Below, piece by piece: positions 1 through 46,927 of a stretch of 46,927 nucleotides of DNA; within the stretch, counting starts at the first letter, position 1; every line of letters begins with the position of its first letter. The DNA comes from a virus. The notes beneath the pieces are model-generated. The model made no database searches and had not been told where the DNA came from. It saw only the letters and a list, made by a program, of their open reading frames with translations. The stretch is from IMG/VR virus record IMGVR_UViG_3300029258_004662, positions 1-46,927 of that record; one strand, 5' to 3'. The position numbers and the translations under genes are program-made.

Positions 1-125
1 GCATTGCGCGAAAAGCGCAGATTGGGGCGGGAAAAAGGGGTGTCCTTGTCCCAAGTGGCCGGAGCGCGGGGGGGAGACCACGGGGACGGCGGGACCGACG
101 TTTCGCGAAGGGGGGCGCGTAGCCA
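1..125. other. Left-end non-coding region, possible packaging site
   Basis: This is the 125 bases ahead of the small-terminase gene. It holds a short hairpin (TGCGC at 5-9 with GCGCA at 15-19, loop GAAAA), then G-rich sequence and no convincing gene. In lambda-like phages with a GpA-type terminase the cos site lies just upstream of the small-subunit gene, so this is where cos would be expected. No cohesive-end sequence can be recognised by eye. Confidence 0.3.
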
Positions 126-740
126 ATGGCGAAGCGGAAGTCGAGAAATCAGGCAAAGACGATTCGGGAAGTGGTGGAGGGGGTTCAGGGGAACCTGAAT
201 AACCTGACCGTGGCCGAACTGCAATCGGTTCAGCGTTTCCAAGCGCTTCAACGCGAGATGAAGGGGCGGGTCGAGGCCGCGCTCGGCGACAAGTACTCGT
301 ATCGGCGCAACGAGCTGGCGGAGATCTTCGGCGTGGATGAGCGGACGATCAGCCGGTGGTCGAAGAAGGGGAAGCTGCCCCAGTCCGCACGCGGGCGATG
401 GGACATCCGGCTGATCGTGCGTGTCCTGCACGAGCAACTGGAAACGGAGGGGCGGCACGGGACGCCGGACGATCGTCTGAAGACGGTCAAGGCGTTACGC
501 GAGGAGCTGCGCCTGTCGCACGAGAAGCAGCAGGTCATTGACCGCGAGACGTTTGTCCGGGAAGCGTCCGCGAGGCTGACGTCCGCGCGCGATCGCGCGT
601 CGGGCTGGCCCGAGCGGTTTGTCGGCCAGTTTCCGGCCGACCAGCGGGCGAGCGCCCTGGAGCGCATGCGGAACGAGGTGCGGGACTTTTTGCGCATGAT
701 TACGGAGGCGATCCTACAACCGCTGGGAGAGAAGGCGTGA
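126..740 (+). CDS. Terminase small subunit (Nu1-like)
   Basis: The 204-residue protein is the probable DNA-recognition subunit of the packaging motor. Residues about 60-80 form a helix-turn-helix of the Nu1/MerR-like winged type (RNELAEIFGVDERTISRWSK), the segment that binds cos or pac DNA in this family. The C-terminal half is helical and charged, as expected for the part that contacts the large subunit. The ATG is followed directly by a Lys/Arg-rich segment. The stop overlaps the GTG start of the large subunit (GTGA), so the two are translationally coupled. The call rests on the HTH and on the adjacent GpA-type large subunit. The exact family is not certain. Confidence 0.85.
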   Translation: MAKRKSRNQAKTIREVVEGVQGNLNNLTVAELQSVQRFQALQREMKGRVEAALGDKYSYRRNELAEIFGVDERTISRWSKKGKLPQSARGRWDIRLIVRVLHEQLETEGRHGTPDDRLKTVKALREELRLSHEKQQVIDRETFVREASARLTSARDRASGWPERFVGQFPADQRASALERMRNEVRDFLRMITEAILQPLGEKA

Positions 741-2701
741 CGACGATTGCCGAGGACATGATGGCCGACGTCTGGCGGGACCTGGCGGCGTGCATTGAGC
801 CGGTGAAGGCGCCGCATCCGGCGAAGTGGATCGAGGAGAACATTGACCTCCCGAAGAGCGTTTCCCCTTCGCTGCCGGGGCCGGTGCGTCTCATGCCCTA
901 CCAGCGCGGCGTTCTCGACGCCCTCCACGATCCGGAAATCCGGGAAGCCGACCTGGCCTGGGGGACGCAGCTGGGGAAGTCGGCGCTCTGGCAATGGTTC
1001 CTTGGGGCGAACGCCTGCGCGCGCGGCGCGCCGATGATGGTGTGCGGGGCGGACCGCACGAGCATCAAGAACGTCTCGCGTCTGCGCCTGTATCCGACGT
1101 ACCGGAACACGCCGGCGGTGGCCGCGCTGCTTCCCCACAGCAAGCACGACCAGGACACGTTTCTCGTGGACCTGCGCCACACGTGGATTCGGTTCGGCTG
1201 GTCGGGATCGGCGTCGAGTCTCGGCGAGGCGACGGTCGGCGTCCTCGTGCTGACGGAGTTGGACAAGTTCACGAGGGATATTTCCGAGGAAGCGGACTCG
1301 GAGGATTTGGCGCGGAACCGCGTGAAGAATGTTCCGGACCACAAGATCATCGCGGAGTCCACGCCGTCGCGCGAGGACACGTCGCGCATCTGGAAGAACT
1401 GGACGCGGTCGGATCAACGCGAATATCACGTGCCGTGTCCGCACTGCGGCGCGTACCAGGTCCTCGAGTGGGGGACGGCGGAACCGGGGAAGCCGGGGGT
1501 GAAGTGGGAATCGCCGGACGAAAAGAGCAAGGACATCGCGATCGCCGCCGCGCTCGCCCGGGCGACGGTCTACTACGAGTGCGCACACTGCCACCAGGCG
1601 ATTCACGAGGAGCACAAGTGGGGGATGCTCGAAGCGGGCCGGTGGGTCCCGAGGGGGATGACCGTGGACCGCGCGGGGCGGCTGCACGGCAAGTCGCCGC
1701 GGAATCCGCGCGCGGGGTTCCGGCTGAGTTCCCTGTATTCGCCGATCGTGACGTGGGGAGACATGGCCGCGCTCTTCCTCGAGAAGAAGCGCGAGGGGCT
1801 GAGCGGGCTGCAGGACTTCTGGAACTCCTGGCTGGCGCTGCCGTGGCGAGACCGGGGCGAAGCGCCGGAGTGGGAGGTGGTCGGGTCCCGGTTGCGGTTG
1901 GAGACTTTGACGCCTGGCGTCGTGCCGGGCGAGGCGCTTGTGTTGACGGCCGCCATTGACCGTCACGAGCGGCATCAGAACTACGCGGTGCGGGCCTGGG
2001 GAATGGTGGACGCGGCTTGGACGTCGTGGCAGATTGACCACGGGGAGACGGTGAACCTGACCGAGGCGGCGGAGATTGTACTCGAGAGCGCGTACCAGCA
2101 GGCCGGAACGCGGGAGACGATCCAGCCGCGCATGGTCGCGGTGGACTCCGGCTGGAGGCCGGAGGAAACCTACGCGCTTTGTCGCCGTTATCCGGGACGC
2201 GCGGTCGCGGTGAAGGGGCACGACCCGTGGCGGGCCCTCTACACGATAGCGTCGGCGGTGATCAATCCTAGAACGCGGAAGCCGTACCCGGGCGGGCTGG
2301 CGCTCTACCACATTGACGTCGGCCGGGTGAAGCCGGAGATCTACTACAAGCTGAAGGACGGGCCGCGGGCGGGGGAACCGGGGGCGTTCAACCTCTACAA
2401 CGCCGTGGACGAGGATTACCTGCGGCAACTCTGCGGCGAGACGCGGACGACGAAACTGGACAAGCACAACCGCGAGGTGCAGGCGTGGGAGGTGATTGAT
2501 CCGGTGATCGGGAGCCACTACCTCGATTGCGAGGTGTACGCGTGGGTCGCGGCGGAAATCCTGCGGGTGAAGATGGGCCTGGGCCGCAGTGGGCGGACGC
2601 GAGGAGCAAAGGGGACGGACGGACACGGACGGGCCCGGACAGCGGCCGCGAGGGCCGCGAAGAGATCGTGGCGAGGGTTGAGAAACAGGAGACGGAGATG
2701 A
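737..2701 (+). CDS. Terminase large subunit, GpA family
   Basis: The 654-residue ATPase/nuclease cuts concatemeric phage DNA and drives it into the prohead. A Walker A-like motif GTQLGKS lies at residues 76-82 and a hydrophobic Walker B strand (VGVLVLTELDK) near 167-177. A zinc-ribbon-like pair follows (CPHC at 234-237, CAHC at 282-285), which is typical of the GpA family. The C-terminal half contains acidic strands (LTAAIDRH, MVAVDSGW, HYLDCEVYAW) consistent with the RNase H-like nuclease. The extreme C-terminus is low-complexity and Arg-rich. Translation starts at a GTG overlapping the small-subunit stop. The length matches lambda gpA (641 residues), and a lambda-like cos packaging mode is inferred from the family. 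Confidence 0.95.
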   Translation: MTTIAEDMMADVWRDLAACIEPVKAPHPAKWIEENIDLPKSVSPSLPGPVRLMPYQRGVLDALHDPEIREADLAWGTQLGKSALWQWFLGANACARGAPMMVCGADRTSIKNVSRLRLYPTYRNTPAVAALLPHSKHDQDTFLVDLRHTWIRFGWSGSASSLGEATVGVLVLTELDKFTRDISEEADSEDLARNRVKNVPDHKIIAESTPSREDTSRIWKNWTRSDQREYHVPCPHCGAYQVLEWGTAEPGKPGVKWESPDEKSKDIAIAAALARATVYYECAHCHQAIHEEHKWGMLEAGRWVPRGMTVDRAGRLHGKSPRNPRAGFRLSSLYSPIVTWGDMAALFLEKKREGLSGLQDFWNSWLALPWRDRGEAPEWEVVGSRLRLETLTPGVVPGEALVLTAAIDRHERHQNYAVRAWGMVDAAWTSWQIDHGETVNLTEAAEIVLESAYQQAGTRETIQPRMVAVDSGWRPEETYALCRRYPGRAVAVKGHDPWRALYTIASAVINPRTRKPYPGGLALYHIDVGRVKPEIYYKLKDGPRAGEPGAFNLYNAVDEDYLRQLCGETRTTKLDKHNREVQAWEVIDPVIGSHYLDCEVYAWVAAEILRVKMGLGRSGRTRGAKGTDGHGRARTAAARAAKRSWRGLRNRRRR

Positions 2702-2823
2702 TCGAGTTGCCGGCATGGGTTGTCATCGCAGCGGTTCTTGTGGGCGCTTGGGGATGGACGCCGATCATCGGGCGCTTCGTTTTCAGGTTGATGAAGCTTC
2801 GCCTCGGAGAATCGACAAAATGA
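2698..2823 (+). CDS. Small single-pass membrane protein
   Basis: This 41-residue ORF starts at an ATG overlapping the terminase stop (ATGA) and is preceded by AGGAG at about 2688. Residues 6-30 form one hydrophobic membrane helix (AWVVIAAVLVGAWGWTPIIG), followed by a basic tail. It overlaps the next small membrane gene by four bases, so the two probably work or at least are expressed together. No family was recognised. Small membrane proteins in phages can be holin-like or envelope-targeting, but nothing here decides this. Confidence 0.6.
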   Translation: MIELPAWVVIAAVLVGAWGWTPIIGRFVFRLMKLRLGESTK

Positions 2824-2999
2824 ACGATCATTGGACGTTTTATCTTTTGCTGGTGGTTCTGATCGCCGGTGCTCTTGGTTGGGCCATATTCCGTTGCCGA
2901 CACGATTACGAAAGACTTGGTTTCCGGTCTGACGCCAGCGGAACGTACACGATTTATCGGTGCAAAGAGTGCGGTCATGTGAAGTACGACTATCACTAA
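2820..2999 (+). CDS. Small membrane protein with C-terminal Cys pair
   Basis: The 59-residue protein has one N-terminal membrane helix (residues about 5-23), then a soluble part ending in a CxxC knuckle (YRCKECGHVKYDYH) with an earlier Cys in FRCRHDY, resembling a half zinc ribbon. The ATG overlaps the stop of the preceding membrane ORF. Base composition is clearly more A/T-rich than the terminase gene (for example around 2830-2860), which suggests a late insertion into the packaging module. Function unknown. Confidence 0.6.
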   Translation: MNDHWTFYLLLVVLIAGALGWAIFRCRHDYERLGFRSDASGTYTIYRCKECGHVKYDYH

Positions 3000-3019
3000 T
3001 TCTCGAAAGGATGACGGTC

Positions 3020-3403
3020 ATGAATTATTCGCGAAATGATGTCGTAAAGTTGATCAACAGAATCGCCTCCCGGGAAATACCCTGCGCGGACCAGGAGGAG
3101 ATTATCAAACTTGGGCAGGATTGGCTGGAATTAGACGGCCGATCATCGCCCGCCGGAGAAGTCTTGGCAACGGCCAAAGAGAATGGGTTCGTGGCATTTT
3201 ATCTTGGCGAAGCGCTGGGGCTTGTCACGGGCGCGCAGAAGGCGGTTGAGGGTGAATTCGACTGCACCGGCTTTTCGCCTCTCTCGCGAGCCTACGACAT
3301 TCTGAGCGAGGCAATAAAATCGCTCCGGGCGGCGGAGCAAGCGTTGCTGAAGGTGGATAAGGACCTGGGACCGACACGGACCTACACAGACGGCGTACAG
3401 TGA
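3020..3403 (+). CDS. Hypothetical helical protein
   Basis: The 127-residue, mostly helical and soluble protein has no motif that I recognise. The ATG at 3020 is preferred over the one at 3011 because GAAAGG at 3005-3010 lies at good spacing from it. The first part is mixed-charge (NYSRNDVVKLINRIASRE) and the second half is rich in alanine and leucine helices. It belongs to the lower-GC block of small genes at 2698-3403 inserted behind the terminase. Function unknown. Confidence 0.65.
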   Translation: MNYSRNDVVKLINRIASREIPCADQEEIIKLGQDWLELDGRSSPAGEVLATAKENGFVAFYLGEALGLVTGAQKAVEGEFDCTGFSPLSRAYDILSEAIKSLRAAEQALLKVDKDLGPTRTYTDGVQ

Positions 3404-3422
3404 GAACTCGGAGAGGACGACG

Positions 3423-4619
3423 ATGATCATGGAATTGAAACGGCCGGTTTACGTGCTGCTGCCGATGACGAGCGGGGGGTATCTGATGCAGGAGGAATGC
3501 TGCTGGGGGTCGAATTCGCACGCGACGCCGTCTCTGGCTCTGCACGTTGCGGCGGAGTACTTACGACAGGGGCGGGCGGTGCGGTTTCTGCCGGTGGACC
3601 CGGCGCGGCTGCCTCCGGAGCTCGACGGGGCTTGCGACGCGGCGATGATCTTCACATGGGCCTTGGCGCCGGCGCTGCACAATCTGATCGGAGCGATTCG
3701 GCATCGAGTCGGGAGCCTGGCGCTGATCGCGAATCCGGAGAGATCGTACAAGGCACTGAACGAGTCGGACATGGTCCGGCGGTTGCGCGCCGAAGGGACG
3801 CCGCTGCAAGTGTCTGCCGGCGTCTTCCGTACGCAGGCGCCGCTGCCGCTGCACCTGCTGCGCGATCGGATCGTGTTCCCCTCGTTTTCCCGCGTGCTGT
3901 ACCAGGTCTCGACGGGGTGTCCGTACCGGTGCCCGTACTGCGTCTGGGCGAGTCCGTTCGAGGTGAGGGACGCGGCGCTGTGCGCGCGGGAGATTTCGCA
4001 ACTCTATGACACCTACTGCCACGGCCTATCGCTCGGCGACGGCGAGGAGGTGCAGGTTCTGACGAACGCGATCACGGGCCGGTCGGACTGGCTCGCGACA
4101 TTCTGCGCCGGGTTGCCGGCGGGGATGACGTGGATAAGCGACGTGAATGTCCGCGACGCCACGCTGGAGGACCTGGAGTTGGCGGCGCGGTCCGGACTGA
4201 CGCGCGTGTGTCTCGGCATCGAATTCCTGACCGATGCGATGCTGAAGAAGCTGAACAAGGGGCACACGGTTGAGCGAGCCTTCCAGGTGATGGTGCAGTT
4301 GGAGATGCTCGGCATTGGCTACCGGTTCAGCCTGCGTTCGGGCGTGGGCGAGACGCCGGCGGATCTGAAGGAACTGCTCGTCAATCTGAAGGCGATGGCG
4401 GATGCGAAGCCGGGGCCGCTGCGGCCCGGAAGTGTCTATTGCGGGCCGATGGTGGAGTGGCCGGGGTATCCGTGGCTGACGAGACGCTACGACGCGTCCG
4501 AACTGGTGAACCTGAACACGGAGAAATATCCCCGCCTGGCGTTGCGACTGAGCGACGAGGTCAAGGCGGGCTGGCGAGACGTGATCGCGTTTTGCAAGGC
4601 GCAAGGGTGGGCGTACTGA
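3423..4619 (+). CDS. Radical SAM protein with B12-binding-like N-terminus
   Basis: The 398-residue enzyme carries the radical SAM cluster motif CPYRCPYC (Cys166, Cys170, Cys173), which binds a [4Fe-4S] cluster and cleaves S-adenosylmethionine. Downstream segments fit the TIM-barrel (TWISDVNVRDATLEDLELAARSG in two parts, then GIEFLTDAMLKKLNKGH), as in B12-type radical SAM proteins. The first about 130 residues look like the Rossmann-type B12-binding domain (SLALHVAAEYLRQGRAV) but lack a clear DxHxxG cobalamin motif. The start ATG is preceded by GAGAGGA. The substrate is unknown. Its position between terminase and portal genes is unusual and suggests virion or DNA modification, or a moron. Confidence 0.88.
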   Translation: MIMELKRPVYVLLPMTSGGYLMQEECCWGSNSHATPSLALHVAAEYLRQGRAVRFLPVDPARLPPELDGACDAAMIFTWALAPALHNLIGAIRHRVGSLALIANPERSYKALNESDMVRRLRAEGTPLQVSAGVFRTQAPLPLHLLRDRIVFPSFSRVLYQVSTGCPYRCPYCVWASPFEVRDAALCAREISQLYDTYCHGLSLGDGEEVQVLTNAITGRSDWLATFCAGLPAGMTWISDVNVRDATLEDLELAARSGLTRVCLGIEFLTDAMLKKLNKGHTVERAFQVMVQLEMLGIGYRFSLRSGVGETPADLKELLVNLKAMADAKPGPLRPGSVYCGPMVEWPGYPWLTRRYDASELVNLNTEKYPRLALRLSDEVKAGWRDVIAFCKAQGWAY

Positions 4620-4664
4620 GAGGCGAGACGTGAGAGACCGGACAGTCACAGAAAGGAGAGCAGG

Positions 4665-5015
4665 GTGAGCAAGAAGCGACACGCGAGGAGCCGGAAGCCG
4701 GAAGCGAAAGAACACGGCCCGGCGGAAGAGCACGTGCCGGCGCGCGGCGGCACGGAACGGTGGCCGGGCAAATGTCCGAAGTGCGGCGAAGCCGTCGAGT
4801 GCTACTGCCGCACCAGCAGCGCGAGCCGAGGCGTCCGGGTGAAGTACTGGCGGTGCGTCGGGCGCTGCGGCTTTCGGACCACGAGCGAGGAGCAGATTCG
4901 CGGCCCTCGTCCGCGTCCCGCGACGCCGGAGGAACCCCGCCCGGAGCCGGAGCCGGAGGAGAAAGTTCCGGAGGATTTTACCGCCGCGGGGGTAAAATCC
5001 GAGGACGGCGCTTGA
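4665..5015 (+). CDS. Zinc-ribbon protein
   Basis: The 116-residue protein starts at a GTG following AAAGGAGAGCAGG. Residues about 36-70 form a four-Cys zinc ribbon (CPKCGEAVECYC, then WRCVGRCGFRT), flanked by low-complexity ends: Lys/Arg/Glu-rich at the front and Pro/Glu-rich at the back. Near the 3' end the gene carries a 10-bp perfect inverted repeat (4973-4982 with 4991-5000). The stop codon overlaps a TTGACA promoter element. Probably nucleic-acid binding or structural; no family recognised. Confidence 0.7.
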   Translation: MSKKRHARSRKPEAKEHGPAEEHVPARGGTERWPGKCPKCGEAVECYCRTSSASRGVRVKYWRCVGRCGFRTTSEEQIRGPRPRPATPEEPRPEPEPEEKVPEDFTAAGVKSEDGA

Positions 5016-5039
5016 CACTGCGGAGTCGTCGGTTAGATT
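5012..5039 (+). promoter_or_regulatory. Candidate promoter before the head operon
   Basis: A perfect -35 TTGACA (5012-5017) is followed after 16 bases by TAGATT (5034-5039, four of six matches to TATAAT). Transcription would begin near 5046 and meet a strong intrinsic terminator ending at 5132. The unit would therefore make an RNA of about 85 bases unless read-through occurs into the gpW/portal genes. Confidence 0.45.
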
Positions 5040-5090
5040 TCAGGCGGAATCGGCGGGGCTGATCACCGCGCCGAATAAGCAACGAAACTG

Positions 5091-5132
5091 AGAGCGGCTG
5101 TGTGGAGCCACACCTCCCACAGCCGCTCTTTT
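5091..5132 (+). terminator. Intrinsic terminator or attenuator before gpW
   Basis: A perfect 12-bp stem (AGAGCGGCTGTG at 5091-5102 with CACAGCCGCTCT at 5118-5129) is followed by a T run (TTT plus C). A small nested hairpin sits in the loop. It ends only 20 bases before the gpW start, so it probably tunes read-through into the head operon rather than ending a gene block. Confidence 0.75.
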
Positions 5133-5151
5133 CGTTGGCACGGAGACCGGC

Positions 5152-5361
5152 ATGGCCTGGACGGCGGACGACATCACGGCGGTCGAGACGGCGATTCTCG
5201 CGCGGATTGCGGGCGGGGCCGTGGACAGCTACAGCGTTCAGGGGCGGAACCTCAAGTACATGAGCCTGGCGGACCTTCGCGAATTGCGCGCGGAGATGAA
5301 GCGCGAGGTCAACGCGACCACGGCGAAGCGGGTAACGAAGGCCTCATTCAGGTACTCCTGA
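5152..5361 (+). CDS. Head-tail joining protein, gpW family
   Basis: The 69-residue protein closes the portal and joins head and tail in lambda-like phages. Its start (MAWTADDITAVETAILARIA) and the following G-G, YSVQGRN, MSLADLRELRAEM pattern fit the gpW fold of two helices and a beta hairpin. The length (lambda gpW is 68) and its place directly before the portal gene also match, as lambda W lies between terminase A and portal B. The stop overlaps the portal ATG (TGATG), so the two are coupled. Confidence 0.88.
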   Translation: MAWTADDITAVETAILARIAGGAVDSYSVQGRNLKYMSLADLRELRAEMKREVNATTAKRVTKASFRYS

Positions 5362-6896
5362 TGGTCAGACCGATCGAGACGAAGAAGGCGCGGCTGGCGA
5401 AGAACGACAAGCGCACTCGGCTTGCGCGCGCGATGGACGCGGCGATCAAGGACCTGTTTCCGGGCTGGGGGGTAAAGCGGGCCGAGTCGCGGGCCAGGCT
5501 GAAGCTGTGGTCGGCCTACGAGAATGCGCGGACGACACGGCTGAACAAGAGCCGCACGTCGCGGGGCGGGACGGCCGACCGGCACATGACGGCGACGACG
5601 CTTTACAACTTGCGCGAGGCGTGCCGGGACCTCGACCGGAACAACACGCTGGCGAAGGGCATTCTCTCGACGGACGTGGACAACGCGATCGGGCAGGGTC
5701 ACAAGCCGCAGGCGATGTCGGACGACGAGCAGTGGAACGAGGAGGCCGAAACCTGGTTCAACGAGCGCTGGGCGACGGATTTGGCGGACGTGACGGGCCG
5801 GATGAACTTCCTGCAGATGCAGCGCGTGGCCTATCGTTCGATGCGCCGGGACGGCGACATCGGATTCGCGTTGCTGAACGGCGGGCTGAGCGCGGTCGAG
5901 GCCGACTGCATTGCGTCGCCCAAGGACAAGCAGGAGGCGCCGGTCATCAACGGGGTCGAGGTGAACAAGCTGGGGCGGCCGGTCGCGTACTACGTGGCCG
6001 ACGAGCACCCGACGAGCTCCTACGTGAGCTCGGCGACGCGGATTGCGGCGAAGGACTTCATTCACGTCGCGATGATCGACCGGTTCACGCAGACGCGCGG
6101 CCGGCCGGTGATGACGCCGGTGATTGACGACCTGGACCGGCTGGACGACACGGTCGAGGCGGTCGTCATCGCGCACCAGATGGCGGCGTGTTTCGGACTC
6201 GCGCGGAAGTTCCAGGAGGGGTACGGCGAGCCGACGGGCACGACGGAGGAGAACCCGCACACCGGCGACGACGAACTGGTGAACGAGTACGAGCCGGGGA
6301 TGGAGGTCTGGCTGCAGCAGGGGGAGGACCTTGTCCAGATCAAGCCGGAGCACCCCGGGCAGCAGTTCGACACGGTCATCAACACGCTGGCGCGTTTCTG
6401 CGGGCGGCACATGGGGTTCCCGCTCGAGCTGGTGATGCTGAACTTCTCGCAGAGCAACTTCAGCAACACGCGCGCGGCGCTGCTCCAGGCGTTCCGGACG
6501 TGGGAGTGCATTCAAGGATTCTGGGGCGGGGGGTTTCTCCCGCGCGTCTGGCGTTACGCCGTCTCCTGGGGAATGAAGCACGGCGAACTGCGGCCGCTCG
6601 CGCCGGAGAGGCGGCCCTGGCGGCACAAGTGGATCGGCCCGGGCTGGGTGTGGGTGGACAAGCTGAAGGACCTCCAGGCCGACATCCTCGCGCTGCACGA
6701 GGACATGACGACGCTCGACCGGCTGTGCGCGAAGTACGACGGGGGCGACCGCGAGACGATCCGCCGCCAGCGGCTGCGGGAGTTGAAGGCGCAACGCGAG
6801 CTGGACCCCCACCGCGCGGCGGCCTCGAAGATGCAGTCGGCGCCGACGGTGATGGAAACGGAGCCGGCCGGGAAGGAGAACGGCGATGCTGAGTAA
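5361..6896 (+). CDS. Portal protein, lambda gpB type
   Basis: The 511-residue protein should form the dodecameric ring through which DNA enters and leaves the capsid. Family features are a basic N-terminus, the segment RDLDRNNTLAKGILSTDVDN, a middle part with DGDIGFALLNG and EADCIASP, the stretch FIHVAMIDRFTQTRGRPVMT, and the late motif FSQSNFSNTRAALLQAFRTW, which is characteristic of lambda-type portals. The ATG at 5361 is chosen because it overlaps the gpW stop. The C-terminus overlaps the protease gene by 11 bases. Confidence 0.95.
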   Translation: MVRPIETKKARLAKNDKRTRLARAMDAAIKDLFPGWGVKRAESRARLKLWSAYENARTTRLNKSRTSRGGTADRHMTATTLYNLREACRDLDRNNTLAKGILSTDVDNAIGQGHKPQAMSDDEQWNEEAETWFNERWATDLADVTGRMNFLQMQRVAYRSMRRDGDIGFALLNGGLSAVEADCIASPKDKQEAPVINGVEVNKLGRPVAYYVADEHPTSSYVSSATRIAAKDFIHVAMIDRFTQTRGRPVMTPVIDDLDRLDDTVEAVVIAHQMAACFGLARKFQEGYGEPTGTTEENPHTGDDELVNEYEPGMEVWLQQGEDLVQIKPEHPGQQFDTVINTLARFCGRHMGFPLELVMLNFSQSNFSNTRAALLQAFRTWECIQGFWGGGFLPRVWRYAVSWGMKHGELRPLAPERRPWRHKWIGPGWVWVDKLKDLQADILALHEDMTTLDRLCAKYDGGDRETIRRQRLRELKAQRELDPHRAAASKMQSAPTVMETEPAGKENGDAE

Positions 6897-7743
6897 TCCG
6901 ACGGGGCTGGCGCACTACATCACGGGCCGCGACTGGTTCATCGAGCGGCGGCGGTTGGAGTCCATCGCGCGCGTACTGGCGGGGATCACGGAACTTCCGG
7001 AGCGTCCGAAGGCCGAGACGCCGGGAACGGAGCGAGCGGACCGGAAGAAACCCTACCAGGTCGCCGGCGCGACGGCGGTGATTTCGATCGAGGGCATCAT
7101 CACGCCGGACGCGTGGTTCTACCGCTGGTTCGGGATCGCGGCGACGGACCCGTGGGAGGCGAACGCGGCGATCCGCGAGGCCCTCGACGACCGGGACATC
7201 GAGAACCTGCTGCTCGTGATCGACAGCCCGGGCGGGCACTCGACGGGCATCAAGGAACTGTCGGATGTCGTTTACGCCGGACGGTCCAGGAAGCCGGTTC
7301 ACGCGCACGCGACGGACATGGCCGACAGCGCGGCGTACTGGGTCGGCGCGCAGGCGACGGAGTTTTCCGCGAATGCGATCGCGAAGGTCGGCTGCATCGG
7401 GGTTTTCAGCGTCCTGTACGACATGAGCAAGGCGGCCGAGGACGCGGGGATTCGGGTGATCGTGGTGCGGTCGGGCCCGTACAAGGGGACGGGGGTCCCC
7501 GGCGCTCCGATCAGCGACAAGGAAGTCGAGCCGTACCAGGAGATCGTGGACGACATGACGTCGGCGTTCGTCGCCGACGTGGCGCGCGGGCGCGTGGCGA
7601 ACGTTGCGGCGGTCCGCGCCTTGGCGACGGGGCGCGACTGGCTCGCGCCGAGGGCGGTCGGCCTCGGGCTGATTGACCGCGTTTCAACCTACGACGCGGC
7701 GCTGGAACGCGTCGCGTCCGTTTCAGGAGAAGGAGTTCTGTGA
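6886..7743 (+). CDS. Prohead protease, S49 (SppA/lambda gpC-like)
   Basis: The 285-residue serine peptidase probably removes scaffold during capsid maturation. The S49 signature is visible: IDSPGGHSTGI near residues 112-122, catalytic Ser148 in ADSAAYW, and the general base Lys200 in GPYKGTG. The C-terminal half contains the usual GRVANV and LIDRV segments. It follows the portal gene and precedes a scaffold-like gene, as in lambda, where C and Nu3 overlap. Here protease and scaffold are separate, linked by an ATGA-type overlap at 7743. Confidence 0.93.
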   Translation: MLSNPTGLAHYITGRDWFIERRRLESIARVLAGITELPERPKAETPGTERADRKKPYQVAGATAVISIEGIITPDAWFYRWFGIAATDPWEANAAIREALDDRDIENLLLVIDSPGGHSTGIKELSDVVYAGRSRKPVHAHATDMADSAAYWVGAQATEFSANAIAKVGCIGVFSVLYDMSKAAEDAGIRVIVVRSGPYKGTGVPGAPISDKEVEPYQEIVDDMTSAFVADVARGRVANVAAVRALATGRDWLAPRAVGLGLIDRVSTYDAALERVASVSGEGVL

Positions 7744-8255
7744 TGCCGAAGGACGAGAGCATTTACGACATGAGCGCCGAGGTGTTCGCGGAGAAGCATC
7801 CCGAGGACGTCAAGGCGTGGAAGGCGGAGGCGGCCGAGAAGGCGGAGGCGGCCGCGCAGGACGCCGAGCGGCAGCGGTTCGCCGCGCTCGAGAAGGCGTT
7901 CCCGAACCATCTGGCGTTCGCCGCCGAGCAGTTCAAGGCCGGCTCGACCGTCGAGCAGGCGAAGGTCTCGTTCGCCGCCGTCCTCGAGAAGGAGCTGGAG
8001 GCGGAACGGAAGGCGCGCGCGGCGGCCGAGGAGAAGGCGGCCGCGGCGGAGAAGGCCCCGAAGTTCCGCGCGTCGGACGAGGAGCCGAAGGACGGCGACG
8101 GGAAAGACGGCGCCGGCGGCGCCGGCCCGAAGACCTTCATGGAGGCCGTCGAGGCTTACAAGAAGGCGCATCCGGACAAGTCCGCCCGCGACTCGGTCCG
8201 CCAGTGCGCGATCGACCACGCGGAGCTTTACGAGAAACACCGGAAGGGGGAATAG
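7743..8255 (+). CDS. Scaffold-like coiled-coil protein
   Basis: The 170-residue protein is highly charged and rich in Ala, Glu and Lys. A long coiled coil spans residues about 25-105 (many AEKAEAAAQDAE-type heptads), followed by a Gly/Asp/Lys-rich linker and a compact C-terminal helix pair (FMEAVEAYKKAHP, then DSVRQCAIDHAELYEKH). Composition and position between the S49 protease and the capsid genes point to an assembly scaffold. The C-terminal part resembles the segment often found at the end of S49 phage protease fusions. The start ATG overlaps the protease stop. Confidence 0.7.
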   Translation: MPKDESIYDMSAEVFAEKHPEDVKAWKAEAAEKAEAAAQDAERQRFAALEKAFPNHLAFAAEQFKAGSTVEQAKVSFAAVLEKELEAERKARAAAEEKAAAAEKAPKFRASDEEPKDGDGKDGAGGAGPKTFMEAVEAYKKAHPDKSARDSVRQCAIDHAELYEKHRKGE

Positions 8256-8260
8256 GCGCG

Positions 8261-9262
8261 ATGCTCGACGCGGTCTTCGTTTACGCAAAGCCTCAGTTCA
8301 CGTCAACCGGCCTGAGCAACAACACGCGGCAATGCGCGCGTGTGTTGCGGAAGGCCGGCTACGGCGCCGAGAGCATTACGCTCGACGAGATCGGCGACTG
8401 GACGACGTTCATTCTCGAACGCCGTCCGCGCATGATCGTGCTCGGCGCGCTGTGCATTCCGCCCGAGCGCCTGGCGGAACTGGCGGCGGCGCACACGGAG
8501 ACGCGATTCGTCATCCGCATTCACTCCAACCTCCCGTGGCTGTTTCAGTCTACGGCGGAGTTTCCCGGCGCACTGGCGGTGCTCGATCTGGCGAGGGACC
8601 GGCCGAACGTCTTTTACAGCGTGGTGGACCCGGACGAGGCCCTCCGCTGGCGCGCGGCCGGCCTGCCGGTGATTGCGTTGCCGAACGTTTACGGCGGGGA
8701 GATCGCGGAGCGGCCGAGGCCCTACAACGGCCCCCATCCTTACGTGCATCTCTCGGCGATGTTCGCGCTGCGCATTCTCAAGCATGCCGGCGGGCACGTT
8801 CTGGCGGCGGCAACGGTCAACCGCCAAGTCGCCGTCAAGCTTTACGTGCAGACGGGCCGGGCCGATTCTCCGAAATACGCCCGGCAGATGTGTCTCCTTG
8901 CGAATGCCTGCGACCTGCTGATGCCGTGCGAACCGTACCGGAAGCACGCACAGTTCATCGAGTGGCTCGGGGACACGATTGACGTCGGCTTGCAGCTCAG
9001 CGCGACGGAGAGTTTCAACTACGTGGCGTTGGAGCACATGGCGCTGGGGATTCCCGTGGTCGCGTCGGAGGCGGTTCGCTTCTGCCCCTGGCGCGTGAAT
9101 TACGAGCACACCGACGAGGCCGCTGAGACGGTCTTGCGGATTCTGTCGGATTACCGCGCGTGCTCCGAACGGGCGCTGGAGGCCGTTCGGGAGATCGCGG
9201 AGGCGCATCGCCTCATTTTTCTCCAGAACATCGAACGTCTTTTGGATCGCAAGGAGATCTGA
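8261..9262 (+). CDS. Glycosyltransferase-like protein (GT4/GT-B type)
   Basis: The 333-residue protein looks like a GT-B glycosyltransferase. The N-terminal domain begins with a beta strand and a glycine-containing loop (MLDAVFVYAKPQFTSTGLSN). The C-terminal domain carries the sugar-nucleotide-binding pattern LQLSATESFNYVALEHMALG-IPVVASEAV (two parts), that is, the E-x7-E-like block with the IPVVAS strand typical of GT4 enzymes. It sits among head genes, five bases after the scaffold gene and one base before the decoration gene, so it is a late protein. Its acceptor is unknown; glycosylation of a virion protein is an inference. Confidence 0.78.
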   Translation: MLDAVFVYAKPQFTSTGLSNNTRQCARVLRKAGYGAESITLDEIGDWTTFILERRPRMIVLGALCIPPERLAELAAAHTETRFVIRIHSNLPWLFQSTAEFPGALAVLDLARDRPNVFYSVVDPDEALRWRAAGLPVIALPNVYGGEIAERPRPYNGPHPYVHLSAMFALRILKHAGGHVLAAATVNRQVAVKLYVQTGRADSPKYARQMCLLANACDLLMPCEPYRKHAQFIEWLGDTIDVGLQLSATESFNYVALEHMALGIPVVASEAVRFCPWRVNYEHTDEAAETVLRILSDYRACSERALEAVREIAEAHRLIFLQNIERLLDRKEI

Positions 9263-9263
9263 C

Positions 9264-9659
9264 ATGGCGACCCAGTCTGAGAGCCCGTTCAACCGGACGG
9301 CGGGCGGGACCATTGCGGCCTACCGGCTGCTGAAGCTGTCCGGCGCGACGGTCGTGCACAACACGGCGACGGCGTCGGACGAGCCGATCGGCGTGTCGCA
9401 GGCCGCGTACAGCAGCGGCGACACGTGCGCGCTGCGGGACATCAAGCACGGCGGCACGCACAAGGTGACCGCCGCGGGCGCGATCAGCGCAGGCGCGAAG
9501 ATTTACGCGGCCGCGGCGGGCAAGGCGCAGGCCTTGCCGGCGGGCGCCGGCACGTACCGCGAGGTCGGGCGCGCGCTCGAAGCGGCGACGGCCGACGGCG
9601 ACATCATCGAGGCGCACCTGAAGGACTCCGGCGAGACGGACGTCGTCTCCGGATCGTAG
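9264..9659 (+). CDS. Head decoration protein, DUF2190 family
   Basis: The 131-residue, Ala/Gly/Thr-rich, mainly beta-strand protein resembles the DUF2190 / gpD-like capsid decoration family. The pattern includes GTIAAYRLLKLSGATVVHNT, a middle IGVSQAAYSSGDT, and the repeated AGAKIYAAAAGKAQAL with a C-terminal VGRALEAATADGDIIEAHL. Such proteins bind on the capsid surface near the threefold axes. Its position between scaffold and capsid genes agrees. It is followed by a strong attenuator-like hairpin cluster before the capsid gene. Confidence 0.85.
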   Translation: MATQSESPFNRTAGGTIAAYRLLKLSGATVVHNTATASDEPIGVSQAAYSSGDTCALRDIKHGGTHKVTAAGAISAGAKIYAAAAGKAQALPAGAGTYREVGRALEAATADGDIIEAHLKDSGETDVVSGS

Positions 9660-9677
9660 ACAACCTGAGCCGCCGAG

Positions 9678-9775
9678 CCCGTGGCCACGGGCGAAGGCCG
9701 TTCCCCTGTGGACGGCCCGGCGGTTGGCACTGACAGGGCAGTGCGGACCCGCGCGAGCGGGCGCGCTGCCTTTTT
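9678..9775 (+). terminator. Terminator/anti-terminator hairpins before the capsid gene
   Basis: A long hairpin (GGCAGTGCG at 9737-9745 with CGCGCTGCC at 9762-9770, inner stem CCCGC/GCGGG capped by GCGA) is followed by TTTTT at 9771-9775, an intrinsic terminator. An overlapping stem, GCACTG (9727-9732) with CAGTGC (9739-9744), uses the same bases and cannot form at the same time. Upstream lie a palindrome near 9678 and a GGCCGT/ACGGCC stem. This looks like an attenuator between decoration and capsid genes. Confidence 0.7.
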
Positions 9776-9804
9776 CGTTGGGCGTTTAGAGAAGGAGAAC
9801 GAAG

Positions 9805-10755
9805 ATGCCCAGGCCGACCAGTTCGACAACGGTCGTGCGGCCCGATCTCGCCGACGCGCTCTTCCAGCACGTCGAATTGCCGTTCATCGGGACGCGCATT
9901 TTTCCCATTTTCGACACCGTGCAGAAGAGCGGCGGCTATCCGGTCATCCCGACCGAGGCCCTGCTGAAAATGCCGGCCAATCTCAAGCGCGCGCCCCGGG
10001 CGAAGTACGCGCGAGGGGATTGGGAATTCGAGCGCGGGACGTACGCCTGCGAGGAGTACGGCTTCGAGGAGCCGGTGGACGATTCCGAGGCGAACGCCTA
10101 CGCGCATTATTTCGACGCCGAGATGGTCAGCGGCGAGATCGCGCGCAACACCCTCCTGCGGGCGCAGGAGAAGCGCATCCTGGACATCCTCCAGGACACC
10201 GGCACGTTCACGCCCACCGCGATCACCCACGAGTGGGACGACGGCGAGAACGCCACGCCCATCGACGACGTGAATGCGCGGAAGCTGGCGATCTACCAGG
10301 CGACGGGCGTCAAGGCGAACGCGCTGATCATCGCGTACAGCACGTTCCTCGACCTCGGCGTCTGCGACCAGATCGTGGACCGGATCAAGTACACAAACCC
10401 GTCGGTGCAGCGCGGGGAGATTCCGGCCAACCTGCTCGCCCAGGCGTTCGGCCTGGAGGAAGTGATCGTCGCCGACCAGGTGTACGACAGCGAGGCGGAG
10501 GGCCAGGACACGACCATCAGCACGCTGTGGTCGAACGAGTACGCGATGGTCTGCCGGGTCGCCCGCGGTCCGAACCTTCGGCAGCCGTGCATCGGGCGGA
10601 CGTTCCTGTGGACGGCCGATTCTCCGGAGAACGCGACGGTCGAATCGTACCGCGAGGACCCGAGCCGCTCGGACATCATCCGCGTGCGGCAGCACACCGA
10701 CGAGGTGACCGTGATGACGGCCTGCGCGAACCTGCTGAGCAACATCACGACGTAG
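9805..10755 (+). CDS. Major capsid protein
   Basis: The 316-residue protein is the probable main shell protein with the HK97 fold. Supporting features are its place directly after protease, scaffold and decoration genes, its length, an excellent RBS (GAAGGAGAACGAAG before the ATG), and the internal pattern: a long N-terminal region, FEEPVDDSEANAY, AENTLLRAQEKRILDILQD-like spine helix (positions about 115-130), then VNARKLAIYQATG, ALIIAYSTFLDLG, and the C-terminal HTDEVTVMTACANLLSNI. It resembles capsid proteins of many environmental siphoviruses. The family was not assigned by motif alone, so the call depends on context. Confidence 0.88.
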   Translation: MPRPTSSTTVVRPDLADALFQHVELPFIGTRIFPIFDTVQKSGGYPVIPTEALLKMPANLKRAPRAKYARGDWEFERGTYACEEYGFEEPVDDSEANAYAHYFDAEMVSGEIARNTLLRAQEKRILDILQDTGTFTPTAITHEWDDGENATPIDDVNARKLAIYQATGVKANALIIAYSTFLDLGVCDQIVDRIKYTNPSVQRGEIPANLLAQAFGLEEVIVADQVYDSEAEGQDTTISTLWSNEYAMVCRVARGPNLRQPCIGRTFLWTADSPENATVESYREDPSRSDIIRVRQHTDEVTVMTACANLLSNITT

Positions 10756-10776
10756 CGTCTGTTTTGTCGTCACCCA

Positions 10777-10822
10777 GGGCCGCGGCCGTCCGGACCGACA
10801 CTCGCCGGACGGCCCGCGGCCC
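10777..10822. terminator. Strong GC hairpin between capsid and joining genes
   Basis: A stem of about 17 bp (GGGCCGCGGCCGTCCGG at 10777-10793 with the complementary run ending at 10822, one bulged base) lies just after the capsid stop. It lacks a T tract, so it is more likely an mRNA-stabilising or attenuating structure than a full intrinsic terminator. Confidence 0.5.
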
Positions 10823-10838
10823 GCCCCGCGAGGCCCTC

Positions 10839-11219
10839 ATGACGCTGAAGACGCGGATCGCCGCCGACGTGCTGAACACCTTCCTGAACTCGGACGAATT
10901 CGCCGACGACGGGACCTACACGCCCTACGGCGGCGAGGCCCAGTCCATCACCGGCGTTTTCACCGAAGAATTGTCCGAGACGCGCGACGGGCCGGACGGG
11001 CCGTACGACGTGCGGACGGGCCGTCTCTTCATCTCGACGGACGCCACGAGCGGGATCGCCTCGCCGGCGAAGGGCGACACGTGGACGCTGAACGGCGAGA
11101 CGTGGACGGTGGACGAGGTGGAGCTGCAGGCCGGGAGCGCGGCCGAACTGACGCTGATTCTTCCCACGCGCCGCAACGTGGCGGCCGAGGGCGCACAGCA
11201 ACCGATTGCAAGGAGATGA
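10839..11219 (+). CDS. Head-tail joining protein
   Basis: The 126-residue, mostly beta-strand protein starts at the ATG after GCCCTC. Segments such as VLNTFLNSDEFADDGTY, ITGVFTEEL, and GDTWTLNGETWTVDEVE match the small beta-sandwich stopper/attachment proteins (lambda FII-like and related DUFs) that follow the capsid gene. The motif GDTWTLNGETWTV is a common signature of this group. It would cap the filled head and bind the tail tube. Next gene is three bases downstream. Confidence 0.75.
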   Translation: MTLKTRIAADVLNTFLNSDEFADDGTYTPYGGEAQSITGVFTEELSETRDGPDGPYDVRTGRLFISTDATSGIASPAKGDTWTLNGETWTVDEVELQAGSAAELTLILPTRRNVAAEGAQQPIARR

Positions 11220-11221
11220 CC

Positions 11222-11389
11222 ATGGCGGATGACAGAAAGAAATTGATCTCGGACCGGATCGCGGCCTTGAAGGCCGAGGCGGCGCAGCACACGGCGGCCG
11301 CGAAGAAGCTGAACCAGCGGATCGCGCTGCTCGAACAGGTCGCGGCGAACCCGGAGGCCCACAAGGACCTGCTCGACATCTTGAAGTGA
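11222..11389 (+). CDS. Short coiled-coil protein
   Basis: The 55-residue protein is a single long amphipathic helix (RKKLISDRIAALKAEAAQHT onward) with regular Leu/Ile/Ala spacing, that is, a coiled coil. The RBS AAGGAGATG precedes the ATG directly. It sits between two neck genes and is likely a small assembly or accessory protein of the neck. No family recognised. Confidence 0.65.
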   Translation: MADDRKKLISDRIAALKAEAAQHTAAAKKLNQRIALLEQVAANPEAHKDLLDILK

Positions 11390-11396
11390 GGCTGTC

Positions 11397-12188
11397 ATGG
11401 CGAGACCGTCCGAACCGACACTGAGCGTTGCGAACGACGGCGACGGCGCCGCCGTGACGGCGACCGTGTCGGGGACGGCGGCCGCGACGCACCTGCTCCT
11501 CTACCGCACGGGGACGGACGCGGCCTGGACGGCGGGCGAATCGCGCGTCGGGGACGGCGACATCGCGCAGGCGGGCCTGAGCGCGGCGGCCTACCACTTC
11601 CTTGTCCAGTCGCGGAACGACGACGGCTACTCGATTCCCTCGAACCTGGTCGCGCTGGAGGTAAAGGACACGACGAGCCTCGCCGGCGCGGGCGACCTGA
11701 CGAACGCCGAGGACGACTTGAAGGATTTGCTGGCCGCATCGAGCACGTTCCAGGACTGGGTCGGCGCGACGGGCGACGCGGCGACGAAGCTGGCCTTTGC
11801 CAAGACCCGCATTTACGTGGATTGGGAAACGAGTCCGACGCGTCCCTTCGCCTGTGTGCGATTTGACGTCCCGGCGGACCAACGCTCGCGGGCGGTCGCC
11901 GGAGGATCTCGCCAGCGCTACCTGGGTGGGGGGACGCTCGGGCTTCTGTTCGAGGCGCAGGTGGACGGCACGATCACAAATCCCGCCGACCAGATGCGGG
12001 CGTTCAAGCGCACGATCGATCAGATCGTCGCCGACATGGAGGCGCTCTCCGGGAGCGGCGGCTATCTAATCGTTCGCGCGTTCCGGACGGCCGAGGGGCC
12101 GTTCCGCGTCGGCGAATCGCAGAAGCTGAAGGACACGGACGTGTTCCAGGTTCTGAAGTCCTGCGATTACGGACTGGAGATCTCCTGA
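11397..12188 (+). CDS. Tail terminator-like protein with an N-terminal Ig/Fn3-like domain
   Basis: The 263-residue protein seems to be a fusion. Residues 1-95 look like a fibronectin III-like beta sandwich (PTLSVANDGDGAAVTATVSG, HLLLYRTGTDAAWT, AYHFLVQSRNDDGYSIPSN), a common surface decoration of phage virions. Residues 100-263 contain FACVRFDVPADQRSRAVAGG, LGLLFEAQVDG and the late strands LIVRAFRTAEGPFRVGESQ, fitting the tail-terminator (gpU/HK97 gp10-type) family that ends the tail tube. An Ig-like domain at the N-terminus of a tail terminator is uncommon. The stop overlaps the next start. Confidence 0.65.
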   Translation: MARPSEPTLSVANDGDGAAVTATVSGTAAATHLLLYRTGTDAAWTAGESRVGDGDIAQAGLSAAAYHFLVQSRNDDGYSIPSNLVALEVKDTTSLAGAGDLTNAEDDLKDLLAASSTFQDWVGATGDAATKLAFAKTRIYVDWETSPTRPFACVRFDVPADQRSRAVAGGSRQRYLGGGTLGLLFEAQVDGTITNPADQMRAFKRTIDQIVADMEALSGSGGYLIVRAFRTAEGPFRVGESQKLKDTDVFQVLKSCDYGLEIS

Positions 12189-12661
12189 TGATCATCGGCG
12201 CGAAAGTCGAGATTCGCGGCCACCTGGCGATGCCCAAAGCCCGGCTCGTCGAGTACGAGAAGCGGGCCTTCACGCTGGCGCTTCAGAAGTGGCACCGGGA
12301 GATGCTGCCGAAGCATTTCGCGCCGAACGCGAAGCAGGTCTACCGCTACGAGCGGCGGACGGCGGCTTACGAGCAGCGAAAGGAGCGCGTGAAGGGCCAT
12401 CGCCTTTCGCTGGTCTGGTCCGGGTCCTCGCGCGAGATGGCGGAGCGCCGGATCGACATTAGGCCGACGAAGAAACACACGACGGGGAAAATCCACGTCG
12501 CGCGCGCGTTCAACTTTTCCGGGCGCGGCGCGATGCCGGACATGAAGGCCGAGGTCTCGCGGATTCTGAAGCGCGAGCAGAAGGAACTGCTGGGTCTCGT
12601 CGGCGAGGAAATGAGGCGTCAGATCGGCCAGGACGCGAGCGTCAAGGTTGTGAGCATTTAG
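12188..12661 (+). CDS. Putative neck/tail completion protein
   Basis: The 157-residue, strongly basic, helical protein starts MIIGAKVEIRGHLAMPKARL. It lies between the tail-terminator-like and tail-tube genes, where lambda has Z and U and HK97 has gp8-10. The sequence has long Arg/Lys-rich helices (ALQKWHREMLPKHFA, RRTAAYEQRKERVKGH) and a C-terminal helix. It resembles the general neck protein type (HK97 gp10-like), but no defining motif is visible, so the role is inferred from gene order. The ATG overlaps the preceding stop. Confidence 0.55.
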   Translation: MIIGAKVEIRGHLAMPKARLVEYEKRAFTLALQKWHREMLPKHFAPNAKQVYRYERRTAAYEQRKERVKGHRLSLVWSGSSREMAERRIDIRPTKKHTTGKIHVARAFNFSGRGAMPDMKAEVSRILKREQKELLGLVGEEMRRQIGQDASVKVVSI

Positions 12662-12671
12662 GAGCCAAGCG

Positions 12672-13613
12672 ATGAACATTTTCACTCCGCACATGATCGA
12701 GGTGGACCCGGCGACGACGGCGAACGCGGTCAACATCGATCAGATCGAGTCGGTCGCGTACGACGCGCAGACGCAGCGCCTGCTGCGCGCGGCGACCGTG
12801 GACACGGCCTTCGCGGCCGTGATCGCGCAGGCGCACCGCTGGAACGTGAGCACGTCGGCGCTCGCGACGATCCTGGCGGAGGCCTCCGGACAAATCCTGA
12901 CGGATGCCATGAAGGTTGACGCCGACGTAAGCCACGCCGGCGCGAAGGTCTGGTACAAGCAGCGCGAGAACCTGGGGACATTCGCGAGCGGCAGTGCGCA
13001 CACGAAATGCACGATCGCCTCGGGCCTGATCGTCCCGCGCACGCTGGGCGTGACGCAGGGGGCAATCGCGTCGCTGGTCCTCGACCTGCTGGCGATCTGG
13101 GACGAGACGAACGACCCGGTCGTCGTCGCGAAGGATCAGGCGCTGTCGGGCACGCCCGGCGCGGACGAGTTCTTTACGCTGGGCCCGGTCTACCTCGACA
13201 CGACCGAGATCGAGGACGTTCAGGGCTGGAACCTGACGAGCGGGATCGCCGAGCGGTTGCGTTTCGGGGGCGGCCGGACGTGGCCGACGCACGTGAGCCT
13301 CGTCGCGCGCGGCCCGTCGGTGACGTGCAACGTGCTCGACGTCGAGCTGCTCCAGTCGCTGGGGATCGTCGGCGCGGACAAGGAGGTGACGCTGTTCCTG
13401 AGGAAGCTCCAGAACAAATCGAAGACCTACGCCGACAACACGTCGAACCACATCAAGCTGGTCATCAACGAGGCTCACGTCGGGATTGACGCGATCCCGG
13501 CGCAGTTCGGCGGGGACGCCGAGCCGGGACTGGTGATCACGCCCGTCCAGGACGCGAGCCTGAACGACATCGTGCAGGTCACGACGGGGACGACGATCAC
13601 GGCGCCGACGTAA
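12672..13613 (+). CDS. Major tail tube protein (probable)
   Basis: The 313-residue protein is Ala/Thr/Val-rich with a beta-strand-rich second half. By position, just before the tail chaperone and tape-measure genes, it should be the tail tube protein that forms hexameric rings around the tape measure. The strands FFTLGPVYLDTTEIEDVQGW, THVSLVARGPSVTCNVLDVE and ITPVQDASLNDIVQVTTGTT are consistent with this. It is longer than many tube proteins (lambda gpV is 246). The RBS is GGAG at 12661. The function is inferred from synteny. Confidence 0.7.
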   Translation: MNIFTPHMIEVDPATTANAVNIDQIESVAYDAQTQRLLRAATVDTAFAAVIAQAHRWNVSTSALATILAEASGQILTDAMKVDADVSHAGAKVWYKQRENLGTFASGSAHTKCTIASGLIVPRTLGVTQGAIASLVLDLLAIWDETNDPVVVAKDQALSGTPGADEFFTLGPVYLDTTEIEDVQGWNLTSGIAERLRFGGGRTWPTHVSLVARGPSVTCNVLDVELLQSLGIVGADKEVTLFLRKLQNKSKTYADNTSNHIKLVINEAHVGIDAIPAQFGGDAEPGLVITPVQDASLNDIVQVTTGTTITAPT

Positions 13614-13614
13614 G

Positions 13615-13657
13615 CAGAAGCGAGAAGCAAAAAGCGAAAAGCGAAAGGCGAGAGAAC
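13615..13657 (+). repeat. Heptamer repeat array, GARAAGC type
   Basis: About six imperfect tandem copies of a 7-base unit (GAGAAGC / AAAAAGC / GAAAAGC / GAAAGGC) fill the gap between the tail tube stop and the tail chaperone start. The last copies shade into the purine-rich ribosome-binding region of the next gene. Confidence 0.8.
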
Positions 13658-13660
13658 GGA

Positions 13661-14469
13661 ATGTTTCTTTACTATTTGCCGGCGGCGATGCGGACGCTCC
13701 CGAAGGATTTTGTCGCGGCGCGGGCCGGCGTGTTCGGCGCCGGCGCGGGCGTGACCTTCTGCCACACGGAGAAGGGTCCGGACGAAGGCCGCGGGATCGT
13801 CTGCGCTCCCGTGCTCGGGGGGCGGAGCGCGCCGGACCGCGTCGGGCACTACTCCGGAGAACAGGTCTGGCAGCGGACGCCGCGGCCCTGGTGGATCGGT
13901 TTTTACGAATCGCGCCGGCCGATGCCGGAGACGTTGGCCCGGTCGGAGGCGTATCCCGGCCACAAGGTCACGCTCCAGGACGGGTCCGAATGGCTCGTGC
14001 CGGTCGGGCGGCTGTGGAACGGCGCCGACCCATTTCCGAAGAAGCTCCGGCTCGACCCGGAGACGGGGCGGTGGAAAGAGACGCCGCTGGACCGGTTCGC
14101 GCGGATCACGGAGCGGGCGGGGGAGGTGTTCGCCGACCTGATGGCGGCGGCCTGGTCGGAGGACGAGGACGGGAATCCCACCGTCTCGTTCAACGTCGAC
14201 ACGGACCTCGCGGTCGAGGCCCTCGGCCTGAACTATCACGTCGGCGCGGAGGAGATCTCGGCGCTGGGCCTGCTGACCAGCGAGAACGTGGGGTACATCG
14301 CGCAGGCGTTCGTGGACTTCCCGACGTGGAAAATTCTGCTCGACGCGCGCAACGACGCAAAAAAAAAAGCGACCCGGCCTGCATCCGGCACTGGCTCTGG
14401 AGAAACGGACTCCTGCCCGGCTACCGCCCGTCCTGGGCCGACATCTGGGCCGCTCGCGGCGGGGGGTGA
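13661..14469 (+). CDS. Predicted -1 frameshift product (GT-like)
   Basis: Slipping one base back on the A10 run (14359-14368) continues through SDPACIRHWLWRNGLLPGYR and PSWADIWAARGGG to TGA at 14467-14469, giving 269 residues. In lambda, Mu and many other phages the gene before the tape measure makes such a second product by -1 slippage, and the two products together load the tail tube protein onto the tape measure. Here the extension is short (33 residues) compared with lambda's T domain. A real genomic indel or a homopolymer sequencing error in A10 would give the same picture, so the slippage is a prediction. Confidence 0.6.
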
Positions 14470-14473
14470 GTGA
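13661..14473 (+). CDS. Tail assembly chaperone (gpG-like)
   Basis: The 270-residue protein precedes the tape measure gene, the place of lambda G and GT. A run of ten A bases (14359-14368) near the end is read here as GCA AAA AAA AAA GCG. Behind it the zero frame gives a low-complexity Pro/Gly/Thr/Ser tail, while the -1 frame gives 33 well-formed residues with five tryptophans. The region to residue about 236 is shared. The chaperone would bind the tape measure during tail assembly. The N-terminal half (LYYLPAAMRTLPKDF, GIVCAPVLGGRSAPDR) is not a known motif, so the role rests on position and the slippery run. Confidence 0.65.
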   Translation: MFLYYLPAAMRTLPKDFVAARAGVFGAGAGVTFCHTEKGPDEGRGIVCAPVLGGRSAPDRVGHYSGEQVWQRTPRPWWIGFYESRRPMPETLARSEAYPGHKVTLQDGSEWLVPVGRLWNGADPFPKKLRLDPETGRWKETPLDRFARITERAGEVFADLMAAAWSEDEDGNPTVSFNVDTDLAVEALGLNYHVGAEEISALGLLTSENVGYIAQAFVDFPTWKILLDARNDAKKKATRPASGTGSGETDSCPATARPGPTSGPLAAGGE

Positions 14474-16167
14474 TGGAGAGCCGGGTATCGGTCACGTTCG
14501 TCGGCGACGCCGCGTCTCTGGCGCAGCGCATCGAGAAGCAGCAGGCGGCGATCGGAAAACTGACCGAGAAGCTGCGCCAGATGAAGACCGAAGGGCGGAA
14601 AGCGACCCAGGACGTCGGCGGCGGGCTGGCCGATGGGACGCGCCAGGCCTTGGCGTTCGCCGGCGCGCTGACGGGCGTAGGGAGCGCCGCGGCCGCGGTG
14701 ATGGTCATCGCGCGGCAGTTGCGGGCCGAGTACGAAGCGCTTCGGGCGCGCCAGGAGCGGGCGGCGAACACGCAGGTGACGCTGGCCGAAGCGCGGACGA
14801 TGGCGACGCTGCAGCGCCCTATCGAGATGTCCGCCGAGCAACTCGAGGGGATGGTCGGCCGGATCAGCCAGGCGTCGGGATTGACGCAGGCCGACGTGTG
14901 GCGCGGCCTGCCGGGTCCGTTGTCGGCAATGGGGTCGGCGTCGGCGCAGCAGTTCGAGTCCACGATGACGCTGGGCGCGCGGATACGCGCCCGCGCGGGG
15001 CAAGGCTTCGACATGGGCGCCTTCATCGGTGGAACGTTGGACATCATGCGCGCGACGGGCGTTCAGGATGCGCGGCAGGGCCTCGGCTTCGTTCGCCAGT
15101 TCGGCACGGCGGCGCGGATGGAGGACGTGCAAAAGCAGGTGCGGACGCTTGCTCCCGTCATGGTTGCGGCGCGCGAGATGAACGTTTCGCCTGAGGAGTC
15201 CGCCGAACTTGTGGCGTTTCTTTCGCAATTGATCGCGGATCCGGAGGGCAACATCACGGGCACGGCCGCAGCGAATATCGTTTCCGCGACGATGGAACCA
15301 ATTATCCCCCGGCAGCGCATCATCGCGGGGCAGCCGAAGACTATGTACGAGAAGCCTAGCGGCGAGACATTCTCCGAGCGGATCGCCTCGATGCGCGAGT
15401 TCTGGCGAAATGCGAGCGAAGACGCGCGGACGCAATTCCTGCGCAAGTTGGGCGGCCGGGAAAAGACCAAGGGCGCGTTGCGCGCGTTTTTCGCCATGGG
15501 GCCTGAAGCGCAGCGCGAGATGGCGACGATTCAATCCAGAATCATGCCGCCGACGGCGACCGAACTGGCGGGTCTTACCGACCAGCTCCTGAGCGAGATC
15601 GAGACCGCGCCGGTGCAGACGGTCCGGCTGGCGGGCCAGCAGGCGACCGAGCGTCTGCAGATTCTGAACGAACAGGCGGCGATGGCCGGCGAGGTGCGGA
15701 ATCAGATTGACGCCCTGCTGCGCGACGCCCCGGGCATCACGGACGTTCAGCGGAAGTTCATCCTGGGAAAATTCGAAGCGGCGTCGCGGTTCGGCACGCG
15801 CAACGCCGGCGCGGCCGCGGTCGAGGCGATCCGGTCCGCACAGCGGACGAGCCGGCTTGCGCCGTACACGTACAGGCAAGGCCCGGATCGTTTCTACGTC
15901 ACCGAAGCCGACACTGAGATGCGGGATGTTCGGGCCGGTCCGCGACATCCCGCGGTCCGTCGCCGCGTCGTGCGGAGTTACGGCGGCCAGGCCGGTCCGG
16001 TCGTCGAGGAGAACCCGGAATTCCAGGCCAGCCAGGCGCAGGCGCTGATCACACTCGAAGCGGCGATCCGGGATCAGACCAAGCGCCTCGATGCGCCCCA
16101 GCGGACCGTTCTGGTCGGCGACGAGCGCGCGAAACAGTACGGCGGCGCATCGCCGCACGGTGAATAG
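14473..16167 (+). CDS. Tape measure protein
   Basis: The 564-residue protein sets tail length. It is Ala- and helix-rich, with an N-terminal coiled coil (residues about 15-45), a hydrophobic stretch at about 60-80 (ALAFAGALTGVGSAAAAVMV), and long amphipathic helices afterwards. Its ATG follows the tail-chaperone region (chaperone stop at 14471-14473). At about 1.5 angstrom per residue it predicts a tail of roughly 85 nm, so a rather short siphovirus tail. The C-terminal third is less repetitive and Arg/Tyr-rich (RLAPYTYRQGPDRFYVTEAD). Called from composition and position. Confidence 0.88.
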   Translation: MESRVSVTFVGDAASLAQRIEKQQAAIGKLTEKLRQMKTEGRKATQDVGGGLADGTRQALAFAGALTGVGSAAAAVMVIARQLRAEYEALRARQERAANTQVTLAEARTMATLQRPIEMSAEQLEGMVGRISQASGLTQADVWRGLPGPLSAMGSASAQQFESTMTLGARIRARAGQGFDMGAFIGGTLDIMRATGVQDARQGLGFVRQFGTAARMEDVQKQVRTLAPVMVAAREMNVSPEESAELVAFLSQLIADPEGNITGTAAANIVSATMEPIIPRQRIIAGQPKTMYEKPSGETFSERIASMREFWRNASEDARTQFLRKLGGREKTKGALRAFFAMGPEAQREMATIQSRIMPPTATELAGLTDQLLSEIETAPVQTVRLAGQQATERLQILNEQAAMAGEVRNQIDALLRDAPGITDVQRKFILGKFEAASRFGTRNAGAAAVEAIRSAQRTSRLAPYTYRQGPDRFYVTEADTEMRDVRAGPRHPAVRRRVVRSYGGQAGPVVEENPEFQASQAQALITLEAAIRDQTKRLDAPQRTVLVGDERAKQYGGASPHGE

Positions 16168-16169
16168 CC

Positions 16170-16586
16170 ATGGCGAAGAACAAGATTGACGCGATCGAGT
16201 TCCACTACGTTCACGCCTCGATCCCGCCGCTCGGCAACGAGCTGCGGGACCGGACGCCGGAGAACGCGTCGAACGGCCACGTGAAGCTGAAGCTCGGGAC
16301 GCGCGCGACCGAGGGGACGGTGCGGACCTTCCGCGACTTCGACAGCGTGGCCAGCGCGGACTCTCACATTACGGCGTGCGCGGCGAAGAAAGGAACGCTC
16401 GTGACGGTCTACGACTGCCACGAGCGGACGATTTCGAACGTGGCGGTGCTCGACGTGATTCCGGCCGGCGTTGGGCCGAACGGCGATCCGCAGGACATCG
16501 TCCGCGTGGACGGGTCGGTCGGCGGGATGACGGACGGCGTTTACCTCGTGGAATTGCTGTGGCGCGTGCAGAAAGTGTCATCGTAA
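16170..16586 (+). CDS. Minor tail protein
   Basis: The 138-residue beta-rich protein starts two bases after the tape measure stop. Segments IEFHYVHASIPPLGNELRDR, LVTVYDCHERTISNVAVLDV and GVGPNGDPQDIVRVDGSVGG suggest a small tail-tip or distal-tail type protein. Position between tape measure and the large hub-like protein agrees with that. No conserved family recognised. Confidence 0.6.
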   Translation: MAKNKIDAIEFHYVHASIPPLGNELRDRTPENASNGHVKLKLGTRATEGTVRTFRDFDSVASADSHITACAAKKGTLVTVYDCHERTISNVAVLDVIPAGVGPNGDPQDIVRVDGSVGGMTDGVYLVELLWRVQKVSS

Positions 16587-16594
16587 CGGCAAGT

Positions 16595-16629
16595 GCAGAG
16601 TAGTGAGTAGGGAATAGTGAATTGAGAAT
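16595..16629 (+). repeat. Heptamer repeat array, GARTAGT type
   Basis: The gap between two tail genes holds tandem 7-base units of the GAGTAGT / GAGTAGG / GAATAGT / GAATTGA kind. A second copy of this family lies at 34777-34806. Confidence 0.7.
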
Positions 16630-16646
16630 GGGACGGCAACGGCGCG

Positions 16647-18791
16647 ATGGCGATTGTTGAGTATCCGGACATCACGATTTCGACGGCGGCGAGCTGGCCC
16701 GACGACGCCACGGGCTGGACCGTGCGGCCGACGCTCCGCCTGGCGAACGCGGTCAAGTGCGTGTCGCCGGAGATGCCGCACGCGGTCGTGACGCAGCTCT
16801 TCGGGATCACGAACGAGAGCGACCGCACGGCGCTGGCGGCCGAGACGGCGCTCGACCTGACCGATCACTACATCAAAATCGAAGTCAACTCGGCGCGGTG
16901 GGTCGGGATCGTGACCGGGCACACCGACGGCCGCTACGCCGGGGACGGCGGAACGCCCGCGGGCACCCGGTCCTTTCAGGCGTTCGGCCTCGAGCAGATC
17001 CTCGCGAACCAGCCGCTCCCCGGCAGCCTGGTGTACCAGGGCGGCCTGTCGTACGAGATCGCGCGGATACTGCCGTTCAACCGGACGCATCCACGCGGCG
17101 GGAACGTGTTCGCGGGCAACCGCGCGGCCGCGAAGCAGGGCGACCTCTGGCATTTCGTCGAGGCGGGACAGCCCTGGACGGCCAAGAACATCCTGGAGTA
17201 CCTGTTCGACTATTTCGTGACCGGGCCGTGGGGCGCGCTGGGCGGGCAGATTGACGACCTCGATCAGATCGTTCCGGGCGAGTTCGACCCCACGGGGATG
17301 ACCGTCTACCAGATTCTGAACGCGCTGGTGAGCCACAAGCGCGGTTACTGCTGGTCGGTGCGCTACGGCGGGCAGGTCGCGGTGCCGCAACTCTACCCCT
17401 ACGTCTACATCCACGGGATCAGCGGCTCGACGATCGAGTCGGGGGATTTCCTCTTCTACCCGAACCCGGAAGTCGGCTCCGTCGCGTTGAGCGACAACAT
17501 CCTTCAGGACTGGCAGCCGGAGGCCTCCGCGCGGGACCTGAAGGACTCGGTCGAGGTGCGCGGGGCGCCGATCCGGATGGTGTGTTCCCTCGGCCAGAAC
17601 GTGCCCGACCACGACGAAGAGGCCGTGCCGGTCATCGGCGACGACTGGACCGAGGCCGAGGAGACGGAGGTCCTCGAAGGGGCGTCGAACGAGGCCGATT
17701 ACGACTTGCTGACCGTGAGCGAGAAGGTCGCGGTGAACGACCTGGTCCGCGCGGAAGAGCGGCTGAGCCACGTCTTTTCCCGGTTCGGCCTGGACGCGGA
17801 CGGCTGGACCGACCTGCTCGACGCGGCCGGGATGACGATGGCGCTTGACGAGAGCTTCGACGCGACGGGCGAGCCGGAGTCCGGGACCACGCAGTGGTTC
17901 CACTGGGGCCGGCCGTTCGAGCGCGTGCTGGCGATGAAGGAGGGCGTGGACTATTCGGCGGCCGGCTGGCAGGCGGCGGAGACGGACGAACTGGAGGCGC
18001 GCCGTCCCTTTGCCCTCGTCTACGGTTCGGACGCGAAGTGGCATTACGTTCACGACCTGCAGATTTACGGCCAGTCGAACGGGCGGGTCACGATGGAGGA
18101 CCGGGGCGGCGCGCTGCGGATTCAATTCTCGCCGCCCTACCGCTTCGCGGACGAGACGGAATGGGCGGCCGCGGAAGTCGGCGGCCACGCGCCGGCGTTC
18201 GGCGCGACGCGGACGTTCGTCGCGACGGTGACGTTCGACCTCGACGAACCGTTGCGCGTCACGAAGCGCCTGAGCGCGAACGATCACGCGGATTTCCGGC
18301 GCCGGATTGTCATCCGCGTTCCCTCGGCGCAACTGATCGTCGCGCACAAGCACACGGCGGTGGGCGTGTCCGCGGCCGGGGCGCTGCAGTGGCTGCATCT
18401 CACCGCCGAGATGGACGACGTCATCCTGGACGGCGACACGCCGGTCGGCGTGAAGCTGCGCGACGATGCCGACCAGTTGCGCGCGATCGCGCTGCTGGCG
18501 GCCGACTACTACGGGGCGGTGCGGCAGTCCATGCGGCTGCGATGCCTCGGCCTCGACGACTACGCGAAGCCGGGAAAGTACATCACGAACGTGACGGCGG
18601 ACGGGCAGACGATCGCGGTGAACGCCGTGGTGACGCGGCAGGAGTGGAACGCTCGGGGGGAGACGATTCTGCAGACGAAATGGTTCGACGTGGACTGGGC
18701 GGAGCTGGGCGCCTCGATGGCGCGCGCGCGGAACGCGTCGGTCGAGACGCGGCTGGCGGACCTGCAACGGATGGCGGAGGAAACGGAGTGA
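16647..18791 (+). CDS. Tail-tip/baseplate hub-like protein
   Basis: The 714-residue protein follows the tape measure module and is the largest tail protein. Its beta-rich N-terminal half (WTVRPTLRLANAVKCVSPEM, HYIKIEVNSARWVGIVTGHT, GTRSFQAFGLEQILANQPLP) and the middle segment (LDDLDQIVPGEFDP-like, MTVYQILNALVSHKRGY) resemble the hub/late-control-D type of tail proteins that bind the tape measure C-terminus and the tip. The C-terminal half repeats strand-rich blocks (VTFDLDEPLRVTKRL, VGVKLRDDADQLRAIALLAA). The role is inferred; the receptor-binding gene is probably one of the two next proteins. Confidence 0.65.
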   Translation: MAIVEYPDITISTAASWPDDATGWTVRPTLRLANAVKCVSPEMPHAVVTQLFGITNESDRTALAAETALDLTDHYIKIEVNSARWVGIVTGHTDGRYAGDGGTPAGTRSFQAFGLEQILANQPLPGSLVYQGGLSYEIARILPFNRTHPRGGNVFAGNRAAAKQGDLWHFVEAGQPWTAKNILEYLFDYFVTGPWGALGGQIDDLDQIVPGEFDPTGMTVYQILNALVSHKRGYCWSVRYGGQVAVPQLYPYVYIHGISGSTIESGDFLFYPNPEVGSVALSDNILQDWQPEASARDLKDSVEVRGAPIRMVCSLGQNVPDHDEEAVPVIGDDWTEAEETEVLEGASNEADYDLLTVSEKVAVNDLVRAEERLSHVFSRFGLDADGWTDLLDAAGMTMALDESFDATGEPESGTTQWFHWGRPFERVLAMKEGVDYSAAGWQAAETDELEARRPFALVYGSDAKWHYVHDLQIYGQSNGRVTMEDRGGALRIQFSPPYRFADETEWAAAEVGGHAPAFGATRTFVATVTFDLDEPLRVTKRLSANDHADFRRRIVIRVPSAQLIVAHKHTAVGVSAAGALQWLHLTAEMDDVILDGDTPVGVKLRDDADQLRAIALLAADYYGAVRQSMRLRCLGLDDYAKPGKYITNVTADGQTIAVNAVVTRQEWNARGETILQTKWFDVDWAELGASMARARNASVETRLADLQRMAEETE

Positions 18792-18801
18792 CGAAGAGGC
18801 A

Positions 18802-18840
18802 CACCACGAAGGACGCGAAGGACACGAAGAACGGCAACGG
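18802..18840 (+). repeat. Nonamer repeat, ACGAAGGA type
   Basis: Between two tail genes lie CACCACGAA, GGACGCGAA, GGACACGAA and GAACGGCAACGG, copies of a 9-base repeat that recurs at many places in this window (24789, 30628, 32655, 35522, 37926, 40735). Confidence 0.8.
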
Positions 18841-18882
18841 CGTTTCAGGGAAACAGCGAACGGAAACGGCTGAGGGTTGACG

Positions 18883-19446
18883 ATGGCGAAATACGGCGAC
18901 ACGCAGGTGCGGGCGGGTCCGATCCGGGCGATCCGGAACGACTTCGCTGACGCTGCCCCCGCGCAAGCGATCATGGAGGAGACGGGCACGCTGAGCCACA
19001 TCCCGGTGTTCACGGGGACCGTGCCGTCGCGATCGAGCATCAGCCGGTTCGTGATCCTGATCGAGGGGCTTGCCTCGGGCGCGAGGGGCCCGTGCGCGGC
19101 GGACGGCTCAGCCTGGGTGACCGTCTGCCTGAAGCCGGGCGAGACGCTGCGGGCCGGGGAATGCTGCCGGCCGCATCGGGGGCAGTGGTACGCGCGGAAG
19201 TTCCGGAACGGGCCGTTGCGGGTGGAGGCCGTGATCGGGGCCGTCGCGAACGAGGGAGAGGAAGACGTCCTGACGTCGGCGCTGGTGACGTTCGTCGGAT
19301 GGGATGGCGGGCAGATTTACGTGACCGACAACGGCGATTCGGTGACCGGCGCGTTTCGCGCGTTGATCTGCGGCCGCGGCTACAGCGTGGACTTCGCGAC
19401 GACGCCCGGCGAGGCGGCGATCGGAGCGGTCGAGGAGACGGATTGA
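18883..19446 (+). CDS. Hypothetical tail-tip protein
   Basis: The 187-residue protein lies between the hub-like protein and the SR-repeat tip protein. It has a beta-rich body with paired Cys residues (GPCAADGSAWVTVCLKPGE, GECCRPHRGQW, FRALICGRGYS) and basic N-terminus. The ATG at 18883 is preferred; the stop overlaps the next ATG. Tail fibre or tip associated by context; no family recognised. Confidence 0.6.
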   Translation: MAKYGDTQVRAGPIRAIRNDFADAAPAQAIMEETGTLSHIPVFTGTVPSRSSISRFVILIEGLASGARGPCAADGSAWVTVCLKPGETLRAGECCRPHRGQWYARKFRNGPLRVEAVIGAVANEGEEDVLTSALVTFVGWDGGQIYVTDNGDSVTGAFRALICGRGYSVDFATTPGEAAIGAVEETD

Positions 19447-20561
19447 TGGCGGGAAGCGGCAACTATCTGGTCGAGGACAAGAACGGCGAGGTGGGGATGG
19501 TTCCTCACGCGACGTTCGATCCGGCCATCGCCGCGACCGAGACGAACGGACGGCTGGATTTCGGCGCGGGCGTGCTGGTGATGGATCTGCGAGATCGCCT
19601 CGTCCTGATCGAGGACCAGACCGAGGTCAGCCAGTGGGCGAGCCGGAGCCGATCGGAGTCGCATTCGAAGAGCAAGAAAAACAGCCGGTCGAAGTCAGGG
19701 GCCTCGACGAGCCGGTCGGCGCTGCGGAGCCGGAGCAAGTCGGGGTCGAACAGCAGGAGCGCGTCGGGATCCCGCTCGAAATCGCGGGCGTCCGGATCGC
19801 GCTCGCGGTCGGCGAGCGGAAGCGGCTCACGCTCTGGAAGCCGTTCCCGCGCGTCGGGGTCAAAAAGCCGTTCCGGTTCTCGTATGGGAAGCCGCTCCGG
19901 CAGCCGCTCGCGAGTTTCAACCAGCCGCTCCGGCAGCCGCTCCCGTGCGTCGGGATCGGGAAGTCGTTCACGCTCGGGGTCCGGAAGCCGCTCCGGCAGC
20001 CGCTCGCGCGTACCGGACTGCGCCTTCGCCTATGATTTCTCGGACCCATCCGATTTGGACAACTTTACGTCATACGGCCCGGACACGGCTGTCGTGAGCG
20101 GTGGAAAACTCGTTCTGGAAGGCAACGCCGGGGACATGTTGATTCACGATTGGGGCGAATCGTGTAGCGACGATCAGTATTTTCAGGCCAGACTCTGGGC
20201 TTCCTCCACGACAAATTTCTGTTACTCGGAGCCCGGTGTACGCATGGAAAACGAGAATAATCGCTATTTCGCTCGTGTGTGGCTGGGCTCAAACCTATTC
20301 GGCTGGAGTCCCGGAGACGTTATCCCATACAAAAAGCATAATGGCGTTCTGACAAGCCTAGGTTCGACAATTGAAACGGGAGAAGCGGATTCGGTTATCA
20401 AAATTATGGTTGTCGACACTACGCTCACGATTACCCAAGACGGTACTCCGATTTGGACCGACACGGACAGTGAATTATCGGAAGGCGCGCCCGGTATATC
20501 TTTAGTCGCAAATAGTGGCGACTGTTACGTGGACGATGTAGAAGGGGGTGAAGCGCCGTGA
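19446..20561 (+). CDS. SR-repeat tip protein with C-terminal jelly-roll domain
   Basis: The 371-residue protein has three parts. Residues 1-64 form a small beta-rich N-terminal domain that could attach to the tail. Residues about 65-188 are an almost pure Ser/Arg/Gly/Lys low-complexity repeat (units such as SRSGSRSRASGS). Residues about 192-371 look like a concanavalin/LamG-like sandwich (AYDFSDPSDLDNFTSYGPDT, VVDTTLTITQDGTPIWT), as in sugar-binding domains. Three identical 19-bp DNA copies (19891-19909, 19924-19942, 19987-20005) lie in the repeat. The C-terminal part is more A/T-rich than its neighbours, which suggests domain transfer. It is a probable adhesion protein; the SR stretch resembles eukaryotic RS domains only in composition. 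Confidence 0.75.
   Translation: MAGSGNYLVEDKNGEVGMVPHATFDPAIAATETNGRLDFGAGVLVMDLRDRLVLIEDQTEVSQWASRSRSESHSKSKKNSRSKSGASTSRSALRSRSKSGSNSRSASGSRSKSRASGSRSRSASGSGSRSGSRSRASGSKSRSGSRMGSRSGSRSRVSTSRSGSRSRASGSGSRSRSGSGSRSGSRSRVPDCAFAYDFSDPSDLDNFTSYGPDTAVVSGGKLVLEGNAGDMLIHDWGESCSDDQYFQARLWASSTTNFCYSEPGVRMENENNRYFARVWLGSNLFGWSPGDVIPYKKHNGVLTSLGSTIETGEADSVIKIMVVDTTLTITQDGTPIWTDTDSELSEGAPGISLVANSGDCYVDDVEGGEAP
19638..20010 (+). repeat. Intragenic SR-coding repeat
   Basis: About 370 bases of degenerate tandem repeats encode alternating Ser and Arg/Gly/Lys. The best-conserved unit, GCCGCTCCGGCAGCCGCTC, occurs at 19891, 19924 and 19987. Such arrays change length by slippage, so the domain is probably variable between relatives. 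Confidence 0.85.
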
Positions 20562-21082
20562 CCTCGATCTGGCTAGACATCATTCTCAGACATACAGTGA
20601 CCGGCGAAACCCGGCCGTTCCAACTGCCGCAGCTCCCCGCGGGATTTTCATATCACCCAAACATTCCAAACGGAATCCGCTGGTTTGGCGGCGACGGACT
20701 CCCGACGGACTTCGTCGCGGGCGATTGCCGCCCGGCCACGAGTCTGTTCAACGTCAGAGTTGACGAGAAGGACATTCCGGCGATTTCTGCGCATCTGGCG
20801 AAACAGGGCAAGAAGGTCGTCTACACGCCGGACGCCCCGGAACGCGACGTGCTGATGATTGAAATGGCGAAGGCGTGCCCCGTCGGGCGTGTCGAGGAAT
20901 CCAAGGCCGACGCTTTTTTCGACTCTATCGACATGGCCGAGGGCGACGCCGCGAAGCGCCAGGCCGTTGCCGACTGCATCGCGCAAGCGCAGGCGCGGGG
21001 GCTTCTCGCCGCAAAGGCGATGGAAATCGCGGAACGTCTCGACGTGGCCGATGTCGAACTGACGGCTCGGAGGGAGGCATGA
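20558..21082 (+). CDS. Hypothetical tail-associated protein
   Basis: The 174-residue protein begins at a GTG overlapping the stop of the SR-repeat gene by four bases and ends overlapping the next gene. It starts with beta strands (SIWLDIILRHTVTGETRPFQ) and continues with helices in its C-terminal half (EEAKADAFFDSID-like, then AEGDAAKRQAVADCIAQAQ). Its location between the SR tip gene and the three-domain sugar enzyme suggests a tip or chaperone role; no family recognised. Confidence 0.55.
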   Translation: MTSIWLDIILRHTVTGETRPFQLPQLPAGFSYHPNIPNGIRWFGGDGLPTDFVAGDCRPATSLFNVRVDEKDIPAISAHLAKQGKKVVYTPDAPERDVLMIEMAKACPVGRVEESKADAFFDSIDMAEGDAAKRQAVADCIAQAQARGLLAAKAMEIAERLDVADVELTARREA

Positions 21083-23799
21083 GGCTACGCGAGCGACTGG
21101 TCAGGGCCGAACGCGCAGAAGAGGACGCGAAGCGTGCACGCGCTCCCTGCAATTGCGGGATGGAGAAGATCCTGCCCGCGATCGGTCGCAAGGACATCCC
21201 GTTCAAGGGCGTCCAGTCGCTGCTGATCAACGCGCACAATGAGGGGGCGGATCTCGTGAACACGGTCAAGAGCTTCCGCGCGCGCTGCCTGAGTCCGCTT
21301 GAAATCCTCATCCTGGCCGACATGACGACAGACGATTCACTCGAACATCTTCGGGGTTGGGCTTTTACGCAGGAGCACAAGAAACTCGAACCGGTCACGG
21401 ACGTGACGACGCTTCAGGCCGAGGCGTGGGCCTTTCCGAACGGGCGCCTGGCGATCGTGCGCAACACGGGCGAACAGCCGATAGGCTGCGGGAAGGCGAA
21501 ACAGTATTTGAGCCGCGTGGCCACCGGCGATTTTCTCTGGCACTCCGACGGGCACAATCGCGTCGTTCATGGGATGCTCGACCAGGGCGCGCGGTTTGGC
21601 GCGTGGGCGCAGTGCGTCGTTCAGCCCGCGCTCGGTCCGATCCGCCAGAAGCCGCACGAGTGCGTCATCGAGCCGGTTCCCGGGAACTGCTACTACGGCG
21701 GGCGGCTGATCCTGAAGCGGGGCATCCCGGACATTGACCAGCAGACGAAGTATCCCTCGCGGATCGTGGCGCGAACCGAATGCGTCAACAACTCGTGCTT
21801 CGGCTATCCCCGGTCCCTGCTGAAACGTTTCGGTGGCTGGCACGAATACGAAGGCCGCTGGGGATTTCAGGAGGCGGGTTTCTCCTGGCGCTGCTGGTGG
21901 ACGAAGACGGCGATCTACGTCCTGCGTGATCTGGCCGTCGTGCATCGCTACCAGGACTGGTGGACGGGGGAGCATGCGGGCGAGTATCGCGGGAAGCGGG
22001 AAGAAGGCCCGGCGTTCAACAAGACGAACTGGGGCGGCGCGGCGAACAAGCGCCACGCGACGATGGTGTGTTTCGACGGGGCGACGTGGGACGGCTACTG
22101 GGCGCGGCACTTTTCGGCTGTCGAGCCGAATCCGACAGCTGAGGACGCGCTGAAACGCTCCTCGGCCGAACGGCAGCGGGAGGAATTCAAGCCGCTGAAG
22201 CGGCGGACGGATATCGAGTTCTTCAGGGAGTTCGCGGGAATGAATTACAACCCGGCGGAGGCGACGGTGCGCGAGGGCGCGGCGGACGCGCTGTATCTGA
22301 CCACGGGCGGCCTTGGCAACGCCCTTCTCTGCGTTCCGGCCATGAAGGCGCTCGCGAAGCTCGCGGGACGGCCGATAGACGTATGGGACCGGGGCCTGCA
22401 TGTAAAGGGCTTGCGGGACTGGCTAGCCCTCCAGACGTGGGTTCGGAAGATTCTCACCGCGAAACCGGACTATCGGGATTACCGATACATCGTCGGATCG
22501 TACTGGACGGCCCCGGACATCGCGCATCTCGAGGGCTGCACGATCAGCCCGGCGCACCGGCAACACAGAACGAAGCATGAAGCCCTGAGCAACATGGAGG
22601 CCGTTCGCGCGGCGGGGTACGACGGGCCTTCGCCGAGTCCATGCCTCACCGTGCCGCCCGGCAGCGAGCCGATCAAGGACGATGCGGTGGTCATTTGCAC
22701 GGAGGCGGCGGGTCGCCGCGACGACGTGAACAAGTGCTGGCCGCACTGGGAGGAATGCTGCCGGCAGCTGAAGGCGGCGGGCGTCCCGCTGGTCTTTCTC
22801 GGGAACAACGACGAATCCCCGGCGTGGATGGACGAACTGGGCATCGACCTGATCGGAAAAACCGACTTCATGACAGCAGTCCGAATCGTGGCCGGCGCCC
22901 GCCTTTACGTCGGCATAGACAACGGGCTTGCTCACGTCGCGACGGCAGTCCGGACCCCGCAAGTGCTTCTCTACGGCCCCACGTCGCCGCGAAAGAACTT
23001 GCAACTCACGCAGGCGGTCCACGTCATCGCCTCGGACTGGCAATGCGCCCCGTGCTTCGACACGCACCGGAAGAACCGGTGCAAGAACGAACCGAAGGGC
23101 GCAATGCCCTGCATGAGGGCGATAGACCCGGAGCGCGTCGCGCGGAAGGTCCTGCACCTGCTCGACACGCCCCACGCCGACGCGCTCCCGTGCGGCCAGA
23201 CGTTTCTCAGTCGGAAACAGATGGTCGAGAACATGCGCCTTGAGATGTTCCAGCAGTGGGACGAACTCACGCGGCTGCTGGACCTGATCCGGGACGTGGA
23301 TCCCCGGCGCGTGCTTGTCATCGGGACACATCACGGGGCATGGGAGTTGGTGGTTTCCGGCGTATGCAGCCCGGGCACGGAATTCGTCATGGTGGACCTC
23401 GAGGACTTTCCGCAACGCCAGGAGACGGAGCGGCTTCTGAACGCGCTCGGCTTTCCGACGCTCTTCATCAAGGGCGACTCGACAGCGAAAGAGACCGTGG
23501 ACGCCGTGGGCGTGGCGCTGGCCGGTCAGAAAGCCGACGTGGTCTACATTGACGGCTACCACGGGTACGAGACTGTTGACGCGGACTGGAAGAATTACGG
23601 GCGGCTGGCCGCAGCGGATGGCCTGGTCGTATTCCATGACGTTGCGAACTTCGTAAACGACGACGCGCCCGGCAGCCGAAAGCACTGGGCCGAACTCAAG
23701 TATCTGCCCTCGACATGGGGGACGATGGAAATCCGGCACGGGCGGAACAACGGCTACGGGGTCGTTTTCGTTCCGCCGGCCGAGCAGCCGGCTCACTGA
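21079..23799 (+). CDS. Three-domain glycosyltransferase/methyltransferase
   Basis: The 906-residue protein appears to join three enzymes. Residues about 44-330 resemble a GT2 (GT-A) glycosyltransferase: SLLINAHNEGADLVNTVKSF, a GTGDFLWHSDGHN-like acidic site near residue 155, and KRFGGWHEYEGRWGFQEAGF. Residues about 396-690 resemble GT9/heptosyltransferase (GLGNALLCVPAMKALAKLAG; ARLYVGIDNGLAHVATAVRT). Residues about 740-890 look like a class I methyltransferase (VLVIGTHHGAWELVVSGV; VVYIDGYHGYETVDADW). It overlaps the preceding gene by four bases. This suggests a single machine building and methylating a glycan, plausibly on virion proteins. Confidence 0.8.
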   Translation: MRLRERLVRAERAEEDAKRARAPCNCGMEKILPAIGRKDIPFKGVQSLLINAHNEGADLVNTVKSFRARCLSPLEILILADMTTDDSLEHLRGWAFTQEHKKLEPVTDVTTLQAEAWAFPNGRLAIVRNTGEQPIGCGKAKQYLSRVATGDFLWHSDGHNRVVHGMLDQGARFGAWAQCVVQPALGPIRQKPHECVIEPVPGNCYYGGRLILKRGIPDIDQQTKYPSRIVARTECVNNSCFGYPRSLLKRFGGWHEYEGRWGFQEAGFSWRCWWTKTAIYVLRDLAVVHRYQDWWTGEHAGEYRGKREEGPAFNKTNWGGAANKRHATMVCFDGATWDGYWARHFSAVEPNPTAEDALKRSSAERQREEFKPLKRRTDIEFFREFAGMNYNPAEATVREGAADALYLTTGGLGNALLCVPAMKALAKLAGRPIDVWDRGLHVKGLRDWLALQTWVRKILTAKPDYRDYRYIVGSYWTAPDIAHLEGCTISPAHRQHRTKHEALSNMEAVRAAGYDGPSPSPCLTVPPGSEPIKDDAVVICTEAAGRRDDVNKCWPHWEECCRQLKAAGVPLVFLGNNDESPAWMDELGIDLIGKTDFMTAVRIVAGARLYVGIDNGLAHVATAVRTPQVLLYGPTSPRKNLQLTQAVHVIASDWQCAPCFDTHRKNRCKNEPKGAMPCMRAIDPERVARKVLHLLDTPHADALPCGQTFLSRKQMVENMRLEMFQQWDELTRLLDLIRDVDPRRVLVIGTHHGAWELVVSGVCSPGTEFVMVDLEDFPQRQETERLLNALGFPTLFIKGDSTAKETVDAVGVALAGQKADVVYIDGYHGYETVDADWKNYGRLAAADGLVVFHDVANFVNDDAPGSRKHWAELKYLPSTWGTMEIRHGRNNGYGVVFVPPAEQPAH

Positions 23800-23813
23800 G
23801 AAAGGGTGACGAC

Positions 23814-24173
23814 ATGGGCGAGAAGAGAGCGGTGAAGGGACTCAAGAGCCTGAATATGGAAAAAGTCTGGACGCCATGCTGGGCGGCGCGGCAACTGCCG
23901 GAGACCGTGGAGCTGATCAAGATTCGCGGCCGCTGGTACATGTTGCTTTGGACGGACACGGATGTCGTGAGCCAGTTGGACCCGGAGCAATGGGCGTACT
24001 GCAACGGCGAACTGGGGGACAGCGTCGAGTTGGAGCTATGGATTCCGCCGACGCGCCTGGTCGCCGACCTGGTGCGGGACATCGTGGAGGACCTGGACAA
24101 GGAAGCCGAGGAAAAAGCGAGAAGCGAGAAACGAGAAGCGAAACACGAAAGGAACAACGATGGGTCCGGATGA
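23814..24173 (+). CDS. Hypothetical protein with repeat-derived C-terminus
   Basis: The 119-residue protein has a beta-rich body (IKIRGRWYMLLWTDTDVVSQ, ELELWIPPTRLVADLVRDI) and a C-terminal Glu/Lys/Arg helix. The final residues (EEKARSEKREAKHERNN) are encoded by the GARAAGC heptamer repeat at 24112-24153, so the repeat has been taken into the protein. The RBS is AAAGGG. Function unknown. Confidence 0.6.
   Translation: MGEKRAVKGLKSLNMEKVWTPCWAARQLPETVELIKIRGRWYMLLWTDTDVVSQLDPEQWAYCNGELGDSVELELWIPPTRLVADLVRDIVEDLDKEAEEKARSEKREAKHERNNDGSG
24112..24153 (+). repeat. Heptamer repeat (GARAAGC) inside a coding end
   Basis: Imperfect 7-base tandem units (AAAAAGC, GAGAAGC, GAGAAAC, GAGAAGC) form the C-terminal codons of the preceding ORF and carry the ribosome-binding site (GAAAGGA) of the next gene. 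Confidence 0.8.
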
Positions 24174-24543
24174 GGCAACCAACGCACTAAAGACGCAGCA
24201 CGACGAGATCGAATCGTCGATCGAGGACATCGAGGGGGCGCGGGACCGCCTCAACAGCGCCGAGCCGTGCGGCGCGTCGCCGTCGCCGACCTACGCGCGG
24301 GCGCTGGGCGACCTGGTCTTCGGCATGTCGCGCGGGATGGTCGCGCTGTTCCGCGTTCGGAAGGCCGAGATCGAGGCCTCGCTGGCGATGATCGCGGCGG
24401 CCCGCTCGACCCGGCGCGGGGTGATTCAGACCGTCCTCGGACAGGCCGCGCGCGTCGCCCTGCTGCTGATGGCCATCGGGTTCGTGACGCTGGCGGTCCG
24501 CGCGCCGGAACTGTTGAAACTGTTGAAGGCGCTTCTCGGATGA
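24160..24543 (+). CDS. Membrane-anchored helical protein
   Basis: The 127-residue protein has an N-terminal helical domain (coiled-coil-like, EIESSIEDIEGARDRLNS) and one membrane helix near the C-terminus (about residues 103-122: ARVALLLMAIGFVTLAVRAP). The pattern of a soluble helix bundle plus C-terminal anchor is compatible with a phage pinholin or spanin partner, but no motif proves this. It lies in the only region where lysis genes could be expected. ATG preceded by GAAAGGA. Confidence 0.55.
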   Translation: MGPDEATNALKTQHDEIESSIEDIEGARDRLNSAEPCGASPSPTYARALGDLVFGMSRGMVALFRVRKAEIEASLAMIAAARSTRRGVIQTVLGQAARVALLLMAIGFVTLAVRAPELLKLLKALLG

Positions 24544-24776
24544 TGAACGGCTCGCACAACGGCAACGGCACGGTTTCCGCTCCGATCTTTTTCTGTCCGA
24601 AGTACCGAATGACGATGCGGACCGTCGGCGTGAAGGTCCTCGGCGAGCTGGTCCAGGTCGAGCGCTGCGCGGCGTGCGGAGCGGTCCTGCTCGACCGCGG
24701 CGAACTGGAGAAGCTGATCGCGCTGGACCGGAAACTGCAGGCCCTGTTGAACGAGACACCGTTGGAGATCGACTGA
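24543..24776 (+). CDS. Zinc-ribbon (zf-TFIIB-like) protein
   Basis: The 77-residue protein has FFCPKYRMTMRTVGVK and a second knuckle CAACGAVLLDRGELEKLIAL, the pattern of the zf-TFIIB domain (Cx2-CxxCxG-hh-D-x-x-E-h-x-x-h). In bacteria these are small zinc proteins often in phage-related gene clusters. The first knuckle lacks the second Cys (CPKY), so the metal site may be incomplete. The ATG overlaps the previous stop. Confidence 0.7.
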   Translation: MNGSHNGNGTVSAPIFFCPKYRMTMRTVGVKVLGELVQVERCAACGAVLLDRGELEKLIALDRKLQALLNETPLEID

Positions 24777-25504
24777 TGATGAAACGGCTTCACCACGAAG
24801 GACACGAAGGACGCGAAGAACGGCGGCCTGCTGCAAACGGGATGATGTTTCTTGCGGCAATGCTCGCGTTGTTCATCGCAGGGTGTGCGGGTTCGCGGGT
24901 GGATGGGCCGACGTCGACGTGGCAGCGGACGACGACGACGGCCTACCCGGACGGGCGCACCGAGACCGTGCAGCTGCTCGTCCAGAGCGGCGGCGTGAAA
25001 ATCACCGGCGAGGCCGTGGGCGAGGTGAGCATCCCGGAGAGTTCCGCGAGCGAGCTGGGGGCCGCGACGGGGCAGGGCGAATTGAAGAGCAAGAAGGAAT
25101 CTGACGTCAAGTTGCAGCCCCTCATCTTCATCGGGGCCGGGTTCATCGCGGCGGGGTTTTTGCTCGGTTGGCTGGCGAAGAGCATCCGGCTCGGACTGCT
25201 CGTCGGCGCGGCCGGCGTGACGCTGATCGGCGTGGCGATCCTCTTCGACCGCTACCCGTGGGTCGTGCTGATCGCCGCGTTTGCTGGCCTCGCCGCTCTG
25301 GCGTACATCGCTTGGCGGTTGTATCAGGGCCGGGAGACCGAGGCCGACGCGAAGGTGATGGCCGGGGCCGTCGAGGACCTGAAGAAACTGAACCGGGCCG
25401 ACGCGACGCTGGCGGCGATCGAGCAGCGGTCGGTCGCGGCGAACCGCAAGGAGAAATTCAAGGCGCGGCTGCGTCGGCTGCGCGCGAACATGGGCGAGGT
25501 GTAA
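24776..25504 (+). CDS. Putative lipoprotein with membrane helices
   Basis: The 242-residue protein has a lipobox-like segment (AALALFIAGC-type: ALFIAGCAGS, Cys near residue 36) after a hydrophobic start, and then a Ser/Thr-rich segment and two or three membrane helices (LIFIGAGFIAAGFLLGWLAK, GLLVGAAGVTLIGVAILF, VVLIAAFAGLAALAYIAW). The C-terminus is a cytoplasmic coil. The first about 22 residues (HHEGHEGREERR) are encoded by the nonamer repeat at 24789, so the real start may be at 24842 or 24845, giving a normal signal peptide. It lies in the lysis region and could be spanin/holin-like, but no motif proves that. Confidence 0.6.
   Translation: MMKRLHHEGHEGREERRPAANGMMFLAAMLALFIAGCAGSRVDGPTSTWQRTTTTAYPDGRTETVQLLVQSGGVKITGEAVGEVSIPESSASELGAATGQGELKSKKESDVKLQPLIFIGAGFIAAGFLLGWLAKSIRLGLLVGAAGVTLIGVAILFDRYPWVVLIAAFAGLAALAYIAWRLYQGRETEADAKVMAGAVEDLKKLNRADATLAAIEQRSVAANRKEKFKARLRRLRANMGEV
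24789..24822 (+). repeat. Nonamer repeat within a coding start
   Basis: The sequence TTCACCACGAAGGACACGAA and following units encode HHEGHEGREE at the N-terminus of the lipoprotein gene. It is the same nonamer family as at 18802, 30628, 35522 and 37926. Confidence 0.8.
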
Positions 25505-25514
25505 GGAGTTGACA

Positions 25515-25760
25515 ATGCACTACAGGAACGGGCGTGAAGCGCACAACGGCGATATCGTTTTGCAGCTGGGTTTTGACGGCAAGCCGGAGGCGTTCGGCGT
25601 TCTGCATTCCGCGACCCCTGGGGACGATTATTGCAATGGCATGATATCCCCTCTCCAGGACCTTCGTCACGGTGCCTGCCTGATTGATTGTCTCCACGTT
25701 GAGGACATTATGGCGATGCTCCAGGACGCCGGCCTAGATAAACGCCCTGAAGGCAAATAG
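25515..25760 (+). CDS. Hypothetical small protein
   Basis: The 81-residue protein starts at ATG 25515 after TAAGGAG. It is soluble and beta-rich (NGDIVLQLGFDGKPEAFGVL; ATPGDDYCNGMISPLQD; HVEDIMAMLQDAG). No family recognised. Base composition is slightly more A/T-rich than the tail genes. Confidence 0.55.
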   Translation: MHYRNGREAHNGDIVLQLGFDGKPEAFGVLHSATPGDDYCNGMISPLQDLRHGACLIDCLHVEDIMAMLQDAGLDKRPEGK

Positions 25761-25783
25761 TCGTTTCAGAGAAAGGGAAAATC

Positions 25784-26014
25784 ATGGCACGGAAATCTGT
25801 TGACGCGCGGCTCGGAAAGCTGATGTGCGTGCGGAACGCGGCGCGAAAATTCGGCGCGAACCGGCGCTACTTCCACGCGCGGCTCGAACTGCCGCACGGG
25901 CGCGAAGTCCACGCGCTCTTTACCCGGCATCAACTGCGCGTCGCCCTCAAGCGCGCCCGCAAGAACCCGGAGGACCTGGTCGAGGTCCCGTTCGTCCTCG
26001 ACATGCTCGACTGA
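25784..26014 (+). CDS. Hypothetical small basic protein
   Basis: The 76-residue protein is rich in Arg and His (MARKSVDARLGKLMCVRNAA, RRYFHARLELPHGREVHALF). The RBS AAAGGG is 9 bases upstream. Possibly nucleic-acid binding, with nothing diagnostic. Fifteen bases to the next gene. Confidence 0.55.
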   Translation: MARKSVDARLGKLMCVRNAARKFGANRRYFHARLELPHGREVHALFTRHQLRVALKRARKNPEDLVEVPFVLDMLD

Positions 26015-26028
26015 CAGACGAGGACGCT

Positions 26029-26472
26029 ATGAAAGACGACGTGGCTTACGACGTGCTCTGCGCGCATTCCGGCGAGAGTGCCGCGAAGCTCGTGTTGTGG
26101 TTTGGCGAGACGTGGCTGCCGGCGGAGACGAACCCCGTCTACGCCGCTGCGATTCGCGCGCTGAGAGACGCCGGTCGGCGGCCGGTTCAGGCGGCGAACT
26201 TCCGCGGGACCGGGTCGGCGTCGGCGGTGCGGCAACTGTTCCGCGCGGTCCTGTCGCGGGCGGACGCGCTGGGCGCGACGGACATTCTAACGATCGTGAG
26301 TCCGGACGATGCGCGGGCGTACTGCGCGATCTGGGGGTTCGAGGACCTGCTGCCGGACACGCCGGACGGGACGTGGGTGCTGGCGCGGGACATTCTGGGG
26401 AAGGAGCTCCAGACGCGGCTGATCCGGCTGCGGCTGGACGACGTGCCCGCCGTGCGGCGGGCGAGGTTGTGA
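26029..26472 (+). CDS. GNAT/FeeM-like acyltransferase-like protein
   Basis: The 147-residue protein resembles the second half of an N-acyltransferase of the FeeM/GNAT type. The pattern RADALGATDILTIVSPDDARAYCAIWGFEDL is similar to the ELGVTHL...HARFYRRIFGFE region of that group. The N-terminal acyl-CoA site of a complete GNAT is not obvious. The stop overlaps a possible short ORF. The role is unclear; it could be a DNA or protein modifier, or just a relic. Confidence 0.4.
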   Translation: MKDDVAYDVLCAHSGESAAKLVLWFGETWLPAETNPVYAAAIRALRDAGRRPVQAANFRGTGSASAVRQLFRAVLSRADALGATDILTIVSPDDARAYCAIWGFEDLLPDTPDGTWVLARDILGKELQTRLIRLRLDDVPAVRRARL

Positions 26473-26630
26473 TGAATCTGACGTGGGTAGGAGCAGACGG
26501 CGAGGGGTCGGAATCCCCCGAGCCGACCGGAGCTAGCACCTCCGGAGGGCCTTTTGGCGCCGCCTGCTCTTCGGAACGCCACAAAGGACCACAGGAGAGT
26601 TATCGGCATGGGGAGGAAGCGATGAAGTAG
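26472..26630 (+). CDS. Possible short ORF ahead of the methyltransferase
   Basis: This would encode 52 residues, starting with an ATG overlapping the previous stop. The sequence (MNLTWVGADGEGSESPEPTG) is low-complexity and contains the hairpin terminator at 26527-26554, so it is as likely to be untranslated spacer. Confidence 0.2.
   Translation: MNLTWVGADGEGSESPEPTGASTSGGPFGAACSSERHKGPQESYRHGEEAMK
26527..26554 (+). terminator. Terminator-like hairpin
   Basis: CCGGAG (26527-26532) pairs with CTCCGG (26540-26545) around a 7-base loop and is followed by AGGGCCTTTT. The stem is short but G/C-rich and followed by T's. It lies upstream of the methyltransferase gene and may separate the tail/lysis block from the accessory block. 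Confidence 0.4.
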
Positions 26631-26631
26631 A

Positions 26632-28071
26632 GTGAGTCGAAAAATATCCCGACGCAAGGCCCCCGCCACGCTGGGCGCCCTCAGGGCCGCCTCGTACAAT
26701 CCCCGCCGCATCTCCCCGGAGGCCGCGGCTGCGCTTGCGCGCTCCATGTCCGAGTTCGGGGACATTTCCGGGTTCGTCTACAACGTCCGAAGTGGGCACC
26801 TCGTCTGCGGCCACCAGCGCCGCGACCAGCTTCCCAGGAACGCGAAGATCGTGCGGACGGATTCCACCACGGATGATGTCGGCACGATCGGCCACGGTTA
26901 CGCGGAAGCCGAGGGCACGCGCTGGCCGGTTCGTTTCGTCGACTGGCCGGACGCCAAGGAACGCGCGGCGAATGTCGCCGCGAACAATCCCCTTCTCGCC
27001 GGCGAATTCACGGTGCAGGTCAAGGATATCCTCGGCGAGATCTCGCTCGAGACGCCGGACCTGTTCGGGGCACTTCGGCTTGGGGAGATTGAGCTGAGCC
27101 TCCTCGACGCGGAAGACCCTCCTGCTTCCGGCGAGACGGACCCGGATGCCGTCCCGGAACCGCCCGACGACGCCGTGTCCGCGCGCGGCGCCATCTACCG
27201 GTTCGGAGAGCATCGGCTCATGTGTGGAGACTCCGGCAGCGCGGAAGATCTCGACGCGCTTCTTGCCGGCGAGCCGATCCATCTGGTGAACACGGACCCG
27301 CCCTACAACGTGAAGGTGGAACCCCGCAGCAACAATGCCATCGCCGCCGGCTTGAGTTCCTTCAGCAACACGCATCACCAGGGATCCGATCTCGCCCGCG
27401 GCAAGACGAAGGCCAAGGGCACGACGCGCAAGATGCGGCCGAAGGACCGGCCCCTGGAGAACGACTTCGTCTCGGATGCGGACTTCGACAAGCTGCTCGC
27501 GGCGTGGTTCGGCAACATCGCGCGCGTGCTCGCCGCCGGGCGCGCGTTCTACATCTGGGGCGGCTACGCCAACTGCGGCAACTACCCGCCGGTGCTGAAG
27601 GCCTGCGAGCTGTACTTCAGCCAGGCGATCATCTGGGTGAAGGAACATCCCGTCCTGACGCGGAAGGATTTCATGGGCAATCACGAGTGGTGCTTCTACG
27701 GCTGGCGGTTGGGCGCGGCGCACCAGTTCTTCGGACCGAACAACGCGGTGGACGTTTGGCCGATCAAGAAGGTGACGCCGCAGAGCATGATTCACCTGAC
27801 CGAGAAGCCCGCCGAGTTGGCCGTGCGGGCGATTCAGTATTCCTCGCGGGAGGGGGAGAACGTCCTGGACCTGTTCGGCGGGTCGGGGTCGACGCTGATC
27901 GGTTGCGAACAGACGGGCCGGCGCGGATTCCTGATGGAACTTGATCCCCTCTACTGCGACGTGATCCGCCGGCGTTGGGCCGAGTTCAAGTACGGCGAGG
28001 GATGCGACTGGCAGAAGAAGGCGCCCCTTTGGAAGGGGGGCCCAAGGCGGCGCCGAAAATCTTCGGGATAA
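26632..28071 (+). CDS. ParB-like/DNA methyltransferase fusion
   Basis: The 479-residue protein begins with a ParB N-terminal-like domain (YNPRRISPEAAAALARSMSE, then GHLVCGHQRRDQLPRN) and continues with an amino-methyltransferase whose DPPYN catalytic motif lies near residue 223 and SAM-binding FGGSGS motif near residue 414. The DPPY-first order is that of the beta class, methylating N6 of adenine or N4 of cytosine. A GTG start preceded by GGGAGGAAG is chosen. Such ParB-methyltransferase fusions are known in many phages and presumably protect the phage DNA from restriction. The target sequence cannot be read from the sequence. Confidence 0.88.
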   Translation: MSRKISRRKAPATLGALRAASYNPRRISPEAAAALARSMSEFGDISGFVYNVRSGHLVCGHQRRDQLPRNAKIVRTDSTTDDVGTIGHGYAEAEGTRWPVRFVDWPDAKERAANVAANNPLLAGEFTVQVKDILGEISLETPDLFGALRLGEIELSLLDAEDPPASGETDPDAVPEPPDDAVSARGAIYRFGEHRLMCGDSGSAEDLDALLAGEPIHLVNTDPPYNVKVEPRSNNAIAAGLSSFSNTHHQGSDLARGKTKAKGTTRKMRPKDRPLENDFVSDADFDKLLAAWFGNIARVLAAGRAFYIWGGYANCGNYPPVLKACELYFSQAIIWVKEHPVLTRKDFMGNHEWCFYGWRLGAAHQFFGPNNAVDVWPIKKVTPQSMIHLTEKPAELAVRAIQYSSREGENVLDLFGGSGSTLIGCEQTGRRGFLMELDPLYCDVIRRRWAEFKYGEGCDWQKKAPLWKGGPRRRRKSSG

Positions 28072-28217
28072 TTCCCGGAGCATGTCACATCTCGCGATGT
28101 GGACGCAGCTTGCAGATGCGAAGATTCTCCGGAATTCCCTTGATGCCCCCGCGAATTCATGGCTTCATGTGTCATGTAACGTATTTCATGGCAGCGGGTT
28201 GCAGAAAGGAGACGGCG
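28072..28217. other. Spacer with small palindrome
   Basis: The 146-base gap contains a perfect hairpin CACATC-TCGC-GATGTG at 28087-28102 and a low-complexity ATG-rich stretch near 28160-28195. No gene is apparent. The sequence before the next RBS (AGAAAGGAGACGG) is otherwise unremarkable. Confidence 0.45.
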
Positions 28218-28430
28218 ATGAACGCGGCGCAGAAACGATGGATCGAACGCCGCAAGAAGGGGAAGGTCTACAGCCTTCCTCGCGGCGAGCGCCTGCCGAA
28301 GAAGTACGGACGGGTCCAGGTGTACGTGGACGATTGCGAGCGCACCTACGCCTACGTGGGATGGCATCCCACGAATGGCGAACACCACATGGTTCGCCAG
28401 GGCAAGATCAAACTGACCGCACGCCTTTGA
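28218..28430 (+). CDS. Hypothetical basic protein
   Basis: The 70-residue protein (RWIERRKKGKVYSLPRGERL, YVDDCERTYAYVGWHPTNGE) is basic and probably nucleic-acid binding. Good RBS (AGAAAGGAGACGG) ahead of ATG. No family recognised; 12 bases to the next gene. Confidence 0.55.
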   Translation: MNAAQKRWIERRKKGKVYSLPRGERLPKKYGRVQVYVDDCERTYAYVGWHPTNGEHHMVRQGKIKLTARL

Positions 28431-28442
28431 AAAGGAGCGACG

Positions 28443-28688
28443 ATGAACGACCTGCACATCACCGGCAAATATGAACGCGACCCTTGGGGCTACCTGGGAA
28501 TGACGGTGCGCATCTACCGCGCGATGAAGGATGGCCACGTGTACGCGATGCGATCGAAGCGCGGCGTCATCGCTACGGCCAGGACGATGGAGACACTCGA
28601 TCGGTACGCACGCCGACAGCGATGGGTTCCCACGTATCGGACGTGGAACCGCGACGGCAAAGAGGTCTGGGTTTCGATTCCAGAGTGA
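28443..28688 (+). CDS. Hypothetical small basic protein
   Basis: The 81-residue protein (GYLGMTVRIYRAMKDGHVYA, GVIATARTMETLDRYARRQR) is basic and soluble. Preceded by AAAGGAG. Function unknown. Its stop lies just before the RBS of the next gene. Confidence 0.5.
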   Translation: MNDLHITGKYERDPWGYLGMTVRIYRAMKDGHVYAMRSKRGVIATARTMETLDRYARRQRWVPTYRTWNRDGKEVWVSIPE

Positions 28689-28702
28689 AAGGAGGGACGG
28701 CG

Positions 28703-29212
28703 GTGATCGGAACCTGTGTCATCTGCCGCAGGCCCATTCACGGGGAAGCGATCTTCACGTTCGGCACAGGGCGCGGCGCTGGGCTGCGTCATCCGTATTT
28801 TTGCAGAAAGGACGGAACCATGGCGAAGCGGAGCAAGACGAAGAAGGCGTCGAGCCTGGCGAAGGCAGCGGCCCGCCAGACGGCGGCCAAGGGCGCGCGT
28901 GGCGCGAAGAAGACGACGAAGGCTACCAAGGCCGCCCGCAAACGCGACACGGCGAAACAGGGCGCGCAGGACGCGAAGCGTGAACGGAAGCTGAGCCTGC
29001 TGGACGAGGCGGTGGGCGTTCTGAAGAAGAGCGGCCAGGCGATGGCCACGAAGGAGATGATCGAGGCGATCCTCGCGAAGGGGGACTGGACGACGAAGGG
29101 CAAGACACCGGGCGCGACGCTCTACGCCTCGATCCTGCGTGAGATTCAGAAGAAGGGAGAGGACGCCCGGTTCGTGAAGACCGAGCGGGGGAAGTTCGCG
29201 CTGCGAACCTGA
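28703..29212 (+). CDS. HARE-HTH domain protein
   Basis: The 169-residue protein has an N-terminal Cys pair (CVICRRPIHGEAIF, further Cys in HPYFCRKDGT), a long Lys/Ala-rich tail, and a C-terminal HARE-HTH domain (ALDEAVGVLKKSG-like; ATKEMIEAILAKGDWTTKGK; FVKTERGKFALR), a winged helix-like DNA/protein interaction fold. HARE-HTH domains in bacteria are linked to DNA modification and restriction enzymes, which fits the methyltransferase gene just upstream. GTG at 28703 has an excellent RBS (AAAGGAGG); an alternative ATG at 28820 would omit the Cys pair. Confidence 0.85.
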   Translation: MIGTCVICRRPIHGEAIFTFGTGRGAGLRHPYFCRKDGTMAKRSKTKKASSLAKAAARQTAAKGARGAKKTTKATKAARKRDTAKQGAQDAKRERKLSLLDEAVGVLKKSGQAMATKEMIEAILAKGDWTTKGKTPGATLYASILREIQKKGEDARFVKTERGKFALRT

Positions 29213-29233
29213 AACCCCTGCGCGAGAATCACG

Positions 29234-29267
29234 GCGGCCCAGGTTGCTCGGAAAGCGCCTGGGCCGC
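29234..29267. terminator. Hairpin after the HARE-HTH gene
   Basis: A perfect 10-bp stem, GCGGCCCAGG (29234-29243) with CCTGGGCCGC (29258-29267), closes the accessory block and precedes an A/T-rich promoter region. No T tract follows on the plus strand, so termination would need help. Confidence 0.45.
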
Positions 29268-29337
29268 AACCGCATAAAAGCCAATAATTCCAGGGCTTTC
29301 CCGCCGAAAAAACATTCCAGAAACTCCCGGAATTTAC

Positions 29338-29366
29338 TTGACAATATATAATCGCCACTATATAAT
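29338..29366 (+). promoter_or_regulatory. Perfect sigma70-type promoter
   Basis: TTGACA (29338-29343), a 17-base spacer, and TATAAT (29361-29366) match the consensus exactly. An upstream TATAAT (29347-29352) forms part of a direct repeat TATATAAT (29345-29352 and 29359-29366). The surrounding DNA is A/T-rich in an otherwise GC-rich window. It would drive the gene at 29389. Confidence 0.85.
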
Positions 29367-29388
29367 TATAGGTGAAAGGAGATTTGAG

Positions 29389-29790
29389 ATGGCAAGAATC
29401 GAGATTCCGGAAGAGCAAGATCGCGAACTGCTGATTAGCTTGCACAAGTGCGATTCAATTCGCGAAGTTGCGGACTGGATTGCGGAGCGTCTGGGCGGCG
29501 CTCAAGTCAAGGAGGCCGTCACAACCTATAGCTGTTACATCGTGATCGGCCGCGGCGAGTTGCGCCTGAGCGATCACAGCAAGTATGGCTCGAACCAACC
29601 AGCGCAACTTCGCACGGGTGGCCCGACCTACAAACTTCTTGACCGAATTCGACGCGGCGTTATTGCGGTCAAAAACGGTTGCGGGAATTATAATCAGGTG
29701 AGCGATTTGATTGACGCCGAAAATCGCCGGATCGGCGGAAAGTTCTGGCGCACTTCACGCGCCGGCGCGCGCGCGCTGGCGGGATTCTGA
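29389..29790 (+). CDS. Hypothetical protein driven by its own promoter
   Basis: The 133-residue protein has a soluble, mixed helix/strand composition (MARIEIPEEQDRELLISLHK, GNYNQVSDLIDAENRRIGGK). RBS GAAAGGAG at 29374-29381. It has its own perfect promoter and sits between hairpins, as a moron does in a temperate phage. The function is unknown; expression from an independent strong promoter suggests activity in the lysogen. Confidence 0.6.
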   Translation: MARIEIPEEQDRELLISLHKCDSIREVADWIAERLGGAQVKEAVTTYSCYIVIGRGELRLSDHSKYGSNQPAQLRTGGPTYKLLDRIRRGVIAVKNGCGNYNQVSDLIDAENRRIGGKFWRTSRAGARALAGF

Positions 29791-29815
29791 CAAAAACAAT
29801 TAGGAAGGCCGCGGG

Positions 29816-30025
29816 ATGAAAGTGTACCAGATCGGGCAGGAAGTCTTGGATCGGGATTACCATGGAGCGGGACCGGCGCGCGCCGCGATTGTGGACGGCA
29901 AAATCGTCGCGCTGAGTTACGACGACGACTCGCCCGCGAAGATCGCGGACTTCGACGCCAATTGTATGACCCGCTACGGCTATACATGCGGCCAATGTTC
30001 GTGCTGCGAATTCATCGCGCGCTGA
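29816..30025 (+). CDS. Small Cys-rich protein
   Basis: The 69-residue protein ends in a Cys cluster (YTCGQCSCCEFIAR) after a soluble beta-rich body (VYQIGQEVLDRDYHGAGPAR). Four Cys within six residues suggest metal binding. RBS weak (GGAAGGCCGCGGG). Probably part of the same transcription unit as the preceding gene. Confidence 0.5.
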   Translation: MKVYQIGQEVLDRDYHGAGPARAAIVDGKIVALSYDDDSPAKIADFDANCMTRYGYTCGQCSCCEFIAR

Positions 30026-30043
30026 AAAGGGAGGGAAATAACG

Positions 30044-30496
30044 ATGAAACTCCCCGTTTGCAAGTGCCTTCGCTGCGGCCATTCGTGGACGCCGCGAGTC
30101 GCCGAGCCGCGCTGGTGTCCGGCATGCAATTCGCCGTACTGGAATCGACCTCGCAGGTCGTCTTCAACGGGAGATCCCGTCGAAGACGCGCGCCGCCGGT
30201 TGCGCGCGGCGCTCAGACCGCTGGGCCTGAAATTCCGGGACATCGACGGCGTCGTCGTTCCGCTCGTAATTTACGAGAGTCAGGAGGACCTCGACGCCGC
30301 GCACGGGCCTGGATGGACGGTCGAGTACCATGACCGCGTCATGCAGTCCGTCGCGCACCTCGTGCGTGCGCACGGCGGTGCGCCCAGGATGATCGCTTTT
30401 GACCGCGCCGACTATGACACCTGGCGCGGGGACAAACCCGACAATGCCGGGACACGCGCGGCCTGGGCTGCGGCGAAAGATACGGACCGAGATTGA
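30044..30496 (+). CDS. Zinc-ribbon protein
   Basis: The 150-residue protein begins with a zinc ribbon (CKCLRCGHSWTPR ... WCPACNSPYW: Cx2C, Cx2C) and continues with a helical domain containing VVPLVIYESQEDLDAAHGPG. RBS AAAAGGGAGGG. The C-terminal half has no recognised match. It may bind nucleic acid. Its last 20 or so residues are less conserved-looking. Confidence 0.6.
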   Translation: MKLPVCKCLRCGHSWTPRVAEPRWCPACNSPYWNRPRRSSSTGDPVEDARRRLRAALRPLGLKFRDIDGVVVPLVIYESQEDLDAAHGPGWTVEYHDRVMQSVAHLVRAHGGAPRMIAFDRADYDTWRGDKPDNAGTRAAWAAAKDTDRD

Positions 30497-30564
30497 CGGG
30501 CGCGGATCGAGCGGGGGGAGTCGGGAGTCAGCGAGCCGGTGCTGAGGCTGGCGCGGACGTTCGC

Positions 30565-30735
30565 GAGAACTGAAAACTGAGAAGTGAGAGGCGATGGACG
30601 AGATCGGCGGCGGGCGAGGTTGTGACGGCTCCACCACGAAGGGCACGAAGAGCACGAAGAACGGCAACGGAGGGCCAGGGTAACGGCCACGGCGAGGACT
30701 CTCACCGCGAAGGACATGAAGGACGCGAAGGGGGA
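30565..30735. repeat. Mixed heptamer and nonamer repeat region
   Basis: The gap between the convergent blocks contains a GARAACT heptamer stretch (30565-30590) followed by two nonamer runs (30628-30668 and about 30700-30735, CACGAAGGGCACGAAGAGCAC-like). No gene is apparent on the plus strand; the minus-strand nuclease gene ends at 30745. Confidence 0.75.
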
Positions 30736-30744
30736 CGGAGGCGA

Positions 30745-31053
30745 TCAGGGGCTGACGTCGGCGACGAGGCGGCCGTAGACGTCGCGGGCGTAGGGCGTCA
30801 CGTGGACCGCACTGCCGACGGGGAATTGCCGTTGGAGAGCGGCCTTGGCCTCTGGGCCGCCGGGCTCGTCCATTTCCGGGGCGTTCACTCGGCGCAGGCG
30901 GACGCGCTCGACTGTCCCCTCGATCTCGATCATGAGCGTGTCGCCGTCCACGATGCGGACAACGCGGCACGGCGGAACGGAGGAAAGGCGCGAAGCGCAC
31001 GAAGAATAAGAAAGCAGACAGAGCGCCAAGATGAGCAATGATCGGCGGCTCAT
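30745..31053 (-). CDS. Truncated secreted SNase-like (thermonuclease) protein
   Basis: The 102-residue protein has a hydrophobic signal-like start (SRRSLLILALCLLSYSSC, weak lipobox) and a staphylococcal-nuclease-like domain. Key residues of the family are visible: DGDT at 36-39, Arg near 52-54, Glu60 and Arg95 in VYGRL. The Asp that binds Ca2+ in the family is Asn (VNAPE, Asn57), and the domain ends right after VYGRLVADV, so about the last third is missing. The enzyme may be weak or dead. It overlaps the membrane gene by four bases and belongs to the repressor operon. Confidence 0.75.
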   Translation of the reverse strand: MSRRSLLILALCLLSYSSCASRLSSVPPCRVVRIVDGDTLMIEIEGTVERVRLRRVNAPEMDEPGGPEAKAALQRQFPVGSAVHVTPYARDVYGRLVADVSP

Positions 31054-31628
31054 AACCGCTTCCGCTTGTCGGCAATGGCGCGGAGGGTCTGCGCGATCCG
31101 CGCGCCGAGGAGGAAAAGAATGCCGGTCGGAATGGCGGCAATTCCGGTAAGCAACGTGGGGACAGGCCAGGTCTTGAACTGCCCGTACTCGTCGCTCATC
31201 CCGGCCAACGCTACGAGGACGGTGACGATACCCCCGACAACAAACCCGACGCCAACGGCGTAAGTGCCTATTTCGACGCCCTGCATGCCGGCGGCGTTCG
31301 CGCAGTGAAGGCAGACGGTCTTTTCGTTTACGGAGAAGGTGGGCTGTTGTTCGGCGAAGGGACGGTCGCAGCCCTCGCAAACGGCCGGCTTGTCGGGAAG
31401 AGGCGTGCTGAGCTTCGCGTAACACGCGCCGCAGACGATCCCATCGCTCCAGACGCGCGCTTCCTCCTTTGTCCGAATCGCGCCGCCGCAGTTCTCGCAC
31501 CTTTGAGCCAGATCTTGCGCTTTCGCGATACAGTTACCGCAAAGTACTTGCCTGTGCCAGAGGTAAGCCTGCTCAAGGGGCTGAATGGTCGCCCCGCAGT
31601 TCTCGCACGTCTCGGCGTTGACGGCCAT
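31050..31628 (-). CDS. Zinc-ribbon membrane protein
   Basis: The 192-residue protein carries three or more CxxC knuckles in its N-terminal 120 residues (CENCGATIQP; VLCGNCIAKAQ; CENCGGAIR; VCGACYAKL; CEGCDRPFAE; VCLHCANAAG), that is, repeated LIM/zinc-ribbon-like elements, and two C-terminal membrane helices (YAVGVGFVVGGIVTVLVALA; VPTLLTGIAAIPTGILFLLG). It is placed between repressor and nuclease genes, overlapping both, so it is expressed with them in the lysogen. A membrane-associated sensor or exclusion role is a guess. Confidence 0.75.
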   Translation of the reverse strand: MAVNAETCENCGATIQPLEQAYLWHRQVLCGNCIAKAQDLAQRCENCGGAIRTKEEARVWSDGIVCGACYAKLSTPLPDKPAVCEGCDRPFAEQQPTFSVNEKTVCLHCANAAGMQGVEIGTYAVGVGFVVGGIVTVLVALAGMSDEYGQFKTWPVPTLLTGIAAIPTGILFLLGARIAQTLRAIADKRKRL

Positions 31629-32010
31629 CCTTTTTACCCTCCACGTGCCCGGCTTGGAATTCCGCGATCACCGCTTTGAGCCGCTCGACAATGGCCTGAC
31701 GTTGTTCGGCGACGTAGCGCTCGCTCTGCTCGGCAACCTGCTGGTGAACCCTGGCGGCGTCCGGGAGCATCATACGCCCCTCGCCGGCGAGAAGCCAGTC
31801 GAGGCTGACGCCGTGCTGGACCAGCGCGACCAGGACCGGGACGCTAATCCCGCGTTTCCCGCTGAGAATCTCGCTGATCGTGCTCGGCTGCTGGCCGAGG
31901 AGCGTCGCGAAAGCGGTCTGGTTCATGTCGGCTTTCTCCCGCACCTGATTCAGGCGCTGGCGGACTTCCGAAAAGTCCACCCTGCGCGCACGTTTGCCTG
32001 AGTAAAGCAT
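31573..32010 (-). CDS. XRE-family repressor
   Basis: The 145-residue protein contains a helix-turn-helix at about 31-52 (QTAFATLLGQQPSTISEILS), the XRE fold, then a helix-rich C-terminal part with a coil (EQSERYVAEQRQAIVERLKA) suitable for dimerisation. No LexA-like Ser-Lys protease site is evident, so it is not a lambda CI-like self-cleaving repressor. It is divergent from the early genes, and a 16-base direct repeat lies upstream. It is the prime candidate for the lysogeny repressor. The ATG at 32010 is chosen, although the promoter on this strand is unclear. Confidence 0.85.
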   Translation of the reverse strand: MLYSGKRARRVDFSEVRQRLNQVREKADMNQTAFATLLGQQPSTISEILSGKRGISVPVLVALVQHGVSLDWLLAGEGRMMLPDAARVHQQVAEQSERYVAEQRQAIVERLKAVIAEFQAGHVEGKKDGRQRRDVRELRGDHSAP

Positions 32011-32025
32011 AGCCGAACCCGCCTC

Positions 32026-32041
32026 TTTTCGCAAATCCAGA
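32026..32041. promoter_or_regulatory. Operator copy 1
   Basis: TTTTCGCAAATCCAGA. Second copy of the pair TTTTCGCAAAnnCAGA occurs exactly 30 bases downstream. The core TTTKCGMAAA is nearly palindromic, typical for a repressor dimer site. It lies between the repressor start and the early promoter. Confidence 0.65.
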
Positions 32042-32049
32042 TTTTTTCC

Positions 32050-32078
32050 TTGACATTTTCGCAAAGTCAGAATATAAT
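32050..32078 (+). promoter_or_regulatory. Early rightward promoter
   Basis: TTGACA (32050-32055), 17-base spacer, TATAAT (32073-32078): a perfect consensus. Operator copy 2 occupies most of the spacer, so repressor binding would block RNA polymerase. Transcription would begin near 32085 and run into a structured leader. Confidence 0.85.
32056..32071. promoter_or_regulatory. Operator copy 2
   Basis: TTTTCGCAAAGTCAGA, 14 of 16 bases identical to copy 1 at 32026 and spaced by 30 bases (about three helical turns), lies in the spacer of the early promoter. Confidence 0.65.
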
Positions 32079-32108
32079 CTCTCCCAGATGAAGCTGCGGA
32101 GGAGTGTC

Positions 32109-32420
32109 ATGGATGCAATAAACCGCTTTTTTCAGAAACAACATGCCCGTTGCGGCGCGACGAGCCTACCTCTGGCTCCTTCCGCGGCTTCAACCGTAAC
32201 GGGCGGTTCCCAGGGCCGGACCTGCCGACGGGGGCGGGTCCGGCCCGTCTCTTTATCATCGTCCAGTCTACCAGAAAATTCAGCGTTGCGGGTCGAAAAT
32301 GGGGGATTGTCCGCTGTGGCCGTACCGGCTCGGAAAGAACCCGGCGCGGGCGGGCATTGGGGGGAGTCCTTCCCATCGGTGCGGCTCCACGCCTGGCGGG
32401 AAGAAAAGCATAGCGCATGA
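32109..32420 (+). CDS. Possible leader ORF
   Basis: An ATG with a good RBS (GGAGG at 32098-32102) would give 103 residues beginning MDAINRFFQKQHARCGATSL, but after about 15 residues the sequence becomes low-complexity and coincides with the hairpins. It may be a short leader peptide rather than a protein. Confidence 0.25.
   Translation: MDAINRFFQKQHARCGATSLPLAPSAASTVTGGSQGRTCRRGRVRPVSLSSSSLPENSALRVENGGLSAVAVPARKEPGAGGHWGESFPSVRLHAWREEKHSA
32213..32257 (+). terminator. Terminator-like hairpin in early leader
   Basis: A perfect 10-bp stem (GGGCCGGACC with GGTCCGGCCC, loop 14 bases) is followed by GTCTCTTTATC. It could stop early transcripts unless anti-termination occurs. Confidence 0.55.
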
Positions 32421-32431
32421 CGGCGAAGCCG

Positions 32432-32470
32432 TCAAGCGAGAAGTGAGAACTGAGAACTGAAAACTGAAAG
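32432..32470 (+). repeat. Mixed heptamer array before an early gene
   Basis: Copies of GAGAAGT, GAGAACT, GAGAACT, GAAAACT, GAAAGGC units precede the RBS of the gene at 32486. Confidence 0.75.
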
Positions 32471-32485
32471 GCGAAGGGGGAGGCG

Positions 32486-32752
32486 ATGATCGGGCTGATC
32501 GAGGCGTTGGAGGCGAGCGGGCGGCTGCCGGAGGGGATCGCGACGGAGGCGTTCTTCCGGGAACTGTTCGCGGGGATCGCGGCGAAGGGACGGACGTACC
32601 AGAGGCGAGAAGCGAAAAGCAAGAAGCGAGAAGCGAAAGAACGGCAACGGCCCTTACCACGAAGGACGCGAAGGACGGCAACGGCCGGTCCGGGTCAACG
32701 GCAACGGCGTCTCACGCAAAGGCGCGAAGGCGCAAAAACGAAAGGGAGGTGA
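32486..32752 (+). CDS. Small protein with repeat-derived tail
   Basis: The 88-residue ORF has a plausible native N-terminus (MIGLIEALEASGRLPEGIAT, about 37 residues) that then continues into GARAAGC-type and CACGAAGGA-type repeats (encoding RREAKSKKREAKE and RTRRTA segments). It shows how the repeats extend a short protein. Function unknown. Confidence 0.45.
   Translation: MIGLIEALEASGRLPEGIATEAFFRELFAGIAAKGRTYQRREAKSKKREAKERQRPLPRRTRRTATAGPGQRQRRLTQRREGAKTKGR
32600..32733 (+). repeat. Repeats encoding a C-terminal tail
   Basis: GARAAGC heptamers (32600-32641) and nonamers (about 32650-32733) make up the second half of the ORF at 32486. Confidence 0.75.
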
Positions 32753-32756
32753 CGGG

Positions 32757-33059
32757 ATGGGAACGGCGACACGGACGGATCTCGAAAATATCGCGGACGT
32801 GGAGGACCGGCGGAGGGAAACGCCGGACACGCGGACGATGACGACGACGTTCATGCAGCTTGCGCGCCAGGCGGAGGCCTTCGGCGCGGGCGATCCGAAG
32901 AACAAGGGGGCGTGGAACCTCGTCGCGGAGGCTTTTTCGATGCGCGACCTGTTTCACGCGGGCTGGCGGCTGGCCTGCATCGGGAACGAGGATTCGCGGC
33001 GGATGGAAGACTGGGTGCGCCAGCGCATGCCGATGTTGATTCGGGAGATTTCATCATGA
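32757..33059 (+). CDS. Hypothetical helical early protein
   Basis: The 100-residue protein (MGTATRTDLENIADVEDRRR; TFMQLARQAEAFGAGDPKNK) is helical and charged, with RBS GGGAGGTGACGG. The stop overlaps the next ATG, as in many genes of this run. No family recognised. Confidence 0.55.
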   Translation: MGTATRTDLENIADVEDRRRETPDTRTMTTTFMQLARQAEAFGAGDPKNKGAWNLVAEAFSMRDLFHAGWRLACIGNEDSRRMEDWVRQRMPMLIREISS

Positions 33060-33478
33060 CGCACGCCTGCGAGGAATGCTTGAGCGACCTGGTGAACGGA
33101 TTCAGCGTCCAGGCGTGCAACGGCAAGTTCCAGATTCTGGATGAGTTCGGCGTGAGGTGGGCTATCCGCAAACGCGAGGACGATGCCTTCGCCCTCGCGA
33201 GGCAGTTCCGTCGCGCCCACCAGCAAGGAGCGCTGGCACAGCAGGCGCACGGCCAGGGCGAGGGCGGGACGCTCTGCGGGCGGGTCTTTGTCCGGCACGG
33301 CGAGTGCGCGCTGCTGGACAAGGCTCTGGCCGAGCACAACCGGCTGCTCCAGGCGATTGAGGACGCCATCCCCTGCTCGTTGCCGGAGGATTTTCGCGGA
33401 CCGGACGATTGCGAAGGCTGCAAATGGTGCAACGTCTGCCGGTGCATCGTGGAGGAACAGTCCCATGCCAAAACCTAA
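33056..33478 (+). CDS. Cys-rich hypothetical protein
   Basis: The 140-residue protein has two Cys groups: HACEECLSDL near the start and CEGCKWCNVCRCIVEE at the end. These suggest metal binding. It overlaps both neighbouring genes. Function unknown. Confidence 0.55.
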   Translation: MTHACEECLSDLVNGFSVQACNGKFQILDEFGVRWAIRKREDDAFALARQFRRAHQQGALAQQAHGQGEGGTLCGRVFVRHGECALLDKALAEHNRLLQAIEDAIPCSLPEDFRGPDDCEGCKWCNVCRCIVEEQSHAKT

Positions 33479-33824
33479 ACGAACGCGGTGGCTGCCGGCG
33501 GGCTGGGGGATCGTCTGCTCGCACAAGCTGGACGGGAACGGCTGGCGGTTCGAGGCGAGCATCGGCGGAGAGATCGTCGCGCGCGCGGGACAGTTCCGGA
33601 CGAACTCCGAGGCGGATCGGGCGGCGAAACGGGCGCTGCGCGCTTACGCCCGGCCGCTGATGCAGAACCACGCCGGGGTCTGCCGGATTCACCTGACCTT
33701 TGGCAACCGGGGGCTGTGCGGTTTTCGGTTCAGCGATCGGATTCCGAGCCGCGCACCCGCGGACTGCCCGCGCTGCCTGAAGATCGTCGAAGCGATAGAC
33801 GCTGAATTGAGGGAGACAAGATGA
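33465..33824 (+). CDS. Hypothetical protein with C-terminal Cys pair
   Basis: The 119-residue protein begins MPKPKRTRWLPAGWGIVCSH, has beta-rich body (WRFEASIGGEIVARAGQFRT) and late CRIHLTF and CPRCLKIVEAID, suggesting a zinc knuckle. RBS GGAGGAA. It ends four bases before the tRNA gene. Confidence 0.55.
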   Translation: MPKPKRTRWLPAGWGIVCSHKLDGNGWRFEASIGGEIVARAGQFRTNSEADRAAKRALRAYARPLMQNHAGVCRIHLTFGNRGLCGFRFSDRIPSRAPADCPRCLKIVEAIDAELRETR

Positions 33825-33827
33825 CAA

Positions 33828-33899
33828 CGCGGGGTGGCCAAGTGGAAAGGCATCGGGCTCATTACCCGACGATCGCGGGTTCGATTCCCGCCCCCGCTA
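33828..33899 (+). tRNA. tRNA-Met(CAU) with initiator-like features
   Basis: A full cloverleaf: acceptor CGCGGGG (33828-33834) pairs with CCCCGCT (33892-33898) except the first pair (C1 with U72, unpaired, as C1 is unpaired with A72 in bacterial initiators); D arm GCC/GGC; anticodon stem TCGGG/CCCGA with loop CTCATTA and anticodon CAT (33860-33862); T arm GCGGG/CCCGC with loop TTCGATT. The three G-C pairs in the anticodon stem are an initiator hallmark. U at position 37 is unusual. CCA is not encoded. Confidence 0.9.
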
Positions 33900-34211
33900 T
33901 TTCATGGACGGCCGAGTTCACCACGAAGGGCACGAAGGACGACTCGGTTGAGAGCGAAACGACAGAGGAAAGGCGCGGCCGGGGATCTCGCGGGTCCCGT
34001 CTCGACAGATGCCGGGGGCGACGCTCCGGCCGGCCGCGCCGAGGAAATTCTCACAACAGGACTCCCGCAGCGGATACGAGAGTGCAGCCCCGGCGAAGCC
34101 GATTGGTTCGGGGCGTTCAGGAGCCGGCCGAAGGTGCGAAAGATCGGCATGAAGCTGCGGGGCCGCGTCGAGTGCGTGACGGCGTACACCTCAACGCGGT
34201 TGGCGACGTGC

Positions 34212-34249
34212 GCGCGGGTGAACCGGCAACCCGCGCGCTTTCTTGTTTT
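34212..34249 (+). terminator. Intrinsic terminator downstream of the tRNA
   Basis: GCGCGGGT (34212-34219) pairs with ACCCGCGC (34229-34236), loop 9, followed by GCTTTCTTGTTTT. A good Rho-independent terminator for the tRNA or the preceding early genes. Confidence 0.75.
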
Positions 34250-34372
34250 CCCCGGCAGGCCGGGCGTGCCCCACTCGCGGCGTTGGCCTCCACCACGTCG
34301 CGTGGCCCGGCCTGCCGACCCTGTTTCAGAAGCGAGAAGCGAAAAGCGAGAAGCAAGAGCAACGACACGGAC

Positions 34373-34447
34373 GCGGCGGGCGGGGTTCTTCTTCCCCCAG
34401 AGCACCCGGCCTGGGGTTCTTTCCGTCCGCCGCATTTTGAAAGCTGA
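34373..34447 (+). terminator. Second terminator-like hairpin
   Basis: GCGGCGGGCGG (34373-34383) pairs with CCGTCCGCCGC (34433-34443, one wobble), with an inner CCCCAG/CTGGGG stem, followed by ATTTT. Plausible, though the T run is short. Confidence 0.45.
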
Positions 34448-34459
34448 AAGGAGAGGCGG

Positions 34460-34801
34460 ATGACGGCAGGTGAACTGAACGCGGTCGCCGAGGCGAATCG
34501 CCTCGAGTCCGGACGCCAGGCCGAGCGGTACGTGCGCCGGTTGAACGCCACGCGCCGCCCGCCGCTGCGCTACGAGGAGACGGCGAAACGGCTGCTGTCG
34601 GCGTGCGCGTCGCTGCTGGACCTCGACCTGGAGGGGTTCATCGCGGAGACGGCGCGGATCGGCGCGCACGAGACGAACGGGGACTGGACGCTGCCGATGT
34701 CGCGCCTGGCGGCGGCGGCGCTGGACCTGCGCGACGCGGGCGTGGCCGCGGCGAAGGTGCTGGCGGCGAGGGACGAGTGCAGAGTAGTGAATAGTGAGTA
34801 G
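34460..34801 (+). CDS. Hypothetical helical protein
   Basis: The 113-residue protein (MTAGELNAVAEANRLESGRQ, LRYEETAKRLLSACASLLDL, LPMSRLAAAALDLRDAGVAA) is helical and alanine/arginine-rich. RBS AAAGGAGAGG. The last residues come from the GARTAGT repeat (34777-34806). Function unknown. Confidence 0.55.
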   Translation: MTAGELNAVAEANRLESGRQAERYVRRLNATRRPPLRYEETAKRLLSACASLLDLDLEGFIAETARIGAHETNGDWTLPMSRLAAAALDLRDAGVAAAKVLAARDECRVVNSE

Positions 34802-34806
34802 CGAGT
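34777..34806 (+). repeat. GARTAGT heptamer array
   Basis: Units GAGTAGT, GAATAGT, GAGTAGC mark the end of the preceding ORF. Same family as at 16595. Confidence 0.7.
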
Positions 34807-34829
34807 TCAGAACGGAAAGGGTGACGACG

Positions 34830-35522
34830 ATGGGGAAGCAGAAGCGAGAAGCGAAAAGCGAGAAGCAAGAAGCGAGAGGCACGGTCCGAGAGAAAACGGC
34901 GGACGGGGTGTGCACGCGGTGCGGGGCGGAGGGGACGACGGTCAGTTTTTCGACCCCCGGCGTGGACGCGACGGCGCCGATTTGCCCGGATTGCCTTGCG
35001 AAAATCAAGGGGCGACCCAAGAAGACAAAATCACAGCCGGGGGCGGCTGTGCCACACAAGAAACGCGGTGCGGTCGAGGACCGGGAGGTCACGGGGGTGA
35101 AGATCGCGCCGGACCCGCTGCTGGTGACGATCTCGTACGATCAGCCGCACGGCGAGGACAAAATCTCCGTCGTCGTCGAGTCCAAGGACGAGCCGAAGCA
35201 GTCGCTGACCGACGCACTGCAGGCGCTTGCCCCGCACGCTCTAGCGATGTGCGAAATCCCGGCCGAGTGGGAGTCGGGCGTGTCGGTCCGGTCGGTGAAG
35301 ATGAAGCACTCGGACGCGGGGGTGGGCGTGGTGATCACGTGCCTGAAGACGCTCGAGACGAAGCAGGTCTGTTGCCTCAATTCGCCGTACACGCCGGAGA
35401 ACTCGGAGTTCGGAGCGCAACTGACCGCGACGGCGGTCACGGATCTTTACGGGCTGATGACCGAGGCGCTGGCGTACGTGGACGGGAAACGCGCGCAAGG
35501 CGATTTATTCAAAGACAAATAA
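34830..35522 (+). CDS. Zinc-ribbon protein with absorbed repeats
   Basis: The 230-residue protein starts with a GARAAGC-derived segment (REAKSEKQEARG), then a zinc-ribbon (CTRCGAEGTTVSF ... ICPDCLAKIKG), then the 27-bp hairpin repeat (SQPGAAVPH) at 35031-35057, and a beta-rich C-terminal domain (DPLLVTISYDQPHGEDKISV; GVGVVITCLKTLETKQVCCL). The C-terminal part looks like a real domain, the rest includes repeats. RBS GAAAGGG. Function unknown. Confidence 0.6.
   Translation: MGKQKREAKSEKQEARGTVREKTADGVCTRCGAEGTTVSFSTPGVDATAPICPDCLAKIKGRPKKTKSQPGAAVPHKKRGAVEDREVTGVKIAPDPLLVTISYDQPHGEDKISVVVESKDEPKQSLTDALQALAPHALAMCEIPAEWESGVSVRSVKMKHSDAGVGVVITCLKTLETKQVCCLNSPYTPENSEFGAQLTATAVTDLYGLMTEALAYVDGKRAQGDLFKDK
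34840..34883 (+). repeat. GARAAGC heptamers inside a coding start
   Basis: Six units encode the first residues of the gene at 34830. Confidence 0.75.
35031..35057. repeat. 27-bp hairpin repeat, copy 1
   Basis: CACAGCC-GGGGGC-GGCTGTG with flanks TCACAG...CCACAC; identical to 36964-36990. In both places it is read in the same frame as SQPGAAVPH. Confidence 0.9.
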
Positions 35523-35610
35523 CCACGAAGGACACGAAGGACGGCAACAGCCGGGCTGGGGCAAAGACCACGGCAACGGCTGTCACCGCGAAGAGCACGA
35601 AGGAAAGAAA
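35522..35610 (+). repeat. Nonamer repeats
   Basis: ACCACGAAGGACACGAAGGA followed by ACGGCAACAGC and a second run near 35581-35605 (TCACCGCGAAGAGCACGAAG). The run ends at the start of the next gene. Confidence 0.8.
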
Positions 35611-35838
35611 ATGCCACAGAATCTGACCTGGGTTATCGTCGGATTGTCATTGATCGGGACGCTCCTCAATGTGGGTCGCCGCTGGGAAGGGTTCCTTTTT
35701 TGGACCGTTGCGAATGTGGCGTGGACGGTTCACAACGTGCTCCAACAGGACTGGCCACAGGCGGCGCTGTGGGCGGTGTATGTTCTTCTTGCCCTGGCCG
35801 GGATTTTCAACTGGCTGCGTACTTCGCGTTCTTCGTGA
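35611..35838 (+). CDS. Small membrane protein (PnuC-like fold)
   Basis: The 75-residue protein has three hydrophobic segments (TWVIVGLSLIGTLLNVGRRW; GFLFWTVANVAWTVHNVL; ALWAVYVLLALAGIFNWLR) in the pattern of a short PnuC/SWEET-like family seen in phages and mobile elements. The RBS is a nonamer copy (CACGAAGGA). Function unknown. Confidence 0.6.
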   Translation: MPQNLTWVIVGLSLIGTLLNVGRRWEGFLFWTVANVAWTVHNVLQQDWPQAALWAVYVLLALAGIFNWLRTSRSS

Positions 35839-35880
35839 TCTTCGTGGTAAGCGTTGGCTTTTGAAGTGAGAGGGAACACG

Positions 35881-37188
35881 ATGACGGACGAGACGACGTT
35901 GAAGCGCGGGGACATGACGACGATTCACGGGATGGGCGGGCGGCGGATCGCGCGGCTCGGCTACATCGGGCTCGGGTTCCGGGGCGAGAAGAACGGCAAG
36001 CGCTCGATCGGCGAGGCGGGGCACTTCGTTTTCTCCGACCAGGCGCTGGAGGACTTCCCGGAGATCGGCGACCTGTACGTCCACCGGGCGACGGGCGAGA
36101 TCGCGCCGAAGCGCCTGGACGTCATGTTCACGACCGACGACCGGCGCGAGGTGTTTCCGCACGCCTACGAGCTGAGCGCGAACGGGCGTCCGCGCTGCCG
36201 CGGCAACGGGCAGACGGCGGTCCGCTCCCTCTGCAACGAGTGCAAGCGGATGATGTGCAAGCACTACGACGGCGAGCGGCACGACGTCGAGATGGCGTGT
36301 CCGTGCGAGCTGCTCGACCAGAAACGCTGCAAGCCGACGGGCCGGCTGACGTTCATGCTCTACAAGGCGACCCGCGCGGGCGTGTGGACGGTGACGACGC
36401 GCTCCTGGAACTCGATCCGGGACATCCTTGCCGGGCTGGACCAGGTCGAGAAGGACGCGGGGCGGCTGGCCTACGTGCCGTGCGAGCTGCGGCTGGTGCG
36501 CGCAAAACTGAAGCACGACGGGAAGGTGACGTGGAAACACATCCTGAAGCTGGGCGTTGACCGCGATATCGCATACGTCCGCGGGTGCCTGGACGACATC
36601 CCCCCGCCGATCGCGGCATTCGAGCCGGCGGAAGCGACGCCGGAGGATGTTCTGGACGGCACAACGGGGGAAGAAGAAGCGAGAAGCGAAAAGCGAAAAG
36701 CGAGAGAGACGACAACGGGCCGGCCCTTCCCTTCCGGCCCGGGCGGCGCCGGTCCGACCTCCGCCGGCGCCGCCGCCCCTTCTGGCCAGAAGCCAGAAGC
36801 GAAAAGCGAGAAGCAAGAAGCGAGAGAGACGGCCACGCAGGGATCGTTCGGCGATTTCACGCCGGGCGTGGACGGGTGGGGCGAGGCGCCGTGGGACGAA
36901 CGAGAGGCAAAAAGCGAGAAGCAAGAAGCGAGAAGCGAGAGAACGGCAACGACAACGGAGGAATCACAGCCGGGGGCGGCTGTGCCACACCAGTTGACGG
37001 CGGAACAGCGGGCGCGGGGGATCGCGGCCGTGCTGGAGTTCGGCGACAAGAAAACCGGCCGGCCCTCGACTCTGGCGGCGATGTTCCGCGAGCACGGCAT
37101 TCCCGCGGCGAACGTCGTCGCGGATTTGACGGACGAACAGTTGATCGCGGTTGGACGGTCCATCCGCGAGTACGAAAGGAAGTCCTGA
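35881..37188 (+). CDS. Gp3-like protein (putative recombination directionality factor family)
   Basis: The 435-residue protein has a Cys-rich centre (PRCRGNGQTAVRSLCNECKR, MCKHYDG, ACPCELLDQKRCKPTGRLTF) followed by VWTVTTRSWNSIRDILAGLD, the pattern of the Gp3-like family, which includes the phiC31 recombination directionality factor and many MAG proteins called hydrolase/metal-binding. The C-terminal half contains three GARAAGC repeat blocks and one 27-bp hairpin copy (SQPGAAVPH), so much of it is repeat-derived. A conserved helix follows (ARGIAAVLEFGDKKTGRPS). In this phage the integrase is a tyrosine enzyme, so a different job is possible. Confidence 0.6.
   Translation: MTDETTLKRGDMTTIHGMGGRRIARLGYIGLGFRGEKNGKRSIGEAGHFVFSDQALEDFPEIGDLYVHRATGEIAPKRLDVMFTTDDRREVFPHAYELSANGRPRCRGNGQTAVRSLCNECKRMMCKHYDGERHDVEMACPCELLDQKRCKPTGRLTFMLYKATRAGVWTVTTRSWNSIRDILAGLDQVEKDAGRLAYVPCELRLVRAKLKHDGKVTWKHILKLGVDRDIAYVRGCLDDIPPPIAAFEPAEATPEDVLDGTTGEEEARSEKRKARETTTGRPFPSGPGGAGPTSAGAAAPSGQKPEAKSEKQEARETATQGSFGDFTPGVDGWGEAPWDEREAKSEKQEARSERTATTTEESQPGAAVPHQLTAEQRARGIAAVLEFGDKKTGRPSTLAAMFREHGIPAANVVADLTDEQLIAVGRSIREYERKS
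36672..36945 (+). repeat. GARAAGC heptamers inside a coding region
   Basis: Three blocks (36672-36705, 36785-36827, 36899-36945) encode ARSEKRKARE, EAKSEKQEARE and EAKSEKQEARSE within the same protein. Confidence 0.8.
36964..36990. repeat. 27-bp hairpin repeat, copy 2
   Basis: Identical to 35031-35057, read in the same frame (SQPGAAVPH). Confidence 0.9.
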
Positions 37189-37226
37189 CGGCGTCTCACG
37201 CGGAGACGCGGAGAAAGGAGAGGACG

Positions 37227-37514
37227 ATGATCGGGCTGGGCGACAGGATCAAGGATCGTATTTCGGGCGTGACGGGGATCGTGACGTCGGTGAGCGATTT
37301 TCTCTACGGCTGCCGGCGGCTCGGGCTGCAGCCTGAGGGCCACAAGGACGGCAAGCCGGCCGAGTCGTTCTGGATTGACGAGCCGCAGGCGATCTTGTTG
37401 AAGAGCCAGGTCGTGAAACCGGCCGTGGTGAGCGCCGACGCGCCGGACGAAAAACCGGCGCGCCGGCACGGCCCGCGTCCGGACGTGCGGCGCGCGGCGG
37501 ACGCGCGGCGCTGA
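37227..37514 (+). CDS. Hypothetical small protein
   Basis: The 95-residue protein begins MIGLGDRIKDRISGVTGIVT, an SH3/KOW-like strand pattern (GDRIKDRISGVTGIVTSVSD), and has a basic C-terminal tail. RBS AAAGGAGAGG. It resembles small phage proteins that bind nucleic acid, but no family is certain. Confidence 0.55.
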   Translation: MIGLGDRIKDRISGVTGIVTSVSDFLYGCRRLGLQPEGHKDGKPAESFWIDEPQAILLKSQVVKPAVVSADAPDEKPARRHGPRPDVRRAADARR

Positions 37515-37525
37515 AAGAGGGAGCC

Positions 37526-37882
37526 ATGCCGGAGACACGGGAACATTGGGCGCAGCGGATCGAGCCGATGGCGCGGTCCACGGACCCGCTGAGCAGCTTC
37601 CTCGCGGCCGACAAGGTGAAGGCGAGCGGGGCGGCGCGGAAACAGCGCGAGAAGGTTCTGGCGGCCGTCCGCCTGTTCGCGTCGGCCGGGCCTCGGACGG
37701 CGGCGGAGATCGCCCAGGAGGCGCACCTCGACCGGTTTGTCGTCTGCAGGCGGATGATTGATCTCGTGCGGCTCGATCAGGTGATCGAACACAAGAAGGT
37801 CCGGCGGTGCAGCGTGCTCGGGTCGTTGTGCAACACGTACGAGCCGGCGCGGACGGCGCCGGGCCAGGCGCGGATGTTTTGA
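37526..37882 (+). CDS. Winged-helix-like DNA-binding protein
   Basis: The 118-residue protein contains a helix-turn-helix-like segment (GPRTAAEIAQEAHLDRFVVC, RRMIDLVRLDQVIEHKKVRR) resembling a MarR/ArsR or phage winged helix. RBS AAAGAGGGAG. It may be an early regulator. Confidence 0.6.
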   Translation: MPETREHWAQRIEPMARSTDPLSSFLAADKVKASGAARKQREKVLAAVRLFASAGPRTAAEIAQEAHLDRFVVCRRMIDLVRLDQVIEHKKVRRCSVLGSLCNTYEPARTAPGQARMF

Positions 37883-37922
37883 CGGCGCCTCTCGCGGAGA
37901 CGCGGCGGACCGAAACGGCAAC

Positions 37923-38022
37923 GGCTTTCACCACGAAGGACACGAAGGACGCGAAGAACGGCAACGGCGCGACCGGATGAACGGCGATCGAAGAATAAAA
38001 ATTGAAAACTGAGAACTGAGAG
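37923..38022 (+). repeat. Nonamer and GARAACT heptamer repeats
   Basis: TTTCACCACGAAGGACACGA and following copies (to about 37970), then GAAAACTGAGAACTGAGAG (37999-38022) before the RBS of the next gene. Confidence 0.8.
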
Positions 38023-38028
38023 GAACGG

Positions 38029-38310
38029 ATGAAGGGTTTCGAGTGGCTGAAGCACATTTTTCGCGTGGCGGACAAGACCTACTCGCCGGCCGAGCGACAT
38101 GAACGGAAACGGCGGAGGCGGCGAAGGCCGCTTAGGCGCGGGACGCGGTGCGCGATCTGCAAAGCGTTCGTTCCATACTCGGAGGCGACGGTGATCGCGC
38201 GGGACCGGGAGCGGCATCACGTCTGCATCGAGCACGGCAAGCCCGTCAGCGGGCCGAGTGAGAAGGCCGTCGCCAGAAGCAAGAAGCGAAAACTGAGAAC
38301 TGAGAACTGA
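38029..38310 (+). CDS. Small zinc-knuckle protein
   Basis: The 93-residue protein carries CAICKAFVPYSEATVIARDR and a later HHVCIEHGK, a single zinc-knuckle pattern, between Arg-rich segments. Its last residues (SKKRKLRTEN) come from repeats at 38275. Function unknown. Confidence 0.5.
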   Translation: MKGFEWLKHIFRVADKTYSPAERHERKRRRRRRPLRRGTRCAICKAFVPYSEATVIARDRERHHVCIEHGKPVSGPSEKAVARSKKRKLRTEN

Positions 38311-38325
38311 AAACTGAGAAGCGAG
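38275..38325 (+). repeat. Mixed heptamer array
   Basis: GAAGC, GAAAACT, GAGAACT, GAGAACT, GAAAACT, GAGAAGC, GAGGGGG units end one ORF and carry the RBS of the next. Confidence 0.8.
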
Positions 38326-38333
38326 GGGGACGG

Positions 38334-38924
38334 ATGCCGGGCGATTCGCACGTCAAGATCAGGACGGTGCCGCGGCGGGGGATCGGGCCGGGCGAGTACG
38401 AGCGGAGATTGCAACGGAACCAAACGGCGCACCGGCGCTGGGACCTGAAGAAAAACCCGAACCGCAAACGCCGGGGGACGAAAAATCACAGCGAGACGGC
38501 CTCGACGGTGTTTCGCTGCAAGACGTGCGGGGCGGAATTCGACACTCCGGAGCTTTTGGGCGCGCACTGGCGCGCCGAGCATCCGGAGATTTTCAGTGAG
38601 GACTGGTATCAGCCGAGGTATTGGCGAAAGGAGCGGACGATGAAGAACGACGATAAGGCGGCGTGCAAGTTCTGCGGCCGAGAGGGAACCTGGTCAAGCA
38701 TCCGCGTCCACCAGGCGCTGTGTCCGAAGAATCCGGACCGAAAGGAGCGCGGCAAGAGGAAGAATGGCCGGTTGACGGTCGTGCCGAAGGCGAACGCCAT
38801 CGGCCGGTTGGCTCCGCTGAAGGAGGACATCCCGATCGAGATCGCGCGCGGCCTGGTGAATGACGCGCTCGATTTGCTCGCGGCCACGCGCAAGGCGGGG
38901 ATCACGATCACGGCGCAGAAGTAG
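38334..38924 (+). CDS. Two-finger zinc protein
   Basis: The 196-residue protein contains two zinc fingers of C2H2 or C2HC shape: CKTCGAEFDTPELLGAHWRA (H..H) and CKFCGREGTWSSIRVHQALC. An internal ATG at 38641 with an excellent RBS (AAAGGAGCGGACG) could produce the second half alone. N-terminus is basic. Likely nucleic-acid binding. Confidence 0.65.
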   Translation: MPGDSHVKIRTVPRRGIGPGEYERRLQRNQTAHRRWDLKKNPNRKRRGTKNHSETASTVFRCKTCGAEFDTPELLGAHWRAEHPEIFSEDWYQPRYWRKERTMKNDDKAACKFCGREGTWSSIRVHQALCPKNPDRKERGKRKNGRLTVVPKANAIGRLAPLKEDIPIEIARGLVNDALDLLAATRKAGITITAQK

Positions 38925-38962
38925 CTGCGCGACAAATGTAACTCGAAAGGGAGGGTGACGAC

Positions 38963-40789
38963 GTGAGCAAGAAGCGAGAAGCGAAAAGCGAGAAGCGAAA
39001 GGCGAGAGGGACGGAAACGGCGGCGGACTCTCCTTCGCCCGAGGGCTTCGGAGAGCAAGCTGTAAAACGGGAGCTGATGGACCTGCCGGTCGGCGATTGT
39101 TTCGGGACGACAGCGAATTCGCGGAATTTCAATCCGAAGCATCCGAGATTCCTCGAACTCGTTCCCGACGTGCGGGCGAACGGCGTCCTGGAGCCGGTCC
39201 ACGCGCGCCCTGCCGACAGCCCGATGGAAGACGGCCTGTGGGAGATTCTCGCCGGCCGCCGGCGTCTCGAGGCGGCGAAGGCGGCGGGCCGGGAGACGAT
39301 TCCCGCGATTGTCTACCACGAGCTTAGCGACGAGGACGCGCACAAGATCACGGTCAAGGAGAACTTCAACCGCGACGACCTGACGCCGATCGAGGAGTCG
39401 CGGGCGGTGCGGCTGATCCTCGCAGATAACGGGCACGACTACAAAGCGGCGGCGAGTTTCTTCGGACGGCCGGAGCGCTGGGTTCACCTGCGCGCGAAGC
39501 TGGCCGATCTCGATGCGTCCTGGCTGAAGCTGATCGAGGACCCGGAGTTCGGCTGCTCGGTGTGGACGGCGGGCCACCTCGACCTGATCGCGCGTTTCCC
39601 GACGCACGTCCAGAAGGACCTGGCGAAGAATTACGAGAACGAATTTCAGCTTCGCCGCAACTACGCGGTCAGCGTGAAAAACCTCCAGGCGTGGATTGAC
39701 GACGGATTCCTGCGCCGGCTCAAGTCGGCACCGTTCGACATCGAGGACGCGACGCTGGTTTCCAATGCCCCGGCGTGCTCGAGCTGCAAGAAACGCGCGA
39801 GTTGCCAGGGCATGTTGTTCCTCGAAGAGGAAGAGGAAGACCTCCGGCAGAAGAACGACCAGTGCACGGACGCCGCGTGCTGGAACGCCAAGGTCACCGC
39901 CGCCGCGAAGGCGAAGCTCGCCGCGCTCGAAACCGAGCACGGGAAGGTTTTGCTGGTGACGGAAGGGTATGACAACCACCGCGTAACGGCAGAGATGACG
40001 AAGACATTCGGTCGTGGACCTGACGCGACGGGCCTGTCTTTCTCGTACAACAAGCATCGCATTGCGCGGAAGAAGGCCGACAAGGCGCGGGCGCAGGTCG
40101 GGATGTGGGCGACGGGACCGAAGGCGGGGAAGGTCGTGTACATCCTGCCGGACGGCGACTCTCGCCAAGGCGCCAAGGCGAAAAGCACGGCGGACGGAAA
40201 GGCGAAAAAAACGCCGTTGAAGGAGCGGCGGGCCGTGCTCGAGTCGAAGCGCTGGGGCGAGGTCCTCAAGCGCCTGTCCGATCGCGTCGAGAAGCTGCAA
40301 CTCGAGGACCTGCCGCTTCACGACTGGCCGGATCGAAATACGATGCTTGTCGCCATGGTTGCGGCCTTCGGAACGAACGGCCGTTATCCGCGCTTTGGAT
40401 CGGATTACCGCGACGCAGAGCCGAGGCCCGGCGAGTCGTATGCGGCAAACAAGTCCGCCAACCCGCACAAGCTGCTCGCGAAGTTCGCGGCGGACAACGT
40501 CCTCTCGAAGGAAACGCTCTGGACCGAACAACTCCGTCCGCTGTTCGTTCGCCGGCTTTACTGCAATCTCGGCATCACGAAAACGCCCCGCGACGCCGTC
40601 CAGGAGGCGAAGGACATCGCGGCGCTCTGCGGGATCGACGTCGAGGCAATCTACGCCGAGGCCTGCGAGGTGTACAAGGAGCCGCGCTCCTGGGCGAACC
40701 TGAACGCGGACGGGACGGCTAAAACGGCTAAGTCGACCACGAAGAGCACGAAGGACGCGAAGAAGGAAAAGAAACGGGAAACGGCATAA
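38963..40789 (+). CDS. ParB-like protein
   Basis: The 608-residue protein starts at GTG 38963 (the earlier GTG at 38955 hits a stop at once). After a repeat-derived N-terminus (REAKSEKRKARG) comes a ParB/Spo0J-like domain: NSRNFNPKHPRFLELVPDVR, GVLEPVHARP, WEILAGRRRLEAAKAAG, KITVKENFNRDDLTPIEESR. A central HTH-like region follows (YKAAASFFGRPERWVHLRAK), then a Cys-rich part (CSSCKKRASCQGM, then C) and a long C-terminal tail of Lys/Thr repeats encoded by the nonamer family (40735-40776). It may partition the phage DNA or regulate replication. The C-terminal half is unlike normal ParB. Confidence 0.8.
   Translation: MSKKREAKSEKRKARGTETAADSPSPEGFGEQAVKRELMDLPVGDCFGTTANSRNFNPKHPRFLELVPDVRANGVLEPVHARPADSPMEDGLWEILAGRRRLEAAKAAGRETIPAIVYHELSDEDAHKITVKENFNRDDLTPIEESRAVRLILADNGHDYKAAASFFGRPERWVHLRAKLADLDASWLKLIEDPEFGCSVWTAGHLDLIARFPTHVQKDLAKNYENEFQLRRNYAVSVKNLQAWIDDGFLRRLKSAPFDIEDATLVSNAPACSSCKKRASCQGMLFLEEEEEDLRQKNDQCTDAACWNAKVTAAAKAKLAALETEHGKVLLVTEGYDNHRVTAEMTKTFGRGPDATGLSFSYNKHRIARKKADKARAQVGMWATGPKAGKVVYILPDGDSRQGAKAKSTADGKAKKTPLKERRAVLESKRWGEVLKRLSDRVEKLQLEDLPLHDWPDRNTMLVAMVAAFGTNGRYPRFGSDYRDAEPRPGESYAANKSANPHKLLAKFAADNVLSKETLWTEQLRPLFVRRLYCNLGITKTPRDAVQEAKDIAALCGIDVEAIYAEACEVYKEPRSWANLNADGTAKTAKSTTKSTKDAKKEKKRETA
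38968..39010 (+). repeat. GARAAGC heptamers at a coding start
   Basis: Six units form the first codons of the ParB-like gene. Confidence 0.8.
40735..40776 (+). repeat. Nonamer repeats at a coding end
   Basis: Units of the ACCACGAAGAGCACGAAGGA type encode the last residues (STTKSTKDAKKEK) of the ParB-like protein. Confidence 0.8.
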
Positions 40790-41145
40790 TGGAGATTCAC
40801 GACAACCGTCCCTTGTGCGCGGTGTGCGGCAGCCTGGTGGCCACCGAGGAGGACAGGCCGAATGCAGTGTCCCCGTCGGAGATGATCGGGGACAATTCCG
40901 CGTGCGGTCTCGACGAATGGCGGCAAGCGGATTCCTGCATCTGCCGCTGGTGCATGGATTATGCCGGGGATGACGAGTCGCGCCGCGCACGGGTCATGCA
41001 GGAGTGGGGGCGATGCCTCTATTCGGCCGTCGATCTCCGGACGTTTCGCGAAACGGAACTCAAGCGCGAGGAAGCGGCGCTCGCGCGCTGGAATGGCCAG
41101 GCCGCGAAGTTGAGGACACGATCAGAGGGAGTAACAGCGTCATGA
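40789..41145 (+). CDS. Cys-rich hypothetical protein
   Basis: The 118-residue protein has three Cys groups (CAVCGSLVATEEDR; SACGLDEW; CICRWCMDYAGD). The ATG overlaps the preceding stop. From here to 44141 each gene overlaps the next by four bases, indicating a tightly coupled run. Function unknown. Confidence 0.55.
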   Translation: MEIHDNRPLCAVCGSLVATEEDRPNAVSPSEMIGDNSACGLDEWRQADSCICRWCMDYAGDDESRRARVMQEWGRCLYSAVDLRTFRETELKREEAALARWNGQAAKLRTRSEGVTAS

Positions 41146-41564
41146 TCCCGAAAGACCTGATGACGAAACTGACAAAGAAGGAGGCGAAGGTCCTCGCCGT
41201 GGCCTGCGCGCTGAAGGCCGGGCTGCACGGCGGGAAGAATTCCGTCGGGTCGGTCGTCATCCACGACGCGGGCCGGCCGTGGCTGTCGCTGACCGTGGCG
41301 TCGGGCGTGACGGCGGTCCAGCGCCTGGAAGGTAAAGTCGCCGATCTCGCGAGGGGGCTCGCCGAGACGCGCATGTGCCGCTACTGCGGCTGCTCTGAGT
41401 TCCTCGCCTGCCCGGGCGGCTGTCTCTGGATCGCGGACCGCGTGTGTTCCGACCCGCGCTGCGTCGAGAAGTACGAGGAGGAGAAGGCGCAGAAGGCCTC
41501 TCGCAAAGGCTCCTCCCCCAAGGCCGCGAAGCGCAAGAGCGCGACGAAACGGAGGACGGGATGA
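41142..41564 (+). CDS. Zinc-ribbon-like protein
   Basis: The 140-residue protein has an N-terminal helix pair (LMTKLTKKEAKVLAVACALK), beta strands (VIHDAGRPWLSLTVASGVTA) and a Cys-rich end (CRYCGCSEFLACPGGCLWIA ... CSDPRCVEKYEEE) followed by a Lys-rich tail. Likely metal-binding. Confidence 0.55.
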   Translation: MIPKDLMTKLTKKEAKVLAVACALKAGLHGGKNSVGSVVIHDAGRPWLSLTVASGVTAVQRLEGKVADLARGLAETRMCRYCGCSEFLACPGGCLWIADRVCSDPRCVEKYEEEKAQKASRKGSSPKAAKRKSATKRRTG

Positions 41565-41740
41565 GTGAGAAAACGAAATGTCCGCGCTGCAACGGTTGTG
41601 GGAAGATCGCCAACAGCGACGACGGCGAACCGTGGACGGTTTGGGAAAACCTGCCAGAGAATGCCAAGGTCGCGGTGCGGCTCGGCCTGGTCGGGCCGGT
41701 GACGTGCCCGGACTGCGGCGGCAGCGGGGAGGCGAAATGA
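41561..41740 (+). CDS. Small zinc-ribbon protein (DnaJ-like knuckles)
   Basis: The 59-residue protein has two CxxC pairs of the DnaJ zinc-finger type (CPRCNGCGKI and CPDCGGSGE). RBS GGAGGACGGG. It overlaps both neighbours. Confidence 0.65.
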   Translation: MSEKTKCPRCNGCGKIANSDDGEPWTVWENLPENAKVAVRLGLVGPVTCPDCGGSGEAK

Positions 41741-42222
41741 AGGCGCTCACCCTCTGGCAGCCGTGGGCGACGATGATCGCACTGGGCCACAAGACGATCG
41801 AGACGCGGAGCCACGACCGGTTCGCCTGGCTGAAAGGGCATCAGCTCGCGATTCACGCGGGGAAGCGCTATCACGCCGAAGCGTTCGAGTACCTGATGGA
41901 CCTCGGCTTCAATGCGCTCCAGTCGCTGCTGATCGAACCGGAGTGTCCGCGCGGCGCGGTCGTCGCCGTCGCGCGGGTCGCGGATGCGCGTTGGCTGAGC
42001 GTGGACGACCAGGAGGCCGCGTGCTCGGACTGCGATCAGTTTACGTTCGGCCTGGTGCTCGCCGACGTTCGGATCATGGGGTTCCCGGTCCCCGCGCGCG
42101 GGTCGCAGGGCGTGTGGGAATGGACGCCGCCGCCGGGGTGGAGCGTCGAACGGGACACGGCGGCGATCGGAGCGGCTCACCATGGAGACGCGAAGAACAC
42201 GGAGGAGGCGCGGGAAGGATGA
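41737..42222 (+). CDS. ASCH-domain protein
   Basis: The 161-residue protein has the ASCH/PUA-like fold pattern: MKALTLWQPWATMIALGHKT, IETRS, LKGHQLAIHAGKRYH, then GAVVAVARVADAR and LADVRIMGFPVPARGSQGVW. ASCH domains bind RNA or modified nucleotides. It is often found in phages. The genes next to it are a deoxyribosyltransferase-like and an SPL-like radical SAM gene. Confidence 0.85.
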   Translation: MKALTLWQPWATMIALGHKTIETRSHDRFAWLKGHQLAIHAGKRYHAEAFEYLMDLGFNALQSLLIEPECPRGAVVAVARVADARWLSVDDQEAACSDCDQFTFGLVLADVRIMGFPVPARGSQGVWEWTPPPGWSVERDTAAIGAAHHGDAKNTEEAREG

Positions 42223-42731
42223 ACGAGAGAGACGGGGAATTTCTGAGGTTGCAGCAGTACTCTCGCGGAAACGGAAACGACGCGGCGTTGCGGAACGCGG
42301 CGGATGAGATCGTAACGCTAAAAGCGTTCATCCAACGTATGAACATTATCTGCCGCGGCTATATCGGCCCGCGTCCGACAATCGTCTGCCTGTGCGGGTC
42401 CACGCTCTTCTGGCGGGAGTTTCAGAAAGCCGGGCTGCGGGAAACGCTTGCGGGGCGAATCGTGCTCAGCATCGGCGCGGCCAGCGGGACCGACGATGAA
42501 CATTTCGGCAACCTTGACCGAAAGGAATACGACAAGGTCAAGGAACGGCTCGACGAGCTGCATCTCCGGAAGATCGATCTTGCCGACGAGGTCCTCATTC
42601 TCAACGTCGGCGGTTACGTCGGCGAGAGCACCCGGCGCGAGTACGAGTACGCCGTCGCGCATGGCAAACGCATCCGGTGGCTTGAGCCGGAGAAGGCATT
42701 GAAGGCGTGGGAAAGGGAGACGGAAAGATGA
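42219..42731 (+). CDS. Nucleoside 2-deoxyribosyltransferase-like protein (DUF4406-like)
   Basis: The 170-residue protein resembles phage nucleotide deoxyribosyltransferase-like proteins: VCLCGSTLFWREFQKAGLRE (Rossmann start CGS), EYDKVKERLDELHLRKIDLA, DEVLILNVGGYVGESTRREY. The late motif GGYVGESTRREYEYA is characteristic. Possible roles are nucleotide salvage or making modified nucleotides. It overlaps the ASCH gene and the next gene by four bases. Confidence 0.8.
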   Translation: MNERDGEFLRLQQYSRGNGNDAALRNAADEIVTLKAFIQRMNIICRGYIGPRPTIVCLCGSTLFWREFQKAGLRETLAGRIVLSIGAASGTDDEHFGNLDRKEYDKVKERLDELHLRKIDLADEVLILNVGGYVGESTRREYEYAVAHGKRIRWLEPEKALKAWERETER

Positions 42732-43501
42732 GGACTGAAAGACGAGAGAAGACGGGAACGCGGGAGTGGTCGCAGCACAGCGCGAATCTGTTCACGGGCT
42801 GCTCGCATGACTGCCGCTACTGTTATGCGCGGGCGATGGCGCTGCGGTTCCGGAAAATCAAAACGCCGGCAGACTGGCGGACGATGCGCATCCGGCCGAA
42901 GGAACGCGACCGAACGTTCAAGCGCCGGCCAGGCGTGACGATGTTCCCGACGACGCACGACATCACGCCGGAGACGCTCGACGCCTGCGCGGATTACCTG
43001 AAAGCCCTGCTGAAGCCCGGGAACCGGGTTCTGATCGTGACGAAGCCGCATTGGGAATGCGTAGTCCCTCTGTGCATCGAGCTGGAGCCGTGGCGCGATC
43101 AGATCGAGTGGCGGTTCACGATCGGGAGCATGCGCGACGAGGATCTGTCCTACTGGGAGCCGGGCGCTCCAGCTTACCTGGAACGGTTCGACGCCGCCAA
43201 TGCGGCGATCCGCGAAGGGTATCTCGTCAGTTACAGCATCGAGCCGATTTTGAACATAGATCGCGTGGTCGCATTGGCGCAAACGTTCGCGTTTTCGGGC
43301 GGAGAGGTCTGGATCGGGAAGATGAACCAGGTGCGCCGGCGCGTGCGGATCGAGACGGAGGAGGACGAGCGCCGGGTCCGCGCGATCGAGGAAGGCCAGA
43401 CGGACGAGCGGATCATGGGCGTTGTCCGCGCGTTGAAAAATGTGCCGCAGGTTCGGTGGAAGGATTCGATCCGGAAAGTCATCGCGAGGTGTGAAGGATG
43501 A
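42728..43501 (+). CDS. SPL-like radical SAM protein
   Basis: The 257-residue protein has a CSHDCRYC cluster (Cys25, Cys29, Cys32), as in spore photoproduct lyase-related radical SAM proteins (COG1533). It continues with the expected strands (VLIVTKPHWECVVPLCIELE; WRFTIGSMRDEDLSYWEPGA; YSIEPILNIDRVVALAQTFA). It lacks an obvious C-terminal domain. It might repair or modify DNA or RNA; substrate unknown. Confidence 0.85.
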   Translation: MRTERREKTGTREWSQHSANLFTGCSHDCRYCYARAMALRFRKIKTPADWRTMRIRPKERDRTFKRRPGVTMFPTTHDITPETLDACADYLKALLKPGNRVLIVTKPHWECVVPLCIELEPWRDQIEWRFTIGSMRDEDLSYWEPGAPAYLERFDAANAAIREGYLVSYSIEPILNIDRVVALAQTFAFSGGEVWIGKMNQVRRRVRIETEEDERRVRAIEEGQTDERIMGVVRALKNVPQVRWKDSIRKVIARCEG

Positions 43502-43821
43502 AACAGCCGAGGATTCGCGCGAAGGGCTTGCAGCACGTGGTGACGCTGCGCTGCACGCACGAGGACCTGCACGTCCTGGCGGAACTGGCGCGCGACCACG
43601 ACCTGCACCGGCCGGAGGTTCCGTTCTGGCGCGTCGGGATCGGCGAGGTGGAGGTGCGGTTCTGCCTCGATCACGACGAGGAGCTGTCCGCGCGGGCGGC
43701 CTCTCGCCAAGGCGCAAAGGTGCCAAGGAACGGCGACGGCGAAAATAACCACGAAGAGCACGCCCCGCTCCGTTCCCGGAGACGGGACGGAGAAGGACGC
43801 GAAGAACGGATGACAGGATGA
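43498..43821 (+). CDS. Hypothetical protein with repeat-derived end
   Basis: The 107-residue protein has a regular first half (RAKGLQHVVTLRCTHEDLHV, HRPEVPFWRVGIGEVEVRFC), while the last about 40 residues derive from degenerate nonamer repeats. Overlaps neighbours. Confidence 0.5.
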   Translation: MKQPRIRAKGLQHVVTLRCTHEDLHVLAELARDHDLHRPEVPFWRVGIGEVEVRFCLDHDEELSARAASRQGAKVPRNGDGENNHEEHAPLRSRRRDGEGREERMTG

Positions 43822-44141
43822 AGTTGCGAAGGCGCCGCAAGGCGATCAAGAAGCTGATGAACGGGCGGCCGGTCACGTGGCGAGAATGGCGGGCGGTGCG
43901 GCTCGACACGAACTTGTCACTCACGTATTCCGCGCTTCGCGAAATTCACAGGCGGGGACGGCCGGTGCCGATTTGCTGGATAGATGCGGATGTGACAACC
44001 GTCCCCGCGTTGCTTCAAGGGAAAGGCGAAAGTTTCGCGGAATGGAAACAGGTGATGCTTCGCCAGATCGCCGGCCAATTTTGCGTACCTTTCCCAATGC
44101 TGACCGGCGCGGGCGGACGAGAAGCGAGAAGTGAAAACTGA
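43818..44141 (+). CDS. Hypothetical protein, possible portal-like fragment
   Basis: The 107-residue protein is basic at its start (MKLRRRRKAIKKLMNGRPVT). The end (FAEWKQVMLRQIAGQFCVPF-PML, split) recalls the helix before the GVP motif in portal proteins, so it could be a remnant or an unrelated helix. Its last residues (REARSEN) come from heptamer repeats. Confidence 0.4.
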   Translation: MKLRRRRKAIKKLMNGRPVTWREWRAVRLDTNLSLTYSALREIHRRGRPVPICWIDADVTTVPALLQGKGESFAEWKQVMLRQIAGQFCVPFPMLTGAGGREARSEN

Positions 44142-44168
44142 GAACTGAAAACTGAAAAGCGAAAAAGC
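44119..44168 (+). repeat. Mixed heptamer array
   Basis: GAGAAGC, GAGAAGT, GAAAACT, GAGAACT, GAAAACT, GAAAAGC, GAAAAAG units end the preceding ORF and precede the replication gene. Confidence 0.8.
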
Positions 44169-44247
44169 GACTTGAGGTTTCTTCGGGATAATGGCTGAGT
44201 GTGGTCGTGCGGCGCGGGCCGCGCGATCATGGCTCGGAGATGAGGGG

Positions 44248-44970
44248 ATGACGATGGCGAAACGCGAAAAGGCCCAGAGTCACAAGAAGGCCGGGATTCG
44301 CTGGCGGGTCAGCGAATCGGTTTTCCCGGCGGACATCCTGGCCGACGAGACATTGCAGAAGGCCTCCGTCGAGGTGCGCGGGGCATGGCTCTGGTCTCTA
44401 CTGCAGATGTGGAGGGAAAAGACGTTCAAGGTTGGGGGCGCCGTGCGGGATCTGGCTCAGCTTTGGGCTTGCTCGCCCCGGGTGGCCGTGCGCATCATTT
44501 TGGAGATCAAGCGGCTCGGGATCGCGGATGTAACGCTCGATGTAACGCTTGCAAACGGAGATAAGAACTCGTTAGAAACTGCACGTGTAACGCTTGGTAA
44601 CGAAAATGTAACAGAGAAAACGCGCAATGTAACGCTGGTATGCAGAAGGCTTCAACGTCGCCATAGGAAAAGGATTAGGACGCGCGAGCGCGTGAAGAAA
44701 CACCGTTGTAACGCCAATGTACAACCCGAAAAAGGCGTCCCTTCTACCTCTATATCTATTTCCTCTTCTTCTCCAACCTCTTCGTTAGAAGAGGTTGGAG
44801 AAAGGAGAGGAGCCGATCGCGCTGCGCCGCCGCGTCCTGAAGGGACGCGCGGCGGCGCGCGCGCTGACACGGAAACGGCCGCGGGCGAGCCCCCGCGAGA
44901 ATACAAGCTTCACGAGAACATGCCGGAGGGGCATCCCCTTCGGCAATTTCTGGAAGGAGGCGCGGCGTGA
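44248..44970 (+). CDS. Replication initiator-like protein (DUF1376/YdaU-like)
   Basis: The 240-residue protein begins with a helix-rich N-terminal domain (WRVSESVFPADILADETLQK, GAWLWSLLQMWREKTF, LAQLWACSPRVAVRIILEIK) resembling the phage replisome organizer/DUF1376 group. The middle contains the VTL repeats coded by TGTAACGCT iterons, then a low-complexity Ser segment and a C-terminal tail with KLHENMPEGHPLRQFLEGG. Start at 44248 or 44254. It probably binds the iterons inside its own gene and recruits host replication proteins, as lambda O does. Confidence 0.7.
   Translation: MTMAKREKAQSHKKAGIRWRVSESVFPADILADETLQKASVEVRGAWLWSLLQMWREKTFKVGGAVRDLAQLWACSPRVAVRIILEIKRLGIADVTLDVTLANGDKNSLETARVTLGNENVTEKTRNVTLVCRRLQRRHRKRIRTRERVKKHRCNANVQPEKGVPSTSISISSSSPTSSLEEVGERRGADRAAPPRPEGTRGGARADTETAAGEPPREYKLHENMPEGHPLRQFLEGGAA
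44528..44802. other. Probable origin of replication (iterons and hairpin)
   Basis: Four perfect TGTAACGCT iterons occur at 44529-44537, 44541-44549, 44586-44594 and 44628-44636, with weaker copies at about 44595-44603, 44607-44613 and 44707-44715. Three of the four are preceded by A. Downstream, after a T/C-rich A/T-richer stretch, lies a perfect 15-bp hairpin (44769-44783 with 44788-44802, loop GTTA). All in the middle of the replication gene, as in lambda O. Confidence 0.75.
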
Positions 44971-45071
44971 TGGTCTGGTCGATGATAGTCGTGCTTGGCT
45001 CTTATCTCGTGTGCTGCGCCGCGGGCTTATATTGGGTCTGGTGGTATCTGGAAGATCGGGAGAGAAAGTGA
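44970..45071 (+). CDS. 33-residue single-pass membrane peptide
   Basis: ATG at 44970 overlaps the replication gene stop (ATGA) with RBS AAGGAGG at 44954-44960. The peptide (MVWSMIVVLGSYLVCCAAGL then YWVWWYLEDRERK) is one membrane helix. The stop overlaps the next GTG. It may be holin-like, a regulator, or a membrane anchor for the replication complex. Confidence 0.6.
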   Translation: MVWSMIVVLGSYLVCCAAGLYWVWWYLEDRERK

Positions 45072-45250
45072 CGGAGCGGTTGTTGACGAGGGACGAGGTG
45101 GCGGAGCGGCTTCGAATCAAGCCGGGGGCGGTGGATTATCTTCGCCGGCGGCGGGCGCTGGCGTGCGTGCGGCTTTCTCCTCAGATGGTGCGGTATCGGG
45201 CCGAGGACGTGGAGGAGTTCATCCGGCACGCGCACGTGGCGAGGCGGTGA
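45068..45250 (+). CDS. Excisionase-like HTH protein
   Basis: The 60-residue protein starts at GTG 45068 overlapping the preceding stop. It is a MerR/HTH_17-like winged helix (LLTRDEVAERLRIKPGAVDY, LRRRRALACVRLSPQMVRYR), typical of phage excisionases and adjacent to integrases. It probably bends attR/attL DNA to direct excision. Confidence 0.8.
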   Translation: MTERLLTRDEVAERLRIKPGAVDYLRRRRALACVRLSPQMVRYRAEDVEEFIRHAHVARR

Positions 45251-45253
45251 AAG

Positions 45254-45282
45254 TTGACAGGGCTTCCCCGGCGGCGTAGGCT
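45254..45282 (+). promoter_or_regulatory. Candidate integrase promoter
   Basis: TTGACA (45254-45259) is followed after 17 bases by TAGGCT (45277-45282), a weak -10. It lies between the excisionase and the integrase, outside the 17-bp inverted repeats. Confidence 0.4.
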
Positions 45283-45289
45283 TCTGTGC

Positions 45290-45306
45290 AAGAGGCGACT
45301 GCGCAG
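45290..45306. repeat. 17-bp inverted repeat, left arm
   Basis: AAGAGGCGACTGCGCAG. Its perfect reverse complement lies at 46743-46759. The pair encloses the whole integrase gene and the tRNA-Leu half. Contains the palindrome CTGCGCAG. Confidence 0.9.
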
Positions 45307-45342
45307 CCCCTTCGACAGGCTCAGGGTTTCGATCCTGTTGAG
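45307..45342. repeat. Imperfect hairpin (REP-like)
   Basis: CCCTTCGACAGG pairs imperfectly with CCTGTTGAGGG around a loop. It resembles the CCCTTCGACAGGCTCAGGG repeat found in many environmental genomes. Confidence 0.55.
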
Positions 45343-45367
45343 GGAATGAGGGGAGGAGGTGACGACG

Positions 45368-46627
45368 ATGGCTGCGTGGCGAAAGGTGTGGCTTTGGCGA
45401 CGCGAGCAGAAGACTCGGACGACGTACTGTCTGCGGTGGTACGAGGATGATTTCCGAATGAGGACGAAAGCCGTCGGGACGGACAAGGAGCACGCCGAGG
45501 GGGAGCGCCGGAAGTTCGAGTACGAGCTGAACACGGGCGCGGGCTCGGCGGCGGCGCGGCTTCGAACGCTCGGCGACCTGGCGGACGAACATCTGCGCGT
45601 GTCGGCGGGTTCGGTTCGGCCGGCGACGTTGACGATTCAGCGGGCGGCGCTGGAGACGTTCTGCGCGTTCGTCGGTTTGGGCGCGAAGGCGCGGAGGTCT
45701 GAGTCTAACGGCGCGTGCCGGGTGTGCGGGCGTCCTGAGAAGGTGAAGGGGGAGGCTCGTCCGGAGTCGGTTCGGCTGGGCCGGCTGGGGCTGTGCGCGG
45801 GGTGTTTCGCGGAGGCGCTGGAGGGGGGCCGGAAGAGCCGTGTGCCGGCGGCGAGTCCGCTGGTCGCGGCGGAGTTCGTGGCGGCGCGTCTTCGGGAGGT
45901 CTCGCGGGCGACCGCGAATAAGGAGCTTCGGACGTTGCAGGCCGTCTTCCGCGCGGCGGTTGAGCGGGAGTCGGTTGCGCGGAATGCGTTCGAGTCGGTG
46001 CGGCGGGTTCGCGAGGCGCAGAAACGGATTCGGACGCTGACGGCTCTGGAGATCAATGCGCTGCTGGCGGCGTGCTCTGAGGACCGGTCGCTGCAGGCGT
46101 TCGTGTTCGCGGCGGCGACGACGGGGGCGCGCGTGGGGGAGCTGCTCAACCTGCGCGTGGAGGATGTGGATTGGGAGACGGGGGACGCGCCGCTGGTCAA
46201 TCGCGAGTCGGATGGCCACGTGTCGAAGAGCGGGAAGGAGCGGCGGGTGTGGTTTCTGCCGCTTGCGCGGGAGTTGCTGAGGATAGCCTTGGACGGGCGG
46301 GTGTCCGGGAAGATCTGGCCGTGGTCGGTGTACGGTGCGCACGGGCGGTTCGTTCGCGCGGTGGCGCGGGCGGGTCTGAAGCATGCGACGCCGCACGATC
46401 TGCGGCGGACGTTCGCGAGCGACCTGCAGGCGCACGGCGTGGCGTCGGCGACGGCGAAGGCGCTGCTCGGGCATGCCTCGATCACGACGACGGAGCAGCA
46501 CTACACGGCGATCCCGGCGGAGACGCTGCGGGCGGCGGCGGAGCGGTTGAGCTTCGCGCGGCCGGCGGCGATCGTATCGTTATCGTATCGCGAAGGCCTC
46601 GGGCGGTCCGAGGCGCGGACGGCTTGA
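45368..46627 (+). CDS. int: Tyrosine recombinase (integrase) with zinc-knuckle insertion
   Basis: The 419-residue protein carries the tyrosine recombinase catalytic residues: Arg255 (TTGARVGELL), Lys near 287-290, His343 and Arg346 (TPHDLRRTF), His369 (LLGHASITTT) and Tyr379 (EQHY). An N-terminal arm-binding-like part and a core-binding domain are interrupted by residues 112-154, where two CxxC pairs (Cys117, Cys120, Cys143, Cys146) form a zinc-knuckle insertion. ATG 45368 with GAGGAGG is preferred over GTG 45359. It would insert the phage at the tRNA-Leu site. Confidence 0.93.
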   Translation: MAAWRKVWLWRREQKTRTTYCLRWYEDDFRMRTKAVGTDKEHAEGERRKFEYELNTGAGSAAARLRTLGDLADEHLRVSAGSVRPATLTIQRAALETFCAFVGLGAKARRSESNGACRVCGRPEKVKGEARPESVRLGRLGLCAGCFAEALEGGRKSRVPAASPLVAAEFVAARLREVSRATANKELRTLQAVFRAAVERESVARNAFESVRRVREAQKRIRTLTALEINALLAACSEDRSLQAFVFAAATTGARVGELLNLRVEDVDWETGDAPLVNRESDGHVSKSGKERRVWFLPLARELLRIALDGRVSGKIWPWSVYGAHGRFVRAVARAGLKHATPHDLRRTFASDLQAHGVASATAKALLGHASITTTEQHYTAIPAETLRAAAERLSFARPAAIVSLSYREGLGRSEARTA

Positions 46628-46652
46628 CGTGTAACGTGGGATGAGGTTAGAT
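46624..46652 (+). promoter_or_regulatory. Candidate promoter of the tRNA-Leu half
   Basis: TTGACG (46624-46629, overlapping the integrase stop) is followed after 17 bases by TTAGAT (46647-46652). The tRNA sequence begins 13 bases later. Confidence 0.4.
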
Positions 46653-46664
46653 GTTGTGCGGAAC

Positions 46665-46706
46665 GGGCGAGTGGCGGAACCGGCAGACGCATGGGACTTA
46701 AAATCC
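46665..46706 (+). other. 5' half of a tRNA-Leu(UAA) gene, probable att site
   Basis: The sequence matches a tRNA-Leu from the acceptor start GGGCGAG (46665-46671) through the D arm (GCGGAACCGGCAGACGC) to the anticodon loop CTTAAAA with anticodon TAA (46699-46701). Similarity stops after TCC at 46704-46706: the 3' anticodon stem (TCCGC instead of TCCCA), variable arm, T arm and acceptor 3' end are missing. It lies just downstream of the integrase, where an attP would be expected. The core would be around the anticodon loop. Confidence 0.65.
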
Positions 46707-46927
46707 GCCGATGGCCCGTTTTCCAGCCTCCAGACTAACCTACTGCGCAGTCGCCTCTTAGCGCATAACTCCCACCTATAAGCCGCAGTTATGACAACGT
46801 CGCACCCCTGAGATGTAATGCACATTCGCGACACTCGTGTAAACGGTTCCAGGCCGCTTCGTATCAAAATCGTATCGGAGAGCGGCGTAGGTACTTCCCG
46901 CGGCCCGGAGGCCCGCCATTTTTGCAT
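46707..46927. other. Right-end region
   Basis: 221 bases without a gene. It contains the right arm of the 17-bp inverted repeat (46743-46759), a 7-bp inverted repeat (CATAACT at 46764-46770 with AGTTATG at 46787-46793), and a third ATCGTATCG copy (46869-46877). Likely integrase-binding region. Confidence 0.5.
46743..46759. repeat. 17-bp inverted repeat, right arm
   Basis: CTGCGCAGTCGCCTCTT is the exact reverse complement of 45290-45306. Confidence 0.9.

Follow-up and report, generated by a model that had tools for sequence, protein, structure and literature searches.

A putative phage replication initiator gene that carries an array of GTAACG-type iterons, a candidate in-gene origin

In phage lambda, ori-lambda has its iterons midway along the initiator gene O, with a low-GC tract after them (PMC7466680). 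The replisome organisers of the lactococcal phages Tuc2009 and TP901-1 bind repeats within their own genes, and these repeats act as ori (PMC8965321). In the staphylococcal plasmid pSK41, the RepA_N-type initiator Rep has an N-domain that binds four boxes in the centre of rep (PMC5703833). Here we describe a viral DNA of 46,927 nucleotides (IMG/VR record IMGVR_UViG_3300029258_004662; the whole stretch is called the window below), in which the gene at 44191-44970, a putative replication initiator gene, holds tandem direct repeats in its middle.

The first-pass annotation had likened this placement to that of lambda O, and in layout the likeness holds: mid-gene iterons are followed by an asymmetric low-GC tract. 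The window differs from lambda in the sequence of the iterons, in the protein and in having no helicase-loader gene downstream, and its units are short (8-9 bp), several of them standing at steps of 10-12 bp or multiples thereof. With Tuc2009 and TP901-1 it has in common the presence of repeats in a gene that, in the window, putatively encodes a replisome organiser, binding by the window protein being presumed; the repeats read in the Tuc2009 sequence are GCAACCAAA-like, not TGTAACGC as in the window. pSK41 is a plasmid system, and its Rep has no sequence match to the window protein.

The repeat array and its surroundings

Four perfect TGTAACGCT direct repeats with weaker units in mid-gene, followed by a perfect 15-bp hairpin, had been noticed at first pass, and all of them could be located exactly (Table 1). 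The cores at 44587, 44597, 44608 and 44629 are separated by 10, 11 and 21 bp, that is, in helical phase, and iteron 5 takes the position at which two relatives of the gene, L194 and L236 (see below), have their arrays. Read in frame, the repeats give D-VTL, D-VTL, R-VTL, N-VTE and N-VTL. Their earlier description as D/R/N-VTL units is correct for four (DVTL, DVTL, RVTL and NVTL) and fails for those at 44597 and 44707, whose readings in other frames mean that the repeats are not bound to a single frame.

Table 1. Features at and around the gene 44191-44970 (positions in the window)
Feature	Position	Strand	Basis or remark
Putative replication initiator, replisome-organiser-like winged helix, C-terminal disordered linker	44191..44970	+	ORF; hhalign; predicted wHTH topology, moderate confidence
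Iteron 1, TGTAACGCT	44529..44537	+	exact match
Iteron 2, TGTAACGCT	44541..44549	+	exact match; 12 bp from iteron 1
Iteron 3, TGTAACGCT	44586..44594	+	exact match
Weak iteron GGTAACG	44596..44602	+	different frame, reads G-N-E (core 44597)
Weak iteron TGTAACA	44607..44613	+	sequence match
Iteron 4, TGTAACGCT	44628..44636	+	exact match
Iteron 5, TGTAACGCC	44707..44715	+	different frame, reads C-N-A
Degenerate unit TGTACAAC	44718	.	weaker unit
C/T-rich, Ser-coding low-GC tract, candidate unwinding element	44736..44786	+	base composition; similar tract in L236
Perfect 15-bp hairpin, loop GTTA	arms 44769-44783/44788-44802	.	4-nt loop
MerR/HTH_17-type excisionase-like protein	45068..45250	+	domain/profile matches
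Tyrosine integrase	45359..46627	+	domain/profile matches

Since four units share one frame, the repeats might be a protein feature, VTL/NVT peptide units acting in the linker with the DNA repeat as a by-product; 27 of 76 loci found elsewhere with at least three TGTAACGC copies are indeed single-frame protein repeats of low complexity (VTP and VTG among them), which were set aside. This explanation is already contradicted and can be regarded as very improbable. First, synonymous codon choice in the window gene is kept far above expectation: in 10,000 genome-codon synonymous draws of the same protein, TGTAACGCT was expected 0.035 times (maximum 2) and is observed 4 times, TGTAACG was expected 0.18 times and is observed 5 times, and the observed counts were never reached (P<=1e-4); within-gene codon shuffles likewise give P<=1e-4 for both motifs. 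Second, two of the window units sit in other frames, and the GTAACGC core occurs in more than one frame above synonymous expectation. Third, two or three frames are used in 37 of the 45 distinct non-repetitive array loci. Moreover, GTA encodes Val in all five VT dipeptides of the gene (P about 3e-7), although it makes up 5% of the Val codons in the window of this GC-rich record. Selection on the array at the DNA level is thus supported.

On the + strand, the 48-bp windows with the highest pyrimidine content in the whole stretch fall within the low-GC tract. Its GC content of about 40% versus 65% places it among the lowest 0.8% of 40-bp windows, and it is not strongly AT-rich. The hairpin is the sole perfect one with arms of at least 11 bp and a loop of 3-8 nt in the 46.9 kb window; it is absent from L194 and L236, and a role as a conserved part of the origin is not supported. 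An origin peak in cumulative GC skew, suggested at first pass, is not seen, the skew being positive throughout the window and making no turn at the gene.

A scan of window ORFs revealed no recognisable helicase or helicase loader, and the genes next downstream encode the excisionase-like protein and the integrase. Just past the integrase gene, a tRNA-Leu (UAA) gene is represented at 46663-46715 by its 5′ part, found by reading (it is not called by ARAGORN), and this fragment is probably the attachment site. Elsewhere in the window, 20875-23799 encodes a 974-aa phage protein, part of which resembles a heptosyltransferase and which matches glycosyltransferases weakly. An integrase adjoining a tRNA-Leu fragment in a viral contig record could also befit a degrading prophage with a decayed or inactive origin remnant, as could the compactness of the gene 44191-44970 and an insertion of 30 residues that its relatives do not have. 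Such decay is improbable here, as the ORF is intact, its repeats are under codon-level constraint and the terminase gene of the window is intact as well.

The encoded protein and its relatives

The gene 44191-44970 encodes 259 aa, and its true start may be the ATG at 44248 or 44254. Its first-pass assignment as DUF1376/YdaU-like was not confirmed directly: the protein has no Pfam match at E<=0.1, including DUF1376 (PF07120) and Phage_rep_org_N (PF09681), and no PHROG or NCBIfam match. A profile of six family sequences aligns with PF09681-type replisome organisers over the N-domain (hhalign 93.6%, E 2.1e-7, 114 columns), whereas comparison with the YdaU/phrog_2509 set gives no significant protein match (hhalign 11%, E 0.0028). 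The profile comparison supports a distant homology between the window family and the Phage_rep_org_N replisome organisers, which include that of Enterococcus phage phiEf11, and the gene most likely makes a protein that starts phage DNA replication. phiEf11 carries a GTAACG/CGTTAC array in the linker; in the PF09681 initiators the array follows the charged helix, whereas the main array of the window precedes it, in an insertion of the wing.

An AlphaFold model built from five sequences has the element order of a winged helix followed by a long charged helix, with a mean pLDDT of 59.7; a single-sequence model was discarded for its poor quality. The PDB fold matches of the model are weak (E 6e-3 at best) and include 4pt7, 4pql and 5kbj, which according to their entries are structures of an initiator, a DNA-binding protein and a Rep-DNA complex. 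The wing insertion, without counterpart in the relatives, is the 30-residue one mentioned above, and most of the window iterons lie in or beside it.

Direct protein searches of viral contigs, genome contigs, phages, plasmids and 392 genomes of Planctomycetota (the phylum of locus L040) yielded no relatives, three weak genome matches proving spurious on reading. When loci were collected through the repeat alone, L194 emerged as a relative by phmmer and BLASTP (BLASTP E 3e-6) and L236 was recognised by reading; a third, Pam1_56 of phage Pam1 (L308:1492-2199), was reached by tblastn with L194 and lies directly downstream of a DnaB helicase gene. Conservation of the repeats in diverged relatives, which had been anticipated, was found: at 21-28% protein identity, L194 and L236 keep 5 and 7 GTAACG cores, respectively, in two frames and at steps of 11-13, 22 and 24 bp, and the iterons of L236 are directly followed by a Ser-coding C/T tract, as in the window. 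As the motif led to both, finding it in them is no independent evidence, unlike the layout and frame use that they share and the protein homology. Pam1_56 has no GTAAC array and carries at the corresponding place three CCTAATA copies (noted by reading, with no statistics), which may be another, switched iteron.

The GTAACG core in other initiator genes

Arrays of at least three TGTAACGC copies occur in at least 119 stretches of viral contigs, with fewer than one expected by chance in a rough estimate that assumes about 5e10 bases and has no reversed-pattern comparison. The ORFs at the non-repetitive array loci that have any match belong mainly to replication initiation, primosomal and primase families, and many have none. 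Enrichment of the TGTAACGCT-N3-TGTAACGCT pair was rejected (17 stretches versus 15 for the reversed pattern), and a pattern of two iterons plus an arginine pair had no matches. Further copies near the pair are found in 11 of the 17 stretches and in 2 of the 15 reversed controls, both of the latter being a single overlapping inverted copy at -12. Eight small proteins of about 85-180 aa (L203, L205, L221, L227, L238, L239, L245 and L252) combine an arginine-rich 'RV+RYR' helix with a VT-coding array; no winged-helix domain is seen in them, as if they were linker and origin alone.

The fair test of the motif uses YdaU-type and PF09681 genes chosen by protein similarity alone; the query proteins, L020 and L014, came via the motif, so that the families are motif-led and their members are not. 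GTAACG exceeds synonymous shuffles (P<=0.016) in 8 of 11 YdaU-type genes (Rac, TL-2011b, CP2, Olaya, PAN70, VW-6S, CBW1004C-Prop1 and ctnlZ23) and, at the same threshold, in several PF09681 genes (phiEf11, Javan290, IPP51, phiIPLA7, L023 and L024). In the initiators of named phages (Rac ydaU, TL-2011b, CP2 and phiEf11), the arrays use several frames and both strands. Rac YdaU and phrog_2509 have the GTAACGC core in common with the window, in several frames and above synonymous shuffles; unlike in the window, it forms two clusters (N-domain and linker) in both orientations. The motif is present in 66 of 66 distinct ydaU-like alleles examined, the L188 allele having its linker copy in a different frame; near-identical ydaU alleles offered too few codons for testing conservation (P 0.42), and genomes sampled without bias for PF09681 and phrog_2509 yielded too few loci. 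eps15 and phiPSA1 are without GTAACG and have GTCCGC at the same two places, while 52A carries GTCACG/CGTGAC. The motif, whose pairing with its initiator had been put forward as possibly new, is not private to this phage: Rac YdaU, phiEf11 and many others have it too, and GTAACG iteron arrays extend to the initiator genes of very distantly related bacterial viruses. We found no description of the GTAACG iteron in the open-access literature searched; it may nevertheless be known to specialists.

TGTAACGC clusters are also seen in L012, L033, L044 and L056 with no recognised initiator ORF in the stretch, L044 (Selenomonadales) having up to 21 TGTAACG copies within about 250 bp; possibly these are origins with a distant initiator gene. 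Three of these loci (L012, L056 and L044) can instead be cited in favour of operators and against an origin, expression being controlled through the repeats by the protein itself or by a different regulator of phage or host, and one motif across phages of very different hosts could mean one conserved regulator. We consider operators unlikely, since the arrays lie deep within coding sequence and away from promoters, are associated with initiator, primase and primosomal genes and, in the window and L236, precede a C/T-rich tract.

A proposed model for initiation and its implications

The product of the gene 44191-44970 is probably a phage replication initiator that binds the iterons in its own gene, which would also contain the origin. 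On the best reading this is an origin of in-gene iterons, as in lambda O, Tuc2009 and pSK41, that uses a widely shared TGTAACGC iteron. This reading is supported because the repeats exceed what the protein demands, use more than one frame and recur in relatives and in other initiator families, because of the profile match to Phage_rep_org_N proteins, because Pam1_56 directly follows a DnaB helicase gene, because eps15 and phiPSA1 have GTCCGC in place of the motif and because the Tuc2009/TP901-1 and pSK41 proteins bind repeats within their own genes; the PDB fold matches, though weak, also count in its favour. It is weakened by the failure to recognise a helicase or loader gene, by the GC skew without a turn, by the moderate quality of the model with its weak PDB matches, and by the TGTAACGC clusters outside recognised initiator genes (L012 and L044). 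In the proposed mechanism, the winged-helix N-domain would bind the mid-gene TGTAACGC iterons, and several units, at steps of 10, 11 and 21 bp, would stack on one face of the helix. The nucleoprotein body may then strain the adjoining C/T-rich low-GC tract until it opens, and the initiator would pass the replicative helicase to the opened strand.

An in-gene origin has to meet the protein code and a binding code simultaneously. We lean slightly towards a broader proposal, in which phages widely share TGTAACGC as an origin iteron. In any fitting frame, this one core word would mark the in-gene origins of winged-helix initiators that belong to several protein families and host phyla, and GTCCGC or GTGACG could take its place at identical positions; phage origins would then be readable from sequence alone. 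If one iteron word is common to the initiators of unrelated hosts, the origins of many uncultured phages would become predictable, and the specificity of initiator for iteron, together with its switching, could be tested by swaps between laboratory phages.
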